Origin: Hawksworthiomyces lignivorus
Lineage: Eukaryota; Ascomycota; Sordariomycetes; Ophiostomatales; Ophiostomataceae
Length of the DNA: 64,000 nt
Direction of reading: 5' to 3'
Assembly (NCBI GenBank): GCA_002917075.1
Contig: NTMA01000025.1
Location: forward strand, 394,778 to 458,777
The translations under genes were made by a program, and so were the position numbers. Shown piece after piece: positions 1 through 64,000 of this stretch. Under the pieces are notes generated by a model. It worked only from the letters and a program-made list of their open reading frames with translations, was not told the DNA's origin and did no database searches. The first letter of the stretch is position 1. Each line of letters opens with the position of its first letter.

Positions 1-1737
1 CATGTACGCTCGGAGAACACCCGGCAAGACGTCCGGGCCAAAGGTGCTCCAGAGCTCCGTGGCGCCCGTGGCGACCACGACGGCAGGGTTGACGTTCGGC
101 GCCGTCGAGGGCAGCACGGTCAGCATGTGGTTGACAAATGCAGACTGTGCGGCGGAGAGCATAAACGCGCCACCGATGGTTTGGAAGACTGTTTGTGCCA
201 CGTTAGCAGGGGAGCGAAATTCTTTCCTTGGATATGCCAGAATAGGGCGGGCTGTTTTGCCAACTTACACATGATGATAGACGTGGTGATGGCCAGGTCT
301 TCTGGCTTGGCGTTAGCCTGGCCGTGGATCATGGGGATCTGGAAGACGAAGCCGTAGCCGATACCCGCGAGGATCTGGTAACCGATCCATTTACCGGTGC
401 CGGTGCCAATGTCGAGCGTGTAGAGGAGACCGGTGCCGACGGCGGCGAGGGCTGTGAATGGCGGCAGGAAGGGGGTGGCGATGTTCGTCTGCGAAATGGT
501 GGCACCCGAGACAATTGTGCCGATGGTGACGGCGATGATCAGGGGCAGGTTGCGGATGCCTGACTGCGTCGGGCTGACGTTATCGACGCTCTGGAAGTAG
601 ATGGGCAGGTAGTAGATGATGGTGAAGTACGAGCTCGCAAAGAAGAAGGCGTAGACGGAGTTGACCCAGACGGTCCGCTTGGCAAAGAGGTGCGGCACGA
701 TCATGGAGCGAATGCCGTTAAAGTATTCCCAGACGCCAAAGATGACCACGAGCACGGCGAACGCGACGAGCAGGCCAATGACCTTGCCTGAGTGCCAGGA
801 GTCAGTCTGGCCGCCGTACTGAAGAGCCAGTACGTACGAAATGACAGCGCCCATCACCAGCACGGTGCCCACGGGATCCATCTGCAGCAGCTTTTCCTTC
901 AGCGGGGCCTCGGCGGGCTTGGCACGTTTCGGTGTGCGGAAGAACAAGAGAATGATGAGACCGGAGACACCGCCGATAGGCAGGTTGATGTAGAAGCACC
1001 ACCGCCAGGACACCTTGTCTGTGAAAGCGCCGCCAATCAGAGGGCCGATGACCGAGGCAATGCCATAAGCGGCGCCGATGAGGCCGGTGAACAGGGGCCG
1101 CTGCTTCGGCTCTGCTGTAACCGCAATGACCGTGTAGGAGCCGGAACCAATGCCGGCCGCACCAATGCCTGCAATGGCGCGACCGACAATCAGCGCTGGA
1201 GAGTTTGGCGCGACACCGCAGATGAGACTACCAAGTTCAAAGATCACGATAGACGCTAGGTAGGAGTACTTGAGCGAGAAGTACTTGTACGCTTTGCCCC
1301 ATGAAGACTGGAAACCGCCCACTGTCAAGAAGAAGGCCGACCCATACCAAGCAACATCCCCAAGGCCATGAAACTGGTCTGTAATTTTAGGAATAGCAGT
1401 AGCGACAATTGTCTACGGCGAGAAGCATAATTAGCTCATGGTCTCTTTTGGCAGAGCAATGATGGATTGCACATACAAAGTCGAGGGACATCAAGAAGAT
1501 GCTCAATGCCAGAGCCAATACAATGACTCCCAATTTTGCGCCCTTCGGGTACTCGTCCTCCTCGTCGGCAGCAGCATTTTCGGCAGGGGGCACATCGATT
1601 GTACCCTTCTCTTCATCCGTGTCGTCTAGGTCGCCGTTTTTCTTTTCGACATCGGTCGATATGTACGAAGCTCGAGAGGATGGCTGACCATCATGCCCCT
1701 CATCAGGGGCAACAAGCGTCTCTGCTGTGGCGGACAT
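1..1737 (-). CDS. MFS drug exporter, DHA2 (14-TMS) type, 3' end outside window
   Basis: Proton-coupled multidrug or toxin exporter of the plasma membrane, by family. Exons read by hand on the minus strand: 1737-1477, 1412-269, and 188 to beyond position 1. Both introns are GT..AG and keep the frame. The first exon has an acidic, charged cytoplasmic tail and enters membrane segment 1 (MSLDF, continuing [10 protein letters not shown] after the intron), the usual TM1 signature of DHA2 pumps. [15 protein letters not shown] and [16 protein letters not shown] match conserved antiporter and loop motifs. The last visible exon carries the [16 protein letters not shown] block near TM13. About 531 residues are visible; the stop lies left of the window. 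The start ATG at 1737 is the only one in frame ahead of TM1. It could export the compound handled by the neighbouring enzymes (inference). Family call is firm, substrate unknown. Confidence 0.9.
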
Positions 1738-3444
1738 GTCGATTTTTTTTTTGTTGATTTTAGATACGTACTTGGCGATGTGAATCTGGACAAGTTCAAG
1801 CACTGCTTGATATAAATTGAGAGATGTGCTTGTCGGATTCAGCCAACCTTGGCAATGGCAAATGATACCAACATGAGAATCCAAGATATGAGGATAGTGC
1901 CTGAAATATATAAGTCAATTGAGCCTTTCACGAGGTCGCGTAACGGGACCGGTTTGATGGCAGTCGGAGAGTTATTGATCGCGTCTTATACAATCATTCC
2001 GTTGATAGGGCTACGGCCGATGTAGCGGCGGAAGAAGATTTGTGGACCACACAGTCGGTAACCGGCTTCATTGGACAGACAGCGCACCCCCCACCCGTCA
2101 GCCGAACACAGTCAGAAGTGTTAGCCCATCTAGCTTACTTCGGGCGGCGACTAGCAAGTCGTTACAAGTTACAACCATAACACATTACGGTGTTAGGCCC
2201 CTATTATCGGTCCGTAAAGGAGAAAAGGAGATACAACGACTGAGGATACAAGAACATGCTCGAAGAGAAAAGAATGCCATTGCCGTTGTGCCATGAGTGT
2301 TTGAAAGCGGCCTAATTCTACCCACCCGCCCTACCGTTTAGTTGGTGGCATCAGCATTCCCACAAGTAAGCAGATCATAGCCGCTCTTCGGATGCTTCTT
2401 GAATGTGTTAATCGGACATGTAAGTATCCGACAACCGAGTTGCGACTTTTCGCTGCTTGGATCAAAAAAAATCGTTTCTCTTCCTTTGGAACACTTCACT
2501 TCATGCATGTAAGATACGAGATTCTCTGCTCTAGCACCGGATTGACCATTAATCAGCTGTAGTATGAGTTATACACCATGACGTTCTTCAACTGTCTGCC
2601 TATTTTCATTTGATTGCCTTCAACATCTCATTTGCCAAGTCATCAAACCCGAATGGAAGAGTTTCATATGTCTATCGCTCGGAGCCGGGCCATTGGATAA
2701 TACCCAGGAACTGCTACTTTAAAATTTAATCAATGATTCCAAACAAAATTTGATACTTATTGGATTAAGCGTTGCCAAATAAGAGTTGCTATTGAAGTAC
2801 CGCTATACTCTGATAGGAAATGCACAAGGGGTTCTCTGGCAACGCGGCCAGATGCCAAAGACGGCGTTGACATGGGGTGTGGGATGTTAAAGACGGCATA
2901 ACGCTGGCAGAGCACATTTGGGGTAATTGGAGTAGGTAAGCTGCCAGGGCCTTGACGTCACGGCCAATACGGAGTAAGGGCTCGTAAAGCGTTGGAGAAG
3001 GAGACGCGGTAACTGTGTCGGCGGAGTTTTCTTCGCCACATCACTAAGAAAACGAACTCTCATGGGATACTCGAGTATGTGAGTGCAGAGTGAATCATAA
3101 TGACTTTAGATTCAGTGGCTTCCAGACACACATTTTTTGCGCTAGTCTAGCCGCTCATAGAGTAGCTAACAGCGACAGTTTCACCTAGCTACAGCGCCTG
3201 CACTCGCTAGAGTATTACTCCGACAGAGGAAAAGCACTTTGAAGACTGCGATAAGAGCGATAAAACAGACGTAGAGACAGTAGAGGGCCCAAATTCAAGT
3301 AGAGTGCCATTTTATCGCATTTTATTTTGCGCGTATTCTATTTGTTTAGACAAAATGAAAGTACCTCAACAGAGACTTCGTCCTCCACCGCTTCAGAAAC
3401 AGTCACTAGAGCAAATCATTGCTTACAGGCGGCGTTATCGTATT
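1738..3444. other. Intergenic, no gene recognised
   Basis: Short open frames here show no domain, codon pattern or splice context. It holds the promoter of the exporter (leftward) and the 3' flank of the oxygenase gene. One TACGGAGTA motif lies at 2968-2976. Confidence 0.5.
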
Positions 3445-6400
3445 TTAATCCAGGCCTGTTAGGTCAATAACCTCTGCTTTTCTCTTCAGACCAGCGCGAA
3501 TCTGCACAAGTGGCACGTCGGACTCTGCGTCTTCTATTAGCGCCCCTTGTGGTTCCATCTGCTCGAGTTTCGTGGTTATCGTGAGCGTCAGTTCCCTTGA
3601 CCGGGGCGACACGGGCTTCAGCTTGATCTTATCCATGTTGATGATCCGCACGTATGCGGTTCCGAGGAGCGTCTGCAGTGCCTCGCTCGGAAACGCCCGC
3701 AGCACCTCGTCCGCGTCGGCCCTGCGCGCCGCCCATTGCCGCCGCGCAACCTGGTAGTGCGCAAACGTCTTGGTCACCACCAGCGTATAAGGGACGCCCA
3801 TCTGGTGTGTGGCGTACTCGCAGTCGATGCGCGCGCTGTTGAGCTGGATCTCGAGGTGCCGCCGCCGCTTCTGGTTCATGGAAAAGTGGCCGTCGCGCTG
3901 GTCGGCGCTGGCAAGAAATCTGTTGAGCCCTTTGCAGTCGTCGCAGGTGTGCTGGACGGTGGGCCGAACAAGCGACGTCGACTTTGCGGGTTCTCTACGG
4001 ACGTAGTTTTCAAGGAAAGCGTCGAGCACAGCAACAAAGAGTCCCTGGGCGTGTGGCTCTGCAAGAACCGCATTTCGCTGGAAGAGAGGGATGATGCCTC
4101 GTAGAAAGACGATCCAGATGCGGCCGAACTCGTCGCCTTTGATGAGGTGAGCCTCTGTGGAGATCTTTAGTGACAGATCCGCGACGGAATTGCCGGTCAT
4201 TTTCAGCGAGAAGAGGTCTTCGTACAAGCTGATAATCCATTTGGCCTTAACTGCGGAGCGTGTCTGGTATTGAAGCGATGCGGATGAGGCGACAGAATAA
4301 TGATGACTTGCCGCTGCTTTGATGGAAGACTGGATATTCTCTTCGCTGGCTATTGCCTGCATGCTAATTGCTGAGATGAATGATTTCACCAGCGGTTCAT
4401 ATATGTTCAACCACTGCTGCTTTTGAGTAGCTTTTGGGTTGAGGGCCATCTCAGCAACTTGTCTTAGAAATCCCAAAGAAAATGACACTTCTTTGGTGTG
4501 TTTTTCCAGGATGGGCACGAGTCTAGATGTACTGTCAGCTCATTCTAGGAGATAAAAGGGGCATAGGTGCCATCAGCTCACCGTGTCTGGATGTATTCGA
4601 TGTCATAGTAGGAAAGACAGTTGCAGACTATTGCTGTACCGTCATAATAACCCAGCATCTTTGACCCCATTGTATCAAGAATTTTCTCGATTGTTGTCCG
4701 AGCCCAATCTTGAGTATCGTCTGTTCCGGGCTCATAATTAGACACTGGAGGAGCGATTGCACAGACGGCCCACAATGCGCCCGACAAGGTTGGCAAAGAT
4801 AATACAGCGTCGAGAAGTCTGTAGGCGAAGTCAGAGACATTGCACTAAGTGGATAAAGACGGATCATTCCACCCACGTTTTTTTCACTTCGGCAAAGGAT
4901 ATGCTGTTTCCAACCTCATCCTTGATCCAGCTGAAGAATTTTGAGTCAAATTCCCCTTTGATGTTCTCGACAGCTCTCTCGAAGAACTTCCAATCGTACA
5001 TCCTCACCGAAGCCTGTAGGAGACTCGTTGCTACAGTCTTGTCTATAGTAGGTCTCGGCCTGTATTCATTAGGACCTATAGGTTCCCAAGAATATGCACA
5101 TAGGTTCTGTGCTATGACAAAATTTGATTGGTCTTTCAACGGGTCTCTGCACCTAGTAGAGAAGTAGCTGAGTAAAGACTGCAAGTTCTTGCCGCATGAT
5201 TCGATGTATGTGTACGTTTTATTATGGTGATCTACCGCCCCGTGCAAGAAGGACGAGACAGCATCGTGGGGCATCATTATGATACCCTCACCAAGCACCA
5301 TCAGCATCGCAGTTTCAAAAATACAATACAGATAAGATTAGAGAAGGCATACCGAAACTTGGTAGGCGTGAGTGGCTTTGGGACCTCCCTGCGCGGAACT
5401 GCAGTCAGCAAACCATTTCCGATAATCTTATCTTTTCATGAAAAGGCACACTCACCGCATTGCCGGAAAAGTCATTTTCGTAGTTGGTCTCCTTGCCGCC
5501 AACTCCGTCAAAGCAGTCATCCTGAAGGAACATGTTATCGTCCACTTCAAGATGTTCGGCTAAGTGGACACCGTTCAAGTCTACAAGCTTTTTGATACCG
5601 ATAGTCGTCTCATATATGTCACCCAAAGAGTGCCAGTCGTCGTCTTCGGCATCTTTGCTATACCTACCGCGGCCACGCCAGTTGCCGTAATAATTGCCCT
5701 CGCAGGAACCAGTCTCTTGCTTCTCTAAGATACCTAAAAATATGTCTATCGGCATCTCAGACGAGATCTCACGCAGAGCCTGCATAACGGCAACGTCTCT
5801 ACCTTTGAAGGCTTTGACAGACAGGCCGGCCTCAGTGTAGTGGTGGTCTAGCGCGTAAACGAGACGATGCAGATGAGGCGAATCCACCGCCTGGGAGAAC
5901 CATCGCCGAACAGTACTGCGGAGATGCCCAAGATTGTTTTGTAGGCCACCACTGGCAGTGGGTTGCTCCTTGGAGGGATCAACAGCCAAGTTATAGGTAA
6001 GAACCCACCGGTAGCCCGATGTGACTGGGAGGACTTCGTGCTGGACATCCGAATACCAGCACATAAACCCCAGACCTTGCCCAGAAGTTTTGAACGTCAA
6101 CTTGTTATTGCGATGCTTGACAATGACATTTCCTCCTTCATGCGCTGAAGGAAGTATGACAACTAGCGTGCCGAACATGCCAGGTATTTTTGGAGAGCTA
6201 AGACACGTCAGCGCACAGAATAGTGACAAACGAATACCAGTTATCCTCACTCGGTGTGCTCCTTGAACATAGCTCCTTTTTCGTATATCAGCATCTTGTA
6301 AAGTTCTGCGCGGACAGGTGACTCAACTCCCAAGAGGCGCCCGGCTTTGCTTGCGCCAGCAGCAATGAAGCTGTCCCATTCGGGATCCTGGAACTCGCAC

Positions 6401-6801
6401 TCGCTGCTGTCGAGCTCCCACGTATTGCGGACTGAGGTATCCACAACCGTCTCTTCGCCTCTGCCGTAGGGTGCCTGTCGAGATTTGTCAATGATCTGCC
6501 GCGCCTGAGATTCCTGCAGCGGCAAACTGATTTCGCCGACACCTTTGATGACCAGACCCGGGTTTATCGCTGGCAGGCTGTGGCAAGCAGCGAAACTGCC
6601 CCAACACTCGATGTGGTCGAGGGCGTGGACGAAATTCTCTCGGGGGCTCTGCCCAATGCCACAATCGCAGGCGCCGGCCAAGGTGTCGCTGTCGGGTGTA
6701 GGGGTCACGGGTCGAGGCGGCGCCGGTATGACTTGCACACGAGGTCCAGCTTCAGCCGCCGTGTTAGACGCGTTTTCTCCGGCTTCTACCCTCTCTTCCA
6801 T
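3445..6801 (-). CDS. Large 2-oxoglutarate/Fe(II) oxygenase-domain protein (1017 aa)
   Basis: Six exons on the minus strand: 6801-6251, 6197-5456, 5388-5353, 5286-4877, 4818-4582, 4522-3445. All joins keep frame and give 1017 residues plus stop. The prolyl-4-hydroxylase-like fold is in the first third: iron ligands H182 and D184 (HTD, split by intron 1), GMFGTLVVILPS, then distal H237 and 2-oxoglutarate-binding R247 (QHEVLPVTSGYR). This meets the HxD...H...R rule, so oxygenase chemistry is plausible. The remaining roughly 750 residues match no domain I can name; fungal members of this group often carry such long tails. Exon 3 is only 36 bases, encoding GGPKATHAYQVS. The ATG at 6801 was chosen because the frame further upstream has no other ATG. 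The substrate could be a protein residue or a small molecule. Family call good, function open. Confidence 0.82.
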
Positions 6802-6928
6802 CTTAGCTGTTATCGTGCATAGGAGGGCAGCTACACAGCGCAAAATATTTGAGCGACAAATCTCAATAGAAGCGCTGTGATATGTAAGATAGGGGGCAGC
6901 CGAGCCTTGTCACCGCATTGACCTCTAC

Positions 6929-6950
6929 AAAAAAAAAAAAAAAAAAAAAA
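6929..6950 (+). repeat. Poly(A) homopolymer, 22 bases
   Basis: Uninterrupted run of A just upstream of the oxygenase gene. On that gene's strand it is a poly(T) tract, a common nucleosome-excluding promoter element in fungi. A retroposition origin is possible but unsupported. Confidence 0.7.
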
Positions 6951-7706
6951 CGACCAAGGACTCTGGTTGACGCGTTGCGACGCGCTAAAGGATCGCCCAG
7001 AGGCTTTGGTCTCCGCTAACTGGCAATCTTAAAACGCCAAAGCCCGTGACTACTAGCTTTTCAGGGGTCTGGCGAGCTACTTCCACCAGGCAAACGGAAT
7101 ATTCTCTGTGTTTAGAACATCTAGCTGGCAGTGCGTGTAGCAAGGCAATTTGCGTTCATTAACCCGTCAACGAGATCCAGTGCATATTCCCCACGGCGCA
7201 GAACGCAGTGGAGAATTATCCTCTGATGGAAGCTATTTACAGCTCTTTCTACCAGAGCTCTATCATACCTCTCAATTTTTGCATCGTTGCGCACCAGAAA
7301 GCAGAGTTTAATCGTATTTATTGGCCAACCATTCAGGTGTATTCTAGGTGGACGAACCAGAAAGTAGGAAAGCGTAAAGCCGTCTCTTGTGTATCATGGC
7401 TGTTAAATAATAACAGAAAATGCTTCTATAATTCAACCTTACGTCATAGGCAACGTTTCTGTTTACAATTTTCTGCTAGAGATCTGTGCTCGCGAGCTGG
7501 AGCATTGTAGCATATATGTATGGAAATGCTCAAGGAAGAAACCTCCCCATGCGACTCCACCGTAGCAAAAGATGCCGATATATCCGCACATACAGGTCCT
7601 AATAGCAATGTTAGCATCCCTGAAATAGAAAATTAGGTGTTTACTCCGTACTGTTCTCGCTGTAATGTGGTAAATCCCTAACTGTGACACGCTAGCCTAT
7701 CTAATA

Positions 7707-7719
7707 ATTTTTTACCCCA
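7707..7719 (-). promoter_or_regulatory. Candidate cis-element, 13-mer TGGGGTAAAAAAT
   Basis: Exact 13-mer, read on the minus strand, about 360 bases upstream of the hydroxyacid dehydrogenase ATG. Identical copies occur at 15139-15151 and 17303-17315. By chance such a word should occur far less than once in 64 kb. Confidence 0.5.
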
Positions 7720-8079
7720 TGCTTTTCTGCGTGCTAGTTTAAATAGCTTTACCTTTTTTCTTCTCCAAGCACTCAACAGTGAGCCTCCAACGTCATTAGC
7801 CGGTCATGGCCTGTTTAGCTTCGGGGATTCTCTCCCCGCAGCTTAAGCACTGGGAAACTTGTGGAAAGCATGATAATTATGATATTTTTCTTTAGTTTCT
7901 AACAATCGAGTTATCTATTTGGAGGTAATTTCTTCTTGTATTCTACCTACCTCTAGCTATATTTTTACTTAATCTGAATAGCAATAGGTTTATCTGTAGT
8001 CAGCTGCCTCAAATCTATAATCTAACGATCGACAACAACCAACGTACCAACATCAGTTCTCGATATAGAATAGCACGTG

Positions 8080-9120
8080 ATGGGGTCCCAACCGAACGGA
8101 GTGTCGCTGTCCTACGGCTTCATCGGCCTTGGTGTCATGGGCTGGGGCATGGCCAAAAATCTGCGAAGCAAGATCCCAGCGTCATCAGCATTTCACGTCT
8201 GCGAGATTGTGACAGCGCGGCGGGACAGCTGGGTGGCTGAGGCTCCTGGAAAAGTCGAAGTCGCAGAATCACCTTTAGAGATTGTCCAGAGATGTGTAAA
8301 TGCGCAGCAGCCCATCCTGTGAAGGCGGTGGATTCGAGCTCGTGTGCGATGCTAACATCATTAGGACGTTATCATCACCATGCTTCCAAGGGGCGAGCAC
8401 GTCCAGAAGGTGTTTCTAGACCCAGACAATGGGCTGCTAACTTTACCCCTCTCCGCTCCGGGAGCTGGCGACAAATTATTCATTGACTGCTCGACAATCG
8501 ACGTGAAGACTTCGCTACGGGTCGCGGAAGCCGTAAAGGCATCGAAGCTGGGGCGGTTCGCCGACGCACCCGTCTCAGGCAGCGTGGGCGGCGCCAACGC
8601 CGGCACCTTGACATTTATGGTCGGCACGACGCCGGAGACGTTTGAGCTAGTCAAGCCGATCATCGCCCACATGGGCAAGAACATCTTCCACTGCGGAGAG
8701 GCCGGCTGCGGCCTGGCTACCAAGCAGATTAACAACTACATGTCCGCCGTGAACATGATGGGCGTTTGCGAGGGCATGAACATGGGTCGGCTGTACGGCC
8801 TGGACCCCAAGGTCCTGGCTGCCGTTGTCAACTCGTCGACCGGCATGTCCTTCAATAGCCGGGAGCAGAATCCGGTCAAGGGCGTATCTCCAATAGCGTC
8901 ATCGGCAAACGATTTCAAGGGCGGCTTCACTACTGAATTATGCCATGGCGTCTTAGAAATGTCAATGGATCTGGCAGAGCAGCTCGGTGCTAAAAGCGTC
9001 CTTGCCCCTGCTGTCCGCAATTTGTATGGACGTGCCGTTCGGAGTGACAAGTGCAAGGGCATGGACTATAGGAGCATATACAAACTCTTCTCAGAGGACG
9101 ATGGGCGTGAACTTGATTGA
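8080..9120 (+). CDS. Beta-hydroxyacid dehydrogenase (3-hydroxyisobutyrate / 4-hydroxybutyrate dehydrogenase-like)
   Basis: NAD(P)-dependent oxidation of a short hydroxyacid to its semialdehyde, or the reverse, by family. Exons 8080-8295 and 8365-9120 (323 aa); the intron has a GCTAAC branch site and TTAG acceptor. The N-terminal Rossmann motif is GLGVMGWGMAKNL. The intron join restores CDVIITMLPRGEHV, the usual NAD-binding strand of the family. Then come the substrate-binding SGSVGGANAGTLTFMVG and the catalytic lysine region GCGLATKQINNY, with K192 as the likely general acid. Length is typical (about 300). The start is the ATG at 8080, since the preceding codon is only GTG. The family includes gamma-hydroxybutyrate dehydrogenases and glyoxylate/succinic-semialdehyde reductases, which would fit the lactonase and succinate-semialdehyde-dehydrogenase-like neighbours. 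Exact substrate is not readable from sequence. Confidence 0.9.
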
Positions 9121-9484
9121 GCGCCTCTAACTTTTCTTAGATGAGATCATATCTACTATTACTTTGTATTTCGTGATTCCGAGTCTTTTTTCTTACAATA
9201 TCTCCCTGCCTTTCAATGAAATAGCTTCCTGGAGAAATAGCAGAGAACAAAATGAAGAGGGAATTGAGTTTGAAGAGTCATTTTTAGACATAGACTTTCC
9301 TTGGTATAACGTATATCAATAGTTTCACCAGAAATTTTATTTTTTATTTTATTTCTAAATAACTGGATTGTTTAGATCTAGCCTTTGATATGTCCAAATC
9401 AAGCCGTCACAAGACTTATTATCGCATGCTAAAACGCTTGATGGTTTGGTTTCCTTGATCTATGCTCTCATCATAAACCATACA
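9121..9484. other. Convergent intergenic, AT-rich
   Basis: Space between the 3' ends of the convergent dehydrogenase and lactonase-like genes. T-rich stretches could serve polyadenylation; no gene seen. Confidence 0.5.
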
Positions 9485-10474
9485 CTATAGCTTTCCTGGG
9501 AAGAACAACCCTTGCTTTTTTGCTTTTGATTCCCAGACTACATCATGAGCAAAGACCACTTCTACATTGCCCAGTCCTGGGGCCTTACCATGCATGGTGT
9601 CGCGGATGATCGACAGAGTCTTCTCGGCTGCGGCTTTGTCCTTGTGGATACAGCATATGCTCCCTGTCGCAGCATCTGTCCAGGTGGCTACGCCCTTCTC
9701 GCCAGTCAAAAGGCGTGCGTCGTGGCAGGAGTCACCGGCCAGGTACACATAGCGGCCGCTGGCCAGCCGACAGAGAAGGTTGATGTGACCGTCCAGATGG
9801 CCCGGAGCGGAAACAATGTACAGACTGCCGTCATTGAAGACATCCATAGCCGCCTCGAAGAGTCCAATGCGCTGCCATGATTTGGTGAACAGCTGACCCA
9901 GCGCCTTCGTCGCGGGGCGGAGCTCGTCGTTATCTTCGTACGACGGCGGCGTCTGCAGCGGGCTGGTGGGCGTTGGAGGAAGCTCAATCACGCGGGTCAT
10001 GTCTAGAACCCCCTTCTCAAAGTGGTTGTGGCTCCCGAGGCCACTGCCGCCGCTGCCGTCGATCAGTTTTGCCGCGCCTGGGCCAATGACATACGTGGAG
10101 CGGGGGTAGTCGCGAGGCGTCCCGATGTGGTCCCAGTGGAGGTGGCTGAATGCGACAATGTCAATATCATCGGGCTTAAGGCCTCCTTCCGCAAGCGAAG
10201 CAACAGTGTCTGGCTCCCCGCCAAGGGGTATGCGCGTCATCGCATGCTTGTATATAGGCTCTGCATAATCGCTAAGTCGTTTGCGGATTCCAAGATCGAA
10301 TACGATGCGAGTCAGCTTGGAAGTGGCTGCATCTTTGTGCTGGATGAGAAACGACAGCGAGGGCACTGTCTTTCTTGCAGATGGGTCGTCTAATGGCGTA
10401 ACGAAAGCCGACTCAGGTAAAGTCAGAAAGCCTGCGGATAGTGCATGAACGGACACGGAAGCTTGAGCAGCCAT
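9485..10474 (-). CDS. Metallo-beta-lactamase-fold hydrolase, lactonase-like
   Basis: Single-exon gene, 329 aa. The binuclear zinc site is complete: HLHWDH at 111-116 (H111, H113, D115, H116), a third histidine in SAPGHLDGH, the bridging aspartate in YLAGDSCHD and a last histidine in VVFAHDVVW. The order and spacing resemble the AiiA/AttM-type lactonases that open N-acyl-homoserine lactones or gamma-butyrolactone, so ring opening of a lactone is the best guess; other esters or lactams are possible. No signal peptide, so likely cytosolic. It shares a divergent promoter with the carboxymuconolactone-decarboxylase-family gene; that promoter holds a 12/13 copy of the 13-mer found ahead of the dehydrogenase genes. 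The start is the first ATG, directly before the predicted first strand. Family secure, substrate inferred. Confidence 0.88.
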   Translation of the reverse strand: MAAQASVSVHALSAGFLTLPESAFVTPLDDPSARKTVPSLSFLIQHKDAATSKLTRIVFDLGIRKRLSDYAEPIYKHAMTRIPLGGEPDTVASLAEGGLKPDDIDIVAFSHLHWDHIGTPRDYPRSTYVIGPGAAKLIDGSGGSGLGSHNHFEKGVLDMTRVIELPPTPTSPLQTPPSYEDNDELRPATKALGQLFTKSWQRIGLFEAAMDVFNDGSLYIVSAPGHLDGHINLLCRLASGRYVYLAGDSCHDARLLTGEKGVATWTDAATGSICCIHKDKAAAEKTLSIIRDTMHGKAPGLGNVEVVFAHDVVWESKAKKQGLFFPGKL

Positions 10475-11454
10475 GATATCAGTTCAGGGCGGCACCGAAC
10501 TGCGTTCGTCTGGGAAGGGAAGCTGACCGGGAACTGCTACTGTGGAATTGTACAGAGATAGCAAAGAATAATTGCTAGAGATTCTACGTATTGAAAACTC
10601 CTATGAACGACTTTTTGCGATTTTTCTGGAATTATCTTATTTCTCCAATATTCCACATGCCTAGCGACACAAGCTAAATTTTTACCTGGCCGCATTAAAC
10701 CAAGACCTCTCGTCCCCAAATCAGCTCCAAAAAAAAAAAAGGTACTAGATGTAAGGCAAAGGGGGTGGGATTTGGGGAGTGGGATGCAATGCCGAACAGG
10801 CTCCATGGAACCAAAAGCTATTTGGCAGTAACCAACCCGGATGGATTGCTATATGCTTACTGTCAAAACATCCAAGCTCTAGGGAGTGGTAACTGGTGTT
10901 GATCATTAGCCATTCGAGACTATGGTTCCAAGGGTAGAAGTTTGGTCCTTCAGGAGCGCCTTGGAGAACCCTTGTTCTACGCTAAGCTTGTGGAAGACCT
11001 AGAGCTCCCGAGTCATTAACTAGCTACCTAGGTTATCCTGGAAGCCAAGTTTCTTAGCGCAGCATAAAAAGTTGGGGTAGAAAATAGAAAGCTCAGGACA
11101 GGTGACTCGAAAGGCAGATAGATAATAATTGTTACCCCGAAGTATCCACAAATCTAGCAAATAAAAAAGTATTCCACCGGAGATGTAAGGTATGGCTTGC
11201 ACGAAAAAGCGAGGTTCGTGGTACTTCCGTTATTAAATAACTACTCCAATGCAACAAACGCGGATGGCGGAGACATAATGATAAGGTATACGCAGTAGTA
11301 TTAAAGTGGCTGTTGGAGAATTTCCTCATTTGCGACTGAGCCTCTCAAACTGAAACCACACTTGGCCCAAACATACTGCCACCAAGCTATTTCCACCGGA
11401 GGCTCCTTTTCATCGTCCTAACCAGTTTTTGGCAATTCCAAGACCATAATCAAA
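10475..11454. promoter_or_regulatory. Divergent promoter region, lactonase-like / decarboxylase-family genes
   Basis: No gene recognised. It contains a 12/13 match to the shared 13-mer (11073-11085), two TTCCACCGG motifs (11172-11180 and 11391-11399, the latter about 55 bases before the downstream ATG) and a short A run near 10728-10740. Confidence 0.45.
11073..11085 (+). promoter_or_regulatory. Candidate cis-element, 12/13 copy of the shared 13-mer
   Basis: TGGGGTAGAAAAT differs from the exact 13-mer at position 8 only. It is placed between the divergent lactonase-like and carboxymuconolactone-decarboxylase-family genes, so one site could serve both. Confidence 0.4.
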
Positions 11455-12040
11455 ATGTCTTCCGGTTCTGATGATCTTTTTGAGCAGGGGCTCAAGAATC
11501 GTCGACAAGTCGTCGGTGATGTCTATGTTGATGCTGCGCTGAAGAATGGATCTTCAGAGTTTGCTTATCCTGGTCAGCAGCTGGTTACAGAGTAAGAAAA
11601 TGCTCTCGTCTATGATCCAAGGTGTAACCCACGACTAATATTATTCGTCAAGATGGTGTTGGGGTAATGTGTGGTCGCGCCCAGGCTTGACTTTCAAGCA
11701 AAGAAGTCTTCTTAGTAAGTTTACACCCCTGGTCACATCCGAGCTTTGAAAGCTAGTCTCTTGTGTGTCACTAATCATCCTCCGACGCTTAGATCTTGGC
11801 ATGCTAGTTGCTTTGAAGAGCTGGCCAGAACTGGGTGTCCATGTTCGCGGTGCTATTAACAATGGACTAACGGAGGTTGAAATTCGGGAGGCCATTCTCC
11901 AGACCACGATCTACTGTGGAGTCCCAGCTGGTGTGGAGGCAATGAAGGTTGCTACGAAGACCATTGAAGACATGATTGCCAAAGGTGAACACAAGAGAGA
12001 GCTAGCCACTGTTTCTCCTCTTATTAACAAGTCGGCATAA
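11455..12040 (+). CDS. Carboxymuconolactone decarboxylase (CMD/AhpD-like) family protein
   Basis: Three exons, 11455-11591, 11653-11714 and 11793-12040, give 148 aa. Exon 2 is 62 bases; joins restore [18 protein letters not shown] and [15 protein letters not shown], both typical of the family. The all-alpha CMD domain spans most of the chain, with the signature [20 protein letters not shown] and [10 protein letters not shown]. Real 4-carboxymuconolactone decarboxylases act in the beta-ketoadipate pathway; many fungal relatives have unknown or redox roles. The usual histidine in the helix before the YCG motif is replaced here (LQTTIYCG), so decarboxylase activity should not be assumed. It is divergent from the lactonase-like gene, consistent with a role in lactone metabolism. 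Confidence 0.88.
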
Positions 12041-12655
12041 AACTACACTAAATCACGCGTGTTTTCATAAAATAATCTTCTGATCTCATGAAAAGTAGTT
12101 AATTACTACATGCCATTGTAGCGAGTGACCCTGAGCTGTCAGAAATTAGATGCCATACTTGTTATACCTTATCAAATCATATAACATAGAATAAAAAACT
12201 TGTCATTTTCTTCTCCAACAATATACTAGATCTGCATGGCTGACTTCCTATGTACCTCTCACTGGCAGCCACAAGAAAAAGCTAATAACGGCGAGGTCTC
12301 TTAAAGCTTAGCCCCTACATTCAAGCGCTAACGCTATGTGAAATGTAGCGAGGTTTCATTACCCCACAACCCATGAGCCGTTAGTGCGTGTCCCCATGGG
12401 GAGGACATATCCTGAATTTTGAGGAGATTAGAAAGTTATGATGCGGAGCTGTGCAGTTTGCTTTTGAGAGATCAGTTTGACAGGGCTAAGCTTACCAACA
12501 AATATTAAAAGGCGTTTCTTCCCCAAGGCATTTTATATTATACATAAACTTGAGGTCTACCGTTTTTAGTATTTGGTATCGTTGCATCATTACTGCCTTC
12601 TACAATTTTCAAGCCTCGTCAGTCTTGTCTCTGACAACGACTGGTATTAGCTATC
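12041..12655. other. Intergenic upstream of permease gene
   Basis: No gene seen. Holds the permease promoter, including a TTACCCCA stretch near 12360 that resembles the core of the shared 13-mer but is too short to be distinguished from chance. Confidence 0.45.
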
Positions 12656-14424
12656 ATGGCCTCCAGTAATAATCGATATAATTTCCTTATCATCTTCTTT
12701 GTGGCCCTTGGCTCATTCACTTATGGCTTCAATTCTGCTATTATTGGTTCCGTCTACGGGCTTTCATCTTTCCTCGACTACTTTGAATTGAATGCCGTGG
12801 GTGACAATGCCTCCCGAGCGAACGCACTGATTGGAGGTAAATATTGATTTCCGTTTGGAGCCTTGTATGCCTCACAGAATGCGCGCTAACAAATGGGTGT
12901 TGCAAATAGCGACCAATGGTCTCTTCTCTGCTGGAGGATTCTTTGGCTGTCTCATTGTGCCACCACTGCTCGATAGCCTCAGTCGACGGAGGACCATCCA
13001 GATCACGTCGATTGTCTGCATCATCTCTGCGGCTCTTCAGGCCGGCTCCGTTCACATTGGTATGTTCCTGGTTGCTCGATTCATAAATGGAATCGGCGTC
13101 GGCATGATGGATGTGACGGTGCCCATTTACCAGTCAGAGATTTCACCAGCCAAGAAGCGTGGCAGGATGGTCGGCTCCCATGGATTCCTAGTCGTTGTTG
13201 GATATGTAAGATATGATTCGACTACTCTTATTTGTCACGCTATAAACACGTGTGGATTGTACTGACGCGCTGCGCACAACATAGGCTCTAGCTGGATGGG
13301 CTGGCTATGGCTGCTGGTTCATTACGAAAGCGTCTCTGCAATGGCGTCTGTGCCTTGCCTTTCAGATCATCGCCCCGCTGTTGCTTTTCCTTGGCTCTCC
13401 TTTCCTTCCGGAGTCGCCCCGATGGCTGTGCACAAAGGATCGGACGGGAGATGCGTTCGACGTTCTGTGCAAACTGCATGCTGGAAATGCTCCCGGGGAC
13501 ACTTCTTTTGCTCAGGCAGAGCTGGAGAGTATCCGCAAGCAGATCCAAATCGATGCGCAGAAACTTGGCGAGGGAGGATGGAAAGGCATTCTGTCAAACA
13601 AAGCTTACCGCAAGCGGTTGCTGTACGGCTTTTTGGTGCAGTGAGTATCCACCATATGACCCTCCTACGGGAGGCACAGAAACAACGTTTATAAATCGCT
13701 TACTTACTTTTTTTCAAGGTGCATGGCACAGTCGACTGGTGTGCTTGTTGTAAACAACTACCAAGTTCTGCTCTACAATAGCTTGGGCCTCTATGGCTCG
13801 CTTCCCCTTCTGTTGTATGCCTGCTACGACACTTGGGCCGCCACCATGAACTTTGTCAACAGTCTGATCTTGGACCGACTCGGCCGTATCCCGATTATGA
13901 CGACTGGACTGATCGGCTGCTCGCTGTCTCTGTCCTGCTTCGCCGCCATGGTTGCAAATTTCGCCGGCACGACCAACAAAGTCGGCAACGGATTTGGCGT
14001 CTTCTTCCTCTATCTCTTCGTGACCTTTTATGGAGGCAGCATGGACGCATCGTCCTACGTGTACTGCTCTGAGATTTTCCCCACCCATATTCGTGCGCAC
14101 GGCGTTGGTGTCAGCGTGTCCGGACTGTTCCTGATGACTGTTGTCTACACGGTGCCCGCGCCGACGGCCTTTGACCACATTGGGTGGAAATATTATCTCA
14201 TTTTCATAATCATTCCCTGGATCGGTGCATTCCTGTTTAAAATGTACTTCCCAGAGACCGCTAATCTGTCGCTTGAGGAGATTGGTGGTCTCTTTGGTGA
14301 TGAAGTGGTACATGAGGTCTTGGATTCTTCAGAAGCGGAGAAGACAGGAGACGAATACAACACCCCGGAGCACACAATCTCCTCGACACCGAAGGAAGTT
14401 GCTGGCCACATTGAAAGTGTTTGA
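12656..14424 (+). CDS. MFS sugar-porter-type permease
   Basis: Plasma-membrane uptake carrier of the sugar porter (SP) family. Exons 12656-12836, 12910-13205, 13285-13640 and 13719-14424 give 512 aa, normal for the family. Diagnostic motifs: FINGIGVGMMDVTVPIYQSE and SPAKKRGRMVGSHGF (TM4-5 region), PESPRWL ahead of the central loop, DRLGRIP in the second half, and YFPETANLSLEEIGGLF at the C-terminus. About 12 membrane segments are expected. The 5' segment FTYGFNSAIIGSVYG resembles fungal lactose/hexose permeases, but acid- and lactone-transporting relatives exist, so a sugar substrate is not certain. Its place between the lactonase block and the semialdehyde dehydrogenase suggests import of the catabolic substrate (inference). 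Confidence 0.9.
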
Positions 14425-15342
14425 ATAGAACCCCTGAGGTTAAAGGCAGAGGCAACGCTGCAAGGCTGCAATTATGCTAGTAAGGTTGATTTGTTTCCAT
14501 CTCTTCTTGTTATTATACCATAATCAATTCCGAAAATCAACCAGTTTCCACAAAATCCTATATATAGCGGGTGAACCATCCGCCTAGAGCAAGAAATGAC
14601 AAGAATGTTAGAAACAAGAATTTGGACCATAAGCATTGGAACAAGAAAAAACCTTTAGGTATTGGTGCAGAGTCATCGCAAGTCATATCATCAGTTTCAA
14701 GCGAAAAAAGAGTGTCTGAGGTTATATAAGCTACCATGCAGCTTTCAAGAGAATTGACACATAAATTCTTTATTTCCCTCATTTTTCCGAAAGACACTGG
14801 TTTACACTACAATCAAACTCCGTGCTCGGAGTCCTCGTCTACAGCTAGAAGTTTCTCCACTTGAAGAGCGCAGCTTTGGTGCTTCATTTTTCACTAGGAA
14901 ATAGATCCAATGATCTCGTAATACATACCACAAGAGGACAATAGACGAGCTGCGTTGAAATCACAGCAAAAAGAGCTTCTGAATCTTTGTGAAATTATAA
15001 AAGTCAATACTAGCGAATGAGATCAAAGCTCATATGCCGATTTGATTACTCCTAAAACCAACGTTTTTTTCACTCACTTGTTTGACGAACAAAGAGTATC
15101 CGAGGTACTCCGTAGTTTGGATCGTAAAAAAGTTTTATTGGGGTAAAAAATTACTTATTATGGCAATTGTATCCGACACCTGCTCGTAGGGTTTTGGCAC
15201 CGTTAACAAGGGCTCTAAATCTGCCGGAGAGTCGTATGATAGAACCTCTAAATTTTTTTTTTTTCGTAAATACGCAACACAGTCAGTGTTTCTGTCAAAA
15301 TACACAACAACCCCATTTGACTTAAACGATCATCTCATAAAA
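14425..15342. other. Intergenic upstream of the aldehyde dehydrogenase gene
   Basis: No convincing gene. Holds a TACTCCGTA motif (15106-15114) and an exact copy of the shared 13-mer (15139-15151) about 190 bases ahead of the ALDH ATG, followed by T-rich promoter sequence. Confidence 0.5.
15139..15151 (+). promoter_or_regulatory. Candidate cis-element, 13-mer TGGGGTAAAAAAT
   Basis: Exact copy, 192 bases upstream of the succinate-semialdehyde-dehydrogenase-like ATG; identical to 17303-17315 and to the reverse complement at 7707-7719. Confidence 0.5.
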
Positions 15343-16997
15343 ATGGCTTCTCCTCTTCAGAGTTTACAAGACCAGTCGCTGCTAATAACGTCCGGACTTA
15401 TTGCAGGACAATGGCGCGCTCCCGGCAAGGTGTTTCCCGTGTATGAGCCAGCCACGGGAACGGTGTTAAGCAACTGTGCGGATCTTGGACGGCAAGACTT
15501 CCTGGACGCTATAGACAGCGCCGAAACTGGCACCAAGACTTTTTTTGCAAAGACAACAGCAAAAGAGCGCGGCATTCTGTTGCGCAAATGGTTTGATCTG
15601 GTGATTGCCAATCAGGATGACTGTACGTCAAAACCTACCTGCTATACTGTCGAATTGGTGCGCTTGGCAGTGAAAGGGCACACATATTGACACTTGTTTG
15701 GTTTTCTAGTGGCCAAAATCCTGTCTCTCGAGAATGGCAAAACATTTGCTGAAGCAAAGGGAGAAGTTCTTTATGCGGCGTCTTTCATCTCGTGGTTTGC
15801 TGAGGAGGCGACACGCAGCTACGGAGATACGATTCCGTCGTCTTACCCCAACGCTACCGTCCTCACGTACAAGATGCCTGTTGGCGTATGCGGCATCATC
15901 ACCCCGTGGAATTTCCCAGCAGCCATGATTACGCGCAAGATCGCGCCCGCCCTGGCTGCTGGATGCTCTGTTGTCATTAAGCCGCCCAGCGAGACGCCCT
16001 TCAGTGCGCTCGCTCTCGCAAAGCTAGCTCTGGTTGCTGGTCTGCCCGCGGACTGCATCCATGTGGTCCCTACCAAGGACCGAGAAGCCTCAATGGAGCT
16101 GGCGACCAATCCCAAGGTCAAGAAGCTGAGCTTTACCGGCTCCACGGCAGTGGGGAAAATTCTGACTAAAGCTGCCGCCGGCACCATGAAGCGGGTCAGC
16201 ATGGAGCTGGGAGGAAATGCTCCATTTATCGTTTTTGACGATGCCGATCTTGACCGAGCTGCTGACGGTGCAATGATCTGCAAGTTCCGCTGCTCTGGGC
16301 AGACATGCGTGGTAAGGGATCCATCTCACCAAGATTTTGTTGCGAGTGGGGGATGATTCATGCATTGAACCACATTTTCCGAAAGGTATCACTAACAAAT
16401 AAATTACAGTGCGCAAACAGACTTCTGGTGCACGAGAAGGTCAAGGATGCATTTGCAGCCAAGCTTGTCCAACGGACCAACGCGCTGAAGCTTGGCCGAG
16501 GCATCGACGAAGGGGTTACTCAGGGCCCTCTCGTTAACGCTGCTGCGGTTAAAAAGGTAGATGAGCATGTAAAAGATGCGCTCAGCAAGGGTGGCGTCCT
16601 CCACGCTGGCGGAAAAGCACCTGCTCTCCCTGGCTTCTTCTATGAGCCAACGGTCATTAGCAACGCGACAAAGGATATGAAAGTCGCCACCGACGAGACG
16701 TTCGGTCCGCTAGCGGCTCTCTTCACGTTCAAGACGGAAGAAGAGGCGGTGCAGCTGGCCAACGACACGGAATTCGGTCTGGCAGGATACTTCTTCAGCC
16801 AGAACATAGACCGCATTATGCGTGTCGCTAGCCAGCTTGAGTGTGGCATGGTCGGCGTGAACACGGGACTGATCAGCGCCGCCGAAACCCCCTTCGGAGG
16901 CGTAAAGGAAAGTGGCCTGGGCCGAGAGGGCAGCAAGTATGGCATGGCTGAATACCAGAACATCAAGGCAGTTACCATTGCATCTGCTCCAGCTTGA
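15343..16997 (+). CDS. Succinate-semialdehyde dehydrogenase-like aldehyde dehydrogenase
   Basis: NAD(P)-dependent oxidation of a semialdehyde to the acid, by family. Exons 15343-15622, 15710-16311 and 16410-16997 give 489 aa, standard for the ALDH superfamily. Landmarks: ITPWNFPAAMITRKIAPALAA (cofactor entry), SFTGSTAVGK (Rossmann), MELGGNAPF with general base E259, CSGQTC with catalytic C293, ETFGPLA, and PFGGVKESGLGREGSKYG at the C-terminus. The C-terminal motif and overall pattern are those of class SSADH/GabD enzymes, so succinate semialdehyde is the best guess. The residues before the catalytic cysteine read CS where NT is usual, a mild oddity. The start is the ATG at 15343; the frame upstream has none. 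With the hydroxyacid dehydrogenase and lactonase-like protein it completes a lactone-to-diacid route (inference). Confidence 0.92.
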
Positions 16998-17665
16998 GTC
17001 CAAACCTGAGCCCAAGCTATGACCAATGTCTGACTAGTTTAGTTTGTACTGACTGAGGTCACAATCAACTGTTTTCTTGCCCGCCAATCCCCACCCCTCA
17101 AGCTTCTCCGTAAAGTTCCCCACAGTGACACGCAACTATTGCGTGTGCTATCATATGACGCCAGGTATGATAATTCCATTAGGCTACAATGAAAATGCCG
17201 AGCAGAGCGGAGGGCAAAAAGTTAAACTGGGGTTAAAACCCCAAATCTTGGAATACGACGTGCGAGCTTACTTCCGGTGGAGCCCGGCTATGCATACCAA
17301 ATTGGGGTAAAAAATGTACTCCTCATTCCGGGGGTCCTCCACCAATCTAACTGATTGGACATGATTCCAGGATCTGGCAAAAGCTAGCACCCCTCCATCA
17401 GGATTTGCTGTCGCTGCTATTGGAGGAACCCCATTCAATACATAGTATTTCTCTTGAACTTGCCAACCACAGTAGCATCCTGTAGAAGAATTGTTGGCGA
17501 GAGTATGCCATAGCTACGTTGATAGAATACAGACTCATCAGGCAACTAGACCATCCAGGGAGCAAACGACTTCCACCGGCGCTTAACTTCAGGAAAGGCG
17601 TTGTCATCTTATATTACATTGAAATTGAAGAAACCGTGCCTGGACAGCTACTCATAGCTATCAGA
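16998..17665. promoter_or_regulatory. Promoter region of the zinc alcohol dehydrogenase
   Basis: No gene. Contains an exact copy of the shared 13-mer (17303-17315), two TCCACCGG motifs (17274-17281 reversed, 17572-17579) and a small palindrome GGGGTTAAAACCCC near 17229. Confidence 0.45.
17303..17315 (+). promoter_or_regulatory. Candidate cis-element, 13-mer TGGGGTAAAAAAT
   Basis: Exact copy about 350 bases ahead of the zinc alcohol dehydrogenase ATG. Confidence 0.5.
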
Positions 17666-18787
17666 ATGGCTGATTCTGGGGCCACATCTGGCACAATGCT
17701 AGCGGCAGTGGTTGAACGATTTGGCGAGCCGTACGCTATTAAGCAAATTCCACGCCCCGGAATTCCTCAAGGTTACGATTTGCTCGTTAAGGTCCTAGCA
17801 GCATCGTATTGCCACACCGATGCCGTCTTTGTCGCCGGTGGCATGGCACAGGGCTTGCCACGTGTTGGCTGCCACGAATTTGCAGGCGAAATAGTCGAAA
17901 TTGGCCCGCAGGTCTCTCCGGACAGTGGCCTCCATATCGGCGTTACCGTTGGGGTACCCGGCCGCGCGTATCACCCGTGCGGCTCCTGCTACGAGTGCAC
18001 ACATTCGGAAAAGCCTGGCTACTCTCCGTATTGCCCGCACGCAGGGAACCTCGGACTGACGCGTGACGGCGGCTTTCAAGAATACTGCTTAGTAGATAGC
18101 AGACAAATAGCGCCAGTCCCAGAGGGGCTGACTGCCGTGCAGACGGCACCTCTGATGTGTGCCGGCCTGACCATCTGGTCTGCGCTGCAGCACGAGAAAG
18201 TCCGAAACGCGAGCAAGGTGGCCATAATTGGTGCTGGTGGTGGCCTCGGCCACCTAGGCGTCCAGTTCGCCGCGCATCAGGGCAAGGAGGTGCTTGCCAT
18301 AGATGCAAGCGACAACTCGCTCGACCTGCTGAAACGCATCCAAGCCACCATGGGTACCGCGGGCCAGCGGGTGCACATTGCCGATGCACGTAAAGACTCT
18401 ATCCAAGCTCTGCGTGCGTTGATGCAAGAGGACACGGCGGGAAAGCCTGCTTCAGAGCTTGGACTAGACGCGGCAATATTGCTACCAGAATCACAAGCGG
18501 CATTCGATACGGGCATGTCACTTCTCCGTAATCATGGCGCAATGGTAGTCGTCAGCTTTCCCAAGAAGAAATTTGAAGTGAGCGCAGGCGATCTTGTTTT
18601 CCGCGATATCGCATTAGTCGGCAGTCTCGTCGGTACGAATCGCCAGCTGAGGGAGATGCTTGACTTTTGCAACACGCACGGCGTTTCTGCACAAATCAAG
18701 ACGTTCCCCCTCAGAGAGTTAAACAATCTTGTGGAAGAATCGCACCACGGCTTTGGCGGAAAACTAGTCGTAGACATGACATTATAG
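17666..18787 (+). CDS. Zinc-dependent alcohol dehydrogenase (Adh1-like MDR)
   Basis: Medium-chain dehydrogenase, 373 aa, one exon. Catalytic zinc ligands are visible: C49 in SYCHTD, H70-E71 in GCHEFAG (the usual glycine before HE is cysteine), and the cysteine in APLMCAGLTIW. The structural zinc cluster is CGSCYEC with C105, C108, C111 and C123. The cofactor fold carries VAIIGAGGGLGHLGVQFA, typical of microbial Adh1-type NAD-dependent enzymes. Adh1-type enzymes interconvert primary alcohols and aldehydes; given the neighbours, an omega-hydroxyacid or alcohol from an opened lactone is plausible. ATG 17666 was chosen because the upstream in-frame part is not like any ADH; MLAAVV eleven residues later is an alternative start. 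The 3' end converges with the kinase-like gene, 144 bases apart. Confidence 0.9.
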   Translation: MADSGATSGTMLAAVVERFGEPYAIKQIPRPGIPQGYDLLVKVLAASYCHTDAVFVAGGMAQGLPRVGCHEFAGEIVEIGPQVSPDSGLHIGVTVGVPGRAYHPCGSCYECTHSEKPGYSPYCPHAGNLGLTRDGGFQEYCLVDSRQIAPVPEGLTAVQTAPLMCAGLTIWSALQHEKVRNASKVAIIGAGGGLGHLGVQFAAHQGKEVLAIDASDNSLDLLKRIQATMGTAGQRVHIADARKDSIQALRALMQEDTAGKPASELGLDAAILLPESQAAFDTGMSLLRNHGAMVVVSFPKKKFEVSAGDLVFRDIALVGSLVGTNRQLREMLDFCNTHGVSAQIKTFPLRELNNLVEESHHGFGGKLVVDMTL

Positions 18788-18931
18788 ATTCACTCTTTTA
18801 GCACGAATGAATGTTTGTCGTCTAAGTGGATTCAGATTTGTCAGTAATGAGCTATGTAACATGTACATCTTAAAGAAATAATTAATTCAGATTCGACGAG
18901 AGAGATAGAAAGAAACCAAGGTCGAAATACA

Positions 18932-20358
18932 TCAATATCCCCAGCGCTCCAGCCTTTCTTCCAAGTCCATCTGAATCATCTTTTTCATCATAGAAGCACG
19001 CTCGATTGTCATTTTTGACCTTACTCTTGGCAAGAAAAACAACCCAGGGCTGACGTTCTGAATGAAATAGTGCAATTCTGCTAGCTTGTCTACCCCAGGT
19101 AAGTCAATAGGCTGCTTAACCCCCGCCTCGGAGAATGCCTTGTCTCGCAAACAAGCAACTTCCCAGTCAAAGTCTTCTGCCATCTTCGCCTCATCTGAGA
19201 CAGCGTCAGGGCCATAAAGGAGGTAACTGCGACGAGCTTCCATGCTTGGATCAGGAGACGGTGGCGGCAAATGCCCTTGAATTTGTTGAAAAGAATAGAA
19301 ATATTCATCCATTGGAGATCCGATATGGCTGAAGCTGAAGTCGATTAGAGCCGTGATACGGTTTGTCTCTGGATTGAAAAGCAGATTGTGCAGATCTAAA
19401 AACGAAGAACTTGGTCAATACTTTCTATATGATTTTAAAGTGATTACTTGTTATGTATTTTTAACTCTTATAGCTTACCAAAATCTGCATGCACTAAGGT
19501 CTGGCGCGGTAGTTCCTCAGTGGCCTTTTTGAGCAACGGCTCAAATCCATTAGCGACAAACTCATCGATCCGCTTCCGTAGCCCAGAATTCTTCCAACCC
19601 TGAACGACGTCGCATTTGTCCATAAAACTAAGCTGTGTACTAAGGTACTCTGTGTACAACTCGTGGAATGTGTTGCATGCCTTTGTTGCACCGTGTATTG
19701 GGGTCGGCCCTGTGATGATACGCCCATCGTTTGCTGCAAATGCAAGCCCTCCATAGCCATTAATCGATGCAGGAAGCTTGTAATCTTGTATGAGCTTGAA
19801 AATGTGTGCCATCTGATCCAGGATACCTTTCTTTCCCTCTAGCGAGAGATTCGCAAAGCCACTGTCATCGGTGAGAGGAACTCCTGGCATATATTCTTGC
19901 AAGATCCAGCCTGGTTCGTCGGCTGTTGCAGACTTCCACCCGTACACTTTTGGAACAATATTTGAATCAATTTCACCAAAAGCATCACGACAAAGAGCCA
20001 TGGAAGCTACTTCACTCTCCACGACAACTTCATCGTTTAGCACAGCATCCGGGCTTGTGAAGCGGATAATCACAGTAGTCACAGTTTGTGGCAAGAGCTC
20101 TGTGCCATACGGAGCTGTCTGCTTTAATCGCTTCGCATTATCGCCCTCTACGGATAATGGCTTGATAGATAGCTTGTATACGACCGAGTTATTTGAAGTC
20201 AATTTCGCTGAATCCACAAGCTGTGTCTGGGTTAGAGCAATAAACACCCAGGAACTTATGCTTCTTAGGTGCAGTCAACTTACCTCACGGCCGAACTGAG
20301 TGTTTAGAATTTGGCGAATGACTTCTGCCTTTTCAGATGTCGATTTATTTTCAGCCAT
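18932..20358 (-). CDS. Phosphotransferase (APH/choline-kinase-like) family protein
   Basis: Three exons on the minus strand: 20358-20284, 20220-19479, 19395-18932, giving 426 aa. The kinase-like fold is shown by the catalytic loop LVHADFDLHN (HxDxxxxN, with the aspartate and asparagine in place across intron 2) and the metal-binding ALIDFSF about 15 residues on. An acidic N-lobe and PGWILQEYMPGVPL (hinge) fit PF01636. Such genes are widespread in fungi; most are not antibiotic kinases and their substrates are unknown. A small-molecule kinase acting in the nearby pathway is possible but nothing in the sequence shows it. Confidence 0.88.
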
Positions 20359-22264
20359 TGTACCATGGACAATGTATCCTTAGGAGTGTAGGCGTTGCTT
20401 AATATTCTTATTCTTGTTATCCAGGTTCGAATTCAACGTTTCCATTGACCGCAAGAGAAGAGCAGCGAAGATAAGTCTTGACAGAATAGCAAATATTCCA
20501 AAGTACTGCACTGAGGAGACTGCGTTTTATAAGGAAGTTGGCATTAATAGATGTTGCGCTTCGATGTTCATCATTCTAGGCAGCAGAGCATTCTTAATGA
20601 CCCAGATGCATGATCTTCCGGGATGAAGTAATGTAATGATGGGTCAGCACCTCTCGTCCCCGCTTGTAGATGTACAATTCAAGTATTGCATTAATTGGCA
20701 TTGGAAGCATTAGTACCTGTCACCGATTGGAATGAGGCTTTTCGTAAAATGTGGTACACAGATTCCTCTGTTGGAAGAGGGTAGCATCGCCGTGCGAGGT
20801 ATTCTTTGGTTTACCTTCCTGTTTAGGTACGTGATGCACGTTTAAAAAAAGGGATATTGTGGTTGGTCAAAGGGGAGTTGGTTGCCTGAATTATATGCAA
20901 GATAACGATCCATACAATTAGTCACGCACTGTGGGAAGTGATTCTATATTGTTAATGTGATGAACAACTAACTTGGGAGCGAGAAGAAATTGATCATATT
21001 ACGTGGGTCAAAATGCTGACCAGCTTCCCATACTTCAATTTTCTTTGTGCTTCTACCTTCAATCTGTTCCCCCCTTTCACTCTTCTCATATTCATATACG
21101 AATTAGCCCATAATAAACACCATTCTCACACTGGCCAATGCATGAATATATTCTTGGTAATGGTAGGTAGCTGGCTGATTCTAAAGAAACCATATACCAC
21201 TGTTTATTCGGTATAAACTAAAATGTGCATTTGGCATGCTCAGTTATTAAGTTAGAAAGTTTTTTTAAATATTCGCAAATCATCGTAATTTCCAAGCACC
21301 ATGAGCCGACCTGAGGTTGATGTGGTGCGAAGTCCTTTGTCTGCAAGCCTTACACTTCTTAGTGAGCAAGTGGGTATCCTCAAAGTAGCATCGTCTAGAA
21401 TTATGCTATATGGAGAACGCACGCCGGCATGACTGGTATAGCATCTATTGGTGTCTTTATGATAGCGCTACTGATGCACTACACCCTAGTCCTACTACGT
21501 GCCGTAACCAAGCGCATAGAAGAAATTGTATGGACGATATGCAAGGAATGCGAATCCGTGGGGTACGACGAATGATCTTGTACAAGTGTGCTTGATGCAG
21601 CAGGCCCCAATTAAGCGGTGCACTTTACGAAAAAGAATTTAGTCGCTTAGACGTCGAATAGAAAGCTACTATGAACTTCACTTTCTGGAATATGCCACAC
21701 TGGATGAGAACTGTAAGTTATTTTGAGCAGATATTGCTACAGACCCAGATTCAGTAATAGCGATGTTGGAAGTGCTGACAATGTTCTCAATAGAGGCATC
21801 TATCTACTGATCAGAATAGCACACTAAATTGGTGCTGAAATAATTGCGAGCGGTCGTATTGCCTTCTTTATATCATTTAAAGCTTGTTCTCAGAATCTTA
21901 CTTGCATACCCTGATGACAGATAGACATCTTGATATATTGTAATATTTCCTAAGTCTAGCCTCTACCCCTCAAGCTAGCATTTTCAAAACTCGTTGTTTT
22001 GTTTGCTAAAGCGTCTCCACCGGCGCGGTGACCCTTGCCTGAGCGATAGTTTGCCGTAAGCAGGGGGAGTTGACTGTCGATCCCGTCAGACGAGAAACCC
22101 GTTGAGAGGCTGAATTCGCTTCAAAATGAGGGGTAAAGAAAGTGAAATAAGCAAAGCAGAGACTGTAGAGATACAATTGTCGAAAATAGACACGTATATG
22201 AAACTGTCCAAAAATTACAACATCTCACATTTCAACATCTTGTCATAATATCCAGCTTACCATT
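20359..22264. other. Long intergenic stretch, no supported gene
   Basis: About 1.9 kb of AT-rich DNA. Short frames at 20414-20626, 21013-21216 and 21301-21575 lack domains or workable splicing. A TCCACCGG motif lies at 22016-22023, about 240 bases ahead of the DUF4267 gene. Confidence 0.45.
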
Positions 22265-22690
22265 ATGACTTCGTTTTCGCCGATAGCTTCATATATCGCA
22301 GGTGCTGCATGCATCGGCCTTAGCGTTCATGGCTTCACTATGCCGGCGCGAGAGTATCCCCGCTTCGGCTTGCCGTTTGAGTCTGTGACACGAACAACCA
22401 CCAGAGAGAGCAAAAAGAACAGCAATTCTCTCACAGCAGGCACCATATCTCCGCTAATACATGTCAAAAATATTCGAGAACTCACCTACGGTGTGGCTCT
22501 TATTGCTTTGCAGTACCAGGGAAACGATGCAGCCATCACTACAATGCTTTATGTTCTCGGGATTGCGGCACTTGGGGATGGCTTCCTCATATGGCTGCAC
22601 GGCGGAGAGAAGCTGCGATACACAGCCGTGAACCACTGGATAGCTTTTATTGTGTTAACTGGGTGGGCTTGGTGGAGAGCTGGGTATTGA
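22265..22690 (+). CDS. DUF4267-like small membrane protein
   Basis: Intronless, 141 aa. Four hydrophobic segments are visible (about residues 8-25, 70-88, 93-108, 122-139). The pattern of a short first loop with FTMPAREYPRFGLP, then NIRELTYGVALIALQYQG and the ending NHWIAFIVLTGWAWWRAG, matches the DUF4267 family common in ascomycete accessory gene clusters. Function unknown; probably an integral membrane protein. It stands alone between the kinase-like gene and the C2H2 regulator and may belong to the same regulon through the TCCACCGG site upstream. Confidence 0.75.
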   Translation: MTSFSPIASYIAGAACIGLSVHGFTMPAREYPRFGLPFESVTRTTTRESKKNSNSLTAGTISPLIHVKNIRELTYGVALIALQYQGNDAAITTMLYVLGIAALGDGFLIWLHGGEKLRYTAVNHWIAFIVLTGWAWWRAGY

Positions 22691-23261
22691 TGAATTCTTA
22701 TCCATACTTGAGAATTTTGCCTGGAGTATTCAGCTTCTAGGACCGGTTTCTTCGAAAAACATCATTGCGTTAGATCACGGATGGGTTGGAGTTCTTCTTT
22801 TTACTATATGTATTTTGTTTAGAGTATAGAAACCGCGAGTGCTGGTAGTGGGACTAAGAAGTCTTCTGCATTACCGTCTTGCTGCTTGAGTTGCTGCTTG
22901 CTGCAAGCATTACACTTCTGCGAGATTCACCTAATACAGGCAAATCTATAAATTCATCGCATTTTCCATATCTAAAAACTTCGAATTATTTACTGAAACT
23001 TCCAGGAATTTAACCTCTCATCGCGTGTTGGAAATTGTCAACGAGTTGTTTTCAGTAGCCATTGATGAAATTCAATAAAAATAGTGCGTACATCTAATAT
23101 GAAATTAATATGAAATTTAAAACATGAGAATTTTCGTAGCCTTCCAGCGTGTCCAATTTCGATTTTCTTTTCCAACTTTTTACGTGATCTGTATATTTTG
23201 TGGCTGCCAACCTCTGGATCTTCTGAAAGGTCCCCTGTAGCTGAGCGTATATCAATACATA
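22691..23261. other. Convergent intergenic, no gene seen
   Basis: AT-rich 3' flanks of the DUF4267 gene and the regulator gene. Confidence 0.5.
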
Positions 23262-26032
23262 TTAGTCTCCTGTGCTTAGTTTCTTAGCCACAATATACAA
23301 GCCCGCCCCAATTGTGTGCACCATCTCAAAAACATGAAATCCCTTGAAAGTTTCGGCCCACAGCTGCATAGTCGAAGCGCCGAGGCGCCGGATGCGAACG
23401 GCAAGATCCTGTCCCTCTGAGAGGTCGACCAAGTCAGCCAGCTCGGTCTCGCGAACAAGGATCTTGCACATGTTCAGCAGCGTGATCTCGTCCCGGCGCA
23501 GCGCCGCGGCGCCAGAGATCTCGACTGTACTGGCCAAGGCCTGGAGCCAGTGCGTGAGCAGGAAGGCGCACTCTAGGTTGCAGAGCGAGTGCTGGATGCT
23601 CCAGTTTAGCGTCTGCGTGCGCGCCACAAACGCGATGCCGACGCGGACCGGCACGCTGAGCGCGTAGATGCACTGCAGGACGGCGCGGTCCAGGTGCGGC
23701 GACCTGTCGTGGACGTCGATCTTGACGCGCTCAAACGCCTCCGCAATAGCCGACGGGTCGCGCGTCAGCAGCTGCCGGTTGGGCCCGATGTGGGCGTTCA
23801 GCCGGATGTAGGCGAGGCGCAGCACCGCCGTCGAGTTGAAACCCAGCGGGCCCTTGGGCGACGAGGGGTCCATGGTGGACTCATGCGTAGCCTCCCAGGA
23901 CTCCTGCCAGAGGCGCAGCGCCAACTCCATGCGCTTGACAAACTCGGCCGGCAGGGAGGCGTCGGAGTCGGGCACGCTGGTCGAGGCGCTGCGGGCAAAG
24001 AAGATCTGCTGCACAAGGCCCTGGATGAGCGCGTAGTTGCCAAAGGCCGACACTTCGCCTTCTTGGTGCACAGGTCGCCCAGAAAAAAGCTGCTCCAGCG
24101 TCTGCCGAAAGGGGCGATCGAGCAGGCGCTCAGACGCTCGCGCATGGGACCATTCCGACTCGTTTACGGCGTTCCAGGCGGCGCCGGAAGCCGGCAGTTT
24201 GATGCCCAGCTCCTGGCTCAGGATCATGGGCGGGACATCGAAAGCGATCGACTGCAGGCAAAAAATTATGTAGGCGACTAGGAGCGTTCGGCGACGCCCT
24301 TCATCGCGGACCCAGGCCTCCCATGTCGTAGAGCCCGACTCCGGTAGTTCCGCATTGGCAATACCGCACTCACGAACTAGCATCGCTACTTGACTGGCCA
24401 TGGAAAGAGCATTGCGCACTACAGCACGGTCGCTCCAGGATGTCATGGCCATGAGAGGTAGCATGGCCTGCAGCAGGCGCAGTGTTGCCGCTTCGTCGTA
24501 GTCAGCATCGTGCATATCCTGCACATTGTGGATCGTGGGTCTGCTCATCGGCGAATTAACCCCTGCAATACCAGCGTAACCGGGTGATGAATTCGTGATC
24601 CGCTCCAAGTCTGAATCGCTTCGCTGATTCAGCCGCCAGGTAATAATCACCCATGCGGTGCTATAGAGTTCGTAGCCCTTGGCATGCTCAAATCTGTACA
24701 ATGCGCCGACAGAGGCAAGGGAAAGGATCAATTCAATGTCTAGGTCCGCTGCTCGTATAGTGGGCGGATGTAAAAACGGCAGATGTGCGTGAAACCCGCG
24801 AAAGTAGCCCTCTAAAAAGCGGGACAGGGAGTGACGTGGTGGAAGAGTAAATGAAGGCGGTAGAATGGCACTATGTGCCGCTAGGTTCTCTTGGATTTGC
24901 TTGTATTCGCTCGCCGTTATCCTCCATGGACGAACAGTCGAGTTTTGGTGAGCTCCTGTAAAAGGCTGGTAGGCCGGTCCAGCATCACCACTAGGTGGAT
25001 CAGCAGAGCTCGCATCCCCAGCAGGCTCAAGCGATGGAAGGCGTGAAAGAAGGGGCTGTGTTAAAGCTCCATTTGGAAGCGACTGTGAAGAGTGCTGCTC
25101 GCTATGCTCAGCCGGCGGCGGTAAGCCAATGCCACTGTCACCGAAGCGAGGGTGCAAGGATTGTAATAAATTTTGATTGGAGAGGGATGTTTCGTTATCA
25201 AGAAATGAAGGAGGAAAGAAAGATCCTTGTATATCTTCCCAGAGAAAATCAAACTCTGGTTCGTCAAATCCGCCATGAAATGGGTCTGGAGGTTCTGTCA
25301 GGCTAATCATATGAGAAAGGGCGGCATTATTCATCGCATCACCGGAGGCATCGGCGACGGCGAAATCTTGAGAAGGAAGGGGCTCGCGAGCAATAAAATG
25401 CGGTTGAGGTGGTTGCATAGTCTCTATAGATTCAACTATTTGTGCAGGAATAGTAGGGTCGTGATGATTTTGTTCCACAGCAAGGCTCCCTGGCAAGCTG
25501 CCTTCATGCTCCAGCCGTGGCTCTCGCTCATTCTCTGAGAAAGCATAAGCTAGATTTCTTTCCGCATCCTGGGAGTCGATTAACGCGTCCGATTCCCGGA
25601 TGGCATCCAAAGGCCGAGCCAGGTTACCGGATGCCTCCTCAGACCCGTGTGCCTGGCGTTGATGGCGGGACAAGAGGTCTCTGAAACGTGGTCGCCAACA
25701 TGCGTCAGTTGTGCCACTGTGCTTGATATCAAAAGAAGAGAAAAGGGTTGGAAGGTCTTAAAGCCAGAAGGAAACATAATGGTGAGCATAACTAGAAAAT
25801 CAGGTGTTTGCTAATCACATACTGCCTCGAGAATCGCTGGCTGCAAAAACAGCTGAAAGGTTTTTCTCCAGTGTCTGTAGATATGTAAGTTAGTAAGAAT
25901 ACCATAACAAGAATGCGACCATTGGGGTGACTTACGGGTCCGCTCATGACGCTGGAGATGTTCCAGTCGCCGGAAAGGCTTGTCGCAATACTTGCAAGGG
26001 GCGACACGGGTACGGGGGCGGCCACGGCCCAT
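23262..26032 (-). CDS. C2H2 zinc-finger transcription factor with fungal_trans domain
   Basis: Exons 26032-25936, 25874-25823 and 25680-23262 on the minus strand give 855 aa. Two C2H2 fingers are assembled only after splicing: finger 1 has C13, C16, H29, H33 (CDKPFRRLEHLQRH) and finger 2 has C41, C43, H56, H61 with the CxC spacing often seen in fungal proteins. The linker is the canonical THTGEKPF. Helix contact positions -1/+3/+6 read R/H/R in finger 1 and R/L/R in finger 2, which by the zinc-finger code favour a G-rich site. After a long disordered region comes the fungal_trans (PF04082) middle homology region, around ILPPSFTLPPRHSLSRF and onward. It is the only regulator inside the catabolic block, so it is the prime candidate controller (inference). 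The basic GRGRPRTR run precedes the fingers. Confidence 0.88.
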
Positions 26033-27189
26033 GGACACTTAACGGGCGGATAACACCACCATCCGGGTACTTTGTGGTATTTTAGGGGCCGAGTTCCGAG
26101 AGGAGCACTGCCACAATCACGGCTTCCGGCGTCGCGGCACGGCAAGCTGAGTACCTCCACGACGTCAAATGCGAGCGGAGGCTGGGATTGCCTCTGTATT
26201 GTGGAGACAGCAGCTCGAATCGGAATCTTGCCGAAGAGCAGATTGGGGTTCTATGCAAAAAAGTGTTTAATCTTGTTTCCACATCAAGAGATGTTCTCGT
26301 CATCTCAGCATTGGCACTGCTCTAGTCGGCCCCGTTGTTGGAGGAATATCATCTACGAGCTATCAAAACCTGGAGAAAAGTCAAACTACGAAGAAATTAC
26401 GTGGGCAGAGAGCAAATGCGGGGTTGGTGACCATCTGACTTGACTAGCGAGGCAATTCAGGGACATGGTGAGTACAAAAGAGGTTACGATGAGATATAAT
26501 TTTTTACTAGGGGCCTCGGCGTAGTGACATGTGGAACCGGAATCCCTTTCCCGCCCTAGCACCTGTTACAGGAATCCCCCCAAGCCAAAGAGACATGAAC
26601 GAATTGTCAATGTTAGGATTCTGGTCTGGATTCTAAGCTGGTGCTCGAGTCTAGATATATATGTTGGCTCCGAAACGGGGCTTAACGGTGCAATTGCCGC
26701 CGTCGGGGCACCGTAGAAGATGTGTACCAAGCAAGTCATTAGCTCTATTTAATGGGAAATCAGTTTTCTATTGATCGATTTTCTTCTCCACGAGTTGAAA
26801 TTCAACCCCAGAACCCCAGGTGCCCACCTACCCCAACAAGCCTTTCTCCGCTTCTAGATTACCATCTCCATACTATCTCCACATCGCATACCACTTTAAC
26901 CTCAGAAAGGTGGTCATCAGTTTTGAACAAATTGCTAGACTCCAAAGTTCAATCGCCGAGGGGATTAATCAAAAGAGAACTCTTATGGAAGTTCTGTATT
27001 CATAACGGCCAAGGAAAGTGATTGTGATAAGGAGAGGTCGGCAATTACCCACATTAACACGTATCACCACACGCTTGATTAGAACCTTCGTTCTTACGTT
27101 TATACGAAGGTACCAACACAAAGGAAAGAAAGAGAAAAAGAAAAAGAGGAAAAACATTAAAATAGTCAGAGTGTTGTGAACTTCCAAAA
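26033..27189. promoter_or_regulatory. Divergent promoter region, regulator / alcohol dehydrogenase
   Basis: 1.16 kb between divergent genes; no gene recognised. Pyrimidine/purine-rich tracts occur near 27120-27160 just ahead of the dehydrogenase start. Confidence 0.4.
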
Positions 27190-28365
27190 ATGTCAGGAAA
27201 ATGTACTATGAAAGCAGTGGTGTTCAAGGGAGTTGGCAAGGTGGCTACAGAGCAACGCCCAATCCCTGTAATTCAAGAACCGGGAGATGCAATCCTCAAG
27301 GTAACTACAGCGGCGCTCTGTGGCAGTGATCTCCACTGGTATCGCGGCCATCAGAATATCCCAACGGATTTTATTCCAGGCCATGAATTTGTTGGCATTA
27401 TCCAAGAGCTAGGGAAGGATGTCAAGGGCTTCAAAGTTGGCGACCTGGTTGTTGTATGTCATTCCAATTTTCTTGTTATGGACCTGGTGGAATTTAGCTT
27501 ACATGACTTAGGCATCCTTTTCAACACAATGTGGCAATTGCTTTTATTGTGCAAGAAAACAGACAAGCCGCTGCGCTAACAGCATTCTTTTCGGTAAGTT
27601 ATACTCCGCATATTTAAGACGTGCTCAAAGTGCTGACACGCCTTCAAAGGTAACAGTGCGCCTGGAAGTGTCGATGGCGGCCAAGCCGAATACGTGCGAG
27701 TTCCGTACGCGAGCTCGACCCTGACGATTGCACCGCCGTCCATTCAGGAACGTCTGCTTGTCTTAATGGGTGACATCTTTCCCACCGGTTACTTCTGCGC
27801 CTCCCGATTTTTGAAGAACTTGCCGGCTGCAGAAGCCAAGTCGACGGTTACCGCTGTCGTGGGCTGCGGGCCAGTTGGAATTTGCGCCATCACCGCAGCT
27901 CTCACGTGGTGCGACACCGTATTTGCCATAGACATGGTCCCCGAGCGGCTTGCCGAGGCGGAACGTATTGGAGCTAAGCCTCTGCTGCTCAGCGATAATC
28001 CCGCAGCCGCAATTAAGGCTGCTACGGAGGGGCGTGGTGCTGACGTAGCACTTGAAGTGGTGGGTTCCCCTGACTCCTTGCTTCTCTGCGTCGACATCGT
28101 AAGGCCGTTTGGAAATATCAGCAGCATTGGCCTGCATACCAAGGACATCACCCTGCACGGTCCGACTATGTATGGAAAAAACATCACCATAGCATGGGGA
28201 CGATGCCCGGTGCGCGGTGTCTTCGATGATGCCCTGGCCTGCTTAGGGAAAGTTCAAGATAAAGTCGCCTTTTTGTGCGAGTGCCACATGTCGCTAGACG
28301 AGGCACAAAAGGCTTATGATCTCTTCGCCAACCGCAAAGTTCACAAAGTGCTACTTATTCCTTGA
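27190..28365 (+). CDS. Zinc alcohol/polyol dehydrogenase (sorbitol-dehydrogenase-like MDR)
   Basis: Exons 27190-27453, 27512-27593 and 27650-28365 give 353 aa. The 82-base second exon carries the whole structural zinc loop (CGNCFYCARKQTSRC). Catalytic zinc ligands are the cysteine of ALCGSDLHWYRG and the HE of IPGHEFVG. The cofactor site is VVGCGPVGICAI, followed by a charge pattern typical of NAD enzymes. The overall layout is that of class III/sorbitol dehydrogenase-type zinc enzymes, which oxidise secondary or polyol alcohols. The start may be ATG 27190 or the in-frame ATG 27208. It is divergent from the C2H2 regulator and convergent with the second lactonase-like gene. Confidence 0.9.
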
Positions 28366-28608
28366 AGATAGAAATTGTCATTTTGATTTAGTGGCTCTAC
28401 GTGACGACTTGAAATAAGAACGTTATTATTTTCACACAGTATATTGAGATGGGTTTTTCATGTGGCTCAGGACGTGATAATTTCTGTGTTTAATTAAGAC
28501 TGTACATAACATGAGAATGAAATTTAATGATTTGATATTAAATTGACTTGGTCCGACTTAAACCATCACGAGTCTTCAACATATCGTATTCATAAAGCGA
28601 GGGTCCCG

Positions 28609-30010
28609 TCAAGCTTCAATAAATCCCGCGCCTTCCTTCCAAGTAATTATTTTACCTTCACGCCGTAATCCAACAACCAGTGGATCACGGCCAGGTCGAT
28701 TGCCGTCCTTGGGCAGCTCGTTGAGGAACGCCCAGCGTGATTTGTCTCCATATCCTTGCGCCTTCCAGTCATTGATATCGCGCTCTGGATGCTGGTTATA
28801 CAGTGGCAGCAAATCGAAGAGAGCAGAGTCGTGCGCAAGACAAAGGAAGACATTTGGGTGGGCATCAAACAATTGCAACTTATCCATAGTCTTCTGCGCA
28901 ACATCTCCAAACGAATAGGCACTACCAGGATGAGTCGATATCTGATAAAAGGGTTCCGTCCGCACACGGTTCTGTGAGTTTGCAGCGGCAGCTGCTGGAT
29001 GGTGGGTTGTGAAAGCCGAACATGGGCATGGACTTGGATAGTAGCTATCAAGCTGCTCTGAAGGTATAATGGGTGGCAATGGTTTGTATGGCGATGGTCT
29101 TATTGCACCTGCATAATGACAACAGTCGCCGCCCATCAAGACAAAAGTGTCTGGTGTTGTGCGAGCAAGCCCACAGATATGGCCTATGGCATGCTGCGAT
29201 ATTGTCAGCTTTGGCGGCTATGTTCGTGTTTCTCAATATGGTGTCGAAATACGCACCCCTGGAACTTCGAGAAGATAGAAAGAGCCGTCTCCAAAGTAGT
29301 CGCAGGCCCGAAATCCACCAATAGTCAACGGAAAGTCTGGCTCATGTACTCGATGCCCCCTAAGTTGGTGAGCAGCCACATTTTTTTCCAATTCTGATGA
29401 TATGGTTTAAAACTCACTCTAGGTCGCTAGCAAGCACAAATCCGTTTGGGTCTGTTGGCCAGCCGGGCACAAAATTCTCAGTGAACCCTGGCCCAACAAC
29501 AATATCTGTTTCAGAGAAGAATTTGGACCCATCTCCAATATGATCCCAATGCCAATGGCTCCAAACTATAGCCTCTGTTTGAACCATTGCATTAGCTTTA
29601 GGATGCACTATTGTACGCCGCTAACGAAGTGTGAAGGTGGCTCGCCTAGGCCCCATACTTAGTCTAGACAGTTCAAATCCCGATGCCGTGAGGATTTCAT
29701 CAACACCATAGTCTACTTCTAGGGCGGGAACATGTCCTCCAATCATCTTCTGAGTCTGCGGTGAGCCGTTCCAATAGTCCTTGCGAGCACCACAGTCAAA
29801 GAGGACGAATTCGGTTCCGGTGGAAGATTCATGTTCAATCATGAAACAAAAAGTTTTGAAATTTAGCTTCTCATGGCCAGGAATTATAGGCTGCACAAAA
29901 GCGAATGCGTCGCACACAAGACGAGTGGTCGTGTCGATAGCTCGCACACGTACTGTCTTCGCTGCTTTCGGTATGCCGAGGTCCGGCAACTGCTTCGGTT
30001 CGATGTCCAT
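28609..30010 (-). CDS. Second metallo-beta-lactamase-fold hydrolase, lactonase-like
   Basis: Four exons on the minus strand, 30010-29659, 29607-29418, 29359-29257 and 29193-28609, give 409 aa. Zinc site: WSHWHWDHIGD with H135, H137, D139, H140; then PGHAIGHI restored by intron 3; then LMGGDCCHY (bridging aspartate) and FLCLAHDSAL (last histidine). It is longer than the first lactonase-like protein, with an insert between the third histidine and the C-terminal histidine. The two share fold and motif order but little else, so they are not a recent tandem duplicate. Likely role: hydrolysis of a lactone or other ring ester (family inference). Confidence 0.88.
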
Positions 30011-30517
30011 TCGTTTAGAGGAGCAAGCTGTGAAGTTCTTGTGGCTGCTGAGAGAAGAGTGTGTTGATTGAGGGAATAGCAAACTGTCCCACCAAAGACA
30101 CAGCGCTGGCGCGAATTTGAAGATAAGGTTGCTATATATCTCTTTCCTACCCCAAACTCGTATGGGGTAAGGTTTCCCAGGCACGGGTGTCTTGATATGC
30201 GGGGGAGAGTGGAGATATATGGCTGGCCAGACCCCAGACACAAAGAATAAATAGCGATCTCGACAGCGGAACCTAAATCGATACATTTCAGAAAATTTTT
30301 TGCTTCATGGGGATTGTAAATTTTCCAGTGACATTTGATCGATGCCCATCTGTTTGTTATGTATTTCTAATTTACTCTTGCATCAAGTCAACCAGAAGCA
30401 AATAGAATGGTCTTAAAAGCCATCTTTTGTCAATAATCTAACACTAATCCAGGTCGTTGTGTTGCTGAGCTCATGCTACATATGTCTAACAGTGATGTTG
30501 TGTTCCATTCCTGCTTG
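30011..30517. other. Intergenic, no gene seen
   Basis: Promoter of the second lactonase-like gene and 3' flank of the next gene. A GGGGTAAGG stretch at 30162-30172 resembles only the core of the shared 13-mer. Confidence 0.45.
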
Positions 30518-31328
30518 TCAGTTCGCTTTTGAAAGAAATTTATCTTGCACCTCACGCACACGCTTCCGTATCCGCATCTCTTCTGTTGATAGCGGCTTCA
30601 TGAGTGCACCTGCCGTGCGCGTATACCACACATCTTCACTGGGACGCACAAAATACACAATACGGTTTCCGTGGGCTGCACCTTTCGGGAGACTGGTGTC
30701 GATATGTGGTCCAGCAGGCTCTGGGGTGAGCCCCGCGCTAAATACCGAGAGAGCGGCTCCAAAGAGCACGAGCGCTTCGTCACATCGATCAGTGCTTACG
30801 ATAATAGTCTAAGAAAGACATTAGAATATGGACCTAAGACGCAAGAGATTCAAGTGCGGAAGTAGCTGACCAGTGTTGACCATTCGTTTGAGACTGGGTT
30901 CTCTGCACTGACAAGCCTTAGCTCGTCCGCTCCAGGCGCAAGAAACTCGTGCATTTCCGACAGATACTTTTCCCACGGAAGCTCAAGTGCGTGTGAGATA
31001 TTGTTGAGGACCAAATGGGCCAATTTATGTAGAGCAAGCATCACTCGTTCATCCTCTGCAGAATTGGAGCCAGTCTGCTGTGTGAGTTCAGCTTTCTTCA
31101 AGCGAAGCTCTTTCGTCTGTGGAATTAGCATCATTGCGCCCAGCGAAAATAAATCTCATGATTCATGGAGCTCACACTGGTCTCATAATGTTGGAAGGCA
31201 TTTGCGTCTGTCGTTGGTATGCCTACAACTAAGAGGCCTTGGCCACTAGATGCGCATATCTCTCGTATTTTAGGCAATGCGCTGAAGTCCGCAAGAGACG
31301 GATAGTTGATGGCAGGGAGCGCAGACAT
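30518..31328 (-). CDS. Hypothetical protein, no recognised family
   Basis: Three exons on the minus strand (31328-31176, 31116-30871, 30808-30518) join in frame to give 229 aa; I do not recognise the family. Visible: an N-terminal segment with SGQGLLVVGIPTTDAN, a helical middle region (ELRLKKAELTQQTG, MLALHKLAHLVLNNI), and a C-terminal block GPHIDTSL...GNRIVYFVRPSEDVWYTR that looks like conserved core strands, ending in a basic helix. No signal peptide or membrane segment. The start could instead be upstream, since the same frame stays open to about 31427 and contains another possible start. It lies between the second lactonase-like gene and the divergent flavin reductase gene, so a metabolic role is likely but unproven. 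Confidence 0.6.
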
Positions 31329-31788
31329 GTCTCTCTCTTTGTTGAGAAATCTGTACTTCAGACTTGGACGTGATGGCCGCCGGTGGTCTAATGCGATCAT
31401 ACACCTGGTGACTTTTAATATCTGCACTCCCCAGAATGTGCGCCTCCACTAGCTGCGCAGTTATGGATTGAAGGGAGAAAGAGGGGGTTAGCGCATGCAC
31501 ACATGCATAGCTGTATGTTGGAGAAAAAAATGAGCTGAAACTTATGACCTATTACGCCAAATTGCTTGGCTAACATACAACTTTTATTTTCCCCAATTTT
31601 CCTTTTAAGCTTATTCCTCGGCGTAGTTACATGGAGAAAGAGAGACAATGCGCTCGTTACTATTGGCATACACTTGCCCAGGGCATGGTTAAAATCTTCC
31701 ATTAGAACGGGATTGTCTGCACCGTATTGCGCACGATTGACTCCCACTTTGCTAACGCAAAGACTTCCGGGGAAAGGCGACAATAGCC
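31329..31788. promoter_or_regulatory. Divergent promoter region, hypothetical / flavin reductase genes
   Basis: 460 bases between divergent starts; T-rich stretches near 31580-31620. No gene or clear motif. Confidence 0.4.
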
Positions 31789-33125
31789 ATGGGTTCAGTC
31801 ACGGGTTTCCAGCACCTGCTGGAGCCTCTTCAAATGGGAGACTTGACACTCAAGAATCGCGTTGTGATGGCATCCCTTACACGCAATCGCGACAACATTC
31901 CTCGGGAGAACCTCCATGCGCCATACTACGAAGAGCGAGCTGGCTGTGGCCTCATCGTAAGCGCCGTTCTATTTTGGGTCCAGCTTAAGAAAATGCTCAC
32001 AGGTTTTTAGATATCAGAGGCAGCCTTGATATGTCCACAAGGTGTCGAGTGGACTTATATGCCTGGAATCTACTCGCAGGAGCACGTCGAGGGCTGGAAG
32101 AAGGTCACGGATGCCGTCCACGCTCATGGGGGGATCATATTCTGCCAGCTCCACCATGTCGGCCGCGTCGCACATCCTGGCACGCGAGTACAGCGAGAGT
32201 CGGGCAAACCGGTACCAGGTCCCTCTGCAATAGCAGCACGAGGCGGGAAGTTCCGCAACGTCCCAGGTGGCCCCGGATATGTAGTACCTACACCAATCCA
32301 AGACCCTTGGGAGGTCATAAACCTGTACAGTACCGCGTCTCGCCTGGCCAAAGAAGCCGGATTTGACGGCGTCGAGATCCACAATGCCAATGGCTACCTT
32401 CCAATGCAATTCCTCGAGTCGCACAGCAACAAAAGAGACGACGAGTGGGGCGGGCCGGTCGAGAACCGAATGCGCTTCTCGCTCGCATGCCTGGCCAAGA
32501 TGAACGAGCACTTTCCGTACAAACGGATCGGAGTCAAGATTGCACCTTGCGGCGGTTACAACGACATGGGCGAGGTTGACGCTGACGGAAACCCCTCCGT
32601 CGAGATGGCCAAAGCGACATACGGCCCCTTCTGTGCCAAGCTTGATACACTCGGGCTGGCGTATGTCCAGGTAATGAGGTGGTGGGAAGCATATGACCTC
32701 CGCATCGACGGCAAGCCGCGTGGCGTCGACTGGGATCCGGTTGCGTACCTGCGACCCATCCTGAAGAACACGTTGCTCTTTGGCAACACTGCATTCACAC
32801 CAGAAGAGGCGGATGAATGGATTGCAACCAAGAAGATGGATGCTGCCGTGATTGGAAGACCCTTGCTTTACAATCCGGACTATGTCGAAAAGCTACAAGC
32901 CGGAAGCGCTGATCTGTTGTACAATGAGCAGGCGGGGGACGAGTTCTGGTGGTAGTAAGTCGAACCCACTCATGCTCAAAAATCTAAGCGCTTTCTAACA
33001 ATCAATTCTTCTATAGCAAATGGCGCAACAATGATAAAAGGGACGGGTACTTAGACTGGCCAAATCGAGCGGCCATACCCATTTCCAAAGACGGAGGTAA
33101 CAAGCTGAGCTTCATACATGACTGA
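31789..33125 (+). CDS. NADH:flavin oxidoreductase, old yellow enzyme family
   Basis: FMN-dependent reduction of an activated C=C bond, by family. Exons 31789-31956, 32011-32954 and 33017-33125 give 406 aa; the last exon supplies the C-terminal DGYLDWPNRAA segment. The TIM-barrel starts with LEPLQMGDLTLKNRVVMASL and contains GGIIFCQLHHVGRVAHP. The active-site pair is in DGVEIHNANGYL (H and N), followed by QFLESHSNKRDDEWGG. GVKIAP contributes the lysine/arginine strand, and the phosphate loop includes VIGRPLLYNPDYVEKL. Fungal relatives reduce enones, unsaturated lactones and xenobiotics. In this block it could saturate an alpha,beta-unsaturated lactone before or after ring opening (inference). 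Confidence 0.92.
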
Positions 33126-33600
33126 TATGAAATATTTCGTCTACCATACAGACCCGTCAATGATTTAAACAATCAGAGACCAAGGCAAAAAATGAAGTGG
33201 GCTGCTAAGAGACCAATAAACATCTAATTGTTTTGACGGCTCCACTAACCTGTTGTATGTATTACTACGTTATTGAGTTCACAATACAATTTGTCAAGAA
33301 ATTCGAATGTGAGCAGAGATATTTCAAAACTGTGTGGGTTGCTGAAGCGATATCATTTACGTGTCCATAAGTATTGTTCAAGGAGTCATCATCTTTTCTT
33401 GTGCTTCTCTTTCCCTGAAATGACGACACAATGTAATATCCGTGAGCTTGGTGCTAAGAGTGGTCGTAATACGTCGAAATTACTCCGTAGTTTACAACCA
33501 AAAAGCTGATCAAGTCTTGCTCAGTTCGTGCATCCGACTGTCGGGGTTTTGGCAGATCACGCGATTTCTGATGAATTTGACGGAAGGGCCGCCAATTTCG
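33126..33600. other. Convergent intergenic, no gene seen
   Basis: 3' flanks of the reductase and glyoxalase-like genes; one TACTCCGTA motif at 33481-33489. Confidence 0.5.
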
Positions 33601-34485
33601 CTACTGTGCCTTTTCCAAACGAATCTCAATCTGCCACCCGTCCACGAAGAAGCCTGCAACTGTTCGTGGCTCGCCAGTCGTAAATAGCGAAAGCTCTATC
33701 CATCCTTGCACGGCACCCTGGGCGGCCTTCTTCTTGCTATCGTCATCTAACGAGATAAGCTTGAGGCGGGGCAGCTTATGCAGGCCCTCCTCGGGAATAG
33801 CCACCTCCCACTCGTGCTCCGCCTTTGGGACAAGAAGTACATCGTAGACGCGTCGCAGTCGGTTAAGAAGCTCAGGGTCCGCAACGTAGATGGCAACACC
33901 TGCGACACCGATAGCTGCAGAGGGATGCCGGGCCAGGCCAGGATCGGCGGCGTAAGGAACGCGGAGCTTGCGCTCCGTTCGATCCAGACACCAGAACGGG
34001 AGCCTGCCTCCCGTTAGGGCTGGCCCGAGCTCCTCTCCGTCTACCACAGCTGGCGATGCGGTGGCCCATTTGAGAACGACGCCATCGGGCGTGGTTCGGC
34101 CGCCCGGCACAAGATCTTGGTACGCGAGCCCGGCACCGGCAGCGCGGACGCGGGCTTGGATTTTCTTGAATTCCTCGTCGGTTCCTTCGTGCGCCTGGCT
34201 CGTCGTCTGCGCAGGGAGGCTGATCGCCCAATCGATGATGTGGCCTTCAGGCTGCGCGCCCCATCGGTGCGAGCGCCGACGGGGCCCGTCGTCGTCGTTG
34301 CCGCTGACAAATGCGATGATCTCAATGTACACGCCGTCTTGGAAGAGAATCAGGTTGTTCTCCGTCACCCCGCCGGCATGCTGACCACCGTTAATCACAG
34401 TAAACGAGTCGGTAAGCCATGACGGTAGTGATTTCAACTCGTCGTACGGAACCAAAAGTACGATATGGTCAAGTGTGGGACTCAT
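33601..34485 (-). CDS. Glyoxalase-like domain protein
   Basis: Single exon, 294 aa. The start MSPTLDHIVLLVPYDEL and GGQHAGGVTENNLILFQDGVYIEI form the first beta-alpha-beta unit of the glyoxalase_3-like (PF13468) vicinal-oxygen-chelate fold; D-H near the N-terminus and E in YIEI are the likely metal ligands. Later GHIIDWAISL supplies the second unit with its histidine. Fungal members are mostly uncharacterised; by fold they may be lyases, isomerases or ring-opening dioxygenase relatives. It ends the catabolic block and is convergent with the flavin reductase gene. ATG 34485 was preferred over the TTG two codons upstream. Confidence 0.82.
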   Translation of the reverse strand: MSPTLDHIVLLVPYDELKSLPSWLTDSFTVINGGQHAGGVTENNLILFQDGVYIEIIAFVSGNDDDGPRRRSHRWGAQPEGHIIDWAISLPAQTTSQAHEGTDEEFKKIQARVRAAGAGLAYQDLVPGGRTTPDGVVLKWATASPAVVDGEELGPALTGGRLPFWCLDRTERKLRVPYAADPGLARHPSAAIGVAGVAIYVADPELLNRLRRVYDVLLVPKAEHEWEVAIPEEGLHKLPRLKLISLDDDSKKKAAQGAVQGWIELSLFTTGEPRTVAGFFVDGWQIEIRLEKAQ

Positions 34486-35188
34486 TGTCAACTCTCGTTT
34501 TGTTAGTCAGTGCGTTAGGGATACGAGCAAAAGGCAGGTAGCTGCTCTACACCTGAGAGCAGAACAAAACACAATTAAAGTTTGTTACAGCTTAGCGTGC
34601 TGTTCACTAATCCACGCTATAGCTGGCAGCTGTCTATTGCGCCATTCCTAAGTTCTTGATGGCGGGGTAGAGGACAAAATAAAAAGCTAAACATCGTGTT
34701 ATGTGGCGATTGGATTAACAAGCTGATGTCTACGGAACCCGTCTGAAAGATATTTAGCCACTTGGAACTTCAGGAAACCATGCCAATCTGATTGTGCAGA
34801 ATTTATTTTTAGGCCCATTTGGAGGAGAATCTGTGCTGCTCAGCCCTCTTCTAGCCAAGGAATATGCCACCGTACCGCAAAGGCATCCAAAGAGTGGTTG
34901 TGTGCTTTTGCATTGAAAAATGTAGTAGCAGTAAAGTACCACATTTTGTTGATTTACTATGACAAAATCTCGCTTTCACCTTCTGCAGACGAACTCCTAA
35001 TGTCTAATTTATTTTTCTATGGCTACAGAACGAGCTTCCCTTAAGTCCATGTATACCATATTTCGAACCCCTTTTCAGAGAATAAAGACGCCATGCAATC
35101 ACAGCAAGAAAAAAAAACGGCAGCATAGTCTAACTAATAAAATAAAACCTGTATAACAACAAACTTTTCTACAATAAATTAAATTCGC
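34486..35188. other. Intergenic, no gene seen
   Basis: Transition from the catabolic block to transposon-marked DNA. Ends in an A-rich stretch next to the copia fragment. Confidence 0.45.
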
Positions 35189-35757
35189 TTACATATTAAG
35201 AGGACTCTTCTTTAGCCCGTACAAGGCCTTCTTCAGTCTCCAGACGTGTAGGCGGCCGTGGCCCTCTTCTAGGCCATGTGGCTCTTCTATATAGTAGGTC
35301 TTGTCATTCGGGATGGTGGCGTTTAGGAAAGCTCGTTTAAAGTCGAATTGGTAGCACTCGAGGTCTCTCACTGCAACAATCGTCAGGAAGGTCTTGACAG
35401 AAACACCGGTCGCCAACAGCCGAATATACGTCCTGTATGTCCCAGGCGCCTTGTTCGTAATTGCCGCATACGACCCAACGCGCTCTTGCGGTCCATTGAC
35501 CTGTGGTCGCATCAAACTTGTCGTCGTACACCCATTTCCCCGGCAGGACTGTCATGCCTTCCTCTTTAGGAATAAGGTCGAACACTCCCATCGCTTTAAA
35601 GCTCTCAACTTGTTCACACATGGCTGGAAGCCAGCGGGTCTTATAGTCTGACAGTCTGCGGGCCTGTCGATAGTTCTTTGGTACATGAGGGCGCTGCTCA
35701 GTATGTATATCGTGCTCAGCCTTAAGGGCAGTCAAGGCCAATTCTGTTCCGTGTGGT
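35189..35757 (-). pseudogene. Ty1/copia reverse transcriptase fragment, frameshifted
   Basis: Two overlapping minus-strand frames (35741-35337 and 35515-35189) together spell the start of a copia-type RT domain: SYKTRW-like entry, LPGKWVYDDKFDATTGQWTA, ARWVVCGNYEQG, then after a frameshift VSVKTFLTIVAVRDLECYQF and DFKRAFLNATIP, ending at LKKALYGLKKSP. Integrase, the YVDD box and RNase H are missing, so it is a truncated relic with no activity expected. It is followed by AT-rich DNA and a copy of the dispersed repeat. Confidence 0.85.
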
Positions 35758-35856
35758 AGGTCTAAGATGAAGTTATTCTGACTAAAATAACTTTAATATA
35801 TATATTAAGTATAACTATAACAAATAATTTTATAATAATTATTAACATTTAATACT

Positions 35857-35931
35857 TGTTGAGCTACAACACCTCACCGCACTGTAGAGCAACAGGTCAC
35901 AGCAGAGTAAGCACTAATTGACTGGGGCCTT
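35857..35931 (+). repeat. Dispersed repeat (TGTTGAGCTAC family), 5' part only
   Basis: Closely matches, with a few changes, the first 75 bases of the longer copies at 41585-41316 (reverse) and 55738-56008. The start TGTTGAG is LTR-like. Only the first part is present here. Confidence 0.75.
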
Positions 35932-36131
35932 CCCCCCTAGGTGATTCGAGAGTGTTCTGAAAGTCCATTATTCTTCATCGACAATATACTAAACTATTCG
36001 TCTGATTAAGGCGCTCCTGTGACAGCAGTTATATATGAATACATCTATTAGTAAGAAACGTGATTTCTTTCCACGTTTTTCGGCCTGTAACGTAACATCT
36101 TTATGTCAACTAGCCATTGTCGGCATACCTC

Positions 36132-37881
36132 TTACTGTCCAGTAAATCTACTCCTCCGCCGTAAAGCTGCACCGAAGTAGTACAACGCGAACATTCCAAA
36201 GACACAAAGCACACTGAATCCAGCAAGAAGGCTCACTCCGCCGGCAATGCCTAATCCTAAAAACATCGGCCGAGAAAAAAGAATAGCTCCGCCAGCAAGT
36301 GCGCTTCTGGCGAATCCGTTGGCGGCAAACAACGAGCCAGCATACCTAGGGTACGTGAAGGGCAGGTATATGAACATGCATTGGGTGATAATGAACACGC
36401 CACACATACTGATGGCAACGCCGAGGAGACTGACGATCCAATGTACCGACTCCCTTGCTGTCCATGCTGTGGTAACGATTAGCAAAAACCGGTATTCGGA
36501 AGGTATGAGGCAGAGTTAGGGCATACCGAACAGGAAGAGACCGATAGGGATCAAGAACGTGGCGAACAAGCCGGGCCATATCCTAGCTTCTGGAGGCACC
36601 GGATCCATCTTCGCCAGCCGTCGGGGAGCAACGAAGTATAAATATGCCCACAGCAAGGCTACAGCAACCGTGAGTCCTGCCAGAACGGAGAGGAAGCAGA
36701 GTCCAAGCTCCCCGAGGTTGAAAACGTAAATGTCGACATAGACCATCGGGAACGACTCAAAGAAAGAGTAGTAAATGCCATAGGTCAACGCAGTATAGAA
36801 TGTCGAGAAGAGAACGGCAGGGTCCAAAGCATTGATCTGCCATGGCTTGATCAAGGCGTGAAATGTGACCTCTCGAGGGCTCATGCGGGCTTGTCGGATC
36901 TCGGACTCGGATTTCAGCTCGCTTCTGCCCGTTTTGGCACGCAGCCGTCTGGCCCGGTTTAGTAAGATCGTATCTGCGGAAGTTTCAGGCATGAAGAAGA
37001 ACATGAGGACCAAGATCGGCGCGCACAGCCAGAGGAGCTCCCATGAGCTCCACCGCCAATTCATCTCTTCGACCGCAAATCCGCCGACGACAGGGCCGAG
37101 TGCCTGGGCCATATCAGTCTTAAGCACGAATACAACTCAGAGAGAATAGTAGACTTACTGGTCCTAATGTCGCCCCTCCTCCCCATAAAGCAATCACATA
37201 CGGCATCTGCGTCGGACCGTAAAAGTCTCCGTAGGAAGCACCAGCAGTAGCCAGGGCGGGCGATGCGAAAACACCAAGCAAGAACCGCAAGACGATTATG
37301 CCGGCGAAGTTGTCGACAAGGGACATGGGGACGCAGAGGATGACAAAAAGCGTGTAAGTTATGATATAGGGAGGATTGCGGCCGATGACCGGGACTTCGG
37401 AAAGGGGGGACAATATCATTGGAGCAATGCCGTATCCGAGGACGTAGACCGTTAGCCCAACCGCGGCTGTAACGTCGCTGACGCCAAATATTTCCACGAT
37501 GTCTGGCTCACTGACGGTGTACAGGGATGATCCGATGTAGGCCGAGAAGGTATACAAAAAGAGTAGTATGCCGACCCAGAGCTTCTTGCCACTGGACCAA
37601 TTGTGTGGATTTTCATGGTCATCGTCCGAATACCAAGTGACAAGGTGTAGACCATCCGCGCTCTTGGACGGACGGTTGGCATCTTCGGCCTCCTTTTCGA
37701 TGTCTTTATCAGGACCGCCGTCGCCATTGGAGGTCTGATGCTGAGTAGCAGGACGGTCTGAAGGAACAAACAAGCTAGAAGCATCAAATCCCGAGTCTTC
37801 TTCAGGATACCTGACTAGTCGCTTTGCGGTCAGGAAGCGAAGGCACTGGCCGAAAGGAGAGTCTCTGACAATGTCGAGCAT
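36132..37881 (-). CDS. MFS transporter, DHA1 (12-TMS) type
   Basis: Three exons on the minus strand (37881-37159, 37103-36527, 36466-36132) give 544 aa. A long polar N-terminus leads to the family signature WYSDDDHENPHNWSSGKKLW (proline-N-W before TM1). Other motifs: GLTVYVLGYGIAPMILSPLS, FLLGVFASPALATAGAS, and after intron 1 ALGPVVGGFAVEEMNWRWS, followed by the central loop FFMPETSADTILLNRAR. These fit the DHA1 subfamily with polyamine, benomyl and fluconazole pumps. It is divergent from the Zn2Cys6 regulator at 38765, a common regulator/pump pairing. Confidence 0.92.
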
Positions 37882-38764
37882 ATTGGCGAGATGCTAGTAC
37901 GTCCCGGAAAGGTGACGAGGAATGGAGAATGGGATAGGATGAAGACCTTTGGAAATTCTGTTGGAGGTTGCCATTGTGTATGTGTGTGTTGGAGAGGAGG
38001 AAGGAGAGCAGGCTGGAAGATATACTCCTTGTTGAGTACTGCCACTATGCCACTGTATCAGTACAAAAAGGATCGATCCCCCTGGACTCATGTCACAGTA
38101 CTTTATAACTCAACACACCCCCCCAGTTCGATAGCGCAGACTTTTCTGGTATGAGCTGTATATCCTGCACAAATATCTGCTGACTTTCTAGGGTCCCTGA
38201 ATTCCTAGTGGTGTCTCAGCGGTGTCGACTTGCTGTATTTTCAGTAGTGTCTCGACCTTGTCGACTTGCTGTATTTCTAGTAGTGTATCGACATTTAGTA
38301 GTGCCTTTGTCTAGCTTATAAAGTTCTGCTTCGGTGTGGATTCGAACTTGGGTCTTTGTGTTGCTGTTGGCTCCGCGTAACGGCCCATGTTGAGTAGAGC
38401 GCGCAAAGCTAACCTATAAAGGGAATTAATGGATCCAAACGCGGGGACGCTAACCGGATCGGGACTTGTCACGGAGACGAGATCGCCTTCTTGAGCATGT
38501 CATCCCATCCGAGTTCTTGGCTCTTGAAGCCTCCTATCTGTTGAGCAGTGCTTATATAATACCATACCTGTAGGTTGATACCGTATGCCTATCACTTGAA
38601 TACCGTGGTGATACACTGTATATAGCACTCTATAGAGAGGGCTCCTCGCCCCGCCTCCCTCTAGGATATCTCTTTTGGCCTCTCCTAATCAATGGCTCTA
38701 CTCAAACTGACTTGACACTATCCACTCTCGGTCGATCCAAATAATCTTCGGACAAGACGGCATT
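37882..38764. promoter_or_regulatory. Divergent promoter region, MFS / Zn2Cys6 regulator
   Basis: 883 bases, no gene. Contains a two-copy tandem repeat with a 36-base period at 38224-38295 and a TTCGAA-containing stretch near 38341 that resembles a tRNA T-loop but does not fold as a tRNA. Confidence 0.45.
38224..38295 (+). repeat. Tandem repeat, about two copies of 36 bases
   Basis: Two near-identical units beginning GTCGACTTGCTGTATTT, with only a few substitutions between them. Lies in the pump/regulator divergent promoter, so it could carry duplicated binding sites. Confidence 0.65.
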
Positions 38765-40563
38765 ATGGTCAATTACGGAATCTCCCGTGCCTGTGGAACT
38801 TGCAAGAAGCGGAAGAAGAAGGTGACTCCGTCATATCAGCCCTCTGGTTAAGCAGACGCTGATTGTCGTGCCTCAGTGTGACCAGAAAAGACCCGTGAGT
38901 CCCCTTTTCTCGACTTTCATACACTCCTCAGCAATACATTTGCTGCGATTAAGATGGCGCCTTCCATGTCCTTACTGGCCTTACATATCCGTCAAGGTAT
39001 GCACTAGATGCTCTCTATCCGGGCGGACCTGCCTCGGCTATCAGGACGACACTATCCTCTTCTTCCGGCACTATGTCGCGCCGGAGCGGGGAAGCCCGCC
39101 AGCGACGTCAGTAAACCCGGATGTCACGGACGAGGAATCTATGATCGAGGTATTTCTGAACGATTTCGTTGTTGAGTCTGCCAATCGGCAGATCTCTCGT
39201 GGCTTCCTCGAAGGCATGAGGCAGCTTCTGGCTGCGGCCGGTCCCGCCTCGGATTTGGCTCGAGCGGCTGTGATGGTGCAAATAGCCACCATTGGCAATC
39301 GGGAGAAACGGCCTGAGCTGATAGACGACGCTGCGGAGCGATACTGCGAGTTACTCCATTCCTTTCAAGCGACTCTCTCGCGGAGAGGCGCCACCGTCGG
39401 GGTCCGAACGCTCATGGTTGCGGTCTTGCTTGGGCTCTATGAGGTATGCCTTGTCCCTCCCAGGCTTCCCGTCTTTGTCTGACTATGACCAGATTATCAG
39501 CAGTGACGATCGATCCCCGGTGAAGCACGTCGCTCACGTGCGTGGAGTCTGTGCCATCCTCTCCAGCGACTCGTCTCCTTTCAATATGAGTGAGGGACTT
39601 CAGCTCTTCCAACTCGGGAACCCGCTGCTGCTCAAAGAGCCTCTAACGGTGAGTCGTCGTTTCGTCGAGATGTCTGTCAGCAGCTGACCGTGTAAGGAAC
39701 CTCCGCCGCATGGCGTGTTATGTACGCCTAACTCTCAGGATGTTGTCGAAGACCTCGATGCCATCCTAATCCAATGCAACCCATTCTTCACCCGAGCAAG
39801 GATTGTTCTAGAAGGCGCAACTTCAACTACCGACGAGATTCAGAAAACCCGGCAAGAGGCGCTAGAACTGCATCGGTCGTTCAACAGATGGAGTTCCAAT
39901 CAATCTGAAGAGTGGACGCCATGGACGGTGTACACCATTCGTGGCGCCGTTCCCGAGGCCCCATGTAGCCTCTACCATCTAGGCCCGGTGGACTCTTATC
40001 TCGACTGTGAGCTAGCCGCGCTCCCTGCATCGTTCTGAGGTTCTCATCTAATATTATTAGTATATGTTTCTGCCGTCTGGAACACGTACCGCAAGACTCA
40101 CCTTATGTTGCTGGATATTCTATGTCACTGCGCTCGTCGTCTATCGCTCAATGGCACGGCGCCTTACGAAAAGCAAGCAAAAGGCCTTACAGCAGCTCTA
40201 GTCGCCTCTATTCCGTTTCATCTCGCTACGAGCCTGGAAGCGTATATCCGGGATGTCAACTCGGGAGCCTCCCAGGTGGAAGTTGGTCGTCCCGCGGGTG
40301 GACTGTTGCTCTTGCATCCGCTGTATGTGGCTGGGCGGTGCTCGGTTGTGCCGCCCGAGCTGAGGGTTTACATAGGAAGGTGCCTTGCGTGGATCGGGCA
40401 GAAGATGGGCATTGGCCAGGCGAGGCTGCTATCGAAGGTTGTCGGCAGTGATGACATGAGCAGGCCTCTGCTCTGGGATGATCCGGACTCGAAGCTGCCC
40501 TTCCAGCAGATGGCCGAAGGGCATATTCTTATCTGGGCTGGGATGTTGCTACAGCCAGGGTAA
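38765..40563 (+). CDS. Zn2Cys6 transcription factor
   Basis: Six exons: 38765-38821, 38877-38894, 38997-39443, 39493-39648, 39697-40006, 40061-40563; 496 aa. The binuclear zinc cluster spans three exons: C10, C13, C20, C27, C30, C37 (C-x2-C-x6-C-x6-C-x2-C-x6-C). The 18-base exon 2 holds only CDQKRP, so the DNA-binding domain exists only if this microexon is kept. The basic KKRKKK run follows C13. The rest is alpha-helical, with no strong fungal_trans match by eye, like many short cluster regulators. It probably controls the divergent MFS gene. The last exon ends in a codon overlapping a possible donor (GGGTAAGAG), so a further short exon cannot be excluded. Confidence 0.85.
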
Positions 40564-40609
40564 GAGTATCTCGGTGTCTGGTGATCTTATGCTAGGATTC
40601 CAAAACTAA

Positions 40610-40880
40610 TTAGCCGCCAATATTATGGTATAGTATGTCTGCTTGTGATGACATGAAGACAATTTTGTTTCGGACTTCATCGTTAATAGCACAACAGCCA
40701 CCCATCCTTCGATTGACTGCCACACAATTTATCTCAAGTCGGAGATCCTCATCCCCAACAGTCCACAAGCTCCCGTTCCCATAATTACATCGCATCACGG
40801 CTTCCCAGCAGGCCTTCAACGCCCTCTCCCCATCAACAAGCACGCACCACCCAATATTAACTCTTAACTTCTTATAGCTG
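40610..40880 (-). pseudogene. Cysteine-containing protein fragment (3' exon relic)
   Basis: Minus-strand frame running about 40880 to 40610 reads as a real but partial protein: IGWCVLVDGERALKACWEAV, then CNYGNGSLWTVGDEDLRLE and CCAINDEVRNK. The upstream end is an acceptor-like TTTTGCAG followed by AT-rich DNA with no further coding sequence. It recalls small secreted cysteine-rich fungal proteins, but the family is not certain and no start or signal peptide remains. Confidence 0.3.
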
Positions 40881-41315
40881 CAAAATATATAATAAATATT
40901 AATTAATTTGGAGAACTATATAAATGAAATCCTAAGCTTTTTAGAATATACAAGTGTTATGCCAGACAATTTGCATGTGCTATAGAGCTTATGTGTTGGG
41001 TTTCCCAGTTGCGCCGGATTATACCGCTAATCCCTTGCTTTTATTCGCGCTTTTTCCCTCTGTAAGCTCAAGACCATTTCTTTTAGCTAAAAGACTTCCC
41101 TAACCTATATATAAGCATTGTATATTCCTCCCTTTTTTTTCCCCTTTAGTTTTCCATATAAAGGTATTTATATGCGTCAGACGTCTGCCTACCCTCGACG
41201 CTTGCCTACCCTCGAGGGTGTTTTGGTGTAGACCGTTGGGCTGACAGGGGGTATTGCCATAGTGGTGAGTCGATTTTTGATTTTTCCCATACAAAAATAG
41301 TTTTGTGGAAAAATA
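40881..41315. other. AT-rich spacer with short direct repeat
   Basis: No gene. Two copies of GCCTACCCTCGA lie close together near 41185-41215, next to the dispersed repeat. Confidence 0.4.
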
Positions 41316-41585
41316 ATTTCGTGAACACCCTGGCCTTTTCCAAAGCTCTGAGTACCAAGACGACGGTGGGACTGTGAGAAGTAGAAAATTCTCTTCTCAA
41401 CAGTCCCACATTGGTCCCTATAGCTATACTGGTTGGTTAGTTATTGAATTTAAAAGTTTGGTGTCAAATTTGACTATATTACAGGGCCTTACAGGCCCTG
41501 CATGTCCCACAAGGCCCCAGTCAATTAGTGCTTACTCTGCTGTGACCTGTTGCTCTACAGTGCGGTGAGGTGCTGTAGCTCAACA
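41316..41585 (-). repeat. Dispersed repeat (TGTTGAGCTAC family), long copy
   Basis: About 270 bases, read on the minus strand from TGTTGAGC at 41585. It aligns along its whole length with 55738-56008 and its start with 35857-35931 and 54069-54120. Contains a 44-base imperfect palindrome around GTGGGACTGT/ACAGTCCCAC (41367-41410). TG at its start suggests a solo LTR or the end of a DNA element; the other end is not defined. Confidence 0.7.
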
Positions 41586-42089
41586 GCTATTTTTCTAGTT
41601 ATTTTTCTATAATAAGATCTCTCTTATATCCTAACCTTTATAACGTATAAAAAGGATTGAAGATTTGAAACCTTAAAACACTTATTTCCTCATAACTATA
41701 ACACAACAAGTCTTGTAACAGATCTTTCAACAGATCCTGTAACAGATCCTATAATAGATCTAATAATAAGCTTATTTAATATAATAGCTAAAAAGTATAA
41801 ATAAATAGGCTACCCTCTAGTAAAATAGAATAGAAGAACAAGTAAGACAAGCACTTTACAACCTACCTATCTGCTCTTCAGTTGTCGTTTTCTGTGCTCC
41901 TAGACAATTGTCCTGAGCTGTATGTCGGCCTGGGTGTCGACTTAGTCGTACAACGGCTATAGTACAGCACCAGGAGGAACTTGTTTCTCGAGGTGTGTGT
42001 TTGGTCGTGGTGTAGGCCAGAGCAGTGGCCTCTGCCTAGCGGGTTATACAAACTGATTGATTTGGTAAACGGCCATGGTCGATCTCGCC
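41586..42089. other. AT-rich spacer, no gene seen
   Basis: Includes a short tandem array of AGATC(T/C)TGTAACAG-like units near 41715-41765. Confidence 0.4.
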
Positions 42090-43691
42090 TTAGGCCGGCG
42101 ATGGTTCTTCCTCAGCGCTGCCGGACGAATTGGCCCCTTGCATCTTAGCCAGGAGAACAGCCGCCTCGTGGGCGTACTTGCACCGCATCCGGATGGCCGC
42201 ACCGTACTTATACATCAGAAACGGGAAGGGCATGCAGGCGACGGTCAAAAATGCCGGGATGGAACTGGCCCAGTGGATGCCGAGCCTACCGTACATCTGC
42301 GTTACGAAGAGCGGAAAGGCCGTGGCGAAGAAGGACCGGAGCATTGCACCGGCGGCCAGCACCGACGCCGCATAGATAGTGTAGGAGTCGAGCAGGTAGT
42401 TGAGGCACGAGAGAAAGACGAGGACGCAACCAAAGCCAAAGGGCGCCGATAAGATGATGCTGGCCGACCAGTGGACGCTGGGCCCGTTGGTCCACGCAAA
42501 GGCGAACATGGCGGCCGGCAGCACTACTGCGCCGATCATGGCGGGGGGGAGGCGCGACTCGGGTGTGGCAAGCTTGCCTAGTTTCCGGTAGCGGCCGTTA
42601 TCAAAGATGGTGAAGAGCAGGCCGAGTAGCATACCGACGGTGAGACCGAGGAAGGCGAGGCCGCCGATGCCCTCGCTCCAGCCGCGGATCTCCTGGTACA
42701 CGATTGGAAAGGCACCCATAAACATGTAGATGATGCCGTAGAGGATAGACAGGTAGATGGACGCGATCAGCACGATCGGCTCGAGAAATAGCAGGACCCA
42801 GGGCCGCTGGAGGGCCCGGCGGAAGACCGCGGCAGGCGATGCGCCGCTGGTCTGGCTGTGCAGCACGCTGATGTGGGGGTGGCCCGTCGCGCGTGACAGG
42901 GCTTCGGCCTTTCTGTGCAGCAGCACGGGGCCGTACGTCTCGGGCACTAAGAACGTGCCGGCAATCCACACTATGCCAATAAAGATGCTGCAGACGCCCT
43001 GGACCCACCGCCAGCCAATTGTTTCGGTGATGAAGCCGCCAATAACAGGGCCCAGAACGGGCCCCATGAAAGGGGCGGCGGCAAAGATGGTCATGGCCAG
43101 GCCGCGCTCTGCCGGTGAAAACAGATCAGCAATGACGCCGCCAGAGTTGGTCATGGGTGATGCGCCAAATGTTCCGGCCAAGAAGCGGAAGACTAGCAGC
43201 TGAGTCATCGATTGGCAACCCGCCGAGGCAGCGACAAAGGCAACAACAACGCCGTGAGTAATGACGAACAGGATCCGGCGGCCGTACAGCTCGGAGAGCG
43301 GCGCCCAGAGTGCCGGGCCCACGGCGAAGCCCAGCACGAAGAGCGAAATGCCGAGCGCGAATAACTCGGAACCGACATCAAACTCGGCCATGATCTGTTT
43401 AGCCGAAGAGGAATACGATGACGAAGTCAGAGTAATGGTGAAGATGGAGGCGGTAACGATGGAAGTGATGAACCATTTTTTGCCGGCCGAGAAGTTCATA
43501 GGGTTGGTTGGATCACCGGGGCTGAACTCGACGATGCGATGTGACGGTTGGCTAGGTTGTTGTGCCTCATCCTCTTCCAGACTGCCCCGAGTCAGAGACA
43601 AGTCTGAGACTTTCTTATCGTCGTCTAGTTCTAAGCTGACTCGGAGCTCATGCTCCGGCTCTTGCTCTGGGTTGATTTCCATGGCCACCAT
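42090..43691 (-). CDS. MFS transporter, DHA1 (12-TMS) type
   Basis: Intronless, 533 aa. Signature before TM1: FSPGDPTNPMNFSAGKKW. TM2-3: LGISLFVLGFAVGPALWAPL followed by SELYGRRILF (motif A). TM5: MGPVLGPVIGGFITETIGWR (antiporter motif C). Central loop: LVPETYGPVLLHRKAEALS. Twelve membrane segments are expected, with a short acidic C-terminus. Close to polyamine/drug proton antiporters of filamentous fungi. Start ATG 43691 or, nine bases in, ATG 43682. It lies head-to-head with the Zn2Cys6 regulator at 44380. Confidence 0.93.
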   Translation of the reverse strand: MVAMEINPEQEPEHELRVSLELDDDKKVSDLSLTRGSLEEDEAQQPSQPSHRIVEFSPGDPTNPMNFSAGKKWFITSIVTASIFTITLTSSSYSSSAKQIMAEFDVGSELFALGISLFVLGFAVGPALWAPLSELYGRRILFVITHGVVVAFVAASAGCQSMTQLLVFRFLAGTFGASPMTNSGGVIADLFSPAERGLAMTIFAAAPFMGPVLGPVIGGFITETIGWRWVQGVCSIFIGIVWIAGTFLVPETYGPVLLHRKAEALSRATGHPHISVLHSQTSGASPAAVFRRALQRPWVLLFLEPIVLIASIYLSILYGIIYMFMGAFPIVYQEIRGWSEGIGGLAFLGLTVGMLLGLLFTIFDNGRYRKLGKLATPESRLPPAMIGAVVLPAAMFAFAWTNGPSVHWSASIILSAPFGFGCVLVFLSCLNYLLDSYTIYAASVLAAGAMLRSFFATAFPLFVTQMYGRLGIHWASSIPAFLTVACMPFPFLMYKYGAAIRMRCKYAHEAAVLLAKMQGANSSGSAEEEPSPA

Positions 43692-44379
43692 ACTAACGAG
43701 AGCAAGTCTAGATGCTCGAAGATGTTGCTGAACTTTGACTAGTACGGAAAGGGAGGTAGAGGTCGTGTTATGGAATTGTACGCCCGGTGCTTAACTTCCA
43801 CTTATACTCACGATTTCGGTATACTCTGTCGGGACTCTCAGAAGACAAAAAGTAATGTGTTTTGAGGAGATAAGGAGGCCGAGATCCGAGACCTCCCGAC
43901 CTATCTACTTAATTTACTTGTTTAACAAGGAAACAGAAGGCAAAAGATGTGGAAAGATTCCAGTGGAAAAGATCCCACTGACAATAGTGAAGACAGGAAC
44001 TCTCCAGCCGTATTACTATTCAATACAATGACCCACCAATAGGGGCGCATCCCGACTCCGCTGCAAAGCGTTCCGCCATGGTCAAGGTGGAGGTGGAGTT
44101 CGCTCCTCATCGACCTTTCTTCTCATTGGCTGCCTCTGTTTTTAGGACCGATCCATCTGTATCGGTTCCGCCACAGTTCCGCTCCGTATCTTGAATTTCA
44201 CCGACCCGACGACACTCTCGGCTTGACGCGGGCAAAACAACAACAGCATCCCTTTTGTGGTAGCCGTTGCAGGTACGGCCATGGGATCTCACCCCTTAAT
44301 ATGGCATCAGTGAGCGCCTTTCAGCCTTCTCGAGATTAGGTGCCACTCATTTCATCTATTGAGCCGCAATACTTCCGCC
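43692..44379. promoter_or_regulatory. Divergent promoter region, MFS / Zn2Cys6 regulator
   Basis: 688 bases without a recognisable gene between divergent starts; CGG-containing stretches near 44160-44235 could bind Zn2Cys6 proteins, but none forms a clear repeat. Confidence 0.4.
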
Positions 44380-46548
44380 ATGTCAAGCTCGGGCTTGCCA
44401 GTTCGGCTGCGTTCAAAGCGGCTTAAGATTGCTATCGCTTGTGAGCGCTGCCGATTGACCAAAAAAAAGTGTGACGGAGCACGCCCAGGTATGCAAAACC
44501 TTCCGAATAATTTGTCCCATGTTTCCGCACATGTCAACTTTAGGGGGCGCGCCTTGTCGGAACAATGGGACACCGGCCTCTTTCACCTAAAAGCTGACGA
44601 GCTTGGCTGTGCTAGCATGCAGCCAGTGCCAGAAGAAATGCAGCTCCTGCTCCTATCGAAACCGGACCATCGCCAGCGCGAGCATTAAGCTTGACGAGCA
44701 CGCTTCCCCGTCGAGCCAAACTTTATCTCCGGATGCCAAATCACCAGGGCATGAGGAGGTACAATCTACGGGCCTGTCTTCCGGGGCTGTTCATGGCATC
44801 TTTGCAGGGGAAGTCAAGGCCGCTATAGACGCCAGGCTTGGTATTCCTTTCAGCAAAAAGGTCACAAGCCCAACGCCCTTTACGGACGCTGCGCTGTTCG
44901 ACTTGCGTCTTAGTCACCAGGCAGGTGAGGAGATCGAAAGCGTGCTTCCCCATCGGAGACATGCAGACCACCTCGTAGACATGTTCTGGAAGCACATCCA
45001 ACCATTGGAGCCCATGCTTGAGAAGGAGCGCTTCAGCCGCTCCTATGAGGCGCTGTTCGCTGGCTGTTCGCTGCAGGATACCGATGAACGCGTATTTTTG
45101 AGTACTCTAAATACTGTTTTTGCCCTGTCTACTCAGCTACAGGAGACCCTTCCAGCCGAGGAGAGAAGCCGGGCAAGTAGCACCTTCTTCCGCCGCGCCT
45201 GGGCCACAATCCGTGTTGAAGCCATCATGTGGGAGCCTGGTTCGCTTGAGCTGGTTCAGTGCCTGCTTCTCATGGCCCGCTATCTCCAGTGCTCGAACAA
45301 TTCTCACCAGACATGGATGGCAGTGGGTATTGCTGTTCGCATGGCCCAGAGTATCGGCCTCGACAAACCCAATTCCTCGCCGGACAATTCCTCGGATCGA
45401 GCGCGTCGCGGCTTCCGGGATCAGCTATGGCAGTGCTGCGTCTTTATGGACAGGTAAAAATACCCACCTGACCTGTGTCAGCTATATTGCTAAGGCATCG
45501 TTAGGACAGTCTCTTGGGTAACAGGGCGAACACCAGTGGTGCTCCTGTCTGGTCTGTCTAACACGTCGCAACCGGCTTCCAAGACAGATGACCACGATGA
45601 CAACGGGACTGTCAGCTATTTCACCAAGACCATGGAGCTATACGAAATCTCAAATTGCATCTATATCTCATACCTGCCTGTCCGCAGCAGCCTTCAGGAA
45701 AAATTGGGCATCCCGCCTCTTTACCGATTCGATGAGTACTTTAGCAATGCGCCAAAACTTGATGCTTGCCTGGATAGATGGGCAAGTGACCTACCCTCGC
45801 ATCTACGGTACAGCCACGGTGACGACTGTGCCGATACCGATAGCATTTCCTACAAGCAAGCTCTTGTTCTTCAACTTCGGTAAGCAGATACAGCTCTTCT
45901 TCGGCAACAGCAGAGCGTAGCCGACGCTTGCATATGAGCGCGGCATAGACATGACTAACGTACGCCAGGCATCTTCATGGCCGCATCACCCTCTTCCGAC
46001 CCATGTTGGCACGCTGCTGTCTTGCACGCATACCAAGTGCTCCAAATCACACGTCTAGCAGAGGCTTAGGCCTTCGCATCCTCCAGGACTGCGCCGCGCT
46101 CTGCGTGGAGAACGCGCAAAAGATGATAGCATTGATCGACGAATGCCGCACATTCGACACAGCTGGCGTCGGCATTGTTCCGTGGTGGTACCGCATCTTC
46201 TACCTGCACATTGCGAGCACTGTCCTCATGGCTGCCACGCTCCAGCCTGAGCTGTGCACGCCGGTCGCGTCCGAATCGTGGGGCCGCGCCATGGCGTCCC
46301 TGCGCGCCCACCAGCACCTGAGCTCGTTTGTGCCTCAGTGCCTGGCCGCATTCGAGATGTTGTCCTCGGAGATGGAAGCTCATCGGCAGCCCTGCGCCCC
46401 GCCTCCCGCAACAGAGGGGCCTGCGCATACGAATACTGCCATTCCCTTTCAGGACGTATTATTTCCAGACGTGGTCTTTGACGCCGATGCTTTTCTCTTT
46501 GGGATGGATGACATGTCTTGGGTTGATAACTTGGGCCCGGCGTCGTAA
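44380..46548 (+). CDS. Zn2Cys6 transcription factor with fungal_trans domain
   Basis: Exons 44380-44488, 44616-45453, 45505-45879 and 45969-46548 give 633 aa. Zinc cluster C21, C24, C31, C38, C41, C48 with an extra C45; the basic TKKK lies before C31, and intron 1 splits the cluster. A middle homology (fungal_trans) region starts around HADHLVDMFWKHIQPLEPML and includes WMAVGIAVRMAQSIGLDKP, the usual diagnostic helix. The C-terminal part is less conserved and ends with acidic, aromatic residues (DADAFLFGMDDMSWVD), a plausible activation region. Likely regulates the divergent MFS pump. Confidence 0.9.
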
Positions 46549-46878
46549 ATTATTACACCAGATGATTAAAGGTTTGCGATGCAAAGTGCTTATAAAACCT
46601 GCATAGTCTGTCGCAATGGGCTCACAGCCAAATGTTACAGATAATCTCATGATACGATAGAGAGTTGGATATCTCACATGATGGATTGCTCAAGAAATTT
46701 GGCTGGCAGTGTTCAACCCAGGTAATTCGAGTAGGAGGGAAGTGGCATGAAAAGAGGCACAAAGCCTCACCCCTCCGAAAATAACTCATCCACTCAGCAG
46801 CAAAAAAAGAATCGTATTCATAAATCGTAAAATTTCTCAAGGTGGGCCAACCAAAATTGTCGGCTGACTGCTATATGC
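46549..46878. other. Intergenic, no gene seen
   Basis: AT-rich 3' flank of the regulator gene. Confidence 0.45.
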
Positions 46879-47927
46879 CTACATCAAGGAACAGCGGTTG
46901 GGGTCCAGCCTCTTCCTCCACCTTGTGATCATCTTCCTGAGCTTCCCAGGTTCTTTCTGCAGCTCCTCCTTTGGCAGAGAGTTTGAGTCTGTTCCTTCTG
47001 AGTGCTTTTCGTCTCCTTGCTTGTTCGCTTCTGTTGCCTCTCTTCTACCATTCTCCTTGTTCCGTTCTTCCATGCTCTCGCCTTGCCCAGCAGCTTCGAC
47101 AGTTTGGGTGTCGGCGTTCTGGTTTCTTCTGATTCCAATTGCTCTCAGTTCTCTTGTCGCCTTGGTCCTTTCCCTGCTCTACCACGTTGTCCTCCCTCGA
47201 TACAGCAGAATCCGCTTCGGCTACGTTGATCTTGTCTTCTGACTCGTCTTGCCGGTCCTGCTCGCTCTGCTCGTTCTGCCCAGGCCAGCAAACCTTTATC
47301 CTCTTGGAACTTTTTGGAGCCTCACGAAGCAAACGGACCATGGTGGCGTCCAACTGCCGTTCTACTTCTAAAAGTTCCGGATAATCAAACGAATACTTAT
47401 GGGGTATCGTACTCGCACCCCGGCTAAGCATGATAGGCGGCTTCACCGGTTTCGGAAGTGTCCTTTCCCATATGTCGCGATAGATGTGATATATAGGAAT
47501 TGCATCGTCCGGGTCGCATCGGTTCCAGTTCTCCATGTTTGGCAGGATAGGAAGCGGGCACTCTGATGCTCTGGAGTCGCGGCTGGTCAAAAAGAAGACG
47601 AGGCTGCTCTGCTGCTTGTCGAGCAGCTGGCAGACGCGAAACGTCACGCGATGCCGAGAGCACTGGAAGTAAACGTTTTGCTCTGGGTCTTTTCGGACGG
47701 TTTCGAGGCACGCTTGAAAAGGACGACGCCGCCTAGGATGCGGTTCTTGGCCCAGTAACCCGCCATATCGTCCACACCGCTCGGGTATTTTTCCAGTTGG
47801 TAAAGTTGCGGTGGCAGAACATGGTCGGTAGAGGCGTATTGTACTGGAAGTTATTTTCGAGCGGCGGCGGGAGGTAGACCGTAGCCGCTTCGACGTCTGT
47901 CCCATCCGTCGTGGCCACCAAAGCCAA
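46879..47927 (-). pseudogene. Frameshifted fungal protein of unknown family
   Basis: Coding-like signal on the minus strand moves between frames. The ATG frame (47927) gives an opening with YLPPPLENNFQYNT; the next frame continues VLPPQLYQLEKYPSGV and DDMAGYWAKNRILGGVVLF; a third frame gives NVYFQCSRHRVTFRVCQLLD, CPLPILPN, DAIPIYHIYRDIWER and so on. This order of blocks fits a fungal family I have seen without an assigned function. A further shift leads to a very hydrophilic K/E-rich tail ending NRCSLM, which resembles a CaaX prenylation box behind basic residues. No GT..AG intron explains the shifts, so I call it a pseudogene; sequence errors are the alternative. Confidence 0.55.
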
Positions 47928-48753
47928 GCCTAACAGGCTAATCCTAACAGGCCATGCTTAACAAGCACTTACCTACCTGTCAAAAGGAAGGTTCTTGTCA
48001 AGAATAGGCACCCAAAACAAGAGAGTTTCAAGGCCTCATATCAGGACCAGACGAGATTGCGCGAGATCTCGACCCCCAAACAAGGAAAAGAAAAGAAAGA
48101 AGAAAAATAATAATAAATAAATAAAGAGAGAAAGGCGAACTTAAAAGCAGCACTAAATCTGTACATAACCTTTAAAGGCAAAGGCTTCTCAATCTTTCCC
48201 ACCTCCATATAGAATGAAGGCAACCACGGAGTTGACCGATTCAACTCAAAATCACCTATCACCAACAACCAATCCAACAAGGGCTACTATTATTTAACGA
48301 CTATCTGAAGGATTTTTTCTAATCAAAAAGACTAATTCAGACATAGAGATTTTGTCTTTTGCCAGAGTCCTAGCATTATTCAGTTTGGGTTCAGCCGAGC
48401 GGATAGACTGGCTCACGGCTGGGACAAAAATCGCCTGTCACTATTGGGGATCACAAATACCGTAGACAACTTAAGGGGGACCGCAATATGGTGGGGAATG
48501 TTTTTCCTCTCTGTTGTTAATAAGTAGAACTAAACGGAGCCACGGTATTTGAGCACTGCGAATCTTTGACGTTGTCACGTTTTGTCGACAGGTCAAAGTA
48601 ACGACATATGGGTTAAGTTTTACATTCTGAACCAAATTGTTTTGCTAATACGATACGTCTTCGTTAATCACAATTTAATTTATATATAAATATAATGAAC
48701 TTCAAATTCTTCTCAAAACTTAAATTCAAAACTGAACATACACGATATTATTA
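47928..48753. other. Intergenic, AT-rich, no gene seen
   Basis: Contains purine-rich and AT-rich stretches between two pseudogenes; short frames lack domain or splice support. Confidence 0.45.
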
Positions 48754-49596
48754 TCAATCATCCCAAAAGTCAGCACCGCCGTATTTGTTTCCGAGAAAAG
48801 CTTTGCCCTTCTCACCCACTTGTACGCCATCATATGTATGAGATGTTCCAACTGCCTTGCCTTTCTACTCAATGCTGAATGTGTCTCCAGTGTGGGCTTT
48901 TCCGTTAATCGTCACGTTCGAGTACTGATGACCGCCAACAGCTTCTCTTGTAGCTGCATAGAGCATATTGTCTACTCCCTGAGCAGTCCTTTCAATGAGC
49001 TTCAGGGCTTGGCTGTCTTGTATCTCGGCCACTTCCCGCTTAGCCAAAACTTTTTGGATTTGCGTTGCCGGGAAGAGCCTTTCAACGTTGTCGATGAGAG
49101 AGGTAATGCTTGAGATGAGCTCCATAAGCTCAGATCTATCGTGAAGAGCCCAACTTGTTGTCCTTAAGATACTCTTTGATTTTTGCCTCTTGGTTGCCAA
49201 AACTCTAATCTTGTTATTAAGCGACACAACTTCAGGGTCTGTATCACTGATTGGGGAGGTAGAAAGATCGTCATCGGTCTTTTCGTCGGGCCTATGCTTT
49301 TTCGAAATCTTCTCCGCGTCAGCGAAGAGAACAAGTATCTGAAACAAAGAATCCTTAGCGGTCTGAATTTTATCCAAAGTTGCATCAGGTCTGCCCAACT
49401 TAGGATCCTCGAAGATGTTAACAGCCTGGCCTCAGCGTGTGAGGCGAAGCTTTGTAAAGTTGAGAGACAACAAATTTGTTTGGTAGTCTCGTCTAAAATG
49501 GCGACCGAGTTGGATGTACTCGAAACAATCAACGCAAGTGGTGAAAATAGTAGCGATGCTGACAGCACCAGTGACAATACCAAACGGTTCGGCCAT
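48754..49596 (-). pseudogene. HET-s-like gene (HeLo domain plus two amyloid-type repeats) with two nonsense codons
   Basis: One continuous minus-strand frame of 281 codons, close to the length of HET-s family proteins. The start EPFGIVTGAVSIATIF and CVDCFEYIQLGRHF is the HeLo-domain N-terminus; KKH, TTSWALHDRSELMELI and IDNVERLFPATQIQKVL are later helices. After residue 220 come two repeats of HET-s-related amyloid type: R1 at 48868-48930 (Y-S-N-V pattern, ending G-D) and R2 at 48757-48840 (ending G-N-K-Y-G-G with a C-terminal FWDD). Two stops break the frame: TGA at codon 55 (49432-49434), where the family has tryptophan, and TAG at codon 244 (48865-48867), between R1 and R2. Each is one transition from a sense codon. 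Intact members form pores when their prion domain is triggered; this copy should not make a full-length protein. It is divergent from the exon at 49897. Confidence 0.82.
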
Positions 49597-49896
49597 GGTC
49601 CAAATGGATTATCCCTACAGAGGCTCTGGTATCTTATCTTATATAATTGGCAAAATGTGAGATATGTGCAGCATCTACTTGTGTTTTAAGTACATGCAAA
49701 TAATATATCACGTACACATACTATATAGGCGTACTCTTGATTTGGGAAGTGGGGTGGAGCGACAAGGCTGGACCAGTTGGGCCGTCATAAGAAGTGCCCC
49801 GCACAAGGTTCCACCTGAATCTCGCAGAGGTCTCACTCTTCGACTTTCTTATACTAGTGTTTGGTTTTGTACGAGAGTATACGCTCCAGTCTTAAG
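49597..49896. promoter_or_regulatory. Divergent promoter of the HET-s-like / amyloid-motif pair
   Basis: 300 bases between two opposite starts. Gene pairs of HET-S and its NLR activator are often arranged this way. No specific binding site recognised. Confidence 0.4.
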
Positions 49897-50005
49897 ATGT
49901 CTAATAATGAAAGTGAAGGCCTTACTTTAGGCGGAAAACAGTATCAACGCATCTTTGCTAATGGCGGCAAGAATCACTTCGGGGATTCGCACAACCACTA
50001 TCACC
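49897..50005 (+). pseudogene. First exon of a probable NLR-type activator, carrying an amyloid-type motif; rest lost
   Basis: ATG 49897 opens 36 codons of which residues 13-31 (GKQYQRIFANGGKNHFGDS) resemble R1 of the neighbouring HET-s-like gene: K/H-Q-Y, hydrophobic, A/I-N-G, then F/T-G-D. NLR proteins that trigger HET-S carry one such motif at the extreme N-terminus, often encoded in a short first exon. A donor-like GTAGGT follows at 50006, and from about 50014 the sequence is a GC-rich dispersed repeat. No NACHT, WD40 or other NLR domain is found downstream. Read as the stub of the partner gene; a chance short frame is the alternative. Confidence 0.45.
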
Positions 50006-50013
50006 GTAGGTCG

Positions 50014-50138
50014 TGTAAGAGGTCTGCTGGCGATGGGCACAGGAGAGACTGTCCTCCCCGGTCTCCCCGCTGGGCCCGTCAGTCTGATCTCTGGCCCTGG
50101 GCTCGCCCTGGGTCGCCCTCGGGGCCCTGGCCCATTAC
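50014..50138 (-). repeat. GC-rich repeat, left copy of an inverted pair
   Basis: Read on the minus strand this begins GTAATGGGCCAGGGCCCC and matches 52775-52855, then again a piece near 53039-53057 (CCAGCAGACC). The two copies face in opposite directions with 2.6 kb between them. GC content is far above the surroundings. Confidence 0.7.
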
Positions 50139-50455
50139 ACTAGTCCGGTCATTGGTTGTGAGTTGCAAGGGTGTCCAATTTTGTATGAGGCAGACTGTTG
50201 ATTCAGAGAGTCTAATCTGACTATGAGGTTGCACCCTCATTAATACATACGTGTAGATACAGTGTATATAGCACAGTTTTGACAGTGCGTATACAGTATG
50301 CGCTATAATACTAAGGCATTAATAACGCTGGGATTATTCCAAATTCTCAACAGAGGGCCTTACCCCTCACAGAACCCATATCTCTTAATACGGCAGGGGC
50401 AAGAATTGGTGTTGCCTTCAACTACGCCTGCGAGACTTTAACTAATGGGACTTTC
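50139..50455. other. Spacer upstream of the LanC-like gene
   Basis: 317 bases with no gene. It must contain the promoter of the LanC-like gene if that gene is expressed. Confidence 0.4.
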
Positions 50456-51601
50456 ATGGCTATCAATCCCTCCCAAGTACCTACAGCCGGCCAACGGTTT
50501 TTTGTGAATGAAGCGACGACTCAGCTTCGAGTCGAAGACCTGAAGGCATGCCTTATCCAATCAACTTCGCTGCTTATACAAGACTGTCCCCCAGCGCTGC
50601 CGTGGGCGTCAACTTTCCACGGCTCGATCTATCACGGATTTTTCACGGGGCCTACGTCTGTTGCCTACTTCTTCTGGATCCTTTCCACCAACCATGCCTG
50701 TCTTGAGATCGAGGGAAGGCGGCCAATAGATTGGTGCAAGGCGTATCTAGAGCTAGGGCAAGATGCCGTGCCTCCATTGCTCGACACCGGCTGCGGCGTG
50801 AGCAACGAGTACTTAGCTTCCAACGCCCTCAAAGCGTGCGTGTACCAGGACGAGAGCTTTGCAACCCGCGTCCTGGAGGCCTTCCGCAGTCTAGAGACGG
50901 ACCCAACTTGCTGCGAATGGCTATTTGGCCGTGCAGGTGCGCTTTACATTCTACGCGTGATACGACGATGGCTTCCTCACCTTACCACGGTCATTAATCC
51001 GGTCATCACGTCGCTGATCGAAGCGATGCTCGCCCAACAACCATGGCTCTGGAATACGCGGCAGTACTTGGGAGCCGTGCACGGCGACATTGGCATTGTG
51101 ACGCAGATCATCCTGAGCGACGCATCCGACGCACTCAAGTTGGAAAGCAAGCTCCTCGAGCTTTTGAAGCTACAGAGTGCAGAGGGAAACTGGCCAGTCA
51201 GAGAGGGTAAGGATGTCGGGCTTGTGCAGTTCTGCCACGGCGCGCCGGGCTTCGTCGTCTCTCTCCTAGCCATCAGGCCACACTTTCCGACGCTTCACAC
51301 GCAGATAGACGCAGCTGTCGCACTTGGCCGGAAGCTAATCTTTGAGAGGGGTCTCCTGACGAAGGAGCCCAATATTTGCCACGGCATCATGGGCAACGCC
51401 CTGGCACTGGATCTTCAGGAGCGGGAGCACTTCCTATGCCTTGCGACGCCGGAGAAAGTCAAGGAGGGTGTGGCGAACGGGATTTTCGAGAAAAGTTTGG
51501 ACCCTTTTGGACTGCTATGGGGGGAGGCGGGTAGGGCGTGGGCCTGGCTGGACACCTGGGAACGGGGCCAGGGTAAGGTCGTGCTTTACAACGACGTTTA
51601 G
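50456..51601 (+). CDS. Lanthionine synthetase C-like (LanC-like) protein
   Basis: Intronless, 381 aa, intact. The alpha,alpha-barrel fold of the LANC_like family is shown by its repeated GxxG turns: FHGSIYHGFFTGP, WLFGRAGALYIL, GAVHGDIGIVTQI, CHGAPGFVVSLL and CHGIMGNALAL. The zinc ligands of LanC enzymes are present as C260, C308 and H309 (CHG motifs); these sites bind zinc and activate thiols. Eukaryotic LanC-like proteins add glutathione to dehydrated residues in proteins; a lantibiotic role is not implied. Fungal copies are scattered. The gene stands inside the inverted GC-rich repeats, surrounded by broken ankyrin repeats and relic DNA, yet has kept its frame and GC-rich codons, so it may be a recent arrival or under selection. 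Start ATG 50456 is the first in frame. Confidence 0.88.
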   Translation: MAINPSQVPTAGQRFFVNEATTQLRVEDLKACLIQSTSLLIQDCPPALPWASTFHGSIYHGFFTGPTSVAYFFWILSTNHACLEIEGRRPIDWCKAYLELGQDAVPPLLDTGCGVSNEYLASNALKACVYQDESFATRVLEAFRSLETDPTCCEWLFGRAGALYILRVIRRWLPHLTTVINPVITSLIEAMLAQQPWLWNTRQYLGAVHGDIGIVTQIILSDASDALKLESKLLELLKLQSAEGNWPVREGKDVGLVQFCHGAPGFVVSLLAIRPHFPTLHTQIDAAVALGRKLIFERGLLTKEPNICHGIMGNALALDLQEREHFLCLATPEKVKEGVANGIFEKSLDPFGLLWGEAGRAWAWLDTWERGQGKVVLYNDV

Positions 51602-51773
51602 GGCTCCGGAATTGGCATACTAAGTCTCTGGCCTGCCAGTGTTAGATCCAGTATGTGGCGAACCGGCTTACAATCATGGTTGAAATCAGTAGTAGTCCTT
51701 GATCTATCGCCAAGTCTATTAAATCGTTGTAAGGCACTATAAAGACGGTCGAGATAATATTAAACATAGATTT

Positions 51774-52042
51774 CTAGCAATTGTATAACGGCCTCGTAGC
51801 CCTCCTCGGCGACCCGGTATAGCGGCGTCTTACTTCAGGTATCTTTCGCTTCAGTATTGGCGCCCTTATCGAGTAGTAGTTGTACAACGGCCTCGTGGCC
51901 CTTCTCGGCAGCCCGGTATAGCGGCGTCCCGCCGCTGCTACCTCCCGTTTCAATATCAGCGTTTTTATTAAGTAGTCGTTGTACGACGGCTTCGTAGCCC
52001 TTCTCGGCGGCCCGGCACAGCGGCGTCTCGCCGCTGCCACGT
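51774..52042 (-). pseudogene. Ankyrin-repeat relic
   Basis: Minus-strand translation gives three ankyrin repeats: GETPLCRAAEKGYEAVVQRL, GGTPLYRAAEKGHEAVVQLL and KTPLYRVAEEGYEAVIQLL, each followed by LDKGAN-type turns. A TGA lies between the second and third. No start or other domain is attached. Fungal NLRs frequently end in such near-identical ankyrin repeats, so it could be debris of an NLR C-terminus (inference). Confidence 0.7.
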
Positions 52043-52243
52043 CCTACGTTATATTATGAAATAGGACGAGAGGACCTGAAAAAGATACCTAACAAGGCGG
52101 TAAAAACGTGGTAGAACGAATATACTGGTATAAGAGCGGGGACAGCACCCAGCGGGAGCTAGCACCAATCATATACCAGAATAGAAAAGCATACCACAAC
52201 GATTTAGATAGTAGAATATTGTACCAGGAGGATTACGTAACCA
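52043..52243. other. Spacer, no gene seen
   Basis: Short relic DNA between the ankyrin fragment and the hairpin cluster. Confidence 0.35.
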
Positions 52244-52417
52244 AACATCAGTTGCGAACTGATGTTCATGGCTGATGTTAGGATGAGGTTCATAAACAAA
52301 CATCAGTCGGGAACTGATGCACCCGACTGATGTATAAATGATGTTGTTTATTTATATAATAGCACGCCCTCTATTTAGATAACTTAGATAGTTACGGTAA
52401 CGATTAGTCGTTACCGT
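52244..52417. repeat. Cluster of perfect hairpins
   Basis: Three perfect inverted repeats in 174 bases: 52244-52266 (10-bp arms AACATCAGTT, 3-base loop), 52301-52332 (11-bp arms CATCAGTCGGG, 10-base loop) and 52394-52417 (10-bp arms ACGGTAACGA, 4-base loop). The first two share the CATCAG/CTGATG core. Confidence 0.75.
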
Positions 52418-52552
52418 TTGTTTGAATTAACTAAGGTATTTACCACTTTGACTCTGTAATGTCTTTATTGTATATATTAATATACTTAGTTAATTTTTAA
52501 AAAATATAAATATATAAGCTTGATCACTTCATATAAAATGTTCTGGTACCTT

Positions 52553-52750
52553 TATAACACGTCAATATTGACACCCTTGTCGAGTAGCAATTATACGACA
52601 GCCTCGTGGCCCTCCTCGGCGGCCTAGTACAATGGCGCCCGGTCGCTGCCACCTCCCACGTCGATATTGGCGCCATTATCTAGCAGTAGTTGCACGACGG
52701 CCTCGTGGCCCTTCTTGGCGGCCCGGTATAACGACGTCCCGGTTTAGATA
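52553..52750 (-). pseudogene. Ankyrin-repeat relic, second fragment
   Basis: Two repeats on the minus strand: GTSLYRAAKKGHEAVVQLLL with DNGANIDVGGGSD, then APLY, a stop, AAEEGHEAVV, a stop, LLLDKGVNIDV. The stops (TAG, TAA) are explained by transitions from arginine or glutamine codons. Probably the same original gene as the fragment at 51774-52042, split by the hairpin-bearing DNA. Confidence 0.65.
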
Positions 52751-52774
52751 TCTCCGGCTTTTACTTCAATATTT

Positions 52775-53060
52775 GTAATGTGCCAGGGCCCCAAGGATGG
52801 CCCAGGGCGAGCCCAGGGCCAGAGAGCAGACCGATGAGATCTAGCGGGGACACCGGGGGAGGGAGCAGTCGATCGCCCGGGCGACTTACCGGCCCACCGG
52901 CCCACTTGCCCCTGATGCCCTTTTTTTCAACCAGGAGCTTCGCTCCTGGGAGTCGAAGGAGAGTCTTCTCTCTTCTGTATCTTTAGTCTTTCGTTTAATC
53001 AGGCTTATACTATTGCCTCAGGGCTCTTCTGTGCTCCTTGCCAGCAGACCCCTTACATGA
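52775..53060 (+). repeat. GC-rich repeat, right copy of the inverted pair
   Basis: Starts GTAATGTGCCAGGGCCCC and matches the reverse complement of 50014-50138 up to about 52875; the matching block CCAGCAGACCCCTTAC resumes at about 53040 after roughly 110 extra bases that contain a hairpin (CCAGGAGC/GCTCCTGG near 52931). Confidence 0.65.
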
Positions 53061-53088
53061 AACAACCTAACTAAGAAACTTCTTTTCG

Positions 53089-53116
53089 CATCAGGGGTTG
53101 TCAACAACCCCTGATG
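53089..53116. repeat. Perfect hairpin, 12-bp arms
   Basis: CATCAGGGGTTG, loop TCAA, CAACCCCTGATG. Shares the CATCAG/CTGATG core with the hairpins at 52244-52332. Confidence 0.75.
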
Positions 53117-53823
53117 TCTCCGGGGCATCCCTTCTATCTACAACTCATTACTCTATCATGTCTTAAATACGTAAGTAGCCGTAATCATACTAAACTCCTT
53201 ATTAAAACGCAAATATACTTCCAGCAAAGGATACAACCAGCGAGAGTAACCGGTCGGAAACTATTCACATTAGAGATTGCCCTCTGTAGAAATGTAGCTA
53301 GAAGACTTTTTTACAAGAAATATGTTACGATAGGCGTGAGGGTTTACTAACTGTATCAACAATCCAAAAATATCGTCAATATCAACACCACATACTGATA
53401 TTCCCTCACACTAACGTATATCACTTGCCTCAGAGGCCCTCCGACATATACGTTGTGACAAAATAAATCTATTAACCCACACTGTTTAAAGATAGTCCTC
53501 AAAGAAAGACTCGGATTACAAACGAAAGGATAGAACTTTTAGTATTACATATACGGATCTTTTCCCATAGATGCAACTTGGAATAGAGTTAAGTCTTATA
53601 ATATTCATTTTAGAAAGTATTTAAAAAGTCCGCATACTGAGCTCGTTTTTGATGCTATATTCATAGCTTATTCTGTTCTCCTTAAAAATACTTCAAGTAC
53701 CTTCATAATCGTTTCACAGGTATTCGCGCCTACCATTTTCTAGCAAGAAAATTGCAAGAATTAGGAACATGAAAGCACACCCTCTAAGCAGGCTAGAACA
53801 GGGACTGCACAGGCACACGTCTC
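53117..53823. other. AT-rich DNA without a recognisable gene
   Basis: Low-GC stretch with only short open frames; consistent with RIP-degraded relic sequence. Confidence 0.4.
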
Positions 53824-53910
53824 AAAGAGGAAATTTTCCGGTAAGCTTTTTCGTGTGGGACAATGGGCTGTTATCCCACACGAAAACGCTCTTGGAAAAT
53901 TTTCCTCTTT
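53824..53910. repeat. Long imperfect inverted repeat
   Basis: Arms of about 37 bases (53824-53860 and 53874-53910) around a 13-base loop. Outer (AAAGAGGAAA with TTTTCC) and inner (TTTTCGTGTGGGA) parts pair, a central 7-base stretch does not. Could form a stable hairpin, transcribed or not. The inner GTGGGA core recalls the palindrome inside the TGTTGAGCTAC repeat. Confidence 0.7.
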
Positions 53911-54068
53911 TGGATCCTGGCACTGGCGCTAAGCACCTCTGCACAGGCTGCGCTTCGTGCCTGGCCATTATTGCGCCGGGGGGAAAAGAAGGGAAGGGGG
54001 GGAGGGTAAGTATACTCGACTAGCAGCTACAAAGGCGTTTCTCTTACACATTTCTATTAATATGGTGT

Positions 54069-54120
54069 TATTGAGCTTTAGCACCTCACCGTGCTAAAGG
54101 GTAACAGATCACAGCATTTG
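54069..54120 (+). repeat. Dispersed repeat (TGTTGAGCTAC family), diverged 5' part
   Basis: Resembles the first about 50 bases of the family (TTGAGC...CACCTCACCG...AACAG.TCACAGCA) with several changes. Confidence 0.5.
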
Positions 54121-54739
54121 ACAACTTGATCCTTTTGATTTGAATGGAAAATTAAACAACACTGTAACACTCACGTGCTACGTGTACTAGTACATTTTAT
54201 ATCCTGGCCACTCTCATGTGCCAGCACTATTTATATACCAGCACTTCTTATGTACCAGCCATTCCTCGTGCTGTCCACTTTTTGTCAGCGCAGTAGTGGA
54301 GCATGCATTGGTTGATTGATTCTGAGCGTAATATCTGGCCTACGGATATGTAATTGCCTCACTATTTAACTATACGGGAGTTGATGCCTTAGGCTCAACT
54401 ATTCCTTGAATCTGATTGGCTGAATTCCACAGGCCTATTGTGGCAGGGGCGAAAAAGGTGTGTGAGTCTATTGGACTACCTGAACCATACTGGGCCACTG
54501 CCTGGGCTAAAAGAGCTCTGCTGGGTCACGTGAGGGGCCCGCAACACTGCCCCGTAGCCCAGGCGTCTAAGCTAGAAGTACTAAGTACATGAAAAATAGC
54601 TGACAAAACAAGTAAAACAGAGGTATCTTTGACCGTATATAGCAACTTAAGGTTGACATCGTATATAGCACCTTATCGTGAATTCAATAGCGAAAATAAA
54701 ATCATAAAAAGCATCAAATCTTGAGAAAAACCATAGTCC
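54121..54739. other. Transposon-derived spacer, no gene seen
   Basis: Lies downstream (minus-strand sense) of the copia relic, with short direct repeats such as CGTATATAGCA twice near 54636-54670; probably the element's 3' untranslated part. Confidence 0.4.
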
Positions 54740-55737
54740 GACAGGGAGCTCCTACGTTGGCACGCGTTTCAGGCCGAGAAGGTCAACGAATCTGCCATGG
54801 AGCTCCCGTTTCAAAGGCTTGGTAAAGCCGTCAGCGGCCATTTGATCCGTAGGGATATGTTCAAGCACAAACGTGTTGTCAGAAACCTGTTCAATAATCT
54901 ATTTGTAGCGAATATCAAGATGTCTAACGCGTGCCTTTTTGTGAGGGTTAAGGCAGATTGTACGTGCGTTTTGACTGTCGGTAAAGAGCAGAAGAGACGG
55001 AGGTTGCGTCGTTCCGAAGTCGTGGAGGATATCTCCAACCTATTGTAAGGCTTTGGTCGTAGGAGTGAGGTTCACGAACTCTGTCTCCGTGGTGGAGAGG
55101 ATGACGAAGATTTGCCTCTTTGATTTCCACAAGACTAGACCTTTTATAACGAAAATCACGTATCCATCTATAGATCTCCGTAACGAAAGGACATCGACAA
55201 ATGTCGTATCGTTGAACGTCTTTAGACGAAGATCATTCGCGAATTCAATATCGTTAAGGACTACGTAGTAGTCAATGATAACGATGATATATCTCATAAG
55301 GTGTTTAGTAAAAGTCCAATGTTCTTGGACAAGGCCTTTATTGGTCTCATAAAGTCTGTTGTAAATATAAACAACGTTAGAATATGTATGAACGACGAGA
55401 AAATTGACGAATTCGATCATTTTGAGATATTCAGTCTGACGAGTGAGATTTGGGGTCCAAATAATAGAGAATTCAAGACCATTAAACCAAAAAGTTTTGA
55501 TGTCTTTCAGATTACTGTAACCAAGTTTTTCAAACATTTTTCGGACGTACGTTTGTTGGTCCAAATATATCTTATATTAATCTCTATCACGATAAATATT
55601 AAGGTCCAAAAAGAATTTCGTAGGACTAATGTACTTGATGGAGAATTCTTTGTCAAGAAAAACACTCACACGATAAACTTCTGTCAAGATCGAACCAATC
55701 ACCAACATATCGTCAACGTACATAAGAATAAAGATAC
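54740..55737 (-). pseudogene. Ty1/copia RT/RNase H relic
   Basis: Minus-strand frames spell the 3' half of copia pol. It starts at the catalytic box ILMYVDDMLVIGS (about 55700-55740), continues EFSIKYISPTKFF, MFEKLGYSN, WTFTKHLMRY, DYYVV, SIDGYVIF, GLVLWKSKRQIFVILSTTET (RNase H) and, in other frames, a terminal part below 55040. Many substitutions and stops. The 5' half of the element is missing: the sequence switches directly to the dispersed repeat at 55738. Confidence 0.8.
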
Positions 55738-56008
55738 TATTGAGCTACAACACCTCACCGCACTATAGAACAACAGGTCACAACAGAATAAGCACTAATT
55801 GACTGAGGCCTTGTGGGGCATACAAGGCCTATAAGGCCCTATAATATAGTCTAATTTGACACCAAACTTTTAAATTCAATAACTAACCAACCAGTATAGC
55901 TATAGGGACCAATGTGGGACTGTTGAGAAGAGAATTTTCTACTTCTCACAGTCCCACCGTCGTCTTGGTACTCAGAACTTTGGAAAAGGCCAGAGTGCTC
56001 ACGAAATG
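55738..56008 (+). repeat. Dispersed repeat (TGTTGAGCTAC family), truncated by the Ty3 element
   Basis: About 270 bases matching the reverse complement of 41316-41585, including the GTGGGACTGT palindrome. First bases read TATTGAG (G to A change). The copy stops exactly at the LTR start at 56009. Confidence 0.75.
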
Positions 56009-56264
56009 TGTTAGGGAGTACGGTGAATTAGGTGAGAAAGCACAGAGAATAGAGGTAGATTCTTAACAGAGGCTAGCTGAGAGATTATTCACAAGACTGA
56101 ACCTTAAGGTTCCAAGTTTCAATTAGGGTCTCCAGGCGACTCGAGCGCTTTTTATGACAGTTTCGTAGGGGGCTCGCGGCCACTGCTCGCGGTCCCCGCA
56201 CTTGTCCCTCTCGTGCTTCATCACGTGCTCTTTGGCTGCTCGGTCTTGTGGTTGTCCCATAACA
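56009..56264 (-). repeat. LTR (3' LTR in element sense)
   Basis: 256 bases. Differs from the other LTR at about ten places, all transitions. Confidence 0.9.
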
Positions 56265-56281
56265 ACTATCCCTCCCCCGAA
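56265..56281 (-). other. Polypurine tract of the Ty3/gypsy element
   Basis: Purine-rich GGGGGAGGGATAG on the minus strand immediately inside the 3' LTR, the usual primer for plus-strand DNA synthesis; it fixes element orientation. Confidence 0.7.
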
Positions 56282-58449
56282 GCGATTCGTCCTCGAATTG
56301 TCGGCGAGGTTGGGTTTGTACGATGATTTGGTCGTGAATAGGGGGTGTGTTCAGCTCGATTCACTGACGATGAACTCTTGAGTCGTCCCAATGAATAAGA
56401 ATGAATAACGTTGACCTAACCGAATTAGACAATATCAAAGACCTTCAATACATTTTGGTATATATTCGACGTTCATTCGAAATTATCTCGACAATGAATT
56501 ATGAGGTCAGTCAATTGATATTCGTTGACTGTTTTAAGGTCACGGGATCGACTCTTACTCGACGTATAAATATCTCGTTCCCTTTTCGTTTTTGAAGTTT
56601 TCTTTCTTCCTTTTTTTTTTTCAAACCTCTCCCTCTTATTCCGGTAAGTTTTTAGAACACGTTTTCTGATGTGTTTTCTGTCTCGCGGTATTGTCGTTAA
56701 CTCATCGGTCTTGACTCGACGTAATCGTATTGATCCGTTATTTTTCTTAACACAATTCTCATTATATTTCAGAGTCTACTCCGACAAGGTCGTGAAATAT
56801 GTTCGATCTTGACGCTTTTCCCGCTTCTGTTGCGATTCTCAACATTAGTTCTTTTGTTTCGTCTGATGTCGGTACGTCTACGGATGGAGGTTAGTAGACT
56901 CTCGCGACCGGGTCGGACGAAGACGAAGACCTAATACAAGTTGACGACGTTGACGACAATGACTCCAACAATGACGAAAAGGTCACAAGTAACGATCCGT
57001 CCCCGACACTCACTCGATCTTATCCCGACACAACCTCTTATATACCTTGTTTTCGTTTCGTAATTAACCAAACCATTATTACGAATAGATTTCGCGTACA
57101 ATTCGAATATGTGTACCAAAACATAACTCGATGTCAAATCTATATTAATTCAAAGAAGAAAGCCTCGTATCACATTGTAAGTTCTCGTTCTCTTCTCGAT
57201 TAATGATCATTATTAAATCGAAGTTATTAATATCTTCTAATATATAAGTCTTATTTTTGGTGATTTTGTAAGTCTTTTGACCGTTTTGATTAATGTTAAT
57301 ACATTTTCCGAAACGTATTCGACTTTATCTCGAAATACACGTTTGACGTACAAGAAACTGACTCAGACTTTCGAACTCGTTAAAAACGAACATCACAAGA
57401 CTTTATTGATTGATAAATCGTCTCCGACTTATCATAATCTCGTATTGTAGTCGTATCAAATCCGCGAATTACGTACGTCTTACGATAATAGAATGTCCGA
57501 TGATATAATAAGTAATTTCCTTTTCTTTTCTTTTTTCGTTTATATGTCGACTATATATCGTTACTAACTCATTCTTAGTATATGTCTTCTTCCTTTCTTA
57601 TTCCGAAGAACCTCTATTTTGTTACACTTGACTCTACACATCGACAATATATAAAGAACATACATTCAATCGTTGGTCGAACCTTTGTCGACAACAAGTC
57701 GAAACGAACTTGACTTCGAACTATCGTGACTAAACCTTTCTCTTACATTTCATAGATGTTCGTAGATTATTCGGTCGTAAATCGTGAAAGATTTGTTCTC
57801 ACAATTAGTTTTGACCTCAAATAATGAACTAATACAATATTTTGATTTGATACACCCTTTTGTCGAACTTGTCTCGCGTCCTTCTCGAGCTCATGTGTTT
57901 AGTTTAATGTTTACACTTACAAAATACTCTCTTCACGCACCTCTTAGTATCGTGTCGAACTGAAATCGTCACGATACATAATTATTATAATTGAATCAAT
58001 CAAGTTTGGTTTTAGACCACTCACTCTTCCTTTTCCGAGTTCTCTTCTCGTAAACGTCGATAGTATCTCGTACGTGAATCATATCTTCTTCGAAGACTTA
58101 CTAGTTGTATTCCACAGACCAATTAGTCCATTTGATTAAATAGTAAATGTCTCTCTCGTGGACTTTCTTGTCCTTCACTTTTTCTACCTCTCATTCGTCC
58201 TCGTCTTCGAATTGGGACATCGGTAGAAACTCGATAGTATTTCGACCACGATACGGTTCGAGTAACGAAATAAAGAAGACATTGTGTAGTCTACTATATT
58301 GATTTGATAACGTCAATCGATACGTCTGAGTACCGATTCGTTCTAAAACTCTGAACGATCCGATAAACCGTGATACTAACTTCTTCTATAACACTTTCAA
58401 TCTTAGATTTTGAATGAATAATTGAACTAACTCACCTATTTGGTATTCT

Positions 58450-59423
58450 TTTGATAAATGTTTTTGGTTATAGTACTTTGTCTACGATTTTTGCGCGTTT
58501 TACCAACGAGTCTTCAACGACTCTCTCAGATTCTTCAACTTCTCTAAACGAATTTGTACTTCTGACAATATCTGTCCTTCCTCCCGAAAAAAGTCGTCCT
58601 CGACTTTAGTACGAAATTCAGACGAGTAACTCATAAATACCTCGAACGATAAAACGTCTATAATTGCGTTTACGACGTTGTTATATATAAATTGTACAAT
58701 AGATAACAAGTTAGACCAATTTGATTGTTTTATATTATAGAAACATCTTAAATAATATTCTAGAACTTGATTGACGCGTTTCGTCTACTCATCGGTTTGT
58801 GAATAAAACGTCGTCGATAACCGTTTCTTGATTCTATTGTAATAACATAAATCTGACCAAAACTGACTTGTGAAAACTGGTCCTCTATCATTCATAATGT
58901 CTTTAGGTGGACCGTATTCAAGTTCTATGTTTTCATAAAACAATTTTGTTAATTACGAAAAGTTAATCGTCGACGACACGAAGTATACTCGTATCATCTT
59001 CGTATATCTGTCGACAATGACCAAAATACTATCTACCACATTACTCCACCAATACATCTCTAATAGAACAACGATGAAATCCATCGTTATTTGTTCCCAA
59101 AGTCGCTTAAGAATAAACAATTGGTTCAATTGACTATAAGACTTATGTCTCTTCGACTTGACTATTTAACATATATGACACGTTGCGACGTATTCACATA
59201 CGTCTCAGACTAGACCCTCCCAATAGAATTTCCGTTCTATCAACGTCTGAGTTCGATGTCTATCGAAATAACTCGTTAATAAATCGTCATAGTATAACGA
59301 TAATATCTCTCGTCTTAGAGACTCTTCAAAAGACACGAATAGTCGTCCTTTATAACGAAACAGTTCGTCTAACCCTAACCTCCAAGATTTCGGGGCCTCA
59401 CCCGAATCGAGTCGTACTCGCAT
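58450..59423 (-). pseudogene. Ty3/gypsy integrase relic
   Basis: Zinc-binding HHCC-like part at 59205-59423 (LTSYFDRHRTQTLIERKFYW) and the C-terminal part at 58500-58709 (VQFIYNNVVNAIIDVLSFEV). The catalytic core between them is not in a readable frame. Confidence 0.65.
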
Positions 59424-60099
59424 CCGAGTCGTCCAAAAGTCTATTGTCTACAAAGCTTCAATAAATTCTCCCAAGAACTCTACTACCATAAGAGCCTTTG
59501 GTTTTTCTTATACTACAACCTCTTGAGCCAACGCGTCTGATACTAATTGTTCACAATACTCTTTTCATTGACGTTTCATCCGTGAAACGTTCCCGAGTCG
59601 TTCGACGAACTCTCTAGAATAGTGGGCTCGGACCTATTGAATTCAACACGACTCTTTGGCTTGCCCTATCGTGAGTGACTTGTGATTTACCAAGACTATT
59701 TCTTCGTCTCGAGTTTTGTTCGTACGAATTACGACTGTATCTCACGTTGAGAGATCTTGACTTTCCGACTCCATCTATCTTTACGTACCTTGAGACTTGT
59801 TCATACACGATACTATTAACACTTCTTAAATTATTGTCATCTTTTAACGCAAACCAAAGAATAAATCTATATCTCCCTCACCCTCTTTCGTCTCGTACTC
59901 CGACTATCTCGAGAGACCATCGACGAGGTTTCGTTTCCCAACTCAATGTTTTATCTCAAAGTTATAAGGTACTAAATACATACACCATCTTGTTTGTCTC
60001 CCATTCAATTTGGAGATCTTCATAAATGTCTACAAGTTTAAATAATCCGAGATCACCTCGATTAAATATCGGCTCCCCTCTAAATAATACCTCCAATAC

Positions 60100-61232
60100 T
60101 TAAAGAATTCCACTATAACCATCATTTTTTGATTCGACGTATCATAATTCAACTCTACGTCTTCAAATTTTCTTGACTAAAAGACAACAAGATACCAAAC
60201 GTCTTCGTCGTCTAATTGTGACAAAATCCCTACCATAACAAATACTGACGCGTCGATCTCGAGTCATATCGGTCTCGACGAATCAAAATGTCTTAACAAC
60301 AGAACTTCAATGAACGTCTTCTTTAGTCGATTAAAAGCCTTTTCTTAATCTGAGTCCCACTTCAGAAAACCGCTCTTTTTACCATTCTTCGATCCTTTCA
60401 TCAACTCGGTGAGAGAGACACAAATCACAAAGTAGTCGTATATGAATCGTCTGTAAAAGTTACAAAACTCTATAAAAACTTGAACGTCTCTGAAAGTCGT
60501 TAGTCGTTTCCAACACAATATTATATCAACTCTCGATCGATTCATACTGATTCCCAGATCCGAGAGTATATAACCTAAAAATTCTACTTGATTCTTGTAA
60601 AACTCACATTTATCTAAATTAACATACAACTCAATTACTCGTAGTCTTTCGAACACATCTCGTATACGAGTCGTATACTTCTCTCTGATTTCCGAAAAGA
60701 TTAGGACATCGTCCATAAATACGACATAGGTGATGTCCACTAATTCTCTCAAGACTTAGTGAATGTAATTTTGAAACGTCGCCGAAATGTTGATGAACTC
60801 AAACGACAAAACCGTGTACTCGTAGTGACCGTATCGAGTACGAAACGTTGTCTTCCACTCATCGTCTTCTTTTATACGGATACGATGATAAGTATCCTTG
60901 ATATCCAGTTTAGTGAATCATTTTGTTTTCGTGATCCGATCCAGGATTTCCGAAATCAAGAGAAGTACGTATCGATTCTTAATCGTCACACGATTCAATC
61001 TTCGATAATCAACATACAACCTTAAACTATCATTCTTCTTTGGTACAAAAAGGATAAGTACTTCCATTAGACTTTTGAATGATCGAATTCTATCACTTAC
61101 GATATTCTCGTCTAAATATTGACATAAAGTCGCAAACTCCTTTTCCGACAATAAATAAATTATGTTATATAAAAATTGTTTTCTTGACAAAAGATCAATC
61201 GAATAATCCGTCTCTTTTCGTTTCGATAACAC
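60100..61232 (-). pseudogene. Ty3/gypsy reverse transcriptase and RNase H relic
   Basis: RT fingers/palm at 60918-61232 (LILFVPKKNDSLRLYVDYRR, NRVTIKNRY) and the catalytic region at 60345-60752 (TYVVFMDDVLIF, VNLDKCEFYKNQVEFLGYIL). An RNase H-like stretch continues to about 60100. Stops and frame changes separate the pieces. Confidence 0.8.
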
Positions 61233-62218
61233 ACTAACCTAAGTGATATCAAAAACATCCTTGAAATCTTCCAACTCTATCGAAATCTGAAATCGACTAA
61301 ATCTCGACTTCGATTCGTCGTCGAACGAGAATTCCTCTCGATCTCCCTCAACACACAAAGTGTCTACTTCCAAAGTTATCACCACGACGTATATTTTCGT
61401 CACATTTCTGATTTCTCGAAGAAATCTCGTGATTAATACGACCTCGATTTTGACTTAAAATACTTCGAACTACCACTAATTTCTCCAAGACACCAAATAT
61501 AATTACAAGTTCTTGATCGTAACTTGTGAAAATATTACGAGACTTACGTCTAATCCTTCAGATCGATCAATTACGATATATTCTCGTACGACACGACGTC
61601 GAGTCTCTCTAGAGTCGACCAAAGTAATAAGGATTTTTCACACTCTATATGTGGAAATCCCTTCGTCATTGACTATCTCGAGAGAGAGAAGACTTCTATC
61701 TGACTCTTGTAGGACCCATGTTCGTATATATTAAATCCCTATTAGATCCGTCTCTACGCCAATGTCTAAGTCCCCGATTGTCTCGACATCGTATCGGTTG
61801 TGAATCGTAATCGTAGTATTTAATCGGATTTCCACCTCTAAATATATTCGTACTACAGAGTCGGAGTTCTCTCTAAATATTATTCGTTTTTTGATTCCGT
61901 GACATTTTGGACAACTGTTGAATTCGGACAGTCCTTTGAGTGATATCCTGACTTATGACACTTGAAGTAACGATTCTCCTCTATGTCGACCGAGTCTGAC
62001 AAAAGTCTCGAAAATGGAACTCTCTCTAACTCTCTTTGTTGTCGGTTATACCCCGACCTTCCGAATCGATCATTTCTTCGGAGACGGTAAGAGACCGTCG
62101 AATCGCCCCGTTTCGGGTCCTTATCGTCTCTGGGTCGTCTGTTTTTCGAGTCGTTGGACTATATTTGTTTCTTGTCCTTTTATCCTTCGTCGTACCGACT
62201 CCGTTTCCGTTTCTACGA

Positions 62219-62896
62219 TTAGGTTTCCTTCCAAATACGTTCTGTTCGATCGAATATATCACGTTTCGAGGTCGAGTCGGTAATGCCATGTATAATTACT
62301 ACAAATTTTAGATCTTGATGTAAACCTAAATAAAACACGTCTCTACGAAATTGCTCAAATAATTCCACGATTTTCGCTTCTAAGATGTTCAAATAGATAT
62401 TAAAATCAATCGAACTTTGATCGATTAATTGTCGAGTTTTAAGATATTTCGTTATAACCGTTAACGTAATACTACCGACTTTCGACGATAGAGAGATAAT
62501 CCATTCTTCGAACAACTCCCAATCATTCTCAACGTATTTCCTCTCCGACTCGTTAAGTTGACTCCGAATAAATTGATCTCATCGTTATCTACATCGAATA
62601 TTCATATTTGTCAATGTTTTTATAATTTTCACACGATCGCGACGATATCGAATCGAGACCGCTTCAAACATCAGTCTCATCGATAAAATCCAATCATCGC
62701 GTTCCTGAAATGTAAATGTCTCTAGGAACTTGTCCGATGAGTCGATAAACACGTCTTTTGTTTCCGAAGAAGAAGAACTTCGAACGTGTCGGTTACGTCT
62801 CGATATTCGATCACGTCTATCACGAATTAATCTCTCAAACCGGCTTTCCGTACTTGTCTGATCGTTCGATTCCTCCGATGAATCTTGTTGTCGCAT
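62219..62896 (-). pseudogene. Ty3/gypsy gag relic
   Basis: Two minus-strand frames (62585-62896, 62219-62515): an acidic/arginine-rich start, then FQERDDWILSMRLMFEAV and FNIYLNILEAKIVELFEQFR, a typical retrotransposon gag capsid pattern. Confidence 0.6.
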
Positions 62897-63208
62897 AACT
62901 CTTTCGAGTCGACGGACTTTCTAACACAAGTCGTTCAATTCTTACAACTAACTATACTGTTCACGAACCTCTTCTAATTGTAAATCGATTAATTACGAGT
63001 CGATTCGTACAAGACCCGTTGACGATTCCATTATCGAGATTAATTCGACAAAGTCTACCTCTTCCGACTATTGTCTCAACGACTCGCCTTCGACCACTTA
63101 TCGAGTCTCCGTCGTCTCTGTATCCCTCACGGTTCCACGAGACGCTCTACGCGTATCTGTCATATTCGTTGGCTTTCTCAGGTAATTCGGGGGTAGAAGG
63201 TTCAGAAT

Positions 63209-63464
63209 TGTTAGGGAGTACGGTGAATTAGGTGAAAAAACACAGAGAATAGAGGTAGATTCTTAACAGAGGTTAGTTGAGAGATTATTCACAAGACTGA
63301 ACCTTAAGGTTCCAAGTTTCAATTAGGGTCTCCAGGCGACTCGAGCGTTTTTTATGACAGTTTCGTAGGGGGCTCGCGGCCACTGCTCGCGGTCCCCGTA
63401 CTTGTCCCTCTCGTGCTTCATTACGTGCTCTTTGGCTGCTCGGCCCTGTGGTTGTTCCATAACA
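63209..63464 (-). repeat. LTR (5' LTR in element sense)
   Basis: 256 bases, about 96% identical by eye to 56009-56264. It carries the A or T state at most of the differing positions, so it looks the more strongly mutated copy. Confidence 0.9.
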
Positions 63465-64000
63465 TTAGTTTTTTATTGGTATTATTTCTATTAATATATT
63501 AGTATAATAGTTTTATTACGTTTATCATTTTCTTTTAAGGTTTTAATTTAAGTTTTTACGTTTTATTTTATAATATGATTTTTCTTTTTTAAGTTTTCGT
63601 TATAAAAATAATAAAAGATTGTATTTATTTCTTTTTGGTTAATTTTATTTAATAAAATATTTTTTCTTTTTTTAATATGTTTAATTGTATTACGAAATGT
63701 ATCGTTGATAATTTCGTTTAATGTCGAAAAACGATTTTAAAACTCGAAAATTTAAATTTCGAAAATATATTTTGTTTTTATTATATTTATTTGTTAAAAA
63801 ATTATATTTAGTTAATTGTATCGATTTCGAAGACGAAATATTATATTATTTACGTTCGTATAAGTATTAAATACGATGAAAAAGTGTTAAACCGGACACT
63901 GTATTGTTACGGTGGATCCTTGGACCTACTGTACACATAAACATTACTGTTATATAGGTTGAATTTTTCTGAGCAGGAAGGTATAACTTACTAGTTAGTA
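63465..64000. other. Very AT-rich tail, no gene
   Basis: Extremely low GC to about 63880, then ordinary sequence to the edge. Does not continue the dispersed repeat interrupted at 56008. Likely RIP-degraded relic DNA. Confidence 0.5.

What the first reader, a model, noticed from the sequence alone, without database searches (positions are those of the whole stretch)
48754..50005. Decayed HET-s / NLR-type prion signalling pair
A HET-s-like gene (HeLo domain plus two amyloid-type repeats) faces, across 300 bases, a short exon whose first 36 residues carry a related motif. In established HET-S/NWD2-type systems the NLR activator carries one such motif at its N-terminus, is encoded next to the effector, and templates its amyloid fold to start cell death. 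The layout and motifs here match that system, and both partners are broken. The effector's motifs (Y-x2-V, N-G, G-D/N) diverge from the textbook pair, so it may be a distinct motif family.
Basis: partly seen in the sequence, partly recalled or inferred. Interest (0 to 1): 0.85.

Follow-up and report, generated by a model that had tools for sequence, protein, structure and literature searches.

The report
Broken fungal HET-s cell-death gene pair
A fungal self-killing gene of the HET-s kind has been switched off by two stop signals, and beside it lies what looks like the cut-off first piece of the immune-receptor gene that would once have triggered it; this is a decayed example of a known system, not a new one.

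Summary
Minus strand 49596-48754 is a 280-codon HET-s-type gene: HeLo domain (Pfam E 1e-15 and 3e-23 on its two pieces), then two amyloid-type repeats. It has two in-frame stops and no length change; 46 of 71 protein relatives are 279-283 aa. Both repeats carry histidine at motif position 3, the published signature of HRAM3, so this is no new motif family. The facing 36-residue exon (49897-50005, +, 300 bases away) resembles the gene's own first repeat (score 50; 0 of 5000 shuffles; first of 2539 start-codon peptides), but a profile of relatives' repeats hardly supports it (3.0 bits; 305 of 20000 shuffles as good). No receptor follows: a short repetitive element (MITE) begins 8 bases past the exon, then an independent LanC-like gene; Pfam finds no nucleotide-binding, WD40 or TPR domain in 50143-64000. 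Four other HeLo loci of this genome face a receptor gene or its remains. Podospora's transposon-scarred nwd2 is a precedent. Best reading: a recently decayed HRAM3 effector/NLR pair; the receptor is inferred from motif and layout, as no relatives' DNA was at hand.

The parts
48754..49596 (-). HET-s-type effector pseudogene, 280 codons, two in-frame stops (49434-49432, 48867-48865), no frameshift
   Evidence: PF14479 on both HeLo pieces; PDB small s protein 2wvo E 6.9e-21 for the middle piece; of 71 protein hits 35 are exactly 280 aa and 46 are 279-283 aa
49437..49596 (-). N-terminal piece of the HeLo domain (profile positions 1-47)
   Evidence: Pfam E 1e-15
48868..49431 (-). Rest of the HeLo domain (profile positions 51-205), then repeat r1
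   Evidence: Pfam E 3.1e-23; r1 profile 43.0 bits
48757..48864 (-). Repeat r2 and aromatic/diglycine C-terminal tail
   Evidence: r2 profile 65.9 bits; weak match to the HET-s prion-domain chain 2kj3, E 0.076, tail only; no second match to it in this genome; a relatives' r2 string also finds C117 weakly, E 0.048
49597..49896 (.). 300-base intergenic stretch between the two divergent start codons
49897..50005 (+). Short first exon, 36 residues, with an r0-like motif; putative start of the lost NLR gene; candidate splice donor GTAGGT at 50006
   Evidence: score 50 to r1; rank 1 of 2539; profile support weak; the donor is read by eye
50014..50139 (+). MITE copy with internal deletion, TGTAAG...CATTACA, no 5-bp target duplication visible
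   Evidence: 46 matching pieces in own genome, some copies giving two pieces, so about 40 places; copy alignments and flanks
50456..51601 (+). Independent LanC-like gene; not part of the pair
   Evidence: PF05147 E 6.9e-20; similarity to the C153 paralogue begins exactly at this ATG
51752..52741 (-). Ankyrin-repeat remnants on the opposite strand, interrupted at about 52044-52561; not continuous with the exon
52774..53057 (-). Second MITE copy, full length, inverted, about 85% like the first over 85 bases

Best explanation
This is a decayed HET-S/NWD2-type amyloid signalling pair of the HRAM3 subclass. In the ancestral pair the receptor (NLR) sensed a trigger and clustered; its N-terminal r0 motif adopted the beta-solenoid amyloid fold and templated r1/r2 of the facing HeLo protein, whose HeLo domain then attacked the membrane and killed the cell (established for nwd2/het-S; inferred here). 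Now the effector gene is stopped before most of HeLo and again between r1 and r2. The receptor gene is cut down to its first exon, with a MITE 8 bases beyond it and an unrelated LanC-like gene next. The module is presumably inert. Shown: HeLo, r1 and r2 of HRAM3 type, two stops, head-to-head exon, exon resembling r1, no NLR domain found downstream. Inferred: that the exon was the start of an NLR, that its body was lost by a rearrangement at or near the MITE, and the killing mechanism.
For: HeLo in both pieces and structural relative HET-s 2wvo. Of 71 relatives I aligned 53; 52 show both repeats, P0058 lacks most of r1. Histidine at position 3 in 52/53 r1 and 50/53 r2, glycine at 19 in 51/53 and 53/53, fitting the published HRAM3 description. 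The exon resembles its own r1 (50; 0/5000) more than r1 resembles r2 (40) and ranks first of 2539 start peptides; its summed score against 53 relatives' r1 is reached by 7 of 1000 shuffles, against r2 by 13 of 1000. Four other HeLo loci of this genome are head-to-head with an NLR or its remains at 546-804 bases; the C117 pair, both frames open, is a positive control for r0-effector matching (r0 to r2 63, 0/3000). Podospora nwd2/het-S: divergent, 0.6 kb apart, nwd2 inactivated by a repa transposon scar in het-s strains (PMC4344463, passages).
Against: No NACHT, NB-ARC, WD40 or TPR in six frames of 50143-64000 at E up to 0.1. Profiles of relatives' repeats give the exon 3.0 bits (r1; 305 of 20000 shuffles as good) and 1.4 bits (r2; 1269 of 20000), below unrelated window frames. 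The exon does not match the window's r2, nor the r0 motifs of C117 and C107 (481 and 531 of 3000 shuffles reach the score), and it deviates from the motif (lysine at position 3, shortened arch). No copy elsewhere in the genome, no protein candidate. Relatives' neighbouring genes could not be examined.
Confidence: 0.75

Rival explanations
1. The effector is a real HRAM3 HET-s pseudogene, but the exon is a chance or unrelated reading frame and no NLR partner was ever here (57 of 155 HRAM HeLo genes in the 2015 survey had no NLR found next door).
For: No NLR body; profile scores of 3.0 and 1.4 bits; no protein candidate; adjacency found for 98 of 155 genes in PMC4518210.
Against: Score 50 to r1 at the expected place, strand and distance; 0 of 5000 shuffles; next best of 2539 start peptides 41; 4 of 6 other HeLo loci of this genome have the layout, 2 unresolved.
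Confidence: 0.2
2. The exon is the first exon of the LanC-like gene, making an amyloid-motif LanC effector interrupted by a MITE.
For: The LanC frame stays open upstream to 50315 and an AG lies before it.
Against: The C153 paralogue matches at 76% over 1161 bases starting exactly at the LanC ATG, with nothing above chance upstream (best 20 bases, E 1.4); the paralogue has a start codon at the same place.
Confidence: 0.02
3. The effector is still made, by stop readthrough or because the stops are assembly errors, so the locus is live.
For: Frame otherwise intact over 280 codons; only 4 of 61 near-invariant columns depart, and 9 of 53 relatives depart at as many or more.
Against: Two separate stops of two kinds, at columns identical in 53 of 53 and 52 of 53 relatives; no partner body left; HeLo loci C112, C145 and C107 of this genome are also broken.
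Confidence: 0.03

Closest known systems
HET-S/NWD2 of Podospora anserina (HRAM1)
   Same: HeLo plus two C-terminal repeats; facing divergently transcribed gene opening with one motif; in het-s strains nwd2 is a pseudogene with a transposon scar (PMC4344463, passages)
   Different: Motif subclass HRAM3 instead of HRAM1; no PF11558 match at E up to 1, the repeats being scanned in separate pieces; effector itself carries stops; receptor body absent, not merely scarred
HRAM3 subfamily of HET-s-related amyloid motifs (PMC4518210)
   Same: Histidine at position 3, core at 5, 8, 10, 16, 18, glycine at 19, in two repeats behind HeLo
   Different: Pseudogene; r1 arch two residues shorter, as in 51 of the 53 aligned relatives (P0028 is longer, P0058 lacks most of r1); facing motif has lysine at position 3
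HeLo/NB-ARC-TPR pair at C117 of the same genome
   Same: Head-to-head layout, r0-r1-r2 set
   Different: Both frames open, and HRAM1 (PF11558 E 4.3e-17)

Membership tests
HET-s-type effector | HeLo domain | tested here: met
   PF14479 E 1e-15 and 3.1e-23 on the two pieces; full profile 1-205
HET-s-type effector | Two C-terminal imperfect 21-residue repeats with hydrophobic core and G19 | tested here: met
   r1 and r2 profiles 43.0 and 65.9 bits; pattern as in the aligned relatives; r1 has T at position 18 and a shorter arch
HRAM3 | Histidine at motif position 3 | tested here: met
   Both repeats here; 52/53 and 50/53 relatives; definition from the text of PMC4518210; logos not seen
HRAM1 (canonical HET-s) | Pfam PF11558 match | tested here: not met
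   No match at E up to 1, repeats in separate pieces; the C117 protein of this genome does match; only 38 of 155 HRAM proteins in the 2015 survey matched it
HET-S/NWD2-type pair | Adjacent gene opening with one related motif (r0) | tested here: inconclusive
   Pairwise match to r1 significant; profile support weak
HET-S/NWD2-type pair | That gene encodes an NLR (NACHT/NB-ARC plus repeats) | tested here: not met
   None in 50143-64000, six frames; the ancestral state is not testable without relatives' DNA
HET-S/NWD2-type pair | Intact genes | tested here: not met
   Two stops in the effector, no receptor body; expression not testable
HET-S/NWD2-type pair | Amyloid templating and cell death | not testable with these tools
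   Needs expression of the motifs

The most novel reading that the evidence does not exclude
The receptor's first exon is still transcribed as a free motif: unspliced it reads on into and past the MITE as a 107-residue ORF (49897-50220). Such an orphan r0 would be an unregulated amyloid seed that switches on the facing effector, so loss of the effector by two stops would have been selected as an escape. That would make the order of decay (receptor first, effector second) a rule that can be tested across HeLo/NLR loci.
Probability: 0.06. Interest if true: 0.6.

Novelty: new member of a known kind. Interest (0 to 1): 0.3.

Why it matters
It adds one decayed HRAM3 locus to a well-described fungal immunity system and parallels the transposon-scarred nwd2 of Podospora. 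The more useful part is the set: this one genome holds five loci where a HeLo gene faces an NLR gene, its remains or (here) a motif exon; one has both frames open (C117) and others are decayed to different degrees, a natural series for asking which partner is lost first. It is not a new motif family or mechanism.

Tried and rejected
Exon as part of the LanC-like gene: rejected, the paralogue matches only from the LanC ATG. Ankyrin remnants as the lost receptor: wrong strand. A flip between the two inverted MITEs, which would turn the ankyrin remnants towards the exon, was weighed by comparing flanking 5-mers by eye: no swapped target duplication, and the copies are only about 85% alike, so I rejected it. 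RIP as cause of the stops: the effector gene shows no RIP marks (TpA/ApT 0.73, substrate index 1.27), whereas the ankyrin remnants do by both indices (1.28, 0.73) and the retroelement stretch by the substrate index only (0.66-0.76; TpA/ApT 0.89). Distinct motif family: rejected. Relatives' loci: none in viral contigs or genome contigs, collections in which little fungal DNA is expected. Exon homologues as NLR-sized or short proteins: no candidate shared three words, so nothing was scored. One paper search for HRAM, NLR, pseudogene, HeLo and amyloid together listed a single paper, PMC9815663; I make no claim that this locus type is unpublished.

Full report
What is there. The window lies at the end of contig C110 of a 43.7-Mb genome, read here as fungal from its gene families. 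On the minus strand, 49596-48754, one reading frame of 280 codons is interrupted by two in-frame stops and nothing else. Its two HeLo pieces hit Pfam PF14479 at E 1e-15 and 3.1e-23, and the middle piece hits the HET-s structure 2wvo at E 6.9e-21. A search with the 188-residue middle piece returned 71 proteins, all with HeLo in the table; the best is 67% identical. Of the 71, 35 are exactly 280 residues long and 46 are 279-283. Intact copies therefore exist elsewhere.

Which motif family. I aligned 53 of the 71 hits with the middle piece and read the C-termini. The 18 left out are 17 proteins of 122-240 residues and P0026, 314 residues. The family has r1 (GHxYxNVxIxGKAxTGD) and r2 (SHxYDGVxVxxxGKAxxGNKYGGKDFWDD); P0058 lacks most of r1. 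Histidine stands at motif position 3 in 52 of 53 r1 and 50 of 53 r2; glycine stands at position 19 in 51 and 53 of 53. In the text of PMC4518210 (abstract and parts 1-2 of 5 read) this position separates HRAM3 (H) from HRAM1 (N) and HRAM2 (Q). The sequence logos were not seen. PF11558, the canonical HET-s prion domain, does not match here, though r1 and r2 were scanned in separate pieces, and only 38 of the 155 HRAM proteins of that survey matched it. So the motif is HRAM3, not a new family. The window's r2 finds only itself in the genome; a string composed from relatives' r2 finds the window and, weakly, the HRAM1 protein at C117 (E 0.048).

How old is the break. At 61 columns conserved in at least 95% of relatives and readable in the window, the window departs at 4; the median relative departs at 1, and 9 of 53 depart at 4 or more. 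The two stops fall at columns that are identical in 53 of 53 and 52 of 53 relatives. There is no RIP mark in the gene. I read this as recent silencing of a gene that had been kept intact.

The facing exon. The ATG at 49897 opens a 36-residue stretch that ends before a candidate donor at 50006, read by eye. Against the window's own r1 it scores 50 (BLOSUM62, gap 8/1): 0 of 5000 and 1 of 3000 shuffles reach this. r1 and r2 themselves score 40. Among 2539 ATG-started peptides of at least 30 residues from 215,701 bases of this genome it ranks first and the next is 41; 16 of the 2555 peptides were dropped because they start in or beside the effector gene. In 9792 six-frame segments of 315,411 bases (overlapping loci counted more than once) the next score outside the two genes is 43. 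Of the 53 relatives, 36 r1 and 37 r2 reach shuffle p below 0.05, and the summed scores are reached by 7 and 13 of 1000 shuffles; the relatives are akin, so these are not independent tests. Against this: the relatives' r1 profile gives the exon 3.0 bits, 15th in the list of 1597 segments and behind unrelated frames, a score that 305 of 20000 shuffles reach; the r2 profile gives 1.4 bits, reached by 1269 of 20000. The window's r2 and the r0 motifs of C117 and C107 are not matched. No protein candidate came up, and the exon occurs once in the genome. I take it as a probable, not proven, r0 motif.

What follows the exon. A MITE starts at 50014; its sequence gives 46 matching pieces in the genome, about 40 places since some copies give two pieces. 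Several other copies show a 5-bp target duplication (for example L011, L012, L018, L022, L024); this copy shows none, although its main part is 98-99% identical to its nearest copies, and it has an internal deletion. That fits a rearrangement breakpoint at the MITE, but several other copies also lack a duplication, so it is only a hint. At 50456 begins a LanC-like gene whose paralogue on C153 matches from exactly that ATG. Six-frame Pfam scans of 50143-64000 at E up to 0.1 find LanC (+), ankyrin repeats (-) and retroelement domains (-), but no NACHT, NB-ARC, WD40 or TPR. The receptor body is not on this contig end.

The same layout elsewhere in this genome. Of the 8 HeLo places, two rows are one locus (C145) and one is the window, leaving 6 other loci. 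Four are head-to-head with an NLR or its remains: C117 (546 bases; HeLo with PF11558, NB-ARC-TPR receptor, both open), C107 (794 bases; effector frameshifted and internally deleted, NB-ARC-TPR receptor open), C106 (804 bases; HeLo without recognisable repeats, short first exon, then NACHT and WD40), C112 (591 bases; HeLo with a stop, similar first exon, WD40 remains). That the first exons of C106 and C112 are spliced to the receptor frames is inferred. C145 and C37 were not resolved. As a positive control, r0 of C117 matches its r2 at 63, 0 of 3000 shuffles.

Literature. PMC4344463 (passages) says nwd2 and het-S are divergently transcribed, 0.6 kb apart, and that nwd2 is a pseudogene with a repa transposon scar in het-s strains: nearly the same picture. 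PMC4518210 reports 98 of 155 HRAM HeLo genes beside an NLR with one N-terminal motif. PMC5485727 names an HRAM3 pair from Cladophialophora psammophila (passages). PMC9815663 describes an HRAM3-like NLR motif class (passages). PMC12258605 (passages) gave general background on NLR organisation.

Verdict. It is a decayed member of a known kind.

Noticed in passing
G000 C106:10500-16500 (L062) and C112:340000-348500 (L064): Two HeLo loci face short first exons with a shared NYDNV-type motif (score 68 to each other, 0 of 3000 shuffles); in C106 a NACHT and WD40 follow, in C112 only WD40 remains were found. The C106 HeLo protein shows no recognisable repeats; possibly another signalling motif.
   Followed up: partly
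G000 C107:406000-415500 (L065): HRAM1 pair with an open NB-ARC-TPR receptor but an effector that is frameshifted and internally deleted, HeLo joined directly to r2.
   Followed up: partly
window 50456-51601; G000 C153 (L067): Two LanC-like genes in this genome, 76% identical in DNA over 1161 bases.
   Followed up: partly
window 50014-50139 and 52774-53057: A MITE family (TGTAAGGGG...CATTACA, about 284 bases, 5-bp target duplication in several copies) with 46 matching pieces at about 40 places in the genome.
   Followed up: partly
window 51752-52741: RIP-marked ankyrin-repeat remnants (TpA/ApT 1.28, substrate index 0.73) interrupted by about 500 bases that hold a 53-base direct repeat with inner palindromes.
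   Followed up: no
window 55000-64000: Decayed copia-like and gypsy-like retroelement remnants on the minus strand; GC 0.33-0.46 per 500 bases, 0.21 in the last 500.
   Followed up: no
G000 C145 (L066:3958-4461): HeLo piece ending in two stretches that look like another repeat pair (YIRPIVYDQAHQINGDV and YVDPAARDNSTQINSNV).
   Followed up: no
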